From Chaetoderma sp. LZ-2023a (Eukaryota > Mollusca > Caudofoveata > Chaetodermatida > Chaetodermatidae), in NCBI GenBank assembly GCA_034401795.1, contig CM067373.1, positions 86,585,023 to 86,649,022 of the forward strand: a stretch of 64,000 nucleotides of DNA, in the 5' to 3' direction. The translations under genes and the position numbers were made by a program. Below the pieces are notes generated by a model. It worked only from the letters and a program-made list of their open reading frames with translations. It searched no databases and had not been told where the DNA came from. This document shows positions 1 to 64,000 of the stretch, piece by piece; the stretch's first letter is position 1, and each line of letters begins with the position of its first letter.

Positions 1-466
1 GGTAAAAGATAGTTTTATGTGCGTGCATGTGTGCGTGCATGAGTAAGTGTATGGGTGTGTGTTTAAGTAAACTTCAGGACTAGGAGTAGTAGCAGATATC
101 CAATGTAAACCCATTTACACATAACCAAATTCTGATTGATAAGTCTATAGATTATATTTACATATGTTCAAGACACCGCCACCTTTATTTAGGTTGCGTG
201 TGCTGGTAGATAAATCAATGCTTTGAAATAGCTACATATATGAATGTAGCGTGTATTTCTCGGCGCTGTTCTGTGATAATGCTGCCTCAGTAACACTTTG
301 ACACTATAATCCCCAAATTTATTTACGAAAATTTCCATTTCCTCATAGAAATTTACATTTGCCGACCAAAAGAAGATTTCTTTTGACAAAATTTCACCGG
401 AATGACTGGCTCAGTTACCATCACAGGACCATTGCAGAAGCTGTTTTTGGCGTTTGAGTGTTAAAG

Positions 467-640
467 GGTTAATGATCGTTGGCCAAAACCAGACATTGTA
501 GGCCTACTGATGGTGAGAAATGTCCATTCGCAGGCCAAGAGACTATTTTTGAAATTTTGCCACTGGAATGACTGGCTCGATAACTGAGCCAGTCATTCCA
601 GTGGGAAATTTTCACAAATAATCTCAATTTATTTGACATA
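467..640. repeat. Family B palindrome (TTAA-ended), partial
   Basis: Carries the family B centre: CCACTGGAATGACTGGCTC and GAGCCAGTCATTCCAGTGG. An AAAGGGTTAA end at 467-476 belongs to this or an adjacent copy. Confidence 0.65.
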
Positions 641-737
641 TCTTGACCATAAAACTGTTAATGCGTCAGCCAGATTTTAATGTTGTCAAAATACATTTGA
701 TAATAATTTGATTTGAGGAAATCCCAGTGCGGGCAAT

Positions 738-1105
738 TCACCTTTCCAGAGTACCCATCTATCATCTGACGTCATAATCAGCTAAGCGGCGTGTAGGATG
801 ACATCATAATCATTACATCATAAATGATTCTATTTGACCCGTCTTTAACTCTTAATAGTACGACACGTACGAATTGCATGGCTCTACTATTTTAAAATAA
901 ACATGCTGTTGAATATTTTGAAAATAATTTGACTGGACGGTGCCCAGTCAAATTAGTTCCAAAATATTCAATAGCTTACCTGTATAGTTTTCTCGAAACT
1001 GATAGTCAGGGAGTTCATAGATCGATTGATCCTAACACGATCAAGGTGTGGATGGAACTTAGCTAGAGATGCGCGGGGCATAGCTAAAAATGGAAAGGTC
1101 CATTG
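738..1105 (+). mobile_element. Foldback element family A, long copy A1
   Basis: The long form of family A is about 370-400 bp. It has outer ends CCTTTCCAG and TGGAAAGG, a left block with TGACGTCATAATCA-type repeats, an AATAAA, a central hairpin (here 906-974, shortened loop), and a right block with GATCGATNGATC and AGCTTAGCTAGAGATG. It has no coding capacity, so it is a MITE by structure. Confidence 0.75.
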
Positions 1106-1620
1106 TTAACATGCCGTTTAATAGTCAAATTTGTTCATGAAAAATTCAATAACCATTTGCCGACAAAGAGAAGCCTATTTTTGAAAACTTTCCACTGAAA
1201 TTACTGGATCAGTCGACAGCTCCCAGCCAAATTAGTTTCAAAATATTCAACAACTTAAACGTATAGTTATCTTGAAATCGAAGGTTTAAAGTTTCAACTC
1301 GATTCCAACACCTGTAAAATGCTAGAAATGGTTCCTTGAAGGAACTGATCTGAATAACATGGTACATGCAGAGAAGAGAAATTAATGAAATTCTCAGATT
1401 ATTTTTAAGCTCTTAGCTTGTCATATGCGCTAAGAAGGATGCATCTGATTTCTGATTTATAACAGGGTGGTTGGAATGATGAATTTGTGAAACCCTTACA
1501 CTGATATCACTGGCGAGTCAGTAAAATAAGGAAAAAGTTTTCAAATATCCATTGTATGTTGCCAGTAGATGATTTTTTCCCATGAATATATCTGCCCTGA
1601 TTTATGTAACAAGTTATGGA

Positions 1621-1850
1621 TTAACCCTTTAATGGTTAATTTTGGCCAAGAAAGCAAAAAAAATTTTGCTTATTGAATGTCGATTTGCAGAAGTTTTGAA
1701 ATTTTAACACTAGAATGACATGCTCACTTATCGAGCCAGTCATTCCAGTGGTAAACTTTCAAAAATAGTTTTCTCTTAGCCTGCAAATGGACATTCCTCA
1801 AGACCACTGCAGACGCTGGTTTTGGTCGGCATGACCATGAAAGGGTTAAC
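1621..1850. mobile_element. Family B palindrome, complete
   Basis: Starts TTAACCCTTTAATGG and ends ATGAAAGGGTTAA. The centre is CACTGGAATGACT-like around ACTTATCGAGC. Ends of the form TTAA-CCCTT...AAGGG-TTAA fit piggyBac-type terminal repeats with a TTAA target duplication. Confidence 0.7.
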
Positions 1851-1883
1851 TATTGAGATGAAGACCTTCACAACTACTCAAGC

Positions 1884-2275
1884 AATGCTCCTTTCCACTT
1901 TAGCTATACCTCGCCAATCTCAATCTAAGCTTCACCCATACCACGTCTGTGTTGGGATCGATCGATCTCTGAATTCCCTGACTATCAATTTCCAGAGAAC
2001 TATTAATGTAAGCTGTTGAATATTTTTGAACTAATTTGACTGGGCGCTGTTGCTGCCATAGGCAGCAACAGCGCCCAGTCAGATTAGTTCCAAAATATTC
2101 GACAGAATGTTTATTAAATAGTAAAAACATACAATTCGTACAATGTGTCATTAAAGACGGACTACCGGTATATGGGATCATTCATGATGTAATGATTATG
2201 ATGTCATCATATACGTCACTTAATTATGATGCCATATGACATCAGATGATCAATGGATGTACTGGAAAGGTGAAT
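1884..2275 (-). mobile_element. Foldback element family A, long copy A2, abutting the host stop codon
   Basis: Reverse orientation relative to A1, so it reads in the same direction as the host gene. The hairpin at 2012-2107 is nearly perfect, with GCTGTTGCTGCC and GGCAGCAACAGC stems. The outer end CACCTTTCCAG starts directly after the host TGA. Confidence 0.78.
2110..2115 (-). terminator. Candidate poly(A) signal AATAAA of the PPP1R27-like gene
   Basis: The minus strand reads AATAAA about 160 nt past the stop codon. The hexamer lies inside foldback copy A2 and is followed at once by the arm of its hairpin. Confidence 0.45.
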
Positions 2276-3632
2276 TCATTCTGTTATCTCGCTTTTACTA
2301 TCAGAGTCCATGGGTAATGGGCCATTCGGCAATCGTTTTTGCTGCTGACATGTTGGATGAATGGCGCTACGATTAGCAGGGCGACTTCTAGCTGGTGGTC
2401 TGTCTGTCTGTTCACTTTCTGACGTGGTGGTTATGCCACTCACAGGGGTATCGGTAGATACGGGATCAGATCTATTACTTAATGTTAACACATTTTGCAA
2501 GCTTTCTGTCACTTCTTTACTATCACTTTCAGAAACAATAACACCATTTTCATCATTGTTAGTTGCATGTGTCGGAGGACTAGCTAGTGCTTCGGATTCG
2601 AGTCCAGAAGATTGACCCGGTCCGCTTAACTCTTTTTCCGAGGTCTCCCCTCCTGATGCACGCGCATTATCTAACTCCGCTCTCTCCTTGGCATCATCTC
2701 CATAGTCTGAACTATATGTCCTTTTATAATACTCAATCTGACCGTCTGACCAATACATCCGATGACCTAATGGACCATCCGAATCCTGTCTGCTTAAAAC
2801 AAATGGATCTTCAGAACTGTACTTTCTATGTCCATCTGGATCAGACTCTTTACCAGAACTATACTTTCTATGATGACCCCGCTCATCTGAGCTCGACCTA
2901 TCACAATCTCTATAGGAACGATCAGAATATTCACTGTCGGAAAACTCTCGGCTACCACGGCCACGCCCCTGCCTATCGTAATCACGGTCACTATCAGTTC
3001 TCCGTTCACTACCTGTATTGCTGCGATCATCAGAATAATACCTATCACCACTCCGCCTTCTGTCACCATGGTAACTGCTACGACTATCTGAACTGTAAGA
3101 ATCATAATCGTCCCGCCTTCCCTCTGAGCTGTATCTTCGTTTTTCCGGGCTTTCATCGGAATATTTGTCATCATGCTTCCCCTCCTCGTTTTTGTCTGAA
3201 TGCGTGTTAACAACAACTTCATCACCTTCATCAGAATCTTTGCGTACAGGTCTGGGTGCCTCATGTTCATCAGCTGATATGTAAGCTATATCATCATCAT
3301 CAGCTTGGAGAAAAATTTTCATTTGCTTGAGTCTCTCTTCCTTTACATCATCAGATTCTTCCTCAATATGTGGTTGAGTGGTCTCAGGTTCTGCATCTTT
3401 TGGTTCAGGTTGACAGGACTCCACCTCAAACACGTCATCATCAGCATTCTTTGTGTCATCTTCAGCTTTATCCTCCTCTTCTTCATCTTCAGGTTCATTC
3501 TTTTGCGCTACACCCACCAAGTCTTTAAGCATAACGCTGATTGTAAGAAAGTCAGTTGGGTCGACGAGATCAATTGGTCGTTCATCATCTTCATTTGTGA
3601 TTCTAGGATCTGCACCCTTCTGCAGCAAAAAC
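2276..3632 (-). CDS. PPP1R27: PPP1R27-like, coding exon 3 (last ankyrin unit and long charged tail)
   Basis: Encodes residue 108 (last base) to 559 and the stop TGA at 2278-2276. It opens with the third ankyrin unit (FLLQKGADPRITNEDDE, 109-125) and the family motif IDLVDPTDF. It then runs into an acidic block near residues 150-180, a region around 250-410 dominated by Ser, Arg, Asp and Tyr in SSD/RRYSS/DRDY-type runs, and a Ser/Thr-rich end. The tail is predicted to be disordered, has many potential kinase sites, and has no counterpart in the short vertebrate protein. An uninterrupted frame of over 1.3 kb amid decayed repeats argues for selection. The acceptor is GTACAG before 3632. Opposite-strand frames here are shadows of the repetitive codons. 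Confidence 0.85.
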
Positions 3633-3726
3633 CTGTACAAGTATAATATTAACATTACATTAAAGTGGTATTGAATTTAGCATATCTTTAACCTTCAGCA
3701 CCGAAATCCCAGTATGTATGAAAGTG

Positions 3727-3815
3727 GTTGAATATTTTCTGAAAATAGTTTGATTGGAAGATGTTAACGCAGCCATATCCAACAATGTCTTCCAATCAAA
3801 TTAATCTCATTCATA
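3727..3815. repeat. Family A hairpin, variant with GGAAGATGTTAAC stem
   Basis: Arms GTTGAATATTTTCTGAAA and a diverged partner, 90 nt upstream of the exon 3 acceptor on the transcript. Confidence 0.6.
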
Positions 3816-4080
3816 ATAGGGGCCTACTCACAATAATATTACTTATGTTACAAAGAATTGGTGTTAGCCAATTTAACTGACACAATGTGTGATCAAGCTA
3901 AATCAGGCAACAGATGAATGCTGACAGGCAGGAAAGCAGAGTGAAATGTATCGATAGATAGATTTGATAGGTAGGTTCAGAATTTTCCAAAAATTAAAAT
4001 ATTTTTTATTTATTTTATTGTCTGAGATTTGTTATTTTTGTTTTAGAGAGGCGATATGGCCTTTAAAATGTTGGACAACC

Positions 4081-4509
4081 TTAAGGTGACGATGTTTGTC
4101 CGGTTAATTTCGATTTTACCAATAAATTGCGTAGATTCAGATTTTTCATAAATGCTATTACTGGACGCAAGTTGAGAGGTTGTGTTAAATTATCCTGTAA
4201 TTTATGATATTCATCTTTCAAAATTTCGGAAATTTCAACATTTTTTCGATTATATGTCAGTGTGAATGGAATTATTTCATGCTGAGCAGCAAGACCTGGG
4301 TCCACATTTATGCGCCGCGGCCATTCTGTTTCTAATTGCTTAATCCAAAATGATTCTCTAAGTTTCCTTTGTTTATCAGTTTCTTTAGCGGTATTAGGAA
4401 GGTGGTTGTTAATTAGGTATAATTTTGGAGTCCTGAGCGACTGAATGGCCAGATAGGTTAAAGTGTTCAGCGACATGCGTGTCTTCTTCACGTCTAGACG
4501 AAGTCTCAT
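4081..4509 (-). pseudogene. Penelope-like/RT element C-terminal fragment
   Basis: An open frame of 142 residues with the signature RESFWIKQLETEWPRRINVD near residues 50-70. This is of the R-E-x-[FY]-W-I-x-x-L-x-T type found after the GIY-YIG endonuclease or RT of Penelope-like and related retroelements, followed by an IIPFTLTYN...LRNLLVKSKL region typical of those RT thumb segments. No RT catalytic motif is present, so it is a truncated piece. The order of these segments is unlike a canonical element, which suggests two adjoining fragments. It is in intron 2 of the host gene and in the same orientation. The assignment to Penelope-like elements rests on motif recall only. Confidence 0.45.
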
Positions 4510-4589
4510 GATTTCGCTTCTTCCCTGACCCTAGCCCTTGGGACTCTGATGGCAAGATTTTCAATTTTCAAAGTAAAAACAGAGGAACT

Positions 4590-5740
4590 GGTGTTACGTT
4601 CTCTAGGGAGGTTGGATGGAAGATGCTGCAGCCATAAACAGCAACATCGTCCGCCAAAATTGTTGAATATTGTATGCCGGTTTCTCTGCTTTAGACATAA
4701 TAGAAGATGGAATATTGACATCAGAGTGGTAGGTGTTAACAAATTTAGGAGAACTATACCACCACACAGAAAAGCACGAAATGAGCCAAAATAGATGGTC
4801 CTTATCAGATCTCAATTAGCTTTGAACGTTCATCTGATATTTCTTTGCTCAGTGGACATATTAGATGTCGACACTCTACTACAAACTACCTATCTACAGT
4901 CATACCCACCAACAACCTCCTCACTCTAATACTGCTATGTCATTGTTGAGCAAAAATATATATGTTGTACTGTCCTGTGTTTACGCCTATACAGGCATTA
5001 ATATTATATTACGGATGTTTGTATCTTATATATTGCAATGTCTTGTTTTATGTGTAGGGGGCCCATCGATTCATAGGCTCTGCCTTTGATGGACTGCCCA
5101 ACTGTGATGTATGTATACTATATATTAAGCATGAAATAAATAATTTTGAATATTGAATGTCTAGTTGCTCGCCATCTTAAAGGGCATTGATATACTGCTT
5201 TTGACATAATTTGCAAGATATTAAAATCACGTTTTCCGAATCACAATCTAAATTAGGACCGAATTTGAAATTTGTCTTTGTTCTGAAAGCTCGTAAATGT
5301 TTTCTGATTTGGAAAAAGTAGGCCCAATTTACACATCTTCTTTCCACATTTTCGAGATTCTTCTACGCCTATAATTGGATGCTTGTGACGAATCTTGGTA
5401 GGCCTGTGATCTGCAGAATTATCAGGGATAGTTTACAAATCATGTAAAGTTTCAGACTTAATTTTGCGCAAAAAGCTAGACGAATAACCTCTCTGTTTGA
5501 GCGCCTTCAATAATATGGAGCATGCAGATTCGAAGTTCTTTTTATCACTCAATTTCTATGAAAACGGATGATTTGAGATTTTACAATTCCTTTAAAAGTA
5601 TGAGGCAGATGGATAGATAGGTAGGCAGGTAGGTAGTCAAATGTTCCGAATGTTTAATATACTGTTATTAGCTGACCTTGCTAGAAAGGCCAAGTGAGCT
5701 TATGGCATGGCGATGGCTGCACCATTGTCAACTGTCAACT
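4590..5740. other. Intron 2 sequence with a scrambled family A hairpin, otherwise unassigned
   Basis: 4598-4675 has ATGCTGCAGCCATAAACAGC and TTGTTGAATATTG pieces of family A in disturbed order. The remainder is AT-rich with no feature I can support. Confidence 0.4.
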
Positions 5741-5749
5741 TTTGCTTTG

Positions 5750-6740
5750 AAACCTACTCCTCATTAACCGACTGCCGGATTTCAAACTAATTTGGCTGCT
5801 AAGACCATATGGTGGTAGACTTCAAATATCTTATATACAGAATTTGATTGGCCAGTTTTCCTGGCGGTCATCTTGAAATTCCTCAAAGATGTTTGGGAAA
5901 TCGGTTAAAGGACTACTCATTAACCATTTGTGGGATTTCAACCAAACTGGTCTTGAAGGATCACATGGTCATAGGCCTCTGAACTGGTTACTTTTCTGGC
6001 GGCCATCCTGGGTTTTTCAAAGATTTTCAGGAAATCAGTTAAAAGACTGCTCATTAACCAGTTGGACAATGTCAACCAAACGTGGCTGGAAGGACCTTAT
6101 GGTGGTAGCATTCAGAACAGCTACACGGAATTGATTGGTCAATTTTTCCTGCGGTTATCTTGGATTTTAAGAAAATTTTCGAGAAATCAGTTAAAAGCAT
6201 ACGCCTCATTAATCACCTGGCCGATTTCAACGAAACTGCTGGAATGGCTCTCTTGTGGTAGACTTCAGAACTTATATACAGAGTTTTGATTAGCCAGTTT
6301 TTCTTGTGGCTATCTAGGATTATCTGAACATTTTGAGAAACCAGTTAAAAGCTTACTTATCTGGAATAATTCTATGGTTGTAGGCTTCAGCACTTGTTAA
6401 CAGAATTCTGATTGGTCATTCTTTCCGACAGCCATGTTGGATTTCCAAAAAAATTCAGAAAAGCGATTAAGACTACTCATTAAACACATTGGCGATTTCA
6501 ACCAAATTTGCCTGGAAGTACCATAATCTGGTAGCCATCAGAATTTGTATACAGAACTATAATTGGTCAGTTCTTCCAGCATCCATCTTGTATTTTCCAA
6601 AAATGTTTCCGAAATCTGTTAAAAGCATACTGTTCATTAATTACTTGGCCGATTTCAACCACAAACTTGTCTGAAATGACCCTATAGTGGTAGAGCCTTC
6701 AGAACTTGTATACAGAACTATGATTGAACAATTCATCCAG
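5750..6740. repeat. Degenerate tandem array, unit about 170-200 bp
   Basis: Five to six diverged units, each with CTCATTAA, GATTTCAACCAAA, a TATGGTGGTAG-like block, GTATACAGAATT and TTGATTGGCCAGTTTT. Similar wording recurs in the dispersed repeats at 10.0, 15.5 and 53 kb (ATTGGCCAGTT, GGCGGCCATC), so the array may have been amplified from that family. Short open frames here are by-products of the unit. Confidence 0.65.
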
Positions 6741-7449
6741 CGACCGAGCCAGTCATTCCAGTGGTAAATTTTCAAAAATACTCTTCTTTTGACCTGCAAA
6801 TGGATACTGGGTAAGTCAAAGCTTAAATTTTTTTAACCATTACCCCTTTAATGGTCACGCCGGTCAGAAATTTCAGAGGTAAATTTACAACAAAATGGTC
6901 TTCTAATATTAAAATTTCTTGAAGTGTTGCCCATTAAAATGCTTAATTGATATAAATAGTATTTTTAGCGCTTTGAGGCGCTGTTGACACAAAAAGGGGT
7001 TAAATAACTGGTTAGTTGGTATATGCAAGTATATAGCTTAAAACAACACATATTTTCATCAGAATTAAACATAAAAAAGTGGGAATATCGAAAGTCTAGT
7101 ACACAACCAAATATCGATGGCGGACTTGTGCTCTGGGGTTGCATAGAATTTGCCTAATATTCAAACTATCCCACAACCTACAAAGCTAGCTGGCATGCAA
7201 GCATTGGGCGAATTAAAAACGCGACAAGTTAGTCCAACCTTGTAGAAACACTTTTAAATTGGCATTAATTTCAACAACACATTTGGATCCAATAATGTAG
7301 CGTTCATTTCCGCTTTTTTTTAAAGGAAAATTCAATTCAGTAACATTGAACTCCAATGTGGAGTTTGTGGGAATTGCTGACGATGTTCCCAATGGAACAC
7401 ACCCATATTATTCAGTAGTGGATCCTCCACTCGGAAAAGATTGTGACAA

Positions 7450-7840
7450 TTTACCTTTCCAGAGTATCCATCTATCAATCTGACGTCCTATGACGTCATA
7501 CTCAGCTAAGCAGCGTGTAGGATAACGTCATAATCATCACGTCATAAATGATTCTATATGGCCTGTCTTTAATTCTTAATAGTCCGACACGTTGTACAAA
7601 TTGTATGTCTCTACTATTGAATAGACATGCTGTTGAATATTTTGAAACTAATTTGACTGGACTACGGCAGCAACAGCACCCAATCAAATTAGTTTCAAAA
7701 TATTCAACAGCTTACCTGTTTAGTTTTCTGGAAATTGATAGACAGGAAGTTCAGAGATCGATGGATCCCAACACGAGCGAGGTGTGGGTGGAGCTTAGCT
7801 AGAGATGGACGGTGCTTAGCTAAAATGGAACGGTCCATTA
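7450..7840 (+). mobile_element. Foldback element family A, long copy A3
   Basis: Full-length copy in intron 2. The hairpin at 7630-7715 has lost part of one inner stem, and the outer ends and both side blocks are present. Confidence 0.78.
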
Positions 7841-8103
7841 GTGGACGATCCACTACCTAATAATTTGTGTTTGTTTCATAAGAAATCAGTCAGAGAGACT
7901 ATCTATGCGCCTTCTCGGGTCATAATCTGGATGGATTTACCAGTCTTTCTTAAAAGGATACATGTCCTATTACATCTGACCTGCATTGCACAACCACCTA
8001 TCACTCCCCGCGCCATACTCCCTGCACACATTGTGGTCAAATGCAGTATTTTATTCAGATTCAGATCACTTGTCGCGAGTTCATTAATTCGCCCTAAGGC
8101 CGT

Positions 8104-8290
8104 TGTTTAACCACCCTTGTGTCAACAGCGCCTCAAAGCTCTCAAAATACGACTTGATATATCAATTAAACATTTTGATGGTCAATATTTTTCAAGATAT
8201 TTGAATTTTAGAAGACTAATTTTGTAAATTTACCACATACATTTCTTTTCACGGGCTTGAACTTTAAAGGGGTAATAGTAAAGAAACCTA
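8104..8290. repeat. Dispersed repeat, copy 1 (GTCAACAGCGCCTCAAAG)
   Basis: Highly similar to 25484-25655 and present in reverse at about 6850-7010. It is followed in two copies by a family B-related palindrome. Confidence 0.65.
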
Positions 8291-8510
8291 TTTTTTACTT
8301 AGCCAGTGTCTATCTGCAAGCCGAGAGAAGAGTATTTTTGAAAATTGTAAACATTTAAAAACACTCTTGTCTACGCCTTTCAAATAGCCATGTCTGAAGA
8401 CCACTGCAAAGTTGTTTGTTGGTCAGTTAAAGGGTTAGTTTGACACTAGACGAGTTAAGCCGTGTTTAAGTTTATTCTAATTTATAAGTATCATTATTCT
8501 ATAATGTGTA

Positions 8511-8660
8511 TTTGATTCTATAATGTGTATTTGATTCTATAATGTGTATTTGATTCTATAATGTATATTTGATTCTATAATGTGTATTTGATTCTATAAT
8601 GTGTATTTGATTCTACAATGTAATACACATTATAGAATAAAATACACAACATAGAATTCA
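8511..8660. repeat. 19-bp minisatellite with an inverted end
   Basis: Seven or so units of TTGATTCTATAATGTGTAT, then the reverse complement TACACATTATAGAATA, so the 3' end can fold back. Located 50-200 nt into intron 2 downstream of exon 2. Confidence 0.8.
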
Positions 8661-8709
8661 ATATATTATTCTAAAATGTGTATTTTGTAGGCCTACTGTA
8701 TATACTAAC

Positions 8710-8860
8710 ATTGCTATTTCTGCATGTCCTTCTGCGCATGCCGCGTGTAATGGCGTCCATGTATCCTCATCTTGGATGTTTATATTTGCACCATGTTCCA
8801 GTAACAGACGGACTGCATCCAGATTCCCGTCCAACACAGCCTGGTGCAGTGCAGTTAAAC
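8710..8860 (-). CDS. PPP1R27: PPP1R27-like, coding exon 2 (ankyrin repeats)
   Basis: Encodes residues 58-108, mostly two ankyrin repeats. The signatures are LTALHQAV at 59-66, LLLEHGANIN at 76-85, and TPLHAACAEGHAEIA at 93-107. The acceptor is TTTTGTAG before 8860. The donor is GTTAGT from 8709, giving a phase 2 junction so that Met108 is split between exons 2 and 3. An alternative donor four bases further on (GTATAT) would put exon 3 out of frame. The exon is flanked on the intron 1 side by a long CA/TG repeat and on the intron 2 side by a 19-bp minisatellite. Confidence 0.88.
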
Positions 8861-8971
8861 CTACAAAATACAACACACAATACATGATTATAGCCTAGCT
8901 GATGCTTTTATTGAACTGGCATCTTAAACTAATTAATCGCATAATCGCATGTATGTGCACGCGTACAAGCA

Positions 8972-9245
<274 letters not shown>

Positions 9246-9477
9246 GCCCACCCCCACTCCTACTCCCCCACACACGGTGACATACAAAGATGTTGTTGTC
9301 TTGCATACTAGAATTTCCTATCTTTGACAGTAATCTCGATACACAAAATATTATATGGATACATATCAGATGGATCTACGAAAGTGGAGAAAGAGGCTTG
9401 CTAATCTGTGAATAATCTTGGTAGCGTGTATTATACAGAGCTGGTAGGTGGTTCATATGAGCAAAAATTGCTAACTT

Positions 9478-9569
9478 ACTGAATATTTTGAAAATACTTT
9501 GACTGAAAGTTGTTGGTGGCTTAGCCAGCAACAACTTTCAGTCAAATTGTTTTCAAAATATTGAGCAGG
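9478..9569. repeat. Family A hairpin, GAAAGTTGTTGG stem variant
   Basis: Near-perfect palindrome with GACTGAAAGTTGTTG and CAACAACTTTCAGTC stems. This stem variant recurs at 14.2, 14.6, 27.3, 33.2 and 44.5 kb. Confidence 0.7.
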
Positions 9570-9789
9570 TCCAGAAATATAACCCTTGGAATATATCGTC
9601 TGCAAAATGCCAGCAGTTAGGCAGTTATTAATATTAAAATCCTGGACAACCCACACCCCCACCCCTCCTTTAAGGGGTCATCAATGCAACTACAGTCAAC
9701 GCCTTCAAAACACGTATTATTAGATTACCACTGGCAAAATCTAGACTTATAAATAGGCCATAGACTAATTCCATCCATAAAAGTAAAAA

Positions 9790-9792
9790 AGG

Positions 9793-9830
<38 letters not shown>

Positions 9831-9831
9831 A
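9790..9831. repeat. (GTT)n microsatellite
   Basis: About 13 GTT units. Confidence 0.9.
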
Positions 9832-9892
9832 TGTTGGCTTATAATGGCCTCAACGGCACATAGTACATGGGCCCAGGAGTTATACTTCTACA

Positions 9893-10440
9893 AGAAGCCG
9901 AATGGGCCTGTATCGCTCATCTGGAACACACGCATTTCCACTAGAAAGGTCATCGCGCCTAAGTAGGCTAGAATCCTACGATTTTTGCAACAAAAACTAG
10001 ATCATCCAAGATGGCTGCTAGCCAAACCGACTCATCAGGTTCTCTTGAACAAACCTGGTTCAGCTCTTGCCCTAGATGAAGTTTTATGAGTTTCACATTA
10101 ATCCACCGAGTGGTTTCGTTTCTCAAAGACGTTTCTAAAAATCGGCCAAAACAAACCTGGATCCCTATAGCATAATGATGCTTCCTGCCAAATATACTTG
10201 AAATCGGCAAAGTGGTTCTTCAAAAGAAGACATTTTCAATTTCCCATTGCTTTAGTATGGGAGTTTAGGGCGAGAAAAAGATTCAGATGGCCGCGAAACC
10301 GTTTATCCAACAGTTTCCAAAGTGGCAATTTGAAATCAGAATACTAAAAAACCCTATATATAAAACCAATTCAAAACCCATTAAATAAAAAAATCCAATA
10401 TACACGCTACAACTTGATTGGCTCACGTCGTTTTCTGTTT
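9893..10440. repeat. Dispersed repeat C, partial copy
   Basis: Begins AGAAGCCGAATGGGCCTGTA, contains the CCAAGATGGCTGC and TGATGCTTCCTGCCAAATAT blocks of the full copy at 52610-53825, and lacks the GGCCAGGTGAGCTAA end. Confidence 0.65.
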
Positions 10441-10617
10441 TCAAGGTCTCTTAATCTTCATTCTCAGGAATTTCGTAATGGGAGATAACTCACTGTAGCA
10501 TAACTCTGGCACAATTGTGGAAACTGCTTTTCCTCGTTAGTCTTACAGAAGTGCTGGACTGGAGTCCTTATGTCAGACTGACAATAGTGTGGTTGGCTAT
10601 CTGATGATAGCACAGGC

Positions 10618-10680
10618 TACTGGGCTGATACTGGAAAATCTCGGGTTACTGGGCCGGTAATGGGACAAACGACCTATCTG
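10618..10680. repeat. Family D foldback fragment (ACTGGGCCGGTA)
   Basis: Has CTACTGGGCTGATACTGG and TTACTGGGCCGGTAATGG. Related inverted units are at 12237-12320, 13573-13640 and 26543-26612. Confidence 0.5.
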
Positions 10681-10980
10681 AATCATCATCATCGTTCTGG
10701 TACTGCATTTCAGGCCCTGCTTAGCGCCTTGTCGCATGGTCCATACCTATTTTGAACATTGTGGCTGCATAGGAGAGGTCTACTTCCATTCTGTAAATTA
10801 AGCAGTGAACATCTGTGGCCGCGCTATCGAGGTATGTCTTTCAATAGCTCTTAGGGCTAATAGTCTTTCACTATGTTTTGTGTCAGACCTTATTTACAGA
10901 TGCCACTCTGCTGCTTTATTACTCAAAAGCGAGTGTAGGCCTTGTTCTTATCCATGTTCCAGTAACAGACTCACTGTGGC

Positions 10981-11690
10981 GTGTCTGATTTCCCAGAGTT
11001 ATCGGGGTATGCGATCTTTCAAAATCCTCGTCAAAAGAGCAAACGTGCGACACGTAACTATGGTGGTATTGCGGTGTGCATAAGGAACGAAATCAAACCA
11101 GGTATAAAAGTAATTCCAGCTACCTCGAGTGAAGTAACCTGGTTGAAAATATCAAAATCTTTCTTTCATCTAGACACAGACATCTTCTTGGTATTTGCCT
11201 ATGTAAGCCCTGCGACATCTGCATATTCCCAGAGATGTGACGATGGTTTTGAACTACTGGAAAATGACATAGCCAGTTACTCTCAAATAGGCCAATGTTT
11301 TGTGTGCGGGGAGTTTAATGCCCGCACAAACTTGGACGCAGACTTTTGTTTAGAAGATGCTTCAGACAAAATAGACATATACGATAATGACACATACATC
11401 GCGGATACCCCATTAAGTATAAGAAATGTCGATAGACATGCTTTAGATTCTCACGGCCAGAAGTTGCTTTCATTATGCAAGTCATCTGGCTTAACGGCGG
11501 TACTATCGGCGATACTCTGGGTAATCACACATGCTACAGTCACAATGGCATGCCAAGTGTCATTGACTATATGTTGGCTAATGTAAATATGTTATCACTT
11601 GTTGAAATGTTTTATGTCCACAACCCAGGCCCCTATTCAATCCATTGCATGCTGTCAGCCATAATCACAACTGGGTCATATAGTCCATCC
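10981..11690 (+). pseudogene. LINE (non-LTR retrotransposon) APE-type endonuclease fragment
   Basis: Reads as the middle and end of an apurinic endonuclease domain of a Jockey/CR1-like LINE. Visible pieces are PELSGYAIFQNPRQK, GGIAVCIRNEIKPGIKVIP, a LVFAYVSPATSAYSQ block, the VCGEFNART metal-site motif, and, after a frameshift near 11490, GDTLGNHTCYSHNGMPSVID and a DY-containing end. These are the expected order and spacing of the EN domain. The N-terminal start of EN is not visible upstream. The frameshift and missing RT show that it is dead. Confidence 0.75.
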
Positions 11691-11698
11691 GTCCAAGA

Positions 11699-11998
11699 TA
11701 CCCCTCCTAGACATGACTTGCTCAGAGAATTTTCAAAGCTAAGGTTCCACTCTCTGCGTATAGAAATAGATAGATACTGTCGGCCCAAGAGAACTGTAGA
11801 ATCCCGACTCTGTAATCTTTGCAATCTAAATAAAGTAGACGATCAGAGACACTGTCTTAGAATGTCCTACATTCCAGGAAGCTAGGGATTCTTTATTTTC
11901 TGAGTTATCTAGCTGTTCTAACTTTGATTGTCTAAATGAGCACGATAAATTTGTCTTTTTAATGTCATGCAATCGTGGCTCTTCAGGCCGAGTTTAGG
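11699..11998 (+). pseudogene. LINE C-terminal zinc-type region, joined directly to the endonuclease
   Basis: Contains FSKLRFHSLRIEIDRYCRP, then RLCNLCNLNKVDDQRHCL and a frameshifted CPTFQEARDSLF. The C-x2-C...H-x-L...CP pattern is that at the C-terminus of many LINE ORF2 proteins and related endonuclease-RT proteins. The roughly 2 kb of RT expected between the endonuclease and this region is missing, with the junction near 11690-11700. Confidence 0.65.
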
Positions 11999-12002
11999 CG
12001 AA

Positions 12003-12320
12003 CACTCTCGTAGCTACTCTAGGGTAGATGAGCATGTGATCAGTTACCATCGCGTAAATGAGCACGTGTTTAAATTACATTGATTTCAATGCAAACACGT
12101 GACTACTCGATTTACCCTTGCTGGAAGGTGGGTAACCTCGAGTAGGTACAAGAGTACGTACTCCAGCCGTTTAGGTGCTACTCTAGTAACTCGAATAGCT
12201 ACACTACTAGGGACGTAAACTCGGCGCTTGATTACACAGGCTACTGGGTCGGTACTTGGTCGCTACCTGGCTCAAGTGGCCCGATATTGGTCTACGAGGC
12301 CTACCGACCCAGTAACTCGC
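12003..12320. repeat. Foldback with E-box centre, followed by a family D foldback
   Basis: 12063-12101 is a palindrome with CACGTGTTT and AAACACGTG arms around CATTGATTTCAATG. The pairing extends imperfectly to ACTCTCGTAGCTACTC at 12003 and GAGTAGGTACAAGAGT at 12155. 12237-12320 is a second inverted repeat with CTACTGGGTCGGTA and TACCGACCCAGTA arms. Confidence 0.6.
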
Positions 12321-12349
12321 GATAAACGCTTAGATTGAACCTTAGTTGG

Positions 12350-12724
12350 TAATGGAGGATTCTAGTCTAGCCATCAATCATATGACGTCATAATCAACAA
12401 CGTGACGTTTAGGATGTCGTTATAAACTTAGCTACGTCACGAACGCTTAATTGATGAGGGACTAAGCATTGTTGTACGAATTGTATGTCTTTACTATTTA
12501 ATAAATATTCTGTTGAATATTTTGAAACTAATTTGACTGGACGCTGTTGCTGCCATAGGCACCCAGTCTAATTAGTTTCAAAACATTCAACAGCTTACCT
12601 GTATAGTTTTCTGGAAATTGATAGTCAAGGAGTTCAGGGATCGATCGATCCCAACACGGGCGAAGTGTTGGTGGAGCTTAACTAGAGATGGGCGGAGCAT
12701 AGCTAAAACTGGATTCCTCCATTT
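12350..12724 (+). mobile_element. Foldback element family A, long copy A4
   Basis: Outer ends read AATGGAGGATTC and GGATTCCTCCATT, so the terminal inverted repeat is visible here at its best. The hairpin is at 12512-12595, and AATAAA precedes it. Confidence 0.75.
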
Positions 12725-13149
12725 TGCCATGTATAATCTCTGAAGGGTTATATTACTTAAGGGTTTCCTCTTTAGTCTTACCAGAAGCCCACAACACTAG
12801 TATTATGGACTTCTGGTCTTACAGGAGAGACTATGGCCTACGTGTCAGAATAGCATTTTGTTCAGGTGTTGACCTTCAAATGATTGGAATTTTGAATTTG
12901 CCAGCTTTTCGGTCTCTTTTCACGGAGTGGCGATATTCCAGCGCCTTTCTCCATCTTTTCTCTATGTGTAGATCTATCTCGTCTGTTATATTTGTTATAA
13001 GGTGAAGTATATGATTTTATAGACAGTCTATGCTTGGGTGTTGGATGGGGAAAGTCGTTGGTGTCCGTGATCTGGATCTATAGCCACGGTGTGATCCCAT
13101 GGATGAATTTCTGTGGGTACTGGGTACGCCCACGTTTTTCCTGCCAACT

Positions 13150-13437
13150 GACCGTTCCAGTTTTAGCTATTCACCGTCCATCTCTAGCTAAGCTCCGCCC
13201 ACACCTCACTCGTGTTGGGATCGATCGATCTCTGAACTCCCTGATTATCAATTTCCAGAAAACAGGTAAGCTATTGCATATTTTGGCACTAATTTGACTG
13301 TGGGCTGTTGCTGTCTATTTCAGCAACAGCGTCCAGTCAAATTAGTTTTAAAATATTCAACAGCATGTTTATTAAATAGTAGAGACATACAAATAGTACA
13401 ACGTGTCGTATTAAGAGTTAAAGACGTCAGATACCGA
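13150..13437 (-). mobile_element. Foldback element family A, truncated copy A5
   Basis: Right block and hairpin (13268-13365) are present in reverse orientation. The left block is cut off near 13437, where unrelated sequence begins. Confidence 0.7.
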
Positions 13438-14084
13438 AGGTGTCAACGAGGTACGTTTGGTGGTATTCGTACTGCAGCACGGTGCCACTTATTTTCAGGA
13501 ATCCCCTTGTCTTTTCGTCGAGTATACCTGATGACTCCTCTCTGTTGCTCGTCATACACAAGTCATGGAATCACGGGTTACTGGGCCAGTACTGGACCAA
13601 TACCTCGCCAACGCGGCCCGGTATGTGCCCAGTAGCATGCGTTATCGCCACCGTATATCATATCATCATTGAGAGTAAGAAGCGCAGTTGAGATAATAAT
13701 CATCTATTTGAGACTCTGTGGTGCAGGAACGCTTGGGGCTGTTACGTCTATCCATAATCAACATGGCCATACGGCCTACACATCTGCAGGTAGGATTCCG
13801 CCTACGGACACATGTTTTTTCAGCTACAATAGTGTTCTCAGGTTCAAGCTATTGTATGTATGTGCTGGTTGATAATTCCCTCCATTTTCTTGCATACACC
13901 GTTGGTCAGACTGACTTGATGATAGCCCAGGCGTTGGTGTTTTCTGATGATTGGTGGCGTCTGTACTTTTTTCCAAAGTTTGGCGTATATCGCTCCAGTT
14001 CAGATTCGTAATGTCCAGTAGCCACAGAGTTGGATCATTTCATTACCTGTCTAACAGCTGAATTTCTGCAGACTACATTTTCCA

Positions 14085-14264
14085 TACGGTTTATCTCGGG
14101 ATTTGCTGAATATTTTGAAAACAATTTGACTGAATATTGTTGGTGACTAGATACGGTTTATCTCGGGATTTGCTGAATATTTTGAAAACAATTTGCCTGA
14201 AAGTTGTTGGTGGATAGGCCACCAACAACCTTCAGTCAAATTGTTTTCAAAATATTCAGCAGAT
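14085..14264. repeat. Family A hairpin with partial tandem duplication
   Basis: Intact hairpin at 14171-14264, preceded by a second copy of its left flank and left arm (14085-14152, starting TACGGTTTATCTCGGG), so the left arm is present twice. Confidence 0.7.
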
Positions 14265-14607
14265 ACCGAGTTATTGCCCATTGAAATTTTTGTCTGGCGT
14301 GTTCCAGAAGTCAAAAGTTAACACGAGGCCCAATGGGCCTGTATCGCTCACCTGGAACATAGGCATTTCAACTAATCTTACTTAAGTTTTACATCCATCG
14401 GTGCCACTTCCAATGACTTTCAGTCAAATGGTTTAATTTTCGAGATATTGACAACAATCTCTGGACTGTTTTTTTGCATTAGTGATTTTGAACACTGTTT
14501 AAGAGAAAATAGATGATATCAGTGCTAACAACAGCTGTTTTCTTAACTGTCTCACTGCTGCAAGCCAGTGCAGCCAATAATTAAAGTTTTTAAAAGCTCT
14601 TGACTTG

Positions 14608-14697
14608 TTGAATATTTTGAAAACAATTCGACTGAAAGTTGTTGGAGGCTTAGTCACCAACAACTTTCAGTCCAATTGTTTTCAAAATATTTATCAG
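14608..14697. repeat. Family A hairpin
   Basis: GAAAGTTGTTGG stem variant. Lies inside the 0.9-kb repeat unit shared with 27.0 kb. Confidence 0.7.
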
Positions 14698-14924
14698 GTT
14701 CAGAGATATAAACTTTGGAACATGTCGTCTGCAAAAACTCAGTAGTCAGACGGTTACTAGAAGTTTAAATACAATTGAAGAATAATGGTCTCAAAAGGCA
14801 GGTAGGTGGTCTTTATAGCAGGTTATTCTCCACCACCACACAATCCATTTAATACATGCGCATCTGGCTGAATCACCAAGTTAGCAGGAGCGGTGGGGTG
14901 AGCTGGAGTTGATTTAGAAAATAA

Positions 14925-15022
14925 TTTGACTAAAAATCATTGCTGCCTTAGGCAGCAACAAATTTCATTGCTGCCTAAGACAGCAACAACTTTCAATCAA
15001 ATACATTTCAAAATATTTTAAA
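14925..15022. repeat. Family A hairpin with duplicated inner stem
   Basis: GCAGCAACA and TTGCTGCCT stems are present twice in the loop region, as in the copy at 27560. Confidence 0.65.
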
Positions 15023-15329
15023 GAGAATAGTGTCAGAACACATAATACATATCTTAAATATTTAGGTAGTGATGGAAAGGTTAATCTATTAATTGGGGTT
15101 TAATCTACTTTAGCAATAAAATCTGACATGGCAATCAAATCTAACATGGCGATAAATCAGTGGATGGTGGGAACAAACCTGTATTTCCACGATGAAAGTG
15201 AGACTGCAAATATTTAAGGGGTGATAACTTTGGCATTTGATGTCTTATCAGTTTCATTTTCACTACATAGATATTAGATGCTGACATTAACATTGTGACG
15301 AAATTTGGTGTCAATCCGTCAAGAAATAA

Positions 15330-15723
15330 CAAAATGAGCTGCCATTGTTGGTGATGGACAGACGGATGGATGGACGGACGGACATACAGAAGACGGACGG
15401 GGTCATCGCTATACGACAGCTGACTGACAAGTAAGTTGAGTTAAGAAAACCAATTTTGGCTTCAAAATCCATCAAATAAAAGAATTGAATATGGCAGCCA
15501 AACATGCTAAAATTTGATTGGTCCACAGCGGCCATGTTTTTTACCTATCAGCTTTCGATGAACAAACTTCAATGGCCCTTAGTCCATAATCATATCCCCA
15601 AATATGATCCATTCAGCAGTTCTGCAGAAGTTGTTTTCATGAAAACTAGTTCATCTGAGATGGCCGCCAAACCATTTGGCCAATTAACTTCCTTCGCACA
15701 AACTTGTTTCAGCTCTTGCCCTA
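15330..15723. repeat. Dispersed repeat C, left half of a copy split by the BEL element
   Basis: Has GGCCCTTAGTCCATAATCAT, ATGGCCGCCAAACCATTTGG and AGCTCTTGCCCTA. It continues at 23183 on the other side of the retrotransposon with CCCTATATGATATTTCGTGA, exactly as the uninterrupted copy reads at about 52909-52925. Confidence 0.8.
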
Positions 15724-16367
15724 TGTTGTGGCGATGACGATGTAATGCTATGACTAAATTCTTACTCTGCCACTATTACGAAGATGTTGCTGTATTGTTA
15801 TTTTTAAAAACTTACTTGCTTTACTTGATGATATTCACTTAGTATCCGATAATCCAACAGTGGGAAATATAATCCAAAAAGAATGGTTCACAAATAAACG
15901 GATGAGTAAATGTATCCAATAATGAAGTGACAAGCGAATGAACGAATAACATATGTACATGTAGTCTGAGTATAGATGTGTCCGATATATTTTTAGTCCG
16001 ATTGTGACCAATTATGTCACAACACTGCTTCGAAATTCAGCAGTCAATCTATTACTTAGCTATAACGGTTGTACTGGCACTGTCCTATAACGATAATAAC
16101 CTGACCAAGTCTAAACAACGTCAACTCTCACTAGCTGATTCTATCTGAATTCTAAACTTCTCTCTCATCTGCATCTCCAAAATTAATCTCTGGCTCAGGT
16201 GTATGGGTCACTGTCGTTCTATAGCCGTGGGTTGACCAGAAACAGCTATAAATTTCCTTTATGGTGAGGACTCCTATCAGAGAGGCAAAGTTTATGAGGT
16301 GCCAAGCATGTGAAAGCTTGACAGGCTGAATTGAGGAATTTTAGAGGCAAATGTATTCTCCAAAACA
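15724..16367 (-). repeat. BEL/Pao 3' LTR
   Basis: Matches 22539-23182 end to end. It is preceded on the minus strand by the purine run GAGAAAGGGGAGAA (about 16368-16381), a good polypurine tract. Confidence 0.92.
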
Positions 16368-16525
16368 TTCTCCCCTTTCTCGATAAGTCCCAGCTTATTG
16401 AAACTAGTAAGCAAATGTTAATGTGTATCCAGGTTGTCAACTTGCAAATTTAGTCCATAGTCATGAAGCAACAAATATTATATGTACACCAGTTCGATTC
16501 TATTTACAAGAGTTGTCCATTGGTA

Positions 16526-16874
16526 TTAGGTGTCGACAATGAATGGAGCGCTACTGGTCTCAATAGCACATAGTCTGGAAATAGGGCACACAAATATGTT
16601 CTTTCCGATCTGAACTTTGGCCACACGTACATGTCCGTCTTTCCCAGGATATGTTTCCAAAACACATTGACCACGAGGAGAATCCGGAGATATGACTAGG
16701 ACGACATCATGTACATGCCCATCTTTCCCAGGATATGTTTCCAGAACACATTGACCACAAGGAGAATCTGGAGATATGACTAGGACGACATCATGTACAT
16801 GTCCGTCTTTCCCAGGATATGTTTCCAAAACACATTGACCACGAGGAGAATCTGGAGATATGACTAGGACGACA
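16526..16874 (-). pseudogene. BEL/Pao C-terminal DUF5641-like domain with triplicated segment
   Basis: The domain normally follows integrase and has one GDVVLVISPDSPRGQCVLE plus YPGKDGHVRVAKVQ. Here the DVVLVISPDSP to KDGHV segment occurs three times in tandem, about 93 bp per unit, in one open frame, with units differing by only a few bases. Confidence 0.85.
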
Positions 16875-18327
16875 TCACCGATTTCGCCATTTTCTCCTTA
16901 CATTAAGACCAGGAAGCCACTCCCGTAGCCATCGATGCCAGACGTGCTTCACAAGTTCCTGAATCCGTCTCCACCGCTTACGAGAATTAAAGTCTGTGTA
17001 GTCAACCGATGTTGGAGCGAACTGACCTCCAACGTGTCCATGCAAAACATGGTTGGGAGTCAAAGGAGTGTCATCCTCTGGGTTAGCCGTTTGATATATC
17101 AATGGTCTGGAATTTATAAGTGCTTCCGCTCCTGTAAACGCTGTCATTAACTCTTCATCTGTGACATCAGCGTTTCCCAATATGGCATAAATTGCTCTTT
17201 TGGCTGACTTTATCATTGTCTCATGTACACCACCGTGGTGCCAGTGGAGGATTAAAATGCCATTGTATTCCTTGATTTGCTGTGCATTCCTCTAGCTGGT
17301 TAGCATCAAGTGCAGCAACTAATCCACGAAGTTCTTTAATTGCTCCAATGAAGTTTGTACCATTATCGGATAATACTTCTAAAGGCAGCCCTCTGCGATT
17401 CACCATCCGATAAAATGCATTTAGAAAGGAATCTGTATCCAGTCCAAAGGCTACCTCAAGGTGAACGGCTCTCGATACAAGACATGTGAACAGACAGAGG
17501 TAGCGTTTTAGGCGATGCTTACCTCGTCCTTGCTTGGTAATGAATGGCCCTCCGAAATCAACTGCAACTCGAGCAAAGGCATATAACGGAGTTTCTAGAC
17601 GTACTCGTGGGAGTGGTGCCATGATCTGCATACTAACTTTAGCTTTCCGTCGTCGACATCCACTACATTCTTTTTCCCACTCTCGAATCTCTTCCCAGCC
17701 AGAAATAATCCAATATCGTGATGATAAATCAGCCAGCACCTGATTTGTGCCACCATGCTGCTGCTTCTCATGATGTTATTTGACGATTAGTTTTGTTATT
17801 TTATTCTTTCGTGGTAATATTACTGGGAATCGTACATCATGTGATAAGAACTCGGCATGTTTCAACCTCCCATCACACCTCATAAGACCATCTTCATCGA
17901 TCCGAGGATTCAATGGAAGCAGCTTACTGCTGTGACTAAGTCCTCTTCCATGTACAAGATCTTTGTACTCATCAGGAAATGCATGCTGTTGAATTGTCTT
18001 TAGAATCTGTATCTCTGCATCGATATTCTCTGCTGGAGTCAGTTCACCAGATTTCCGATCAGACCTATGTGCATGACAGTTATCGATGAAGCGAGTAACC
18101 CATGCAGTTACCCATACGAGGTGCAACCAACCTGAATAACGAAGAGGGTTCAAGCGGCTATCTTCTAATTTCTGAATTGTCATGAGTGACACAGTTGAGT
18201 ATGGTCCATCTACTACTATTGATGACTGACATATTTTAGATTCATCGTTTACATGTGCCCCCTTCTCAACACGATTCTGAGGCCAATCTTGTTCCGTTTT
18301 CAGAAGGAAGTTCGTCCTGTCAACCAC
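16875..18327 (-). pseudogene. BEL/Pao integrase
   Basis: 18327-17776 covers the linker and N-terminal part. 17739-17221 has a CSGCRRRKAKVS zinc-binding remnant, ARVAVDFGGPF (catalytic Asp) and EVLSDNGTNFIGA (second Asp). The catalytic Glu lies in VHETMIKSAKRA, in the frame starting at 17216, after a frameshift near 17221. Integration would be abolished by the stops at 17740-17775 and 17220. Confidence 0.85.
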
Positions 18328-18375
18328 ATGTCATCAGTCGACAGTTTCATTACTGATACCCCTCGTGAAGCCTGG

Positions 18376-19188
18376 TCAGCAGGATTCTTCTGTGTGGGAA
18401 ACATAGCGCCACTGCTCCGGTGATGTCAAACTTTGGATTTCGCCAACACGATTTGCTACAAATGGTTTCAAGTTCCTACTTCGACTTCGAATCCACCACA
18501 ATACATTCAGGCTATCAGACCAGAATATAACATTCTTCATGGAGATCTCTAGGTCAGCAGTCACAGATGCTGTCAGCCGTAAACCTAGAATAGTGGCCAT
18601 CATCTCTAGGCGTGGTATGCTTGTCGATTTCAATGGAGCAACACGTGTCTTCGATGCAACAATACGACATGATATATGCCCATTGATATAAACCGATCTG
18701 TAGTAAATGACAGCTCCATATGCATCCTGAGACGCGTCAACAAATGTGTGTAACATTGCCTCAGTCACCTCTGCTCCAACAGTCATCTGCAGACATCTAG
18801 GGACCCGAATACTGGCTAGCTTGTCCAACTCCATGAACTACATCTGAGACTTGGTAGTAAGGCTGTCATTAAGCATGCCATCCCAGTTCAAACCAGCAGA
18901 CCACATTTCTTGCAACATGATCTTTTGACGAATTGTGAATGGAGATAGAAAGCCCAACGGATCAAACAACGATGCAATCTTTTTCAGAAAGTTTCTCTTA
19001 GTATACTGAAACTTGTCATCAACTGTACTAAAGCGAAAGCAAAACATGTCATCTTCTGCTTGCCACATTACTCCAAGAGTTTTGATCGATGGTAGTTGAT
19101 CGTCCAGATCCATCTCTGATGCTCTGTTTTCTATTGGTATCTTGTCTAGCCCAGCCACTGAGTTAGATAACCATTTTTGTTCTTTCAT
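18376..19188 (-). pseudogene. BEL/Pao RT connection and RNase H
   Basis: 19188-18838 carries RT thumb/connection sequence with FLKKIASLFDPLGFLSPFTI, a hallmark of BEL/Pao. 18834-18376 carries FVDASQDAYGAVIYYRS (RNase H first Asp), IPRLEMMATILGLRL (Glu) and FWSDSLNVLWWI (Asp). A stop at 18837 separates the two. Confidence 0.85.
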
Positions 19189-19199
19189 TCCTGCACTGG

Positions 19200-20150
19200 A
19201 TCATAATTCTGATAACTGATGGTACAGCTTAATCCCTTGGCTGTCGTTCATAACAGTCCATGCTGTCGTCCATGTATGTCGATTTCAATACAGTGTCAGC
19301 TGCCATGAGATATTTCTCTCTTTGATTTTGCATGTTCTTGAGTTACAAATTGGGCTAGAAATGGCGAAGAATTGATCCCAAATACGATGCGATTAAATTC
19401 ATATTCATCTGGAGGCTGGTGTTGACATAAGTCTCTCCATAGAAATCTATGAAAAGGCCGATCGTCTGCCGCTATTTCGATCTGCAGGTACATTTCAGAA
19501 ATGTCACATACCAATGCTATTGGTTTCTTCCGGAAACGAAGTAGGACATCCATAAGATGTCGCTGTAACCTTGGGCCTTGATGGATAACATCATTGAGTG
19601 ATACATCGGCCGATCTTGCGGATGCATCAAAGACAACGTGTAACTTCGTTGTCTCCTTGTCCGGTCTAACAACTGCGAAGTGTGGTATGTACCACATGTT
19701 TGTCGGTATCTCCTCTGTTTTTGCGACTTTACGAACATAGCCTTTCTCTATACATCTGCTAATTGTGTTGGCATATGCTGTTCCAACATCTCGTACCTTT
19801 AGCAGACGTTTCTCAGTATTTTCAAGTCGCTGCAGTGCCATTTTGTAGTTTGGCTGCAAGGTTGGTGCACCATCTACCCAAGGTATTCCGATTTGATAAC
19901 GCATATTCTTGTATTGTTGCGAGCTTTTCACCTTCTCGAGCACGACCTTGTCCTCCAGTGTAACTGCATTGGCATCAGAAACAACTCCACTTGATTCAGT
20001 TTCCCGAAACATCTGTAAAGTCTCATTCAGACCTCGATCGTCAATAAAGTACGTTTGAATAAAATTGGTATGAATAACTGACCCGATCTTTCCATCTGAA
20101 CTCGGGATGCATGTCCATCCTAACGGAGTCAACCGTGCCACTAGTTCTCC
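19200..20150 (-). pseudogene. BEL/Pao reverse transcriptase
   Basis: Frame 20141-19296 contains MWYIPHFAVVRPDKETTKLH, VVFDASARSADVSLND, ALVCDISEMYLQIEI (first catalytic Asp) and EFNRIVFGINSSPFLAQFV. The YMDD catalytic box lies at 19276-19265, after a frameshift/stop near 19296. The following codons shift again before 19188. All RT palm motifs are recognisable, but the polyprotein is interrupted. Confidence 0.85.
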
Positions 20151-20171
20151 TGGCTATCCACGAATATCGCC

Positions 20172-20615
20172 TTACGAATAATGTAAGTCCAGGTGGTCTA
20201 TGCCAATTAATATGTCGATTGTAGGTTTCTGTCCATGAACTGGAAACATGATGCCTTTTAGGTGATTCCACTCACGACCGTGCTTGCTCCAGTCGATTGC
20301 TTGCAAGTTTCCTGTTACTTGACTGGTTGTAAATGCACTTATCTTCGCTTTCACCTGTCTATTAACACTTTCTAAATCAAATTCTACTGGCAATGTCTCG
20401 AATGTTTCTGTTTTTCCATTTATGACATCAATGTTTACCTTCTGAAACCGTCCTTGAAGTTCTAATTCAGCTGCAACAACTGAATTCAAGTAAGTCTTTG
20501 TACTGGCATCGTCCAGTAAGGCATTAACCGTTACACTGCGATTACCATTTTTCAAAATGACCGATACGGTACGAAGTGTTACATAATCGTGCAGTGTATT
20601 TACTTCTGCAGCCAT
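20172..20615 (-). pseudogene. BEL/Pao aspartic protease region
   Basis: 147-residue frame with VNALLDDASTKTYLNS near residues 31-46, at the position of the D-[DST]-G active-site loop in BEL/Pao proteases. Here the usual Gly is Ala. The downstream GRFQKVNIDVINGKTETFE and IDILIGIDHLDLHYS (DILIG flap/core motif) match the family. The Gly to Ala change would probably impair activity, an inference. Confidence 0.75.
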
Positions 20616-20696
20616 TGTTGTGTTATGTGACCTTTCACTAGATTTGCGAAGCTCCCTTTTCGTGGCAGAAGTGTCCCTGTTGATTCTATCACGATC

Positions 20697-21070
20697 TTAA
20701 TCGATATGTGATTGTTCATTGTTATCTTTGCTATTTGCTGATGGATGTGAATTCAGACTACTCTTCTCTTGATGAAGCAAACGATTATGCGTCTGCGGGA
20801 ATGAGTCAATGTCACATGTTCTCGATCGTGTACATGTTTGTCCTCGATGGTCATCTCCAAGACAACGAAAGCACAGACCATGTTGTTTAGCAGCCACCCA
20901 ACGTTGTGAAACGTCCATCTCTCGAAACTTCTGACATTTCTAAACTCCATGATCATTTTGGCAGACTCGGCATGCACGTCTAGCATTAATATTTCTCTTT
21001 GAGTTGCTGCCAGCATTAAACAATGTCCTTGGTTTTCTTGTCCAATTTGGAGTACTAGTACGACTTGGAA
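20697..21070 (-). pseudogene. BEL/Pao gag zinc knuckles
   Basis: Contains AKQHGLCFRCLGDDHRGQTC, a C-x2-C-x4-H-x4-C type knuckle, and a second set in another frame (CRVCQNDH type). It would bind retroelement RNA during packaging. Frames shift between the knuckles. Confidence 0.75.
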
Positions 21071-21088
21071 CCGATGCCATCATGCCAC

Positions 21089-22068
21089 TCAGACTAAGAG
21101 ACCCGCAAATTTCTCAATGTCCTCTGCATTTCCAAGTCTAACTGGATGAAATTGCTCTAGTTCTTCCAGCTGTCGAGAAACTTGACGACGTTTCTCGCCA
21201 AATTTTCTGTCTAACCGGTCCTTGGAGGCTTGATAAGCACATGCTGAAAAGCTCAATTTCTCAACTGCCTTAAGAGCACCACCAGATAGATACTGACGCA
21301 ATTGTAGCAACTTATAGTCTGATGTTGCCGGTACTTGGTCTATACACGCCATGAATGCCGCTTTCCAATTCTCATACACCTGCTTATCACCGTTAAATAT
21401 AGGAATTGAAACACGTTTTAGTTGCTTTCCGATGTCATGCCCCCAAAGCGGTTAAATAAGGATTCATTTTCTCTGGTGGAGACGGCAGTGGATCCGGTAG
21501 TGAATGTGGAGGTACGGCTGGCTATGGTCCCGGTATTTGTGGTTGCGATGCGAGATGCGATGGCCTGAAAGTGGGACGTCTGGCAGTCTATTATCGGCTG
21601 GTACTATCTTATTTCGTTCTGCTATTTCGCTTGGTGAAACTGAACTTAATACATCTCTTTTGATGTCTAGAAAATTCTGCATGCGATTGGTTATCTCTGT
21701 ATATTCAGCTTCAACAACCTCTAGCTCACTGTTTGTTTTAAGTTTGTTTTCTTGATCAGCTATCTTGCGAAACTCATCTGACAACGTATCCATTGTTTCG
21801 ATAACATGTTCCTGAGCTGCATCAAGCTTTTTAGAGGCTTCACGAATTATAAGTGTAATTGATTTTTACAGCGAGTAAATGATGATTTGGCTTTGATTTT
21901 CTCCTTCTTTAAATCATCAATCCGATTGTAATTCTCTGTCAAAATGCTTGCAGGTGCTTCAATACTATTAGCCATTTTGACACATATAACAGGTGGTCTT
22001 TTAATACAGGTGCAAGAATCACTCATTAATTGATGTTCAAATTGTTTTTTTCTATGGCGATTGTTCAC
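21089..22068 (-). pseudogene. BEL/Pao gag N-terminal and DUF1759-like region
   Basis: Three pieces on the minus strand. 22068-21847 has basic and helical sequence ending at a frameshift near 21850. 21793-21464 has a coiled-coil-like DEFRKIADQENKLKTN stretch. 21379-21089 carries YENWKAAFMACIDQVPATSD and LQYLSGGALKAVE-type sequence, the capsid-like gag domain found in BEL/Pao elements. The natural start is likely near 22068 or upstream, as frames do not join without two shifts. Confidence 0.75.
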
Positions 22069-22264
22069 CGAGTCAAATTGTTTTAACCCGAAGATTTGCT
22101 CAATAACTGTCTTGCTTGTTAAGGTAAGATGACGAATTAATAAGTTTGTGAATAAGCAATTGAATAAGTTAGTCCGATTATGTAATTCTGTTAAATATTC
22201 ACTTTATATAAGAAGGGCAATATCAAGCTTATGCGCGATAACACGAGACAGTCCTGTCTGGATT

Positions 22265-22534
22265 ACGATTAAAATAATTGTTATTGATCAATCATGTTAT
22301 TGCTTAACCACGATATTGTCTGACCACAATATTATCCAACCATGATATGGTCCAACCACGATATTATCCAAACACGATATTGTTCAACCACGATATTGTC
22401 CAAACACGATATTGTCCGGCCACGATATTGTCCAACCACGATACTGAACCACGCTAATGTCCAACTATGCTATTGTTCATTGGCACTCTTGAACCACGCT
22501 ATTGGACCACGCTCTTGAACCACGCTCTGCTACC
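22265..22534. repeat. Tandem repeats in the BEL leader
   Basis: About a dozen variants of CCAACCACGATATTGTC (17-18 bp), ending in CTTGAACCACGCTC units, between the primer site and gag. Confidence 0.85.
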
Positions 22535-22538
22535 AAAA

Positions 22539-23182
22539 TGTTTGTGGCGATGACGATGTAATGCTACCACTAAATTCTTACTCTGCCACCATTACGAAGA
22601 TGTTGCTGTATTGTTATTTTTAAAACTTACTTGCTTTACTTGATGATATTCGCTTAGTATCCGATAATCCAATAGTGGGAAATATAATCCAAAAAGAATG
22701 GTTCACAAATAAACGGATGAGTAAATGTATCCAATAATAAAGTGACAAGCGAATGAACGAATAACACATGTACATGTAGTCCGAGTATAGATATGTCCGA
22801 TATATTTTTAGTCCGATTGTGACCAATTATGTCACAACACTGCTTCGAAATTCAGCAGTCAATCTATTACTTAGCTATAACGGTTGTACTGGCACTGTCC
22901 TATAACGATAATAACCTGACCAAGTCTAAACAGCTTCAACTCTCACTAGCTGATTCTATCTGAATTCTAAACTTCTCTCTCATCTGCATCTCTAAAATTA
23001 ATCTCTGGCCCAGGTGTAGTGGTTACTGTCATTCTATAACCGTGGGTTGACCAGAAACAGCTATAAATTTCCTTTATGGTGAGGACTCCTATCAGAAGGG
23101 GAAAGTTTATGAGGTACCAAACATGTGAAAGCTCGACAGGCCGAATTGAGGAACTTTAGAGGCAAATGTATTCTCCAAAACA
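22539..23182 (-). repeat. BEL/Pao 5' LTR
   Basis: 644 bp, TG...CA type in minus orientation. It is followed (downstream on minus) after three bases by TGGTAGCAGAGCGTGG at 22535-22520, which starts with TGG and fits a tRNA primer-binding site. Confidence 0.92.
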
Positions 23183-23481
23183 CCCTATATGATATTTCGT
23201 GAGTTTTGATTCGATCCACCAAGCGGTTTCGGAGAAAATCTTTAAAGAGGTTTCTATAAAAATCGCCCAAAATCCAAGATGGCCACCGGCAAAATTGGCC
23301 GATCGACTTCCTTTGAACAAACTTAGATCTGTATGCCCTAAGGATGCTTCCTGTCAAATATGATTGAAATCGGCCCAGCATTTCTTGAGAAGTCGTTTAA
23401 AGAAAAAGTTGACGGGGAGATGGACGGACGGACCGTCGCCACCGCATAAGCTCACTTGGCCATTCTGGCCAGGTGAGCTAA
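23183..23481. repeat. Dispersed repeat C, right half of the split copy
   Basis: From the target duplication to the family's end GGCCATTCTGGCCAGGTGAG (23458-23477). Includes GGATGCTTCCTGTCAAATAT. Confidence 0.8.
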
Positions 23482-24326
23482 TAATGCCATCTGGGTATTG
23501 TTCCTGATGTGCTTTATAGCTCTCTGAAGATCTGCTTTGGTCATTAATTCAGGGGTGCTTTTTTCTGCTTAATGGCCCATTTCCATGTTATTTGTTCATC
23601 CAGACACTTATATTTATTATTATTCAAAAACATCTATCTGTCCATCCACTCACCCATCCGTCCACCCATCCATCTGCCCACGCACGCACGCGCACTCGCC
23701 AAGCTACCAGCCCACCCACCTACCTAGCCATCCACCCCCTCTATCTAGCGATAAAGTAGCTGGCAGTTTAAGTGTTTGGCACGTTGAATCCATGTGTGTG
23801 GGGGAAGGTTGGAACAAAATCTGTCTTAAACCTTGAGAAGTGCAGAACTATCTTTGCTAAGGAAACCTAAAAGTCTATAAACTAATTGAATAAACAATTT
23901 ATCGGGAAAAGCGGGAAAGTAAAAGCCCTATAAACAAAGACGTTACATCATTTGATGTTGTTTCTGCCTCTTAGACGCCTGCCTATATGCTTATTCCAAG
24001 CATTGCTCGGGATGTTATTAGGTGGAGTGGCATGTCTTTGTAATAAAAATATGAGTAGCCTAGGTCTATTTGTTTATAGAAACACGTCTCGCTTATGAAC
24101 CAAATAACCTGATATTTTCGCGCACAAACCATGCATTACGGGAATTTAGTGCTATGCAGACGTATACACCGAAAGTAACCTACAACTACGCAGTGATGGA
24201 GGTAAAATTCTGGAATTACTGATTTCGTATTTGCTCGATAGATAATCAAAGCTTCATGGGCCTATACCTAACCAAGTATAGTGGCTCAATTTGAATAGGG
24301 GCCTATGTTTAAGCTAAGCAGGAAAG

Positions 24327-24428
24327 CTGTTGAAGAATTTGAAAATAACTTGTCTGGAACATGTTGCTGCCCTAGGCAGCGAGTCAGCAACAGCTCCAAG
24401 TCTAGTTAGTTTCAAACTAATCAACAGA
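24327..24428. repeat. Family A hairpin
   Basis: TTGCTGCCCTAGGCAGC centre followed by an extra AGTCAGCAAC, with a degenerate right arm. Confidence 0.6.
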
Positions 24429-24514
24429 ATAATCCCTATATAATAACGAATTGACAATTCTGCGATAGTTGAAGGGTAAACACGCTTACAATCTTGCTGG
24501 ATGGGATTATGTGG

Positions 24515-24757
24515 CTAACCCTTTAATGACGAAATTTGCTCAAGAAAATCAAAATATCTCCTTATTCAATGTCCATTTGCAGGTCAAGAGAAGACTATTT
24601 TGGAAATTTTACCACTCGAATGGCTGGCTCTGTAACAGAGCCAGTTATTCTAAGGATACATTTCCAAAAATAGTCTTCTCTTGACCTGCAAATGGACATT
24701 CCGTAAGACCACTACAGAGGCTGGTTTTGGCCGGCTTCGTCATGAAAGGGTCAATTC
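24515..24757. mobile_element. Family B palindrome
   Basis: Arms GCAGGTCAAGAGAAGACTAT and ATAGTCTTCTCTTGACCTGC are perfect complements. Ends are AACCCTTTAATGACG and CGTCATGAAAGGGTCAA. Confidence 0.7.
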
Positions 24758-24827
24758 TGAGCTGTCTGCTGTTAATATTTCTCAAAATGTAATGCTAAAA
24801 ATCTTATCTTTAACCTTTTAACCTTTT

Positions 24828-25048
24828 TAACCCTTGAATTTATTCAAGAAGATTTCAATTGTCTCATAGAAAATGTCCATTTGCAAACCAAGAGACTAAT
24901 ATTTTAGAAAAATTACGACTGGAACGATTAGCTCGATTATCAAGCCAGTCATTCCAATGGTAAAATAGTCTTCTTTTGGTCTGCAAATGGACATTTCTCA
25001 AGAGCACTGAAGAAGTCTTTTTTGGCTGATATGAGTGTTGAAGGGTTA
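24828..25048. mobile_element. Family B palindrome
   Basis: TTAACCCTTGAA to TTGAAGGGTTAA. Adjacent to and partly sharing TTAA with the next copy, so these two elements are inserted in series. Confidence 0.7.
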
Positions 25049-25280
25049 ATACTAAAAAGTTTATTTAAGAAAATCTCAATTTTCTCATAGAAAATGTCCA
25101 ATTTCAGACCAAATGAAGATTATTTTTGAAGATTTACCACTGAAATGACTGGCCAGTCATCAAACGAATCATTCCAGTGGTCAATTAAAAAAATAGTCTT
25201 CATGTGATCTACAAATGGGCATTTCTCAAGATCACTGCGGAAGCAGTTTTTGTCCCGCTATCGTGTTATAGTGTTAATAT
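25043..25280. mobile_element. Family B palindrome
   Basis: Starts at the GGGTTAA shared with the previous copy and ends TATAGTGTTAA. Centre CACTGAAATGACTGGC. Confidence 0.65.
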
Positions 25281-25483
25281 ACACGTGGTCATGAAGAAAC
25301 AAAATAGGCACCCATTATCAAAGATGGACGGTGAATCCTTACACCACTACCGTCTATAGAGCTGACGTGACTAGCCTACTTATATACGATGTAGCAAAAG
25401 TTTGGCTAATAGCAAGCACCGATCTGACCTTTGTAAAGTATTAACCAAATAGATTAACCAATATCACTGTTCTTACTAACCTC

Positions 25484-25655
25484 TCTTGCGTCAACAGCGC
25501 CTCAAAGCGCTCAAAATACTACTTGATATATCAATTAAACATTTTGATGGTCAATATTTTTTAAAGATATTTGAATTTTCGAAGACCTTTTGTAAATTTA
25601 CAACTGAATTTTTTTTCGCCAGCTTGATCATTAAAGGGGTAATGGTAAAGAAATT
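25484..25655. repeat. Dispersed repeat, copy 2 (GTCAACAGCGCCTCAAAG)
   Basis: Shares ACTTGATATATCAATTAAAC and the following AT-rich block with 8104-8290. Confidence 0.65.
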
Positions 25656-25857
25656 AATGTTTTTACTTTAGCCAGTGTCTATCTGCAAGCCGAGAGAAGA
25701 GTATTTTTTAAAATTCACCATTAGAATGACTGGCTCGGTTATCGAGCCAGTCATTCTAGTGGTAAATATTAAAAAATTCTTTTGTCTAGGCCTTTCATAT
25801 AGCCATGTCTGAAAACCACTGCAAAGTAGTTTTTTGGTCAGTTAGAGGGTTAAGTCG
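25640..25857. repeat. Family B-related palindrome
   Basis: Centre TTAGAATGACTGGCTCGG and CGAGCCAGTCATTCTA. Its flanks match the repeat at 8265-8436. Confidence 0.6.
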
Positions 25858-26018
25858 TCACAAGCGTGGTTAACCTCTTAATTATTTTAGCCAATGTTTT
25901 CCAATGTCCACAATCTGTTAGTACAAGTTAGTCCTTTCAACTAAACTGTACATTAATACCAGAAATCCATACTACTAGTATTATTGACTTCTGTTAGTAA
26001 ATACCACATATGACATTA

Positions 26019-26120
26019 TGTTGAATATCGTGCAAGAAATTTGGCCGGAGGCTCTTTTGCTGCATAAGACAACAACACATAAGGCAGCAACATCTTCCAG
26101 TCAAATTAGTTTCAAATTAT
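26019..26120. repeat. Family A hairpin
   Basis: Centre holds three CAACA-type stem copies. The arms have drifted. Confidence 0.55.
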
Positions 26121-26542
26121 GGAACAGTTTACCTACATAGGTACTTTACTGTCTTTACATCATTGAGATATTGGGATTTCATAACTCATTTGGTCATAAT
26201 AAAACATAACAGGCCTATAAGAGGTTAAGATATTAAGACGTTCTTCGCTATTAATTTCACTCGTAATCACATTACTAAAATTATTATATATAATAATATG
26301 ATTTGAACCATTAGCCACCGATTTAGAAAATCCCGCTTTCTATTAGCCAGATTAAAATTTTGGCATTTACGATAATTGTCTAATGGGTATGTCGGCGCCT
26401 ATGCCATGAAATTAATTTGATTGGATGGCTTCCAATCAAATTACTGTGGAAAGGTTTAACGTGTTACCTGTGTGTTGAATTTGGAAGGGAGATATTGGTG
26501 TTGCAGTGATGGAAGGGTTGAGGAATATTTCCCTGATAACGC

Positions 26543-26612
26543 AAGTTACTGGGCCGGTACATCGCCAATACTGGACCTACGAGGCCCCGTACTGACCCAG
26601 TAACACGCGTTG
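26543..26612. repeat. Family D foldback
   Basis: GTTACTGGGCCGGTAC at one end and GTACTGACCCAGTAAC at the other form an imperfect hairpin of about 70 bp. Confidence 0.6.
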
Positions 26613-27250
26613 TCAGTTGGCATAAACTTAAGCCCTTAGCGATAGGAATCATTTTCTTCCGCCCGCGCATCATATATTTGGCTCTTGACTCATAAAACCA
26701 GATGTAAGCGACCAGAGAAAGGTCAAAGGTTACACCAGGAACGTTTTACACCACACGATTAACTCGTTTCTATGGTTACCATGTATTCCTAAATCTACAT
26801 TCATCTTTCAAAAGCTACCTCTCTATTTCGGCTGGTATGAAAACATTGGCAGTAGATCTCCATGGAAATAGTATGTGTTAGTAATTGACGGGTAATGAGA
26901 TAGGTTAGTAACTCTACACCCATAACGGAACTAAAGTCTTTAAATCAGACACGAAGTCCTAATTAACAAGAGGTCCAATGGGCCTGTATCGCCCACCTGG
27001 AACATTGGCATTTAAACTAATCTTACTTAAGTTTTACATCCATCGGTGTCACTTCCAAGGACTTTCAGTCAAATGGTTTAGCTTTCGAGATATTGACAAC
27101 AATCTCTGGACTGTTTTTGGCATTTGTGATTTTGAACAATGTTTAAGCGAAAATAGATGATATCAGTGCTAACAACTGCTGGTTTCGTAACTGTCTCACT
27201 GCTGCAAGCCAGCACAGCCAATAATTTCAATTTTCAAAAGCTCTTGACTT

Positions 27251-27340
27251 GTTGAATATTTTGAAAACAATTTGACTGAAAGTTGTTGGCGGCTTAGCCA
27301 CCAACAGCTTTCAGTCCAATTGTTTTCAAAATATTTATCA
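27251..27340. repeat. Family A hairpin
   Basis: Counterpart of the 14608 copy in the second 0.9-kb repeat unit. Confidence 0.7.
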
Positions 27341-27559
27341 GGTTCAGAGATATAACCTTTGGAATATGTCGTCTGCAAAAACTCAGCAGTCAGACGGTGG
27401 TTACTAGAGGTTTAAATACAATTGGAGACAGTGGTCTCTAAAGGCAGGTAGTGGTCTTTATAGCAGGTTATTCACCACCACCACACAATCCATTTAACAC
27501 ATGCGCATCTGGCTGAATCACCAAGTTAGCAGCGGAGGGGTGAACTGGAGTTGATTTAG

Positions 27560-27661
27560 AAAATAATTTGACTGAAAGTCATTGCTACCTTAGGCAGCAA
27601 CAACTTTCATTGCTGCCTAAGGCAGCAACAACTTTCAATCAAATACATTTCAAAATATTTT
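27560..27661. repeat. Family A hairpin with duplicated inner stem
   Basis: Counterpart of the 14925 copy. Confidence 0.65.
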
Positions 27662-28029
27662 TAAGAGCATAGATGTGTGAGCATATAATACATCTTAAAT
27701 ATTTAGGCAGTGATGGAAAGGTAATCTGTTAATTGGAGTTTAATCTACTTTGGCAATAAAATCTGACATGGTGATAAATCAGTGGACGGTGGGAACAAAT
27801 TTGTATTTCACCTATGAAAGTGAGACTGCAAATATTTAAGGGGGAATAACACCCATATTTACCGAAACACCAATGGGATACATAACCAGAGCCGGATTAC
27901 TGCAGCTCTGGCCAGCCCCCACCCCACCCCACCCCACCCAAATAATGTGGCCCAAAATAACAAACACTTTAGCCATTTGAGCCTGTAATCCCAATATTTG
28001 ACTCTTACAGTAATGATATATGTAAGCTG

Positions 28030-28090
28030 TTGAATATTTTGAAACCAATTTGACTGGAAGCTGGTGCTTCCTAAAGCAGTACCAACATGA
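28030..28090. repeat. Family A half-hairpin ending in a GA microsatellite
   Basis: Left arm and inner stem only. A (GA)n run starts at about 28106 where the right arm would be. Confidence 0.55.
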
Positions 28091-28102
28091 TAGAGGGAGG
28101 GG

Positions 28103-28105
<3 letters not shown>

Positions 28106-28150
<45 letters not shown>
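28106..28150. repeat. (GA)n microsatellite
   Basis: About 22 GA units replacing the end of a family A hairpin. Confidence 0.95.
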
Positions 28151-28532
28151 CATCCAAAATAGCACGTGGGCGAGACTCATAATTGTCCGCAATGCTTGTT
28201 ACAGGCAGGCAGGCAGACAGGCAGTCAGGCAGGCCCAAAACGCAACCCATTCTTATCACTAGAGGACGAGCTTAACAAGCCCTGGGGGTAACACGGGTTT
28301 GCACTCATTTAAACAGGTATTATAATATTAGTTTGTCTGATAAAGGGGGGGGGGATGTACAGTTTTAATTTAATTAGTAAATACCATTTTAAACAAGCTT
28401 TTTAGGCCGATATCGGCCCTGTAAGCAGCGTTATTAGGATATGCCATAAAATTATTATTTTAAAACCCAATCGATAATCATTAACCCTTTCACCGATGAC
28501 TTCACCATATCTCATTTTCACCGCTACCGTAC

Positions 28533-28632
28533 AGGGAAACTGTTGATTATTTTCAAATTAATTTGACTAGAAGCCGTTGCTGCCTTAGACAGCAAGGGCT
28601 TCCAGTCAAATTAATTTCAAAATATTCAACAT
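28533..28632. repeat. Family A hairpin
   Basis: GACTAGAAGCCGTTGCTGCC left stem and a shorter right stem. Confidence 0.65.
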
Positions 28633-29007
28633 AAGAAGCTTAATATCGGAAAGAATATACGTTTTCAGAGATTTGTGGCTGAAAGTGTTAATGATAAAAG
28701 CTTGTACAGCTGTCAACAGCTTGCGGGTGAATAATAGGCATACTATATATACACGCGTCGCTAGCCATTTCTGTTGGATGAAATATTTGACAGAAATGGC
28801 CAACAATGCATTCTATGAAAGGGAAACTCAAATAATATTCAATCAATATACTCCCCTAGGTGGTATATGTCAATACTAAACGCCAATTATTGATCATTGA
28901 GGACATTTGATCACAAATAATGAGTTTGTTGAATGTCATAATGGGGCTGGCTGCATCTTGATCACAAACGCGTTATCTAGATAGCTATAGTTAGATAAGT
29001 ATTGTTG

Positions 29008-29009
<2 letters not shown>

Positions 29010-29100
<91 letters not shown>
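29010..29100. repeat. (CTA)n microsatellite
   Basis: About 27 CTA units, ending in ACC units. Confidence 0.95.
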
Positions 29101-29439
29101 GAAGTCCATAATACATCTGCTACTACATATATTAGGCCTACTTACAAAGGATTTAAATTTAATGATGCAATATGATAAAATTGAAAAAAGAGCAATAATT
29201 GTATAATGTATAAATCTGTCCCGCCTCAACTATAATAATCGCATTGTACACCTCATATGCCAATGTAATTCGGTATGAGAGAATAAAGAAACCCGAAACT
29301 GAAACTGGTCCGGAAAGGAGGCGGGCTGAGAATGCGTTATCGAGTGCTTACAAGGCTGAATAGAAGGATCAATTTTTAGCTAATGTCCCCGCGCTTTGTA
29401 TCCGCATTTGAGTCGATTTGAACATTTTAAATCGAAGGC

Positions 29440-29535
29440 AAGCTGTTGAATATTTTGAAACAAATTGAACAGAGTTTGTAGCGGTCCATAGCAGCAACAG
29501 CTCATAGTTAAATTAGTTTCAAAATATTCAATAGA
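29440..29535. repeat. Family A hairpin, degraded
   Basis: Both outer arms are clear but the inner stem is weak. Confidence 0.6.
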
Positions 29536-30311
29536 GTCTTTATTAAGTTGTAAATTCATCAGATATGCAAATGCATTTCAGTCACTTCGTGACGGAGCAG
29601 TGCCAGTTTCATGAGGGACCTACGTTATTTTGATTGCGACATCAGGTAACAAGCGACATCTTTGATTATGACGTCAGATACTGGAGTGGCAAATCGGATC
29701 CCTCCATTAGATAACTAGCTCAAAGTATGGAGCTGATCTCAATTTTACTCCACTTCCTGGAAGAGTTGGGCGATAGATTGCTGATAAGAGTGCTGGCTTC
29801 AGTGTGCTAGATCGAAAGCCAGTGCAGGACATTCTGAGATATCAGCTAGTCTCAACACGTATTGTTAGGCCTTCATGGGATACCCTCAGCCGCTATCACG
29901 TCTCCCCTCTCTCTTCACCTGACTAATGGTTCCGCCTGTGTTTCTTTCTATATTAGCTATTTTCTTCCAGTTTCTTATTACCGCCTTGCATCGTATTCCT
30001 TGTATTTGTTTCAGAACTTTCTTGTAACTTATCGGGTGATCGACTATAGCCTACTCTGTTATTTTTAGCCACTGGTAGCAGCTCAATAAACCTTCATATC
30101 GCTTAGTCAGTCAGTCGGCCGGTGAGAAAATTAAATTTTTTAAAACAAATTCGAGGGTTAGAGGGTTAATGAACTACGTGTTTTCTAAAAGTACACCTTA
30201 TATAAAAGCTCTCTTTGCTAATAAAGAAATGACATCTATTGATGTAGAGATATATGGCCTATTAAACTTCACATACGATAAACGACAATTTCATTCTGAC
30301 GTAAGGAATAT

Positions 30312-30405
30312 TCTGTTGAATATTCCGAAACTAATTTGACTGGAAGCTGTTGCTGACTATGACCACAACAGCTTCCGATAAATTTCGTTTCAAAATATTC
30401 AACTG
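30312..30405. repeat. Family A hairpin
   Basis: GACTGGAAGCTGTTGCTG stem, with a right arm ending CAAAATATTCAAC. Confidence 0.65.
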
Positions 30406-30679
30406 CTTTCCTGTCCATAGTTGTCTTGAAATTGAGACACTGGAATATCAGGTGTTAAAGGGTTAATGAGCTTTTGAAATACGCTTTCTAGTGTCCTGGT
30501 TTGCATTTGAGTACCTGTTATTGAACAAGTGACACGCCCACAAACTAGTTATCAATGGAAATGATAGAATAGAAACGTTCGTAACAATAACAATCCGCAA
30601 TTCCACCTGATACTTCACCCACTCACGCACCCCACCCGCCATCACCACATCTCCAATGAATGCAACAAGATACCGCATC

Positions 30680-30918
30680 ATTAACCATTTAACCATCGAA
30701 TTTGCTCAAAGAAAATTTCATATTTCTCATAGAAAATGTCCATTTGCAGACCATTGGAAGACTATTTTTGAAAATTTACCACTGGAATGAATGGCTCCGT
30801 TACCGAGTCAGCCATCCCAGTGGTAAATTTTCAAAAATAATCTTTTGTTTACAAATGGACATTCCTCAAGATCATGGCATAGACTGTTTTTGGCTGATAT
30901 GAGTGTTACAGGGTTAAG
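30680..30918. mobile_element. Family B palindrome
   Basis: TTAACCATTT to ACAGGGTTAA. Centre is CACTGGAATGAATGGCTCCG with its partner. Confidence 0.68.
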
Positions 30919-31854
30919 GACGGATCAGGTGTCAATCTGCTAATGATGCGGGGATGAATAGGCCGATGCTACGAGTTAATGAACCTCCTCTGCACAGAAA
31001 TAGACAGCATACATTTCACACCTGAGAATGTCAGAAAGATGGAGTGCCCCGGAGTATAAGTCTGTGACAATGTTATAAATATCATTCGAATCATAGAGAA
31101 TCCCAATAGGATGAACCGGTCTCTGAGGAGAACGGTATGGCCTACTTTTACCTATAACGTAGAAATAGAAAATTTACCGACGCACTTACACACCTATAGG
31201 CAAACAGACAGAAACAAATCCCTACTATCAAATCTTAGGCCGTATATTGATTACAGTCAGACATTTGAACATGCAAATTCGTGACATCACGGGATCAGTT
31301 AAAACGAGAGGATTAACTTGAACGTAAATTTGCAATGTCTTATCTACGTCGATAGAGGGCGTTTCTAAACCAGAATCTCAGAGCATCATTTACCGCGTCA
31401 CAATGTTAGTTAGCGCCTTTATGATTCCGATTTTTCAGAGATGTTTTATTCAAATTAAGAATGTGCTAGTACGAACACAACACCTTTACTTCAAGGCAAC
31501 ACACGTCAGTTTTACGTCAGAGTAACGGTTTCGGAGTACATATATCAACACTGCCAAAAGATGGTGGTATTGGAAATAACAAATCAGTTTCCAACATAAC
31601 CAACTTATAGTCTAGTCGGAGTTTTCTGATTCTTTGACATATATAAAGATTTTGACATTGACTTGACGCCAGAGAACTCTGTCTAATTATGCAGTAACAA
31701 GATGAATAAACTGTGTAGTTATCGATACCCAAACACATGTTAGACAGGCACGGGTTAAATCATACACCCACTTTACACCATCAATGGAGATAATTAACCA
31801 TTTGCCCCTCATAGATCAGTAACGACAAATTCAAGATGATCTAAGGAAAATTAT

Positions 31855-31936
31855 GCTAAAGATTTTGAAATTAATTTGGCTGCTGCCTAAGGCAGCAACG
31901 ACTCTCAGTCGCATTAGTTTCAAAATATTTAACAGC
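31855..31936. repeat. Family A hairpin with shortened left stem
   Basis: Inner GCTGCCTAAGGCAGC is retained. The outer left arm is eroded. Confidence 0.6.
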
Positions 31937-32022
31937 TGTTATGCATATGTCTTGAAATTGAGACACTAGAATTTCAAAAGCAAAAGGTGTAAAATAAGAT
32001 ATACCAGTTCAATCGTGAATGT

Positions 32023-32026
32023 CACG

Positions 32027-32079
<53 letters not shown>

Positions 32080-32081
32080 GA
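32023..32081. repeat. (GTT)n microsatellite
   Basis: About 19 GTT units. Confidence 0.95.
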
Positions 32082-32163
32082 GTGAGGATAATACTCCAGT
32101 AATTTGGAACACCCACATCAGTGATAAAACAATTGCTTTGTTAAAACTAGTAAAAACTACTAG

Positions 32164-32255
<92 letters not shown>

Positions 32256-32345
32256 TGTGTTCGTGCGTGCGTGCGTGCGTGCGTGCGTGTGTGGGGTGGG
32301 GGTGGGGGGGAGGAGGGGGGTGGGTGGGGTGGGGGGGGGGGGGGG
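32164..32345. repeat. (GTGC)n microsatellite followed by a G-rich run
   Basis: About 30 units of GTGC, then 32291-32345 with many G runs of three to fourteen, a strong G-quadruplex candidate. Confidence 0.95.
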
Positions 32346-32639
32346 AGGACATTAACCGTGTTGTTTCTCAACGATGCTGCGCAGTGAAAAATAAAATGGT
32401 CCAATTTCATTTACGCATTTAATAGGTTTATCTATATCGATCTGTGTATCAATGCATCCAGATATCTTGAATTTTGGCAATAAAAACTGGCACTTATTTT
32501 GACTGAAAGCTGTTGCTATCTTGTGGCAGCAACATATTACATAAACGCCGTTTTCGAAAAGAACAAATGTAGAGCATTCGGGACTACTACAGCCACAACT
32601 TTCATTTGAAATGAGTGGTGACCTTTTACTCGGCAATTC

Positions 32640-32865
32640 GTTAACCCTTTCACAACGATTCCGGCCAAAACCAGCCTCTGCGTTGGTCTTGAGGAAAGTC
32701 CATTTGCAGGCCGAAAGAATATTTTTGAAAATTTACCACAGAAATGACTGGCCAATCATTGCAGCGGTAAAGCTTCAAAAATAGTATTCTGTTGACCTGC
32801 AAATGGGCATTCGATAAGCAAATGTATTGGTTTTCTGGACCACATTTAGCCATTAAACGGTTAAC
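32640..32865. mobile_element. Family B palindrome
   Basis: TTAACCCTTTCACAACG to CATTAAACGGTTAA. Centre shortened. Confidence 0.65.
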
Positions 32866-33223
32866 CCGAGCTTGCTGATACCCCCTAGGCCCTGGGCCTG
32901 CAACAGAAGTCTATTTACTTATTAATATACCCTGTTTCACATACGCTTCAATGTTATCTGATTAAAGGTTTCTGGTTAAACATAATGGCTGGGTAGTATA
33001 CTAATGGTTCACATGACGTTGATAACAACTTGATATCCAGATTGGAGGAGGGTGGATGGGAATGGAGTCCAGCAAGATATATTTGTATATCTATCAAGAG
33101 TTATCTTAGAATTCCGCTGAGTAAATAGATGAGCCTCAAGAGGGAGGGCTTGTAGAATTATTAACTGCCTGGCTGCTGCAGGCCAGCAGACAATAATTTC
33201 AATGTGCAATAGCTCTGGACCTG

Positions 33224-33312
33224 CTGGATATTTTGAAAACAATTTGACTGAAAGTTATTGGTGGCTTAGCCACCAACAACTTTCAGTCAAATTGTTTTCA
33301 AAATATTCAACA
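33224..33312. repeat. Family A hairpin
   Basis: Almost perfect: ATTTTGAAAACAATTTGACT pairs with its partner around a GTGGCTTAGCCAC loop. Confidence 0.7.
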
Positions 33313-33671
33313 TATTACACCCCATGGAAAATGTAATCCGCTGAAATTCAAAAGGCAGACAGTTAACACTTTTGCTGCAGTATCCGAAATCATTATTTCG
33401 TTGTGGAATCACATGTGAAGTAAACACAAATTGTGTCTATTTTAAATGGTGTTGCTCACTGATGTCGCTATCGTGGAAAGATAACGTTGTTGTTACAATG
33501 GGAGGGAAGCTATGCCGTAATTGCATAAAGCAAGCTGGTAGGCTAGCATTACAGGGATTAGATACGATTTCACTATGATTGATAAGACGAGATCCATATA
33601 ACTGATCAGTAACACTTTTAAGCCAAAATCACCACATAAGATACGCTTTTCATGCTGTAAAACACATTCGG

Positions 33672-33768
33672 TTGAATATTTTGGAACTAATTCGACTTTG
33701 ACTAATTCAACTGCAAACTGTTGGTGCAACAGTTTTCAGTCATTTGACTAGCTTCAAAATAATCAATT
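33672..33768. repeat. Family A hairpin with repeated CTAATTC
   Basis: A small internal duplication (ACTAATTC twice) lies in the left arm. Confidence 0.55.
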
Positions 33769-34064
33769 GCTCACGTGTAAGGCGTTCTTGAAAAGCAGAT
33801 ACCGGGATTATAGTGATGAAATGTTCTACTATCTACACATGACATGCACCCTCACACCCATCTATCCCTGTTTAGCTGATATGGTAGATTGGCATGCATG
33901 CACCCGGCTACGTACACGGAAGACATCGACTGTCGACATAAACATGAAAATAAGATTGCTCAGGATTCACATAATGCACAAAACGAGAATTCCTCAACGA
34001 ATATCATTTATTATTTTTCTTAATAGTGTCCTGTCCTACTAGTATACATACACGACATGAGAAA

Positions 34065-35310
34065 TCAGAGCTTGATAATCCTCATCCTCCCATTTTGTAA
34101 CTTTTCCGGATCATGACCAAAGTTGTAGAATCTTAGTGTACCGCCACATGTATGATTACTGTATTCTGCGGCTGTAGTAGTAGACACATCATACAGCTGC
34201 AATCCGCCCTTCTTCACTTTTGCCCACTGTGTCTTGTCCTTAGCCGAAATCCTTAGCTTCCTCAGGTCCATTCTTGACTTAAGTGTACCGAGTCCTGCTT
34301 TCTTGAGGTCACCTCGTAGCATACTTAGCAGATTTATGCAATGCCGTCATCTCCTGGCTTTGTATTTGCTGGCTCCCAGTAGGGCGAATTCCAAGGCTCT
34401 CTGTGCTGGTGTCTCTTCTGACATTCTTAGCAAACATGGACCATCTTTGTTGGGCGACGTATTACACATCTTGTATAGGGCATCATTGGAAATTATCCTG
34501 TCTGGTCATCGGTGTCCAGTGATAGTGCGTAGGTGTTTGCAATGGCAGGCATCGAGCTTGTCTAGAGCTGCCTTTGGAGCTGCCCAGCTGTTACAGTTAT
34601 ACAGCCTCAAGGATACACAGGTTGCATTGTATAAACGTAACCTTTTTATCAAAGGCATCTTTGATCTACGAATCCATAGCTTCCAGAAGGACTGGAAAGC
34701 TATGGTCCCCATGACGCAGTGTGCAAAGCAGCGAGCCCAGGATTTTACTTTTCCTCCACGGTTCGCCGCCACGAAGTGGCCCGCCATTTTCTTTAGTTTC
34801 ATGCTTTGTAGATAACTATATGTGGGTGAACTCTGTTTTGGATTCATTCATAAAGAGATTCTCAATTTTTAGTTTGCTTGCAGCTATTGAGAGAAGTTCG
34901 TCAAGGGGTTTCTTTTCATCATCTATGAAGTCCACATCATCGGCATATTCCATCTATATAGCGGCATGCACAGTGTTGAAAATGGGCGAGGAGGGGGTGT
35001 TTCTTGTGGAACTTTCCCGCACGGATTTCAATGCAGCAGCAAGTAAACAGGTGAAAAGCACCGGAGATAGACCATCTTCCTATGGGGAACCGTACATGTC
35101 TCAAACTCTATAGACTTCACTGACTTGACTCGTACTCTCAGGTTGGCGTTTGCAAACAGTAGTCTTACTAGTCGTAGCTCGTCTTCATTGCAACTGGTCT
35201 GTCGTAGTACATCTAGGATCTTTGAGTGTTTAATTGTGTCGAAGCATCGTGACATGTCAATGCCCATTTTGTGGAAATCCAAGTGTTTGGAGATGACTAC
35301 CGACACAATT
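34065..35310 (-). pseudogene. LINE reverse transcriptase and C-terminal region
   Basis: 35306-35028 has GIDMSRCFDTIKHSKILDVL (RT first Asp motif in LINE style), VRLLFANANLRVRVK and a degraded PQG region. 34957-34850 has MEYADDVDFID, the YADD catalytic box, in a second frame. 34847-34506 has RLRLYNATCVSLRLYNCNSW and DKLDACHCKHLRTITGHR, the post-RT block of this LINE type. 34322-34065 is the end. Multiple frameshifts make it a 5'-truncated, dead copy. Confidence 0.8.
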
Positions 35311-36059
35311 ATGCGTTGAGCTCTTATAATGTCTGCTCAGCTGCGTCCATGTTTGAAGCTATTTTGACATGATCCGGTGAAGTCATCGATCTTGTCTCGG
35401 AGGCGGCATAGAGTAACAATGGATAGGATTTCCATTCAATATGTTTGATAGTTTCTTGTATAAAAACTTGAGCCGAATTGGACCCGCAGTTTCTGAGATA
35501 TTCATAAATCGATTTGTCTGGATTTGATTTTTTTATCCAGATCACGGCCAACGTCTGGATGCTCCTGACACTCATACATGCAGTAACGCAGATGGGCAAA
35601 CTCACACAAGAACTAACATACATACACACGTGGTCCCGCACACGCTTCCACGTGAACACACAGGGAGGCACGCAGTCACGTACAGCGAGACAGATCCAAG
35701 CGCACCCTCTTCCCCATTCGGCCAGACGGCAATACGTGCTATTGTCGTATGTGATTAAGGAATTATGATTTGAGCAATCAGCAATCATATTTACCCTCTC
35801 CCATAAGGGAGTAATAGAGGATTGCATTCGGACCTGCCTGTATGTGTCTGTCTGTGTTGATCCGGAGCTGTATCCCCAAAATTACTTATCCGATTTGGAT
35901 CAAATCCCCGCCAAATCCTTGCTTGCTATGTAATGGTTGACTGTAGCTTCTGGGTGATTCACATCCCACTTTTATGTTCTCAACATGTTCTCCAGATGAT
36001 CTGATATTTATTGTCTAGTTCGCCTGCAGCTTTGGGAGTCTGAGTTAGTAAAATGTAGT

Positions 36060-37845
36060 CAGTCACGCTGAATGCTTGTTACCGGGGACTACTAGAGAAC
36101 GAAGTCTTATCATGTCTAGCACTCACCCTGAGAACAACGTCAGGGAACAATTTAATCATATCAGTGTGGTTAACTACGTTTTGCTAGCTCATAAATCTGC
36201 CGATCTGGACAACCTCTGGAAGATGTACTGCCTTTTATCCCAAAACTTATCCTCTTAATCGAGGAGGATATACAGGGCGCGGAGGTATCTGTAGAACTAA
36301 GAGGGGGGGGGGAGGCCTTACAACAATACCCACGGAACTAGAAATAGGGCCAATGGAAGAAGACCTTCAGCCAAAGAAGAGAAAGTGTACCAGCTCAGAC
36401 GACAACTCGCCTAAAGGACAGGGAACACAGATTCCATCTGTACTTCTGCCAATGTAGAGACTTTTATGAAACGCTTCCTGCTGACAAGGCTGTCTAGTGG
36501 GTCCGTTACCCAGATAGAATTTCACCTGTATAGTTCTCTGGAAATTTGATACTCAGTAAGTTCAGGGATCGATTGATTCCATCACTGCAAAGGGTGGGTG
36601 GAGCTTAGCTAACGATTGGCGCGGCATAGCCAAACCTGGATTCCTACACTCTATAATGATAAATTATAGTGTAAAGCAATGTCCGTCGTCAGCCCATATC
36701 TAATACATGGGCTAATTTCGGGCATTGCTTACGCATATCTAACGCCATAACGGTGCACTAGCCCCACCCCTCCATCCAGATGTCTTGGGGGAGAAAGACG
36801 TGTCAGTATTACCTCGACTTGTTGCAAGGACAACACGGGCAGCAGATCCAGAAGTCCGTGAATGAAACAAAGCATCAGACTAATAAGAGAAAACATCTAG
36901 GCCATACATTGCTTCCTCCCAGACACGCAAGAGAAAAGCGCCAGAAGGCCTGCCCATGCACAAAGATTTACAGCTCACCTAGAAGAGGCTATACAACTTC
37001 TCAGACGTACATCAGAGTAAAGCGTGAGTCTATTAGTTTAAAACGAAGTTTCTAAACATCTGGGCCTAATACACTGTTTAATAACATTGTTTTAACAATT
37101 ACACCAATAACTGTCCAACTAACGGGACACATGGCCCAAGTATAGACATCTTATATAGTACGGTTTCTATGGGCCTAAAGAGCACATCCATAGGTTCTTT
37201 CTGTCCTTAGGGTTGACTTCATATCGTTACCAGATTGGGTTGCCCCTAACAAATTCTAGAATGTAACTTGAGATTACATTAAAGAAACATTCTGTAAGAA
37301 ATTGGAGGCACATGGACGAATCCAAGCAGGGGTGTGGCACGTCGTGTCCTCACCGAAGCTGTACAACATGGCTCCACTGCTTCCATTCACCGGAAAACCA
37401 CCTCTACTCTTTTTAAATACAGGAAGACATCCTTTCAAACATTTCCAGTGAGGAGACAGGCAATGGTTATCTAGAACCCGGAAGAATACATTGCAGAGGC
37501 CCGCAGATGACTGTCAAACTCAGAGGAGATAAAAACCACCGTTTACACCAACCAGGTGGGAAAGAGAGTGTGAAGTTGGTGGCCTACAAAGAGCACCCAA
37601 AATGATAGCCCAGTCTCTAGGCACATTAAATCATCCCAGACCATGACACATCACAAGTCTCCTGTCACACCACACATATCATGATAGGAGATCAGTAATT
37701 AGAAAGGAGATTAGCTGGATCCAAACACTGCACTTCAGCCAGTTCCTGTTTCAAGATTGTGTGGTTTAAGACGTGGATATAACACAGAACAGCCAAGTTC
37801 AAGAATATACATTTAATAGGCAAGCTAGAGCATGAGAGAGAGAGT

Positions 37846-37882
<37 letters not shown>

Positions 37883-38080
37883 AAAGAATAATAATTGTAG
37901 CAAAGTATCTGGGCAAGGCCGGGGTATAATATGATCAGGGATATATGTAGATAGACTAAACTACGGAATGACCTTAGGGTCATAAGAAATATTCTAGAAT
38001 CAATATTGGGACATCCTGTCTACTAACGGAAAGAAGATCTGGATTCATGATCAGGATACCTTTGAGGCCCTTTGATTGTA
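36060..38080. other. Unassigned repeat-like stretch with two small open frames
   Basis: 36076-36258 (plus) can encode a 60-residue peptide containing SSTHPENNVREQFNHISVVN and 36780-37055 (plus) a basic 91-residue peptide containing KRKHLGHTLLPPRHAREKRQ. I recognise neither. A family A fragment lies between them, a poly-G run at 36304-36312, and a GA microsatellite at 37832-37878. 37290-37660 has no frame I trust. Confidence 0.3.
36527..36655 (+). mobile_element. Family A fragment (right block only)
   Basis: Carries the ACCTGTATAGTTCTCTGG to GGATTCCTACA part without the hairpin, so it is a broken copy. Confidence 0.6.
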
Positions 38081-38084
38081 CGAC

Positions 38085-39246
38085 CTGATCGCGTAGTGGT
38101 TGGTATCATTACTCGGGACAAGGGATGGAATTCTCTCCTACTCTGAATACTACCCTCAATCTCAGTGGTCTCTGCATTTAGATTTAGGTCTAAAGGGCTT
38201 AGTTGGTGAGGGGTTAATTGACCTTGCCATTCTGTAAGGATATGCTCATCTTCAGGTGGTATATCAGGTAGTGGCGATTCGCATGTTCTTCTAAGATGTC
38301 GTCTATTTCTTCTCAGCCTTTGGGCCTCATCAGTCTCAATGTTGTAGGACCGCTAGTTTAGCTGCTCAATCACTCTACCTCTTTTCCATGCTTTATCACC
38401 AAGCTGATTGGGTCTTATTCTCACAATGTCACCCTTTTCGAGTGCCGGCCTGTCTTTTGATGTTCTATTATAACAGTCTTCTTGCCTCGCCTGGTCTCTT
38501 CGCAACTTCTCGACAATATCACTCCTGTCTACCTCAGACATGAGAAGTTCATGTGATTTAGGCAACAATGTCTTGGTTCTGTGCCCAAAAAGCATTTGGG
38601 CTGGGCTTAGGTCAGTCCTCTGTTGGGGAACATTCCTGATGTGCAGTAATGCCAAATAAAAATCTCTACCTGATTTTGCTGTCTTCATAAGCAACTTCTT
38701 TGCAGACTTTACTGCAGACTCCGCCTTCCCGTTCGAATGATGGTAATGAGGAGAACTTGTCTTGTGCGTGATGTCCCAATCCTTCATGAATCACTGGAAG
38801 TCACTTGATGTGAACTGCAGTCCACAGTCACTTACTATAACATCCAGCTTTCCATAACGTGCAAAATGGGTCTTGCATTTGTGAATTACTCCTTTTGCAG
38901 TTGTATCATAAAGATGATCTAGTTCCCAGAAGTTTGAATAGTAGCAAACTGTGACCATGTAAGATTTCTGTTCAAACGTGCGGAGATCAATGCCCACCGT
39001 CTGCCAGTGTCTTTCTGGAACTTCAGAGCATTTAAGGGTCTCCTTAGGCCGAGATATATCAAATTCTCTGCACACTGCACACTTCTGCACCATCTCATGT
39101 ATGTCATTGGTCATGCCAGGCCAATAGACATAATCTCGAGCTAATCTCAGGCAACCATCAACGCCACTATGACTGCCCTGAATCTCATTCATGGTCTGCT
39201 TCTTCATGCTTTGAGGAATCACTAGCCACTCTCCTCTAAATATCAA
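38085..39246 (-). pseudogene. Gypsy integrase
   Basis: 39246-38791 has SHSGVDGCLRLARDYVYWPG with KCAVC (HHCC domain), GIDLRTF (Asp) and IVSDCGLQFTSSDFQ (second Asp). A stop at about 38788-38790 follows. The frame 38787-38353 goes on with SSPHYHHSNGKAESAVKSAK, which holds the catalytic Glu, and a C-terminal KGDIVRIRPNQLG. Beyond a stop at 38352, RSYNIETDEAQRLRRNRRHL and further tail codons continue to about 38085. In SDCGLQ the usual Asn is Cys. Confidence 0.85.
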
Positions 39247-39581
39247 CCCATCACAAACAGAATGAATACATCACGTATGCTATAAAAATCAGCAATGGGA
39301 GAGGCAGACTTGTCCTTTGCAGACCATCCTTTCTGGATTGCATCTTTGAGCATGGACAATGTGGAAACAGTATCCGTTTCACGATGAATCTGCTCAATTT
39401 GCTCACTCCTCATGGGTAGCTAACTGACAGCATTGATGGTTTCAAACTCAAGCTCATTCGGATGGCTGACATTACATAGCAAATATGCACGACTCAAAGT
39501 ATCAGCTAAGAACATCTTAGGACCGTCCATATACTTCACACTGATGTCATAAGCTAATGCTCGCACAAGCATGCCTTGCAG

Positions 39582-40145
39582 TCACTTTGTCGCTCTGTCT
39601 AGAGGTTTGCATGTAATAGATTGCGGTGGCTTGTGGTCAGAATTTACCAGTTGGCCATATGTGAACTGGTGCCACTTTTCAAGTGCAAACACTATGGCCA
39701 GCATTTCCTTCTCCATGATGGAGTATCTAGTTTCAACGTCTGTGAGCGCACGACTGGTATACACTATTGGTTGATCATCTTGTAATAATGCTGCACCAAA
39801 TCAAAGTTCGCAAGCATCACATTGGATAACAAGCTGCTTCGAAGGATCAAAATATGCCAATATGGGCGCCTGTGTCAACAGTCGCTTCAACTCTATAACG
39901 GAATTTTCATGTGCCTGCCTCCAATTCCATGCAACATCTTTATGAGTGAGTCTTGTGATTGGACTAATCACTTCTGAAAGCTTGGGTACGAATCTAGATA
40001 GGTACCCAACTGCTCCTTTCAGTCTATGTACAGCTTCTACATCTTTGGGTCGCTCCATATTCCGCACAGCCTCTATCTTAGCTGGGTCTGGCTTGAGCCC
40101 ACTTGCACTGATAATATCAGCTTGATTCCCTGCTTCATGCAGCAC
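39582..40145 (-). pseudogene. Gypsy RT thumb and RNase H
   Basis: 40145-39801 includes HRLKGAVGYLSRFVPKLSEV and LAYFDPSKQLVIQCDACEL (RNase H first Asp region). 39764-39582 has TDVETRYSIMEKEMLAIVFA (Glu) and VNSDHKPPQSI (Asp). A stop and shift near 39800 divides them. Confidence 0.82.
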
Positions 40146-40771
40146 TGCAGGAATCGGGTCATTTTCCCATCGTGATCTATGTCATTGATTCCATGCACAA
40201 TCATGTCATCTGCAACACACTGGACACCATCTAGTCCTTCTAGTGCAGAACACAAACGCTTTTGAAATATCTCACTACTGACATTCAACCAGAATGGTAA
40301 ACTGAGCCAACTATATCTTCCAAAACTTGTAGCGAATGTGGTCAAGAAACCTGATTCATCATCTAGCTCACAGTGCCAATACCCATGCCGCAAATCACAC
40401 ACTGAGAACTGTGTGGCTTTGCTCAGCTCAGGCAAAACATCATCCAAGATGGGCAATCTGTAATGTTCACGTTTCAGGTGAGCATTCAAAGGAATGGGGT
40501 ACCTGACTTCTTTTTTGCAATCGGCATCTGATTCACCCAGTCTGTTGGCTGATCTACTTTACAAATCACAGTCAACCTCGAGTCTATCACGCTCTTTCTT
40601 TACAGCCATCTTACGGGACTCTGACATAGTACAGGCTGGTCTAACTACAGGCTCTGCATTTTCTGCAACAGTGAGATGGTCTTTACCACCGGGCAAGGAA
40701 CCAAGTTTGTCATCAAAAATATGTGGAAATTTCTTTACGAAGTCAATACCTGCTGGCACAACTTTGTTCAC
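40073..40771 (-). pseudogene. Gypsy reverse transcriptase
   Basis: 40771-40559 has the N-terminal PHIFDDKLGSLPGGKDHL and PVVRPACTM. 40489-40073 has YRLPILDDVLPELSKATQFS, VCDLRHGYWHCELDDES (catalytic Asp), FGRYSWLSLPFWLNVSSEIF and CVADDMIVHG (catalytic YxDD-type box). In YRLPILDDV and the DLRHGYW box some residues differ from consensus. The two parts are separated by a shift near 40500-40558. Confidence 0.82.
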
Positions 40772-40887
40772 TGTCTCGAAATTGTCATAATATATGGTTT
40801 ATAAGTTCCATTGACTCTGCTGCTTTGCTGCTTAAGAGTGGCACCAATCTTGTGTCATCTACAATAACGTAGTCTACATTCCACTTT

Positions 40888-41358
40888 TCACCAGTTATAC
40901 GGTTTCTCACCTTTATCTTGCACTTGCCGAGGGCCATTCCACATCTTCAAAGTAACACTCTCAGGCCTGATATCTCGCTGATTAACATATCCAACAGGCC
41001 GGACACAAACAGTAGCACCAGGGTCGATTTGATGCACTACTGTTTCGTTGCCAATCAACATTTTGCAATAAAGAGATTTGGGATCACAAATCGCTGAAAC
41101 CTGAGCAGTGTTCACAATACAGACAAAACCAGATGTATCATCAGATTCATAGCAATCATCATTTGTATATTTAGAGCACTCACCCATAGCGTGTACCTTA
41201 TGACCTTGTTTGGAAATTTCAAATGTTTTTCTAGTTTTGACTGGACACATTTCGGATTTTGCAAAACGGTTTCTTTTCCCACATGCGTTACAAACCTGTC
41301 CCCAAGCGGGACATTTTTCCTTTTTAAATTCGTGCTTATATGCACAAAATTTGCACAT
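40888..41358 (-). pseudogene. Gypsy zinc fingers and aspartic protease
   Basis: Starts CKFCAYKHEFKKEKCPAWGQ, followed by CNACGKRNRFAKSEMCP, two Cys/His modules. The protease loop reads VHQIDPGATVCV, where the family has D-[ST]-G. The Thr/Ser to Pro change at this site should inactivate it. A KCKMLIG-like strand precedes it as expected. Confidence 0.75.
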
Positions 41359-41361
41359 ATC

Positions 41362-41727
41362 TCAAACAATTTGACCACTGGTAGGTTTAACATTTCTGGG
41401 ACACCTGTGGGTTTTGTGGGATACTTTGTGTATCGATTCATAACTTGGACCGTTCACAATTTTCAAATTTTCTGCAGTTACTTCCATCGATATGCAGATG
41501 TTAACTACAGATTTTAAATCAAGTTTATCTTGTCTTGTTAACCTGCCCCTGACTTTTTCCTCTTTGTGTTCAATTATAATCTTGCCCATGATCAGAATGT
41601 CCGACATGCAATTACAGAAATTGCATGTTCTAGCCAAGTTTCGTAACTTCGACAGATAATGTTCAACGGTTTCACCGCTATGCTGACACCGTCTATAGAA
41701 TTTCATGAGAACACATAAACGTTGCAT
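41362..41727 (-). pseudogene. Gypsy gag fragment
   Basis: FYRRCQHSGETVEHYLSKLR near the start and LARTCNFCN...IIIEHKEEKVRGRLTRQDKL are typical of retrotransposon gag (DUF-type capsid) in which R-x-Q-x2-E-x-V is followed by helices. It stops at 41362, where the zinc-finger frame begins. Confidence 0.75.
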
Positions 41728-41749
41728 ATGATGGTAAAATCCTAAGAAC

Positions 41750-43190
41750 TATTCTCCATTTCAAATGATGAAATGTGCCTGTGTGCTTGGTGCATCTGGT
41801 CACTCAATCGGTCCTTTAGGAATCTACTAAAGAGTTTCCTGAAAATAACCATGATATAATATGTCTTTATACCTCTTTGTATTTTTGAATTAGTGCAAAT
41901 TATTGCCCCATACGAGAGGGTGTGCTTGGGGTGGCGCGAGGGTATTGCAATTATGCCTGCTCGCCTACCTCATATTTGTTTGATTGCTGACTCTGCCTGC
42001 CTGCCTGTCTATCCATGCCTATTACTGGAAGACCTTTGATTCGATTTGACGAAAACTTTAACCACACCCCACCACACCCCACATACTAGAATCCCACATC
42101 TTTAGACTGTTGTAGGACCTAAATGCGGAAAAAGAAAAAGTTCGGAGGCGAAAGTGCAACATTATGTGTGCCTCTCTCTGATTGCTCTATGTAATACAGA
42201 GCCATCATAGACTACAGAGTATAATATATAACATTCCATTTATCACATAAAATAAGGAAACACGCTCATGAATATGCTCGGGATGAATAACCTCGGGCTA
42301 GCGGCTGTGGCATTTGGCACTGTGGATTTATTATGAGTGACTCACGCCCAAACGTAAATACATCATTGCCAGACAAGATAGCGATAGTCTCACAATTCTG
42401 TATTCATGCTTAATTTCCCATCATGAGCTTATAATACTACAGACGTATTACTATATTTAATTAACCATGCATGATTTAGGGTGACGGTCTGCGATGATGG
42501 TGGTGGTGGCTAAGTTGGGGTGGGGTAATTCCAGCACGACTATTAGTTTATGTGTATTTATCCATGGAAGCGTGGTAGATTTCCAGCAAGGAACTTATCA
42601 ATGATATATTCTCATTATAAAGGAAAATGAATCACTACAATCCAAATATTTAGAAATAAAACCGTCTTTACGCTCTTCACAGAATTCTCAAATTGCGTTA
42701 GATTATTGAAATCCGGCGGAGTTCTATTACACGTTAACAGCCATTCATTTTGAAAATAGCTTTACTGCAATTTTGTGTTTTCAAAGACAATAACAGTTTT
42801 CGGCATCAACACGCAGGTCAGAATGATCACCCGTCTTCATTCTATGTTCATATTTCCGAAACGAATGTGTCGTGTCAAATTCTATATGAATACCAATTAC
42901 TTATAATTATGTGAATTTATGTCATTCCAAATGTATAGGACATGACGATATTGTGGTGGTGTGTGGCGCTATTGAGTGCCAAATATATGGGGCATTATGC
43001 CTCATGTATTTCCCACTAATAAGCCACCCACACACCCCTTCCACCCATCTACATTATATAAGAAACGCAAAAATAGGCTACCAATGAAATGCTATGTAAC
43101 CGGAAAACACGGTCACGTTGACCTCGTTTAATATCTGGAAGGACTAACCAAAGAGGCTTCACTTTCTGCATCTAAGGCGAAGTTTGTAAA
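41750..43190. other. Intron 1 sequence, nothing recognisable
   Basis: AT-rich, no long frame, no hairpin of the local families. Confidence 0.5.
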
Positions 43191-43202
43191 AAAAGAGGAT
43201 AA

Positions 43203-43606
43203 TCGACCTGTCCAGTTTATCCATCCATCATGTGCCATCATATGACGTCATAATCAACTACGTAACGTGTAGGATGACGCCATAATCAATTACAGCACGA
43301 ATGACTCGATGTAGTCCATCTTAAACGCACAATTGTCCGACACGTTGTACGAATTGTATGTTTTTACTATTTAATAAACATTGTACCAATATTTTGAAAC
43401 TAATTTGACTGGGCGCTGTTGCTGCCTAGCAGCATCAGCACCCAGTCAAATTCGTTTAAAAATATTCAACAGCTTACCTGTATAGTTTTCTGGGAAATGA
43501 TGGTCAGCAAGTTCAGGGATCGATCAGTCCCAACACGAGCGAGGTGTGGATGTAGTTTAGCTAGAGCTGTGTGGGGGGCATAGCTAAAACTAGAAAAGTC
43601 CATTAG
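43203..43606 (+). mobile_element. Foldback element family A, long copy A6
   Basis: Full-length copy with both outer ends. The hairpin at 43385-43472 has a degraded left arm. Confidence 0.75.
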
Positions 43607-44098
43607 GTTGGCAACATTAACGTATTAGATTTCTATGGTTGGCAACGACAGGGTAGGCTTAGCCTTAACAACACGACCGTGAATGTTGTTGAAAATTTAG
43701 TAATTGGCAGTAGATTCAAATCAAATTATTGTTATACATCTAGCAGAATATTTCTTACATTTTAAGTGTATATATCACTGTGTGAATGGTTGCAGCTATA
43801 GACAGAGATCTGACATGTTTATTTATCTACCCTCACACACACCCGTCTGACAGTTGTTGGTAGTGATGGGCTGCCTCTGCTAGGCTGCCAGCTTCATCAA
43901 GGATATACACTCACGACCAACTCCCCCCCCCCCCCCCACCATTATCGCTATTTGCGCATGCGGCGTCTGAAGCAGGCGGTGGTTATCCCAATATATCATC
44001 ATCAACTCATTTAGTGTGCGTCTGATGTTTCCATTCAACAGACACATCAAAACACTCTCTTAATAGTGTGCGATCATGTCGAACACACCTGGTAAGCC

Positions 44099-44099
<1 letters not shown>

Positions 44100-44148
<49 letters not shown>
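44100..44148. repeat. (CT)n microsatellite
   Basis: About 24 CT units. A poly-C run at 43922-43937 lies nearby. Confidence 0.95.
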
Positions 44149-44149
<1 letters not shown>

Positions 44150-44439
44150 CTCCCCCAATTGTACTCCGTATCACTCCATCCACCCACACCATCCACTGCC
44201 CCACCACACCGACCCAACCCACACACCCGGCTCGACTCAAGTCGACTCGAATTGATGCGACCTCTTGTCTCATTTACTTTTACTATCTCCATCCATTCTA
44301 CCGCTACCAATTCTACCTCGTCCCAACCACATCCGTTGTATTTAGCAGAAGATTAGCCATTTAATTTTAACTCATAACTGTCTCGCTGCAACAAGCCACC
44401 AACCAAACAATAATTTCAATGAGGAAAAACTCTTGACTT

Positions 44440-44530
44440 GCCGAATATTTTGAAGATAATTTGACTGAAAGTTGTTGGTGGCTTAGCCAGCAACAACTTT
44501 CAGTCAAATTGTTTTCAAAATATTTAGCAC
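44440..44530. repeat. Family A hairpin
   Basis: GACTGAAAGTTGTTGGTGGC stem, close to the 9478 and 33224 copies. Confidence 0.7.
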
Positions 44531-44649
44531 ATCCTGAAATATAACTCTTAGAATATGTCGTCTGCAAAATCTCAGCAGTCGTCTGATTAAATAAAGCGCG
44601 CAGACGGCACAATCCAGAAAAGGCAAATGCTTTATGATGCATGGAATGT

Positions 44650-44728
44650 TCAGTTGAATATTTTGAAACTAATTTGATCTATGATAACAACAGCGTGCAG
44701 TCAAATTAGTTTTAAAATGTTTTACAAT
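44650..44728. repeat. Family A hairpin, short loop
   Basis: Left arm intact, inner left stem deleted. Confidence 0.6.
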
Positions 44729-44987
44729 ATGCTATTTCCTGTATAGCCGTCTTGAAATTGAGCCACTGAAACTTCAATGGTTAAAGTGCTAAATAGCGGT
44801 GATGGATTCGTCACAGAGTGAGGATGCTCCCGGAAGCTTTCAATCAGTTTCTTTCACAACCGCATACCATTTAGACTCTCATAATATGTCAACTATCGGT
44901 ATTTGGAGCACTGCGTATCACTCAAGCAAAATCGTACCAACATCTGCCATACTTATCTAAAACACAGCATTTCTAGCTTAACCGTTT

Positions 44988-45111
44988 AACCCTTGAAGCC
45001 AGTCATTCCCGTGCTAAATTTTCAAAAATAGTCTTCTCTTGGCCTGCAAATGGACATTCAAAGAGTAAATATTTTAATTTTCTGAACAAATTTAGTCATT
45101 AAAGGGTTAAG
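44988..45111. mobile_element. Family B palindrome, internally deleted
   Basis: TTAACCCTTGAAG to TTAAAGGGTTAA. One whole arm is missing. Confidence 0.6.
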
Positions 45112-45272
45112 GTAGATTTGAAACTCTCTAAAGCTTGGTTAGTTTTAGAGAGGTTCATCTCTACTTCACTAATGAGCGTAGACAGACACGTTTAAAAGAA
45201 TCAGATGTACCATAAATCGTGTTATAAGTTTGGTATACAATGGGCACATGTTTAAGATGCTCTATGTCTTAC

Positions 45273-45444
45273 CTGCGGTGTTGATGAGGTTAATATCCAT
45301 CTGTAAGCTGGATCTACGTAGCATGGAGTGTATGGCTTCAATATCATTCTCCTTCACATTGTCCTGAAAAACCAGCTCATCAGAGAAACGCACGCGAGCC
45401 TTCCGCGGGTTCTGTTTCGCCAACAAACTGGCGCGCCGACTCAT
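45273..45444 (-). CDS. PPP1R27: PPP1R27-like, coding exon 1 (start and RVxF motif)
   Basis: Encodes residues 1-57 plus the first base of Gly58. The N-terminus is basic and carries RVRF at residues 17-20, the classic docking motif that binds the groove on the PP1 catalytic subunit, followed by an acidic FSDELVF-type stretch as in the vertebrate homologue. The rest is a helical segment that leads into the ankyrin fold. The exon ends in GCA-G with donor GTAAG at 45272-45268, so the intron is phase 1. The start is the only Met in frame before the motif. The upstream sequence on the minus strand has an acceptor-like CAG just before 45461, suggesting a further non-coding exon upstream. Confidence 0.85.
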
Positions 45445-45529
45445 AGTTCCAAATTTATCACCTGGTATGAAAGATATTCATAGACGCACACAAACACCAA
45501 GAACGATTGGTTGGTGTTGTTGTTGTTAC

Positions 45530-45536
45530 CTTACCT
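45530..45536 (-). promoter_or_regulatory. Possible splice donor of a 5' non-coding exon
   Basis: On the minus strand CAGGAG is followed by GTAAG with the GT at 45534-45533. Together with the acceptor-like CAG ending at 45462, it would define a short intron of about 70 nt in the 5' UTR. No transcript data are available, and an intron this short would be unusual next to introns of 5 and 36 kb. Confidence 0.3.
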
Positions 45537-45544
45537 CCTGGCTG

Positions 45545-47090
45545 CGTAGAGTAAGCTGCTTCGATAAAGGTAGACCACGTTTTCAGAGAACCCACGCATC
45601 ATATTAGTTGTATTACAAAGAAACGGTTAGCATAGCGGATGAAAGATGAATTCTGACTAGAAGATTTTCCACAGTTATTGAGTGTGCTGTGTGTGTACGC
45701 GTGTGTATATATGTACGCTGCAACTGCGCTATGAATGAATTAGTAACTTGTATTCTACCACCACTTCTGTGAATTGAGGGAAATAGAACAGAATGCAGTA
45801 GACTAAATCGAGTTGTTTGGTTCCAATAATGTTTTACACATTGCGTCTTTCTCCTAACACTTGACTACTAAAGCATTCTTGATGTAATTTTCGCTGCGAT
45901 TACAGCACTGTTGATGGAGAAAGTGCGCTGTTAGTAGTTACGTTTTCGTTGCAACATCTATACATCCATTCAGTTGTGTTTATGTTAAAGAAAACCTGGT
46001 TTTCGTAAATTTCCTTTGAAAGAAGAATGACGGTTTTCCGGATAAACTTGTAGTTCTAGTCGCGTCTTGTATCCAATTTGCTCTTAGGTCAGACTGAATG
46101 TATTGGTGTCACTCGCGCGGTCATGAATGAAAATAGGGGGCGATGGAGCGGTTACTCTAGCTGAATGACCGATGACCACTCCAGCGTGTATTTGTCACTT
46201 GTCCGGCGCACGTGTGCTGGCGTAAAGCAGTTAGTACGACAGGATGCTGCGCGCTCTACAACAAAAGTTACTATGATAACGGAGCCAATTATATGCAGCA
46301 TGGACGGACGTGCTGACCATCATATCCCATTTCACGTTGAATGAAACCACTGAAAATGCGGTCTGAAATGAACTAAATGTGGAACATGTGGACATTTTTA
46401 AAGCAATTTGACTGAAAGTCATTACGTAATGACATTTAGTCAAATTGTTTTTGAAATAATGAATATAATTTAACATGAGCGTGTAGATATAGTTGGTAAT
46501 AACCATTGTGACCTATAGACCAGAATGGGTCCGATGATGTTTAGGGTCGAATTGCGAACAACGGTCAGTTAGCAGCAGCAGTCGTGCGCGTTGACCGCGT
46601 GGCTAGTATTTAAAATCCGTCGATTATAGAACATCACGTAGACATATCTAATTAGCACAAATAAATCCCCTACACGAATGTTTACGGCACAAATTCTGGT
46701 CCGATAACTGGTAAATAAATAATGTCTGGCTTTTCCTGGATTCAGAAAAAATCCCTGTTTGCATGACTAAAGCAGGTACTGTGTATATTTAAACCTATTT
46801 ATACTTAATTTTCTACACACATTAAATAACTAGTTGCCAACGAGTCGTTCGTTAGATTTACTAGAGTTGCGCTTTGATAAAGTCTAGATCGTGCCTCTGG
46901 CAATTATTACCAACCTGCATCTAGAAATCAATGAATGTGAATCCTTGTGACAGTGACGGTATTACGGTATGTTATCGACCACGACACCGTATCAAAACAC
47001 AAACGACGATCCGTAGATAATATCATAGACGGTATATATTGACACTTTCACTACAGTATTAGCTCAATTTTAAGGTAATCTGACAAAAAT
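45545..47090. other. Upstream region of the PPP1R27-like gene
   Basis: Should contain the promoter on the minus strand. The only local TATA-like string is TATATA at about 45706, and no clear core promoter is evident. Includes a minimal family A hairpin at 46393. Confidence 0.35.
46393..46462. repeat. Family A hairpin, minimal form
   Basis: Compact palindrome centred on CATTACGTAATG, upstream of the PPP1R27-like gene start. Confidence 0.55.
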
Positions 47091-47257
47091 GTAGGTTTCA
47101 TATTTTGAGGAAAATAATTTGACCGGTAGATGCATTAGCCATGCTTTTGGTATTCTAACCGATGTCAACTGAACAATTATTAGGCCCTATGTGACTGTCT
47201 GCAACTGCCTGCTGAGTTACTGCAGATTGCATTTTCCATGGGGTTTAACTCTAAATA

Positions 47258-47340
47258 TGTTGAATATTTTGGGGGGAAATGGACTAGCATAAATAAGCCA
47301 ACAACAACTTTCGTTCAAATTGTTTTAAAATATTCAGCGG
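47258..47340. repeat. Family A hairpin, degraded
   Basis: Arms TGTTGAATATTTTG and AAAATATTCAGC. The centre has diverged. Confidence 0.55.
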
Positions 47341-47908
47341 ATCCAGAGTTATTGCCCATTGAAATTATTGTCAAATTGTTTGCAAAATATTTAGCAGAGA
47401 GTTAAACTCCAATGGAAATTATTGTCCGGCGGCATGCAGCAGTAGAATAGTTTTGTACAAAATAACAACGTCTAAGCCTATATTTGGAAAATCAGCTCTG
47501 AAACAAATTGTGACACGGCAATGTGACTTGGTTAAAACTGATTCCTTATTTAGCCTTGAAATCGCAGAAACCTCGTCTTGGCATCAAACATACTTTGATG
47601 CTACGCTACACAGATATGTATGGCGGCCTGTCTAATTTTCTTAAAAGCAATTTAACTGGACGTCTTAGGCTTGCAGTCAAATGGATAAAAATCATAATAA
47701 ATAGTAATTTTAACTGTAGACCTATGCCTACATTGCATTGTCCATAATGTACACGTATGTGCGTTGACGACTTCAGTGAAAGTTAGTTGTAAGCAAATCT
47801 TCGTCATAGCCACAATGACCCTGTTCGAGATTCCAGAGCAAAATGCCGAATAATCTAATAATTGACCGACTAATTAACTTGGTATAGAAAGTCCTTAGTT
47901 GAAACGCA

Positions 47909-48336
47909 TATTTGGATAGACCTGACGGGTCGGACCTGGCCAGGCTGTACCGGACCGTCATGTTTATCTAAATAACACTTATAATTGGTTTCAGAGTCGG
48001 TTGGAGGTCATAGCTAACTCTGACTATATGTATACAGCACAGCTGATAAATACGTGCAACTGTTTCCAAAGCAAAAACAGAAATAGGTTCCTGTTGAATA
48101 TTTTGAACAGATTTGGATTGGAAGACATTGCTGGCTTAGGCAGCAATGCCATCTAATCCCATTATGTTAAAAAATATTCAACAGTAGGCCTACTTTCACA
48201 CTTTATTTTGGAAACATTTAAATTTATTTCTGACCTGTAAGATATCGATTACTATATATATTATAAGTGTTATTTAGATAAACATGACGGTCCGGTACAG
48301 CCCGGCCCGGTCCGATCCGTCAGGTCTATCCAAACA
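47909..48336. mobile_element. Foldback element with 76-bp inverted ends and nested hairpin
   Basis: 47909-47984 and 48261-48336 are inverted copies differing at about five positions, with the shared inner text GATAAACATGACGGTCCGGT. The 276-bp loop contains the family A hairpin at 48091-48185. No coding capacity. Confidence 0.85.
48091..48185. repeat. Family A hairpin nested in a larger foldback
   Basis: Centre ATTGCTGGCTTAGGCAGCAAT. It sits in the loop of the 47909-48336 inverted repeat. Confidence 0.65.
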
Positions 48337-48639
48337 TCTGTCAAGCGCAGGCCCGTATGAGGGTCAGAGCAAATTCCACCTCTGGGACAGTACCCGGTAT
48401 CAGCTACCACTCCACATATTACGCTCTACACATCTAGAACTCGACGGACCTCTGAAGCGCGGTAACTCAAACTATGTACTGCGTAGGCCACCAAGCACCG
48501 CGCAACGCGCGTTATATTATGTATTTATATCCAACATGAAACCCCGCCTTATCTAGACGAGGAATCAACTTGGGTGTTTAGTTTACTGTTTACAAATACT
48601 CAATGATTGATCTTAAAGATCTGGACCAACTGACAGCCA

Positions 48640-48659
48640 GCACCCCCCCCCCCCCCCCG
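48640..48659. repeat. Poly-C run
   Basis: About 16-18 C in a C-rich context. Confidence 0.85.
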
Positions 48660-49202
48660 CCACACCCCAACTGACCCCAGCCCCTCCCCACGGTACACGA
48701 AAGGGCTTGATTTGATTCATAATAAATACCACCCACCCCTCCATCTGCTATTAGAGCCGGCTGGTTTATTACCCGGGGTGCAATTTGTCAGATCCATTAT
48801 TTCTATGATTATGTAGCGTCATGAAACATTAATTTTAGCACGGCTGATATACATCATCAGTTATCAGGAATTAAGCTAGCTATATAACGGCGTAACATTG
48901 CTCAATGTGTTATGGCTAGCTGCAACTGTATGGCTAACAGTCACAAGCCTATATTTATGTGTTAGTCTATTAGAAAAAGATGGTTATAATCTAAAATTAT
49001 ATTGAAATCACGACTTAAAAAGTAACCTTTAAGACTAAATAGCCTACATTTACTCATTCAGACAAGTTCTTGAAACGAAATGTGCATTATCACCGACCTG
49101 ATGACGCGCATGCACGTGCAAAAGCTTTTGAAAAATTAATACAATTAATTATGCCTCACAGACCAAGAATAGATGAATTCGTATGGATGGTGTATGGAAT
49201 AT

Positions 49203-49295
49203 TCAGTTGAATATTTTGAAACAAATTTGCCTGGGAGTTGTTGCTACCATAAGCAGCGACAATTTCCAGTCAAATTTGATTAAAAATATCCAACC
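49203..49295. repeat. Family A hairpin
   Basis: CTGGGAGTTGTTGCT stem with a mismatched partner. Confidence 0.6.
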
Positions 49296-49681
49296 GTATA
49301 TTTGTCTTGTAATTGAGACACAGACATTTCAAATGTACTTTTTGTCTAAATTTCTAAATTTAACTAAGTTTCCACAATTTTGAGCAAGATTAAGTTTATT
49401 TAGTTTGTTACCTTTGCTAAAGCAGCAGGTCTACGGGCGAATTGGTGGGGTGCTATATTAGTTGGCTACACAAAGTCTGATAAGCGGCACGAAAGAACAA
49501 CTGCTCAGATTACCACCCCCACCCACACCAATCCCCATTCTACACATTTTATCTTTCTAAACATGTTTGAAAACTTATTTGATTCAAAATAAATCTTGGC
49601 TCGATATGTGATTGTGTACAAACAGCTAAATATTTGGAGCATCAGTAAACTTGCATATTATTATGGAAAATAGGCAGTGCT

Positions 49682-49746
49682 CTGAAAATAATTTGACTGG
49701 AATGCGTTTGCTGCCGTTCCAGTCAAATTAATTCCAAAATAATCAA
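49682..49746. repeat. Family A hairpin, short
   Basis: Arms GAAAATAATTTGACTGGAA and TTCCAGTCAAATTAATTCC around a tiny loop. Confidence 0.6.
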
Positions 49747-50039
49747 TATACTATCGAAAGGAATCTAAAATATCTGTCTGATATGTAGGTTTCACAAGGT
49801 TAATTCGTTACTTACCATAAATAACTAAAATAAGTCGTGAATTTTTTACCAAGTGATAGCTATTAATGTAACCTTATTTACAATGGATTAGCCTAACTAT
49901 CCTCACTGATGCCTAGTATGCATCATGGCGCACTTGCTCCACTTCTCCCTTCCAATTTGAAGATAAGCTTTCCAATCATAGCCTATTTGCTTTGCATAAG
50001 CTTGAATAATATGTGCCATGAAACCGTACTGGTATTCTT

Positions 50040-52560
50040 TTGCCACTCAGTGTTCAAAGGTTATGTGGCTGGGCGGCTGCGGTCCCGCGCCTGTCCCCAT
50101 CCGAGGGGATGGATTAGCCGTCGTCGCACGCGCTGTCCTCTCCTTCGAGTCCCTCGAGCTCCAGCCCGGGGCGCCAGTCGGGCATGGTGGGTCCGTCGTG
50201 GCGGTGGCTGTACGCGCTCATGAGTCTTCCGGAGCGACTCTCGGGCATCTGTTCTGGTCGTGGAGCTTGCGATGCCATCCCCTGGACACGATTGTGTGCC
50301 TGAGTGTGATGCAACCGGAAGGCTGGGCTTTCCCCGCCAATTGGGTGCTGGTCTCGCCTCCGCTGTCTACGGGTGGGAGTTCGGAGTTTGGAGCTGTCAC
50401 ATATCCGTCGTCGACGGCATACAATCTACCTCTGCCTCTAGTCTACTTCCTTTAACCTTTAGCCCGAGCAGAGGAGGGTCGTGCTGATGTGCACGTTCCG
50501 GCAGATGCGGTATGTGCGACAGAAGCAGTCTGTGATGAGGTGGTGACTGTTGTCCCGGTGGTTATTGATGGAGTAGTGGCTCCTGTAATGGTAGCATTGG
50601 TAGTGGTTTCGGTGGCGGCAGCTTCTGTGGTGGTAGCTTTGGTGGTGGCTTTGTCAGTGACGAGGGAGGCGAAGAGGGATCCGGTCAGGTTAATCCTGCT
50701 GGGAACGGGAGGTGCGTCCAGATGTGGTGCGTGCGAAATGCTAGGAAAGGGCAGCAGGTGGCGATTCACCGCACGTGGCTTTCGATCTTTCCCGCCTGTG
50801 TTCGAGCCAAGCTCTTTGTAAACGTCTCTCTCTCTCTCTCTTGGGCGTTAATGTGTTGAGGAAGGAATCGTGAGCGAGAGAGAAGGTGCGAATGTGGTCT
50901 TTCTTTATGTTTTATGTTTCCTAAAGCTGCATACGCAGTATTTTTCCATCAGCCAAATGGTTGAGCACAGGATGGCGATAGGAACAATTCACGTCTTGAT
51001 CGTCTGACGAGCGTCACCCTATCCGAATATGATCACTCGAGAGGCGGGTAGGCCTGTGAGGTAGCAGGGAAACAACTGCCTCTCGGGAGGGTCCTAAGCG
51101 GGAGGAAAGGGGTTCCTTCAGAGTGGGGTTGAGAGACAACATGCTTTTCTATCTATCCTGGGCAGTTAGTACGTTGCTAGCGGGCACTATTCGTCCCATC
51201 AGTCTATATAACTACGGTTACTTCGTTGTAAGAGTCATTCGGTGCTTACTATTTCCTAATGGTCGACTTAAGGCAGAGCGGAGAAAGGAGAAGCATCTTA
51301 CTTTGGTGTCCTAGGGGGTAGGGACATGCGGGGGAATTCAGTAGTTGCCCCCTGGTTGATCCAATGTTCTCGGCAGACATCCAGAGGCTGTATAAAATCC
51401 ATATTTTCTGCATGCGCCTAACTCTAGCCTTAAAAGGGATCCAGCACGAGGTGGTAATTTAGTTACCTAGGGTGTTTTGTGGGTTACGGTCTCATGCGGC
51501 CGCAGAAGGATGCGCTTAGTTAGATTAAGTGAGAACTTCTACCCTTGCAAGGCCAGGTGAATCTCAGTCGGAAACTCATACTGAGCTAAAGGTTCCTGAG
51601 TTCCTTCGCAACAAGCATTTGGCGGCAGCAGTGAGTCTCGATGACATCACAGTACTGGAAGTGTAGGCACGTTCAGCACTGTAGAATCGTGTCGACCTTC
51701 GTGTCAGGAGACGGCGTGAATATTGCGTACACGAAGTTTCTTGAATAGCACAAGAATGGTGGAAGTTTCTGAAGGCAGAAGAATTTAGGCCGTTATTTGG
51801 CTGCTACCTTAGCAGCCTTTCAAAAAGGAGGTTTTCCCACTGTTGACTATGTAAATGACATCCTTCTCTGAGCGGTTTGTCTCAGAAGTTTCACGGTGCT
51901 TTCTCTGTCAGATAATGGAGCAGAGAATCGGAACAAGTACCGGTGACCGGGTTCGTTGGCGAGGCATCAGGGCAAATACCTAGATGGGGGTTGCGGTGTC
52001 TTAGGTCGCATATCCAGCAGCTTTTATACTCTCGGCTCTGTATCTCATTATCTTTTGATGAATGGCTGGGTTCTTTGCGATATCTCTAACTAATCGGTGA
52101 TAATCTGCACAGAGGCACCAGCCTCAACATCATCTGGCAGGACTCAGCCATTCGATGGCGAAGTCTTGTACATTGCTATCTTTTTCCGAGTGTACACAGG
52201 AATTTATAAATTCCGGGGATCGCTTTCTTCTTCATTGGACTCGTAGTTGTCATCTTGAGGAATCGGAATCGTCAGGTTCTCCAAAGAACTTTTATGATCA
52301 TGGCCATTATTTCGAGGAAGAAGTCGTGCAAAGATTATATATGTAACCTAAAAGTGTCCACTCAGTCATCGGCATCACGTAAACGTGGCTGTGTCCCACT
52401 CAATGAAAGAAAACCTGTCCATTACTGGGACAGTTGCCCGGCGCATGCGCAGAGGTGGCAAATCCTGTCATTTTTGCCTTTATGCGTGCATTGGGTATCC
52501 ATATGGGCAGCCGTGGCATAGCCCGGGATGGCGTTTACTGGTTCCGGGTTGACTAGGCCT
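50040..52560. other. GC-rich island, unassigned
   Basis: Composition rises sharply relative to the AT-rich flanks. 50040-50830 is rich in CGTC and GGTGG/GTGGC triplets and gives frames of 60-145 residues on both strands (for example 50018-50455 plus, and the Thr-rich 50769-50452 minus) without any domain I know. 51120-52530 has several short frames with no shared motif. It may be a degraded retroelement or a different insertion. Dispersed repeat C starts at 52610. Confidence 0.35.
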
Positions 52561-52609
52561 TCCGGTTACCCGACCACAGTTAATTGGAACGTTTGTCAGT
52601 ATCTCGATA

Positions 52610-53825
52610 TGAACAAGAGGCCCAAGGGGCCTGTTTCGCTCACAAGCAACATAGACATTTCAGCTCGGCCATAAGGAGTTGACTGGAATTGTAACAGGAA
52701 CACAGCGGCAATGTTTCTTTATGTATCAACTGCACTAAATTAAATTTTAATGGCCCTTAGTCCCTAATCATATCTCGCAAATTTCAGCGCGATCCGTTCA
52801 TTGGTTGAGGAGAAGACGTTTTTGCAAAAACTAGGTCATCCAACATGGCCGACGAACCATTTGGCCAATCAAGTTTCCTTTAACAAACTTGGTTAAGCTC
52901 TTGCCCTATATGATATTTCATGAGTTTTGAATCAATCTCCATGTGGTTTCGGAGAAGAACATTTTTAGATATTTATACAAATTGACCAAAATCCAAGATG
53001 GTCACCGGCCAAATTGGCCGAGCGGCTTGCTTTGAAGAAATTCGGATCCATAGGTCATAAGGATGCATCCAGCCAAATGTACTTGAAATCGGCCCAGTGG
53101 TTCTCGAGAAGACAATTTAAATTTCCCATTGCTTTAGTATGTGAATTTTTGGCGGGGAAAAATATCCCAGATGGACGCGAAACCATTTATCCTACAGTTT
53201 CGATGATGACAAATTTTAAATCAGAATATACATAAACCTATACAAAACCAATTTCGGCTTCACAATCCATCAAATAAAAATCCAATATGGCCGCCAAACA
53301 CGCTAGCTTGTGATTGGTTCACGGCAGCCATTTCTTTTACGTATCAACTTCTTTTGAACAAACATTAATGGCCCTTAGTCCCTAATTATATCTCCCAAAT
53401 TTCGGCCCAACCCCTTCAGCTGTTCTGGAGAAGAAGTTGTTTTCGTGAAAACCAGGGCATCCAAAATGTCTGCCGAACTATTTGGCCAATCAAGTTCCCT
53501 TAAGGAAACTTGGTTCACCTCTCGCCCTAAATGATATTTCCCGAGTTTTGAATCAATCCGCCTAGCGCTTTCGGAGTTTTAGACATTTCTAAAAATCGGC
53601 CAAAAGCCAAGATGGCCGGTGGCCATATTGACCGGCTTCGTACAAACTTGACTCTCTATACCCCAAGGATGCTTCCTGCCAAATATAATTGTATCGCCCC
53701 ACTAGTTCTTGAGAATAAGTCGTTTAAACGAAAAGCAGAGGGATGGCGGACGGACGACGGACGGACACATGACGGATGATTGCCATGGCATAAGCTCACT
53801 TGGCCTTTCAGGCCAGGTGAGCTAA
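52610..53825. repeat. Dispersed repeat C, longest copy
   Basis: From AACAAGAGGCCCAAGGGGCC to ATAAGCTCACTTGGCC and CAGGCCAGGTGAGCTAA, an inverted terminal motif. Internally it repeats a block of about 600-700 bp (ATGGCCCTTAGTCCCTAATC at about 52750 and 53370), so this copy is a partial tandem. No coding frame is convincing. Confidence 0.7.
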
Positions 53826-53829
53826 TGAA

Positions 53830-55500
53830 GCGAGTAATTTTCACAAAGCAGATGTTTACCATTCTACCTGTTGTATATCTAAAATCGCGCTGATCATTTT
53901 GAAAGCAATTTGACTGTAGGCCGTTGCCGCTACACGTTGTCTTAATATATTCATCTATTGTAAAGCCGTAATCGGATTATTAAACTAACGCGTTTAAGGA
54001 GCCATAAAAACTAATCAAAAGAGAGATTTAAAAAGGCATCTTCGGGTGAATTGCTGCTAATCAAATTTATAAAATAGGAAATTAATACCTATCTCAATGA
54101 CCCACTATTCCAAACTAAAGTATCAGCTTTCGTGCTTGAAAAAGAATGGGATTTTGGTTTGATTTTTAGAAGGTTGATTCAAATCTATCTCGGGATTTTG
54201 GTTGGGTTTTGAAAGGATTAATAATTTAAATCAAACATTTTGAGTGAAAACAGTTAATTTTCGCTGTTGCTGTTGACTCATGAGCATTTTAATAACGACA
54301 CATATATTACGATCACTAACACAATGTTTGAATTACTGTCCTATTTTGAGAAGAAAGACAACACCACACATTTTTCACACACCTATACAAACATATTCAC
54401 AAAAATCGTAAATTGATTATTACCTCTACCAATGTTATTATAACGTTAAATGCTGAAGACTGAAGGATGCGCTCTACTAATATATTAGCCTATTCTATTT
54501 CAATAAAAAAAACCTGCTACTAAAGCACACATACATATTTGATCTGTTAATTATTTTAAAACTAATTTGTCTGAAACTTGTTGCTGCCTTATGCAGCAAC
54601 AAGTTTCAGTCAAATTAGTTTAAAAATAATCACCGACGCTCAATCTCGATCATTTAATAAATATGCCTATTACTTACTAAAGATACACATAAAATGAAAC
54701 GCTTATACCGCAATCTTGTTCTAAATAATTGAATTAGGTCCGTGTTTATCGCACATCTACACAAGTGTGTACACCACCCGAATGATACGCAGCAACAACA
54801 CGCCGTGTGAAATTAAAATTTACATTTAAATTCGTACGATTATTGAACCTGAAATTTCACCCAGCTTGTAGCTCTGATGTATTGATTCAGGGTTTTAATC
54901 TTTTGAACTTGGACATTTTATTCTCGGAACTGCAAGTTGAAAGTTGATTCGAATACAATTAACAAGGCCTAGACTTCAAGCATGGTTGCAATAAATTACG
55001 CGACATTTCATACGTCTTCAATGAAGAACCGTGCAGCTGTCACAAATTCGATATGATTTGATTATTTCATTATACCTAGTCACTATACCGAAAAGTTTAG
55101 CACAAATTTAAGCTGAATTCAGCGGACTTTGAAAAAATAAACTCAGTTGGAGACACATTTATCAGAGGCCTATATCCATCCATCCATGGCTTGGGTAAAA
55201 GTTGTTGGCGTAACAGCTAAAACAGCATCGCCATTTTAAAATGAACAACTGTTATAAATTCTACCGGATTCAATCGGATTAAAATAATCGTTTTAGCATC
55301 TAGCATTAAAATGGGCGTTTATAATTGTGTGAGAGGTTGTGTGAGAGGAAACGATAAAATATTTCATGGCACGTTTCCTTGGTTGACAAGCTATAGAGAG
55401 ATATGCTTAGGCGCTAACTTGTTCCTCTGTTTGCACGATTTAAGTGCTCCACATATTTGTGGGTATGTTTGGGCGCCTGATACACATCGTTACAGACAAA
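53830..55500. other. AT-rich intergenic sequence with one family A hairpin
   Basis: Nothing else beyond the hairpin at 54543 and a decayed half-hairpin near 53893. Confidence 0.5.
54543..54633. repeat. Family A hairpin, near perfect
   Basis: Stem ACTTGTTGCTGC pairs with GCAGCAACAAGT. Arms are TTATTTTAAAACTAATTTG and CAAATTAGTTTAAAAATAA. Confidence 0.7.
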
Positions 55501-55501
55501 C

Positions 55502-55628
55502 TTAGGCCGTGTTCACGTTAGATTAGCCAATCCGAAGGAAGTCCAATCGATCGCAAATTTTCGTTTTACGTTCGATCGGACTTACTTAGGTCTTACTTCG
55601 GATTATCAATCTAGTGTGAACACCGCCT
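55502..55628. mobile_element. Foldback E1, TTAGG...GTTCAC ends
   Basis: Ends CTTAGGCCGTGTTCACG and GTGTGAACACCGCCTTAGG. Inner arms AATCCGAAG and CTTCGGATT surround GATCGCAAATTTTCG. Confidence 0.8.
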
Positions 55629-55729
55629 TAGGACGTGTTCACACTAGAGAGTTAATCGGGAATAACGCCATGCGTCAGTATGGCGTTATTCCTGATTAAC
55701 TAACTCTCTAGTGAGAACGCGGCCTAAGA
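55629..55729. mobile_element. Foldback E2, same ends, different interior
   Basis: Ends ACGTGTTCACACTAGAGAG and CTCTCTAGTGAGAACGCGGC. Inner AATAACGCCATGCGTCAGTA pairs with GTATGGCGTTATT. It directly abuts E1. Confidence 0.8.
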
Positions 55730-55737
55730 TCGAGAGA

Positions 55738-55860
55738 GTTAATGCCAATACGAACAAAATAGAGTCATTCATGACGTAATGATTACGACGCCATCATACA
55801 TGTCGCGTAGTTGATTATGACGCCATATGATGGATGAATAAACTGGAAAGGTCCATTAAC
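55738..55860 (-). mobile_element. Family A fragment (outer block only)
   Basis: The block with TCATGACGTAATGATTACG and the end CTGGAAAGGTCCATT are recognisable. The hairpin is missing, replaced on the left by a different foldback (55629-55728). Confidence 0.6.
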
Positions 55861-55861
55861 A

Positions 55862-57290
55862 TTGGGTCAACTTTCAAGCAAAATCCATTTTTCTATCTCT
55901 GAATTTAGTTGGTATTTATTGACATTGTTATGAAGTGGTGATGATAACAAAATAAAACAAAATCTATATTTTACACAATCTCTAACGCGGCATGATAACT
56001 TTAAATAGATAAAGAACGTCAGGCGTGATTTCAGCAATGATTTCCAGGCAAATAAGTTTCAAAATATTTAACACAATTCCTGTAGGCCTATATTTATTTT
56101 GAAACGGAGACACTGGGATTTAAAGGGTGGTATGGTATGTCTGATCTATATATTAAAGTACCTTTAGAAAGTTTGACCAAATTGAACGCATCGATATAGA
56201 TAGTTATATTCAGCAAAACCTGCCGAAAAAGGCCACCCCACTGGCCACAAACAATTATTCACTATAACGGGCAGGTGGAGTCCTAATACAAGGGCATGAT
56301 CTCGGATACGAGTTTTGGAGGCAACGGATCGTAGTTTCTAAAAAACATGCATTCTTTCGAACACGCGTTAAAACCACGCACCATTTTTTGACAAAAATGC
56401 AGACGATCGCTAGAAGATAGGTTTCACTGCATCACCACATTAATGAATCAAATACATTATTTATGACTCTAATAAACGCAAAAAAGGTCTCCCCTTCGCC
56501 ACCTTTCCGTCACCCACCCGTACCGTCATTCATCAGTTAGCTATAATATTATACAGTTTATTATTTATTAACGACAGGTACGCTTTCTTCTCTGCCCAGC
56601 GATAGACCATACCGAGGCATAAAATGGAATATAAATAATTCTGATGTTTAATGATTCTTTCTTTATAGTGATGTACGTTAATAAAATTCTAAATTCTCAG
56701 AAAGCTGGTCTCGTTCACGGAAACAGACTAAGTAAGCTTGGAATCTGTTAACTATTTCGATAACAATTTAGCTAAAAGTCGTTGCTGCCTTAGGCAGCAA
56801 CGACTTTTAGTTAAATCGTTATTGAAATAATTAGCCTATGCTATATATACACAAAGTATACCTATTACGACCATAAGCATATGCTTATAGGCGAAATATA
56901 AAGAAAATGGTAAAATATTTAAGTTTCCATAGCGTGTGTCTATAGGATAGCCTTTACGCTGTATTTACTTACTTGTCTAACAATGACACCCTAACACACC
57001 CGCCGCCGCCGCCACCACCACAACCACCACAAGAATCATATCTATTTTATTCACAAACTGTCAGTTATTTATTTATATAGGCCTTACACGAATTAATTTG
57101 ATTTTCAGGTGCGCTGTAGGCCTACCTTTATTCGTTTGGAGTATTGACCGATTTTTTGCTGGATTTTCATTCGCGCTTGTGCTGCATATTTTGCTTACGT
57201 TATAGAAATACCGGTATTTTTAATGAATGGTGTAAATACGATAATGGTATGGATGGACTAATGGATAGATGGGATGGGAGAGGTGGTGGT
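55862..57290. other. AT-rich sequence with decayed family A halves
   Basis: Half-hairpin at about 56040-56070 and the near-perfect copy at 56745. A CCG/CCA run lies at 57000-57030. No gene seen. Confidence 0.45.
56745..56834. repeat. Family A hairpin, near perfect
   Basis: Stem AAAGTCGTTGCTGCC pairs with GGCAGCAACGACTTT around TTA. The arms have diverged together, keeping the pairing. Confidence 0.7.
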
Positions 57291-57299
57291 GGTGATGAT

Positions 57300-57610
57300 G
57301 ATTAAGAATGAACGAATGAATGAATGAATGAAGGAATGAAGGAATGAACGAATGAATGAATGAATGAATATTATGTTAGCACCTCATCTCTCCCCATATA
57401 CTACCCATGCACAACCATCCGGGGATGGCGGGAGGAACGGCGAGGGAATTTGGGACATTGGTAATGTCTGTCTGCCTGCACGCCCATCAATTATAAATTT
57501 GCGCAACTTACCCTTCTTTAATGGAAACATTTAAAGGAGAATGAATGAATTACTGAATGAATGAATGAATAAACGAACGAACGAACGAACGAACGAACGA
57601 ACAAACGAAT
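57300..57610. repeat. TGAA/GAAT and GAAC microsatellites
   Basis: Two runs of four-base units (57308-57368 and 57541-57610) separated by unique sequence, just before the composition change. Confidence 0.9.
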
Positions 57611-57699
57611 GAACATTCGGAGCTGGCTGTAGCGCAGTTTAATGTCCAGGAGGATCACCCTGCCGGACTATTGCAGCGTCACGTCACCCTTTCTAGCTC

Positions 57700-57826
57700 A
57701 ACGCTGATTGGCTACGGCTCGCCCGCTGATTGGTGGGGGTGGGGGGGGGGGGGGGGCGCGTCTTGCCTCTGACGTCACGAGTAGTATAAAAGAAGCCAGA
57801 AATCGAGAATCGAGAGCACTTCGGCA
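57700..57826 (+). promoter_or_regulatory. Strong RNA polymerase II promoter
   Basis: Two ATTGG (inverted CCAAT) boxes at 57707-57711 and 57729-57733, a G-rich GC-box-like run at 57733-57756, a perfect cyclic-AMP element TGACGTCA at 57770-57777, and TATAAA at 57785-57790. The order and spacing are those of a polymerase II core promoter. Transcription would start near 57815. Confidence 0.75.
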
Positions 57827-57947
57827 TGGAAGCCGACAAAACAGCAAGGCTGCTGGACCAGCGCAGTGCTAGATGTGGGACAACTGCTAAGTGACTGTGG
57901 TACCTACACTGCAGAAGTGTCTTTCGGAATTCAGATCTCCTGCGCCG
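57815..57947 (+). other. Candidate first exon with short upstream frame
   Basis: 57826-57894 is a 22-codon frame (MEADKTARLLDQRSARCGTT...). A donor CCG-GTGAGG follows at 57948. A strong acceptor with a long pyrimidine tract lies at 59101 (TGTCTCTTTCTGCTTTCCTCCAG), so an intron of about 1.15 kb is plausible. What the product is remains open; this could be an LTR or viral promoter or a host gene. Confidence 0.45.
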
Positions 57948-59100
57948 GTGAGGAGCCTTGAACATCCGCAATTAAGTTTTTGTAAGCGCTCGGACGGCCA
58001 TCCGAGGGCAAATTAATTAAATAGAACTCCCTTTCCGGAACGTTCACAGAGGAGCTTCCTTGCGGATGGGCCTTGCGGGCCCGATGTAATTCTACAGGAT
58101 GTAGAGCTGAGGTGATTCTTGGTGGATAACTCGCTGGATCTTCCAGACCACGCTTAAAAGTGATATCAAACTTCCACACAGCATGTCGTGGGTTTTAATT
58201 AACTTTTAGACCACAGTCTGGTGGGATTCTGCCCGGTGCGTCGCAAGAGCTATGTGATGTATCCTGCATGGTGTACCCAGTTATGTATATGCATATTTAA
58301 TTACCACTGTAACCCTCCTTGTTAATGGGCAACCTTCAAACTACCGTCGCTTTCCATAACTGTTCTCCTTCACCGTCTTGAAAGTGAGCCGCATCAACCG
58401 TCTGCCTGCGGAAATCTTCCCAGCAACTTTGGAATCGTGCCATCTCGCGCTACTCACCTGTAGCGTATCAATTCCCATGATTTATGAATTCTTACTGTAC
58501 CGATGACCAATAGTTACTCAAGTAACTGTACTGTTGTACTATTTGTTATTTCCGTAATAGGTACTGATGACTAATAGGTACCTTCCCGGTCTTAAAGACG
58601 GCATTTTTATATTTTCTGGTTCATGTGTATATATTATCTTCGTTTCTGTGTGCTTACAGCTAACAAGCATCGTAAGGTCCTATGACCTGATATACTGTTA
58701 GCACTGTACTAGGTGGTTATGTATATGGCAAGTAGCCATCCTAGTTATTTTGTTTTGTTTATGTAAAAACTGTAGGATGCAGTACGCTAGGCAATACTAT
58801 ACAGCAACATTATATCCGCATCACTATATATCCCCCAGGATCAATTTTACACTGAGGGCACTGATCATGTTCATATTGTTCGAACCTGACATATGACCAA
58901 CTAAACCTGGCTATTCTAGCTCAATAGGATAGGTTTAAAGTAGTTAGGGACACTCTCTCCATAAGAGACACATTGTGTACGCCTCTTTTCCGGTTGTGGC
59001 GGATATGTAGCACCACACACTAGCTAGATTGTATAAATTGGCCAATTACCTATGGGCCTCTTATTAATATCGAGTGATTGTCTCTTTCTGCTTTCCTCCA

Positions 59101-59730
59101 GCCGCAAGGCTTAATAAGTGTCTGAACTCCCAATCGACACGTTGGCAGGATCCAACTCTGGGAAACTATTGACATTTCCGAGCGGTGATAACTAAAGTAT
59201 TGGTTTCACACACACTCCCCCAGTATCTTCGGATACCAGTTAGTTTAGATACCCCCACCACTGTAGGAAGCACTGCGAAAACAAATTATATTATGTAACA
59301 CCGGCCTGCAATGCATCTCTGGGCATACTGGAACATAACCCTAATGGCAGGTGAAATGATAAATTCCGTAACACACGGGTGACAGACAAGACGCTGATCT
59401 TCATCCAACTCTGTATTGTGACTGGATGTGGTCTTAGAACCCACCACGCCCTTACGGGAAGGTCACCAGCGATGGATATCTGCCTCTTACTCCCCGCCAT
59501 AAATACTATTGCGCTTTCTAAATTGCTTATGTGAACTGTAAATTGTCCTAGTGATGTTATGTGTGGTTATGTTGCAATGGTGACTGGATCGTCATATGAT
59601 TCAGGAGTTGTCGCTCCGTAACATTTACACACACTGTCTTTCTGAGGAAGACGCTATGCAGGGCGACCTTTGGGAAGCTTGGCATTTTCGCCAGTTAGAT
59701 GTATGTGTCAATGAATAAGTAGGAATCCCT
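59101..59730. other. Sequence between the candidate acceptor and the virus-like cluster
   Basis: TTGGCAGGATCCAACTCTGG at 59144-59163 resembles an LTR/primer-binding-site border (TGG start after a CA end), but no matching LTR was found. 59297-59620 has TGTAACA-type ends. No gene supported. Confidence 0.3.
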
Positions 59731-59738
59731 GCCACTCC

Positions 59739-60644
59739 ATGATCTGGGTGCACGCCTCCCTGATACAAACGCCTTCGACCCACAGCTCAACAGTCATAGT
59801 GCCTCAGCGGCCAGCAGACTACAGAGAGAGAGAGAGAGAGTTCAGCGCTCACCCAGACTACCGATGGCATGGTGGTGACAACAGTGGTCTAGGGGTTATG
59901 TACGGTGACCCGAGACGTGACTACTCAGGATTCCCCTATCGAACCCCCCGACGAGTAGGCCGTCGGAAGACAGCGACATTCTCGTTCGATCCAGACTCCG
60001 ACCCTGGAGTGCTGGTGCAAAATATGCGCATCACTGGCTTACGGCAGGACTATCCAGATGGATGCAAGTACTCTATCCCACACACCACTTCAGGCCTCAC
60101 ACCAGCAGGGATCGTTCGGATCAACCAGTCCCTGGAAGCGCTGTGCTACTGCCTCCTTACGGCACAGACCCAGCTGCAGCATTCCATAGATGGTGTCAGC
60201 GGAGCAGAGGTCCAGGCCATGTTCATCAGTCTCGTTGAGGATATGATCATCGTGGCAGACCCCAGTAGTCTTATTGCTAAGTTCCAGCAGGGGTTGCAGA
60301 AGGCCCGTCGCAAACTTGACTTTGCTATTTCGCCACACCTATGGTTGATTCTGAGCAACATGATCGTGACCATCGAGGACCTCCAAGTCAGGGGCTATAA
60401 CAACATGATAGTCGAGGGGAGTTCCCCCCATGTCCACTTCAGCTTCAACATTGCCATCAATGCACCTATGCGTAGAACGAGCCATACCGTCATTCCGACC
60501 CTGACACTGCAGCCAGTCGACATGGCAGCTCCAGGCACCCCGACACTGCAGGCAGTCAACACGACACCGCTTCCCATGGTAGCTCTACATGTGGTATCAG
60601 GCCTAGCTATCATGGCGCTCGGGATCAGCCTACTCCGCCGCTAG
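59739..60644 (+). CDS. Virus-like ORF A, unknown protein with C-terminal membrane segment
   Basis: 301 codons with start at 59739 by default; the true start could be further in, as the first 40 residues include a GA-repeat-encoded RERERE run. The N-terminal part has a basic stretch PYRTPRRVGRRKTATFSFDP. The middle (about 120-230) is a mixed helical region with no motif known to me. The last 20 residues (VALHVVSGLAIMALGISLLRR) form one hydrophobic segment followed by Arg-Arg, fitting a tail-anchored or virion membrane protein. GC-rich third positions fit the rest of the cluster. It overlaps the convergent ORF B by 15 bp. Function unknown. Confidence 0.55.
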   Translation: MIWVHASLIQTPSTHSSTVIVPQRPADYREREREFSAHPDYRWHGGDNSGLGVMYGDPRRDYSGFPYRTPRRVGRRKTATFSFDPDSDPGVLVQNMRITGLRQDYPDGCKYSIPHTTSGLTPAGIVRINQSLEALCYCLLTAQTQLQHSIDGVSGAEVQAMFISLVEDMIIVADPSSLIAKFQQGLQKARRKLDFAISPHLWLILSNMIVTIEDLQVRGYNNMIVEGSSPHVHFSFNIAINAPMRRTSHTVIPTLTLQPVDMAAPGTPTLQAVNTTPLPMVALHVVSGLAIMALGISLLRR

Positions 60645-61118
60645 TAAATCAGCTATAAGACTATCCTGACTCTCTACAGTAGCAGTGTGGACCACGGTGA
60701 GAGACTGAACCAGCTTGGCATGCCCTATACCCGCTGCCAACATGCACATCCAAGGGCTGGAGGGTTCGGCAGCGCATCCTTTTTCCAGCTTGTAGTATCG
60801 CAGAGCCTTGTTCAGCTCTGGGTCCGGTGAGGCCATGGCGGTATGCAACTGCTGGAACACATCTGATGGATACTTCCGATCCTTGTAGAAACCTTTAGCT
60901 CGCAGGAGCTGCTCGACGAAACTCCCACCCTTGATAAGGTATTCGAGGAAGCAGATCTGTCCCTTGCCAATTCCTAGATAGAGCTTCATAGCTGTCAGCT
61001 CCTCTGTCGGCTCAGCACCGGAGGGCTGAGCGAGCTCATCTGGTGCCTTCTTCTTGTAGTCCTTCAACTCACTCTGGAAGACATCATAGTACTTCTCACA
61101 TAGCGTGAGCCCAGACAT
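60630..61118 (-). CDS. Virus-like ORF B, unknown helical protein
   Basis: 162 codons with Met at 61118. Predicted mostly helical, with charged KDYKKKAPDELAQ near the start and a Cys-containing LYLGIGKGQICFLEYLIKGG segment. No domain recognised. Its start is only 23 bp from the divergent ATG at 61142, so a tiny bidirectional control region lies between them. It overlaps ORF A tail to tail. Confidence 0.55.
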   Translation of the reverse strand: MSGLTLCEKYYDVFQSELKDYKKKAPDELAQPSGAEPTEELTAMKLYLGIGKGQICFLEYLIKGGSFVEQLLRAKGFYKDRKYPSDVFQQLHTAMASPDPELNKALRYYKLEKGCAAEPSSPWMCMLAAGIGHAKLVQSLTVVHTATVESQDSLIADLLAAE

Positions 61119-61141
61119 GTTTAAGATGTCTAAATAGAGAG

Positions 61142-61297
61142 ATGAATATTCCTGAGTACCAACCCGGCCACCTGGCAGACGCAGACTGGGAAGATCTTAT
61201 TAGCTCTCTCGACAGGGGATGCAGACGTTTAGCTGCATTGTATACTCAGTGCTTAAACAATGACGTCAACGGTACAGATCGTGAAGCAACTGCCTGA
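61142..61297 (+). CDS. Virus-like small ORF (51 aa)
   Basis: Starts MNIPEYQPGHLADADWEDLI and ends at TGA 61295-61297. The next ORF's ATG at 61260 lies inside it in another frame. No homologue recognised. Confidence 0.5.
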   Translation: MNIPEYQPGHLADADWEDLISSLDRGCRRLAALYTQCLNNDVNGTDREATA

Positions 61298-61629
61298 GAG
61301 CCAGGCGAGTCTTCAGAAGGTGGAGAACCTGCTGCGAACCAAGACAGAAGTTACTGACCAAAGCAAATCCTCTGGCAGTCCATGTCGCCAGTAACGTGGT
61401 GGCGAATGTGGCTGTGGTGAAGATGACAGGGGGAAATGAGGCTACAGTGGTGAGTGGGGTGGCTGGGCACTGTCTCGGAATAACTCACCCCATCCCAAAG
61501 ATCGCCCTCAGTGGTGCCTCATACACTGTTGCCGCCAAGATCATGGATGAACGTGCTATACTAATGGAGGCAGCAGTTCTAGGGCTAGCAACGAGTGCAA
61601 TGACTGAGATCATCGTCGCCTACGTTTAA
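61260..61629 (+). pseudogene. Virus-like ORF C, hydrophobic protein with frameshift
   Basis: First part 61260-61394 starts MTSTVQIVKQLPESQASLQK and stops at 61392. A frameshift near 61350-61375 is needed to enter the second part, which ends at 61629 and carries two hydrophobic segments (GVAGHCLGI... and AILMEAAVLGLATSAM). The continuity of sense on both sides of the shift shows that this was one gene of about 120 residues, probably membrane-associated. No family recognised. Confidence 0.5.
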
Positions 61630-61648
61630 CCCCTCTGAATAGTGAGAG

Positions 61649-61873
61649 ATGGATCACGAGACCTCTGCAGCATATGAGGCATGGCGTGCCAGAGGGCGGT
61701 GTGTAGTCCATAGTCGAGCACATGGACTGAGGATCACCAATGCCCGGGAATGGTGGACTGCCCACAAGGCGTGCCCCTGCAGAGAGGGCCAGTACCCTGA
61801 GCACTGCTACCTATTCACTTGGCCGACTGCGTGGGCTTCCTATGCCCAACTATTAAACTGGTGGTATGACTAG
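61649..61873 (+). CDS. Virus-like ORF D, small Cys/Trp-rich protein
   Basis: 74 codons, ATG at 61649, 20 bp after ORF C. Rich in Trp (6), Cys and His: AREWWTAHKACPCREGQY near the middle. Intact frame. No homologue recognised; the Cys pattern could bind a metal. Confidence 0.55.
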   Translation: MDHETSAAYEAWRARGRCVVHSRAHGLRITNAREWWTAHKACPCREGQYPEHCYLFTWPTAWASYAQLLNWWYD

Positions 61874-61893
61874 TAGGTTTAAGCCATCTGTAT

Positions 61894-62283
61894 ATGACTA
61901 TGACTCTGTCACTCACAGACCTGGAAAGTAAAGAGCTAGGCGATCTTGCTCAGTTGGGCAAGGCACGCCTAGGTTCAGAGGACACTGTTGCCCCTATCTC
62001 TTTCCTAGATTTCGATGAGAAGGGAGACCTGCGGGAGATCTGAGGTACCATCCCAGCCCGAGATCTCATTGGGAACACTGATACGGTAGGACAATCGGCC
62101 ATTAATAAGGCCAAGACTGTATACAAGGCGATGGGCATCAAGGAGAGGGCGACGATGCTCGGTATGCTCGGAATCGATGAGGCTGGAGCCATCAAGGTTA
62201 TGGCTGAGTCCTTTGTACAGGACCTGGTTAAGGATCTCCTGAAAAACCACGGAGCTCATTCAGACAGGATGGAGATAATCTGA
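61894..62283 (+). pseudogene. Virus-like ORF E, helical protein with one premature stop
   Basis: From ATG 61894, 49 codons (TLSLTDLESKELGDLAQLGK...) to TGA at 62041-62043, which breaks an otherwise continuous frame to the stop at 62281-62283. A single C-to-T change of CGA would explain the break. The second half has KAKTVYKAMGIKERATMLGM. The next frame (ORF F) may be its original C-terminus after a shift near 62230-62280. Confidence 0.55.
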
Positions 62284-62402
62284 AGATAGGCACCCTCGGC
62301 CTGAACAATATCACTGTCGACGGCCAAACAGGTGCTACCGCCAGCCTCCGGCTACCAGAGGTGAAGACGTCAGTGTTATTTGGTTTGCCGTTTAGAGAGT
62401 AA
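62232..62402 (+). pseudogene. Virus-like ORF F, start-less frame
   Basis: Open between stops at 62229-62231 and 62400-62402, with no ATG. Contains KIGTLGLNNITVDGQTGATA, a Gly/Thr/Asn-rich strand-like sequence. Its coding look and lack of a start imply a frameshift fragment, perhaps of ORF E. Confidence 0.45.
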
Positions 62403-62434
62403 TACTGTCATGAAACAAAAAAAATATATATACA

Positions 62435-62564
62435 GGTACAGTGAAAGTCGCCAAGAAGGCTAGTCAGACCATGTTCCTCATAACACCTGAGCTACGGTTT
62501 CTCGATGTGCTGAACTACCTCGGCCCAGGTATGGGGCAAGGCTTACGGGTGTACACAGCTTTAA
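62435..62564 (+). pseudogene. Family B DNA polymerase (PolB) sliver
   Basis: About 30 codons with the family signature FLDVLNYLGPG (around 62489-62529), the Asp-containing exonuclease/palm-region motif of protein-primed PolB of Polinton, adintovirus and linear-plasmid type. After a frameshift near 62529 the sense continues as KAYGCTQL (62538-62561) in another frame, then a stop. Everything else of the polymerase (usually about 1000 residues) is absent here. The left border is an AT-rich run and TATACAG at 62424-62435, unlike the GC-rich surroundings. Assignment is by motif recall; confident about PolB, less about which type. Confidence 0.7.
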
Positions 62565-62579
62565 GACCACAGGATAGTC

Positions 62580-62858
62580 ATGGCTTCCCGTGCATGTATC
62601 ATACAGATACTGGATGTACTAGACACTGTGGGTGCTGACACAGGCCCTCTACGCTATCTTCTCAGCTGCTGCTGGGATTTCATGCTTGATGCCTCCATCG
62701 CATCCTTCGTATCCACCAGAGCTGCAGGATTCCCCGCTCTGCAGGCGAAAGAGCTATTGCAGAAAGTACTGCCGTTTAGTCTCCCAGATATAGACAAGTC
62801 TACCGCTGACCAAGTGCTAACCATCCTCCGCATGCATGTCTGTACCATTCGACAGTAG
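62580..62858 (+). CDS. Virus-like ORF G, unknown
   Basis: 92 codons, start MASRACIIQILDVLDTV. Mostly helical with two hydrophobic stretches. Its end overlaps the start of the ATPase gene by 23 bp, typical of compact viral gene packing. No family recognised. Confidence 0.5.
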   Translation: MASRACIIQILDVLDTVGADTGPLRYLLSCCWDFMLDASIASFVSTRAAGFPALQAKELLQKVLPFSLPDIDKSTADQVLTILRMHVCTIRQ

Positions 62859-63486
62859 GCCGGCCGATGCTGGCCAGGTGGTGTTGATCATTGCCCCGTC
62901 AGGACACGGGAAAAACATCTTGCTGCAGGCTCTCCTGGCCGAACATCTACACTCTCAATACATCCTTCTGGTGTCTGACTCTGCCACTGAGGCGGTTGAC
63001 AGTAATGATCAACGGTACAATGGCCCACTCACCATGATGCAGAACCTGCAAGCACTGATGGAGAAGCTGCTGGCAGCCCGACTGACAGAACCACTTGTTC
63101 TAGTTATCTATGACCCTGCAATGGACCAGAAGACAGTCACCTACCTCAGCAACATCATCAGGCACATCCGGCACACAAAGATAACTGTCTCCATCCTCTT
63201 TCAGAAGATCTCACCGGACATCCGCCACAATGCCCGGTTATTATACTTCAGCTCCAAGTGTGGACTTGCCCTGCTCGAGACCATATGAGACAGCCTAACC
63301 CTCAAGGAGACCAAAGGGGACTTTATCGCAGGTGTGCAGAGGGCAGCTGAGCTGTACCGTTTCATCTTCAGCAACAAGAAGACAGGTGAGCTGTCACACT
63401 TTAAGCTATCTCTGGAAAAGGTGCAGACCTTCACCTACAAGCTGAATCCAGTCAGGAAACTAGCCTGCTCTATGCGTCATGGCTGA
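62836..63486 (+). pseudogene. Packaging ATPase (A32/FtsK-type) with in-frame stop
   Basis: Starts at ATG 62836 (or slightly upstream). Walker A is IIAPSGHGKN near residues 18-27, in which the usual Ser/Thr after GK is Asn. Walker B is LVLVIYDPAMD near 91-101. IRHIRHTKITVSILFQK near 117-133 matches the RH...SI..Q sensor motif, followed by RHNARLLYFSS. This is the signature of genome-packaging ATPases of Polintons, adenovirus-like and giant-virus-type DNA viruses. A TGA at 63286-63288 interrupts the frame, which then runs on with coding sense (KETKGDFIAGVQRAAELYRF) to 63486. Length of about 216 codons fits the family. It acts in virus assembly, driving DNA into the capsid. Confidence 0.8.
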
Positions 63487-63528
63487 CAGACTGAGCGGAG
63501 ACCACGGTGGTCTCTGCTGCAACTTTTT

Positions 63529-64000
63529 TCATCCATCAGAAGCTTCGTCCGCAGTCTCCGCTACTTCATCCACGGTCTTGGCTGCTTGAGGACCTTCCTC
63601 CATGGTCTCCGCTGCTTCTTCAGCAGTTTTGGCAGAAGCTACTTCGTCCGCGGTCTCCACTGCTACTTTGGCAGTTTTGGCAGAAGCTACTTCGTCCGCA
63701 GTCTCCGCTGCTACTTCAGCAGTTTTGGCAGAAGCCTGTGGCTTCTTCTTAAGATGTTACTTTCGCTGAAACTCTTCGTACTGATGGTCATCTTCTGGGA
63801 TTTTGTTAATCCGGTGTATCTGACGGTAGACCCACCTTCCCAATGAGGCCTTAGCATTCCCCTTCTTGTTAGGGGGGTGGGGGGGGGTTGATGAGGAAGT
63901 CCTTCCAGTCCTTTTCTGAGAATTTCACAAATGCATCCAGATCACTGGCCACTCTCCAGCGCCCTTTTGCGTTGAAGATGTTCTCAACAGCCTCCTTGCA
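63529..64000 (-). pseudogene. Virus-like ORF I, basic/Ala-Glu-rich protein, N-terminus off the window
   Basis: Minus-strand frame running in from the window edge and ending at TGA 63531-63529. It opens with AVENIFNAKGRWRVASDLDA and DAFVKFSEKDWKDFLIN, breaks at the C/G run of 63869-63888 (frameshift), continues with GRWVYRQIHRINKIPEDDHQ, has a stop at 63757-63759, then a tail of three tandem units of about 48 bp (63600-63745) reading AKTAEVAAETADEVAS-like. Opposite in strand to the ATPase and convergent with it (43 bp apart). The low-complexity tail resembles DNA-binding or core-protein tails only in composition. No family recognised. Confidence 0.5.

What the first reader, a model, noticed from the sequence alone, without database searches (positions are those of the whole stretch)
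59739..64000. Compact, decayed DNA-virus-like gene cluster with packaging ATPase and PolB remnant
In 4.3 kb there are nine or more small open frames on both strands with overlaps (60630-60644, 61260-61297, 62836-62858), a 23-bp divergent promoter space (61119-61141) and very little free sequence. This is unlike anything else in the window and typical of small DNA viruses. Two products are recognisable: an A32/FtsK packaging ATPase and a piece of protein-primed PolB. That pairing is known from Polintons/Mavericks, adintoviruses and relatives. However, I see no integrase, major capsid, penton or adenain-type protease, and the other proteins match nothing I know. Stops (62041, 63286, 63757) and frameshifts make this copy a fossil. 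It could represent a new group of endogenous virus in invertebrates.
Basis: partly seen in the sequence, partly recalled or inferred. Interest (0 to 1): 0.9.

Follow-up and report, generated by a model that had tools for sequence, protein, structure and literature searches.

The report
Decayed DNA-virus packaging gene cluster
A stretch of a eukaryotic genome carries the broken remains of a DNA virus, recognisable by the motor gene that packs viral DNA into its shell; relatives of the other genes were not found, so the virus cannot yet be named.

Summary
Observation largely right; interpretation partly supported. From about 59.75 kb to the window's end lies a 52% GC block in a 40% GC region. 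Its three longest ORFs (301, 162, 150 aa) exceed chance; six frames show strong codon-position bias (one inflated by a repeat). One gene is firmly identified: the 62836-63285 frame and the piece behind its stop (63289-63483) are parts of a broken viral genome-packaging ATPase (A32/FtsK-HerA class). A JGI protein is 90-92% identical to both parts; a 59%-identical relative passes the Pox_A32 cut-off, and its model's top PDB matches are packaging NTPases. The window copy is dead: in-frame stop, short deletion, altered Walker B. All four sequences in hand have Asn where Walker A usually has Ser/Thr. The PolB piece (my candidate: 62441-62635) rests on a recalled motif; no search confirmed it. Profile scans found no capsid, integrase or protease, but the element runs off the window. 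The 301- and 162-aa ORFs found no relatives. Best reading: part of an endogenized, decayed dsDNA virus of the packaging-ATPase lineage, family undetermined. Interesting, not yet a new kind.

The parts
59739..60644 (+). 301-aa ORFa; coding part probably starts at the Met at 59898; ends in a hydrophobic helix as in a membrane or minor virion protein (role inferred)
   Evidence: 0 of 1000 shuffles reach 301 aa; codon bias p=0.0003 from 59898, p=0.96 before; hydropathy 2.23 at residues 281-299; no significant relative
60630..61118 (-). 162-aa ORFb, divergent from the next gene, tail-to-tail overlap with ORFa
   Evidence: codon bias p=0.0003; no significant relative
61142..61297 (+). 51-aa ORFc, weak candidate
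   Evidence: bias p=0.13
61260..61629 (+). ORFd, two overlapping frames (first to 61391, second open 61285-61626), each with codon bias in the piece tested: probably one gene broken by a frameshift (inferred)
   Evidence: 61263-61349 p=0.002; 61351-61626 p=0.0003; no significant Pfam relative of either piece, no NCBIfam or PDB relative of the second
61649..61873 (+). 74-aa ORFe, weak candidate
   Evidence: p=0.33
61894..62402 (+). ORFf, frame interrupted by the stop at 62041 and perhaps a later frame change; only the middle piece has clear codon bias
   Evidence: 61897-62040 p=0.12; 62044-62280 p=0.0003; 62271-62396 p=0.31; no Pfam match of the three pieces
62441..62638 (+). candidate PolB-like piece (short motif resembling protein-primed DNA polymerases, recalled, unconfirmed), preceded by an AT-rich spacer at about 62410-62440
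   Evidence: translation; nothing significant in Pfam, PDB, NCBIfam, IMG/VR, phages, PHROGs; codon bias p=0.88
62580..62858 (+). 92-aa ORFg, weak candidate overlapping the ATPase start
   Evidence: p=0.12
62836..63288 (+). packaging ATPase, first part (Walker A and B), closed by an in-frame stop
   Evidence: class from its relatives
63289..63486 (+). packaging ATPase, C-terminal part behind the stop
   Evidence: 59/64 identical to P0001; 28/61 to P0002
63532..64000 (-). decayed minus-strand frames (three pieces; stop at 63757; a C-run where the frame may change) with a 48-bp tandem repeat coding an Ala/Glu/Lys-rich 16-residue repeat; runs off the window
   Evidence: no significant Pfam match

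Best explanation
This is part of an endogenous, inactivated dsDNA virus (or virus-like self-synthesizing element) in a eukaryotic nuclear genome. Its ancestor carried tightly packed small genes and a genome-packaging ATPase of the A32/FtsK-HerA class. By analogy with that class (inferred) the ATPase formed a ring at the capsid and used ATP to pump the genome in, while neighbouring orphan frames encoded minor virion, membrane or core proteins (inferred; ORFa ends in a hydrophobic helix). The copy now most likely does nothing: its ATPase is truncated and its Walker B site altered, and it is inherited passively. Shown: ATPase identity, its decay, the compositional block, codon bias of several frames. 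Inferred: that all frames belong to one insertion, the virion roles, and the virus type.
Against: Only the ATPase has any homologue; whether ORFa, ORFb and the rest travelled with it is not shown. ORF counts are not unique in the window. Ten pieces lack clear codon bias, counting the first 53 codons of ORFa. No capsid or other hallmark gene was recognised. Scans of IMG/VR and of GTDB genomes with the ATPase alignment confirmed no relative. VirB4 ties with B204 in the VIA list, and HerA and FtsK follow within about 1 Z unit, so the fold alone gives the superfamily only.
Confidence: 0.78

Rival explanations
1. It is a fragment of an ordinary Polinton/Maverick or adintovirus; the integrase, capsid, penton, protease and most of PolB lie right of 64000 or were lost.
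For: Such elements carry a packaging ATPase and occur as endogenous elements in animals (PMC4028283 passages; PMC11071308 section 4). An adintovirus FtsK-like protein is among the structural matches, rank 24, E=3.9e-7. The 62441 piece carries a short PolB-like motif (recalled).
Against: No PolB, capsid, integrase or protease profile in the frames scanned. Several large-virus ATPases rank above the adintovirus one. No IMG/VR relative of the ATPase.
Confidence: 0.45
2. It is a remnant of a nucleocytoplasmic large DNA virus or another larger virus, of which only an ATPase region survives.
For: Pox_A32 profile match of P0002. Of the 39 BFVD rows shown that name a virus, I count 30 as large nucleocytoplasmic viruses by name.
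Against: That library may simply hold more large-virus ATPases, so rank may be biased (inference). Very small overlapping genes suit a small genome better (inference). No other large-virus gene was recognised.
Confidence: 0.2
3. The ATPase and the surrounding frames are unrelated insertions (several captured pieces in a GC-rich stretch).
For: The PolB-like piece follows an AT-rich spacer and overlaps ORFg in another frame. Only the ATPase has relatives.
Against: GC stays at 0.46-0.57 per 250 bp from 59751 to 64000, and several frames abut or overlap.
Confidence: 0.2

Closest known systems
Poxvirus A32 / NCLDV packaging ATPases (PF04665)
   Same: Profile match of P0002 above cut-off; fold
   Different: 10-23% identity over the 50 BFVD rows shown; Walker A ends Gly-Lys-Asn instead of the usual Ser/Thr (consensus recalled)
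STIV/STIV2 B204 packaging NTPase (PDB 4kft, 4kfs, 4r2h)
   Different: 14-18% identity; from viruses of the archaeon Sulfolobus
Polintons/Mavericks and adintoviruses
   Same: Packaging ATPase in an endogenous DNA element; possible PolB scrap
   Different: No integrase, capsid, penton or protease recognised in the 4.3 kb held
Adomaviruses and 'meldviruses' (PMC11071296, passages and sections 13, 14, 16 read)
   Same: That paper reports a PacK (FtsK/HerA-like) ATPase in one clam-associated adomavirus, and sets of short ORFs in some others, and mixed gene modules among animal DNA viruses
   Different: No replicase or capsid is available here for comparison; I made no sequence comparison with them

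Membership tests
A32/FtsK-HerA viral packaging ATPase | Profile match to a packaging-ATPase family | tested here: met
   P0002 to PF04665, 29.7 against cut-off 22.8 bits; P0001/P0002 to PHROG 2666 about 1e-5. The window piece itself stays below the cut-off, 19.3 bits, and P0001 too, 18.4
A32/FtsK-HerA viral packaging ATPase | P-loop ATPase fold of the packaging type | tested here: met
   on a model of moderate confidence of P0002; VirB4, HerA and FtsK score alike
A32/FtsK-HerA viral packaging ATPase | Walker A core, Ala/Gly-x4-Gly-Lys | tested here: met
   4 of 4 sequences. The next residue is Asn in 4 of 4, not the usual Ser/Thr (consensus recalled), so activity needs a test
Polinton/Maverick | Protein-primed PolB | tested here: inconclusive
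   short recalled motif only; without significant match
Polinton/Maverick | rve integrase | tested here: inconclusive
   none in the frames scanned; element cut at 64000. The integrase-core match at 17224-17739 lies near a Pao peptidase and belongs to a retroelement
Polinton/Maverick | Double-jelly-roll capsid, penton and adenain-type protease | tested here: inconclusive
   none; ORFa model too poor to search, pLDDT 37.8; element cut
Polinton/Maverick | Terminal inverted repeats and target-site duplication | not testable with these tools
   right end lies outside the window
Adintovirus | PolB with OTU-like domain plus Hexon recognisable by BLASTp (definition from PMC11071296, section 16) | tested here: inconclusive
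   neither recognised in the 4.3 kb held; element cut
Bidnavirus | Parvovirus-type NS1 helicase and VP with PolB (definition from PMC11071296, section 13) | tested here: inconclusive
   no NS1 or VP profile; element cut

The most novel reading that the evidence does not exclude
A previously unrecognised lineage of small animal DNA viruses, known so far only from this genome fossil and three proteins on short public contigs, with its own set of orphan virion genes and a packaging motor whose P-loop ends in Asn instead of Ser/Thr, i.e. a packaging ATPase with altered metal coordination.
Probability: 0.25. Interest if true: 0.75.

Novelty: new member of a known kind. Interest (0 to 1): 0.5.

Why it matters
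Endogenous copies record DNA viruses that were never isolated. If orphan neighbours such as ORFa and ORFb recur beside this ATPase in other genomes, they would define a virus group by synteny and give new candidates for capsid folds. The Asn in the P-loop, shared by all four sequences in hand, poses a testable biochemical question about how a packaging motor binds its metal ion.

Tried and rejected
PolB: hmmscan of the piece against Pfam, NCBIfam and PHROGs, PDB phmmer (best E=0.98), IMG/VR scan, phage tblastn (3 records at E 2-3): nothing significant. Pattern scans of IMG/VR for related motifs gave 0, 5 and 10 stretches. Reading the frames around them by eye (no profile search) I recognised no PolB, so no reference set could be built. 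Against the PolB reading: two of the five stretches (L001, L005, the same 259-aa frame) carry a close likeness of the motif in a frame that I do not recognise as a polymerase, so the motif alone is weak evidence. I leave PolB unproven.

ORFa and ORFb: protein searches gave no hit among 1150 candidates at E<=1 and 95 candidates at E<=10. IMG/VR scans 8 and 27, phages (ORFa only) and PDB gave nothing significant. The single-sequence model of ORFa (pLDDT 37.8) was not searched. IMG/VR and GTDB scans for the ATPase and the phage collection had no confirmed relative; sequence search of the PDB with the ATPase gave only weak P-loop matches.

ORF number as evidence: rejected, because other segments reach the same counts. 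The simple permutation test of periodicity was replaced by a null that conditions on absence of stops; the verdicts changed little. No tRNA and no Rfam match at gathering scores in the window; no second copy of any of the 16 pieces in the window (tblastn E<=0.01).

Literature: the listings of searches showed no paper that I could match to this cluster; that is no proof of absence. PMC11071296: passages and sections 13, 14 and 16 read; PMC11071308: outline with abstract and section 4; PMC8363768 and PMC4028283: passages only.
Full report
What is there. From about 59.75 kb to the window's end the DNA differs from its surroundings: GC 0.523 against 0.405 and CpG o/e 0.55 against 0.75 (59739-64000 against 1-57000); no 4262-bp window in the first 59 kb exceeds GC 0.469. 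The three longest ORFs exceed chance: in 1000 dinucleotide shuffles of the block, 0 gave a longest ORF of 301 aa, 4 a second of 162 aa and 0 a third of 150 aa. The number of ORFs does not: 9 of at least 70 aa here, 1 to 9 in 13 other segments.

Which frames look like genes. Against random stop-free codons of the same composition, ORFa (whole and from 59898), ORFb, the second ORFd piece, the middle ORFf piece, the first ATPase part and the minus-strand repeat frame are at the test's floor (p=0.0003), and the first ORFd piece has p=0.002. Not clearly different from chance are the first 53 codons of ORFa (0.96), ORFc (0.13), ORFe (0.33), the outer ORFf pieces (0.12, 0.31), the PolB-like piece (0.88), ORFg (0.12), the second ATPase part (0.06) and two minus-strand pieces (0.32, 0.11). 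That the second ATPase part, a real gene piece by homology, misses significance shows that short pieces can fail this test. The minus-strand repeat frame is inflated by its 48-bp tandem repeat.

Decay. P0001 runs on where the window copy stops; the frame behind the stop matches P0001 at 59 of 64 and P0002 at 28 of 61 residues. The window copy also lacks four residues that P0001 has and has lost one Walker B acidic residue. Less broken relatives therefore exist. ORFd and ORFf look interrupted too, by a frame change and by a stop plus perhaps a frame change, but without relatives this is inference.

A peculiarity. All four sequences read Gly-Lys-Asn at the end of Walker A, where P-loops usually have Ser or Thr (recalled). 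The three relatives are 41 to 93% identical to the window piece, so it is not decay of one copy. I could not compare it with Polinton or adintovirus ATPases, whose sequences were not at hand.

PolB. The only candidate that I found is a 65-residue stretch at 62441-62635 with a short motif that resembles protein-primed polymerases from memory. Pfam, PDB, NCBIfam, IMG/VR, phage and PHROG searches gave nothing significant, the frame has no codon bias, and a close likeness of the motif occurs in an IMG/VR frame that I do not recognise as a polymerase. It may be a decayed scrap, a separate insertion or chance.

Everything else. ORFa ends in a hydrophobic helix and has no significant relative in Pfam, IMG/VR, PHROGs, the protein collection, NCBIfam, phages or PDB. 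ORFb likewise, phages not tried. The host side looks like eukaryotic nuclear DNA: a Pao retroelement on the minus strand at 17.2-20.1 kb (peptidase A17 above its cut-off, RT and integrase core below theirs) and an H2C2 integrase domain at 38.8 kb, palindromic MITE-like repeats and many microsatellites. I did not identify the host, and its genome could not be searched (genome search did not complete).

Conclusion. A dead, endogenous piece of a DNA virus of the packaging-ATPase lineage is well supported (0.78). That it is a Polinton or adintovirus is possible (0.45) but untested in its defining genes, because the element continues beyond 64000. That it is a new group is open (0.25).

Noticed in passing
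17221-20141: Pao-type retroelement pieces on the minus strand: peptidase A17, with RT and integrase-core matches below their Pfam cut-offs.
   Followed up: partly
38791-39246: Integrase H2C2 zinc-binding domain on the minus strand, another retroelement remnant.
   Followed up: partly
54542-54630 and 56743-56833: Two palindromes (arms 95% and 90% complementary) that are 75% alike, like a MITE or hairpin repeat family; by eye, 28-bp tandem units at 14937 and 27579 share their core.
   Followed up: no
2276-3655: 459-aa minus-strand ORF, by eye acidic at the start and rich in Arg/Ser/Asp/Tyr later, no Pfam match at E<=0.001: probably a disordered host exon.
   Followed up: no
63604-63735: 48-bp tandem repeat encoding on the minus strand an Ala/Glu/Lys-rich 16-residue repeat, like a coiled-coil or core-protein tail.
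   Followed up: partly
60062-60373: Secondary frames open on both strands inside ORFa (58 aa plus, 82 and 75 aa minus), probably by-products of GC-rich coding DNA.
   Followed up: no
L001 and L005: IMG/VR contigs sharing a 259-aa frame with a close likeness of the window's PolB-like motif; not identified.
   Followed up: no
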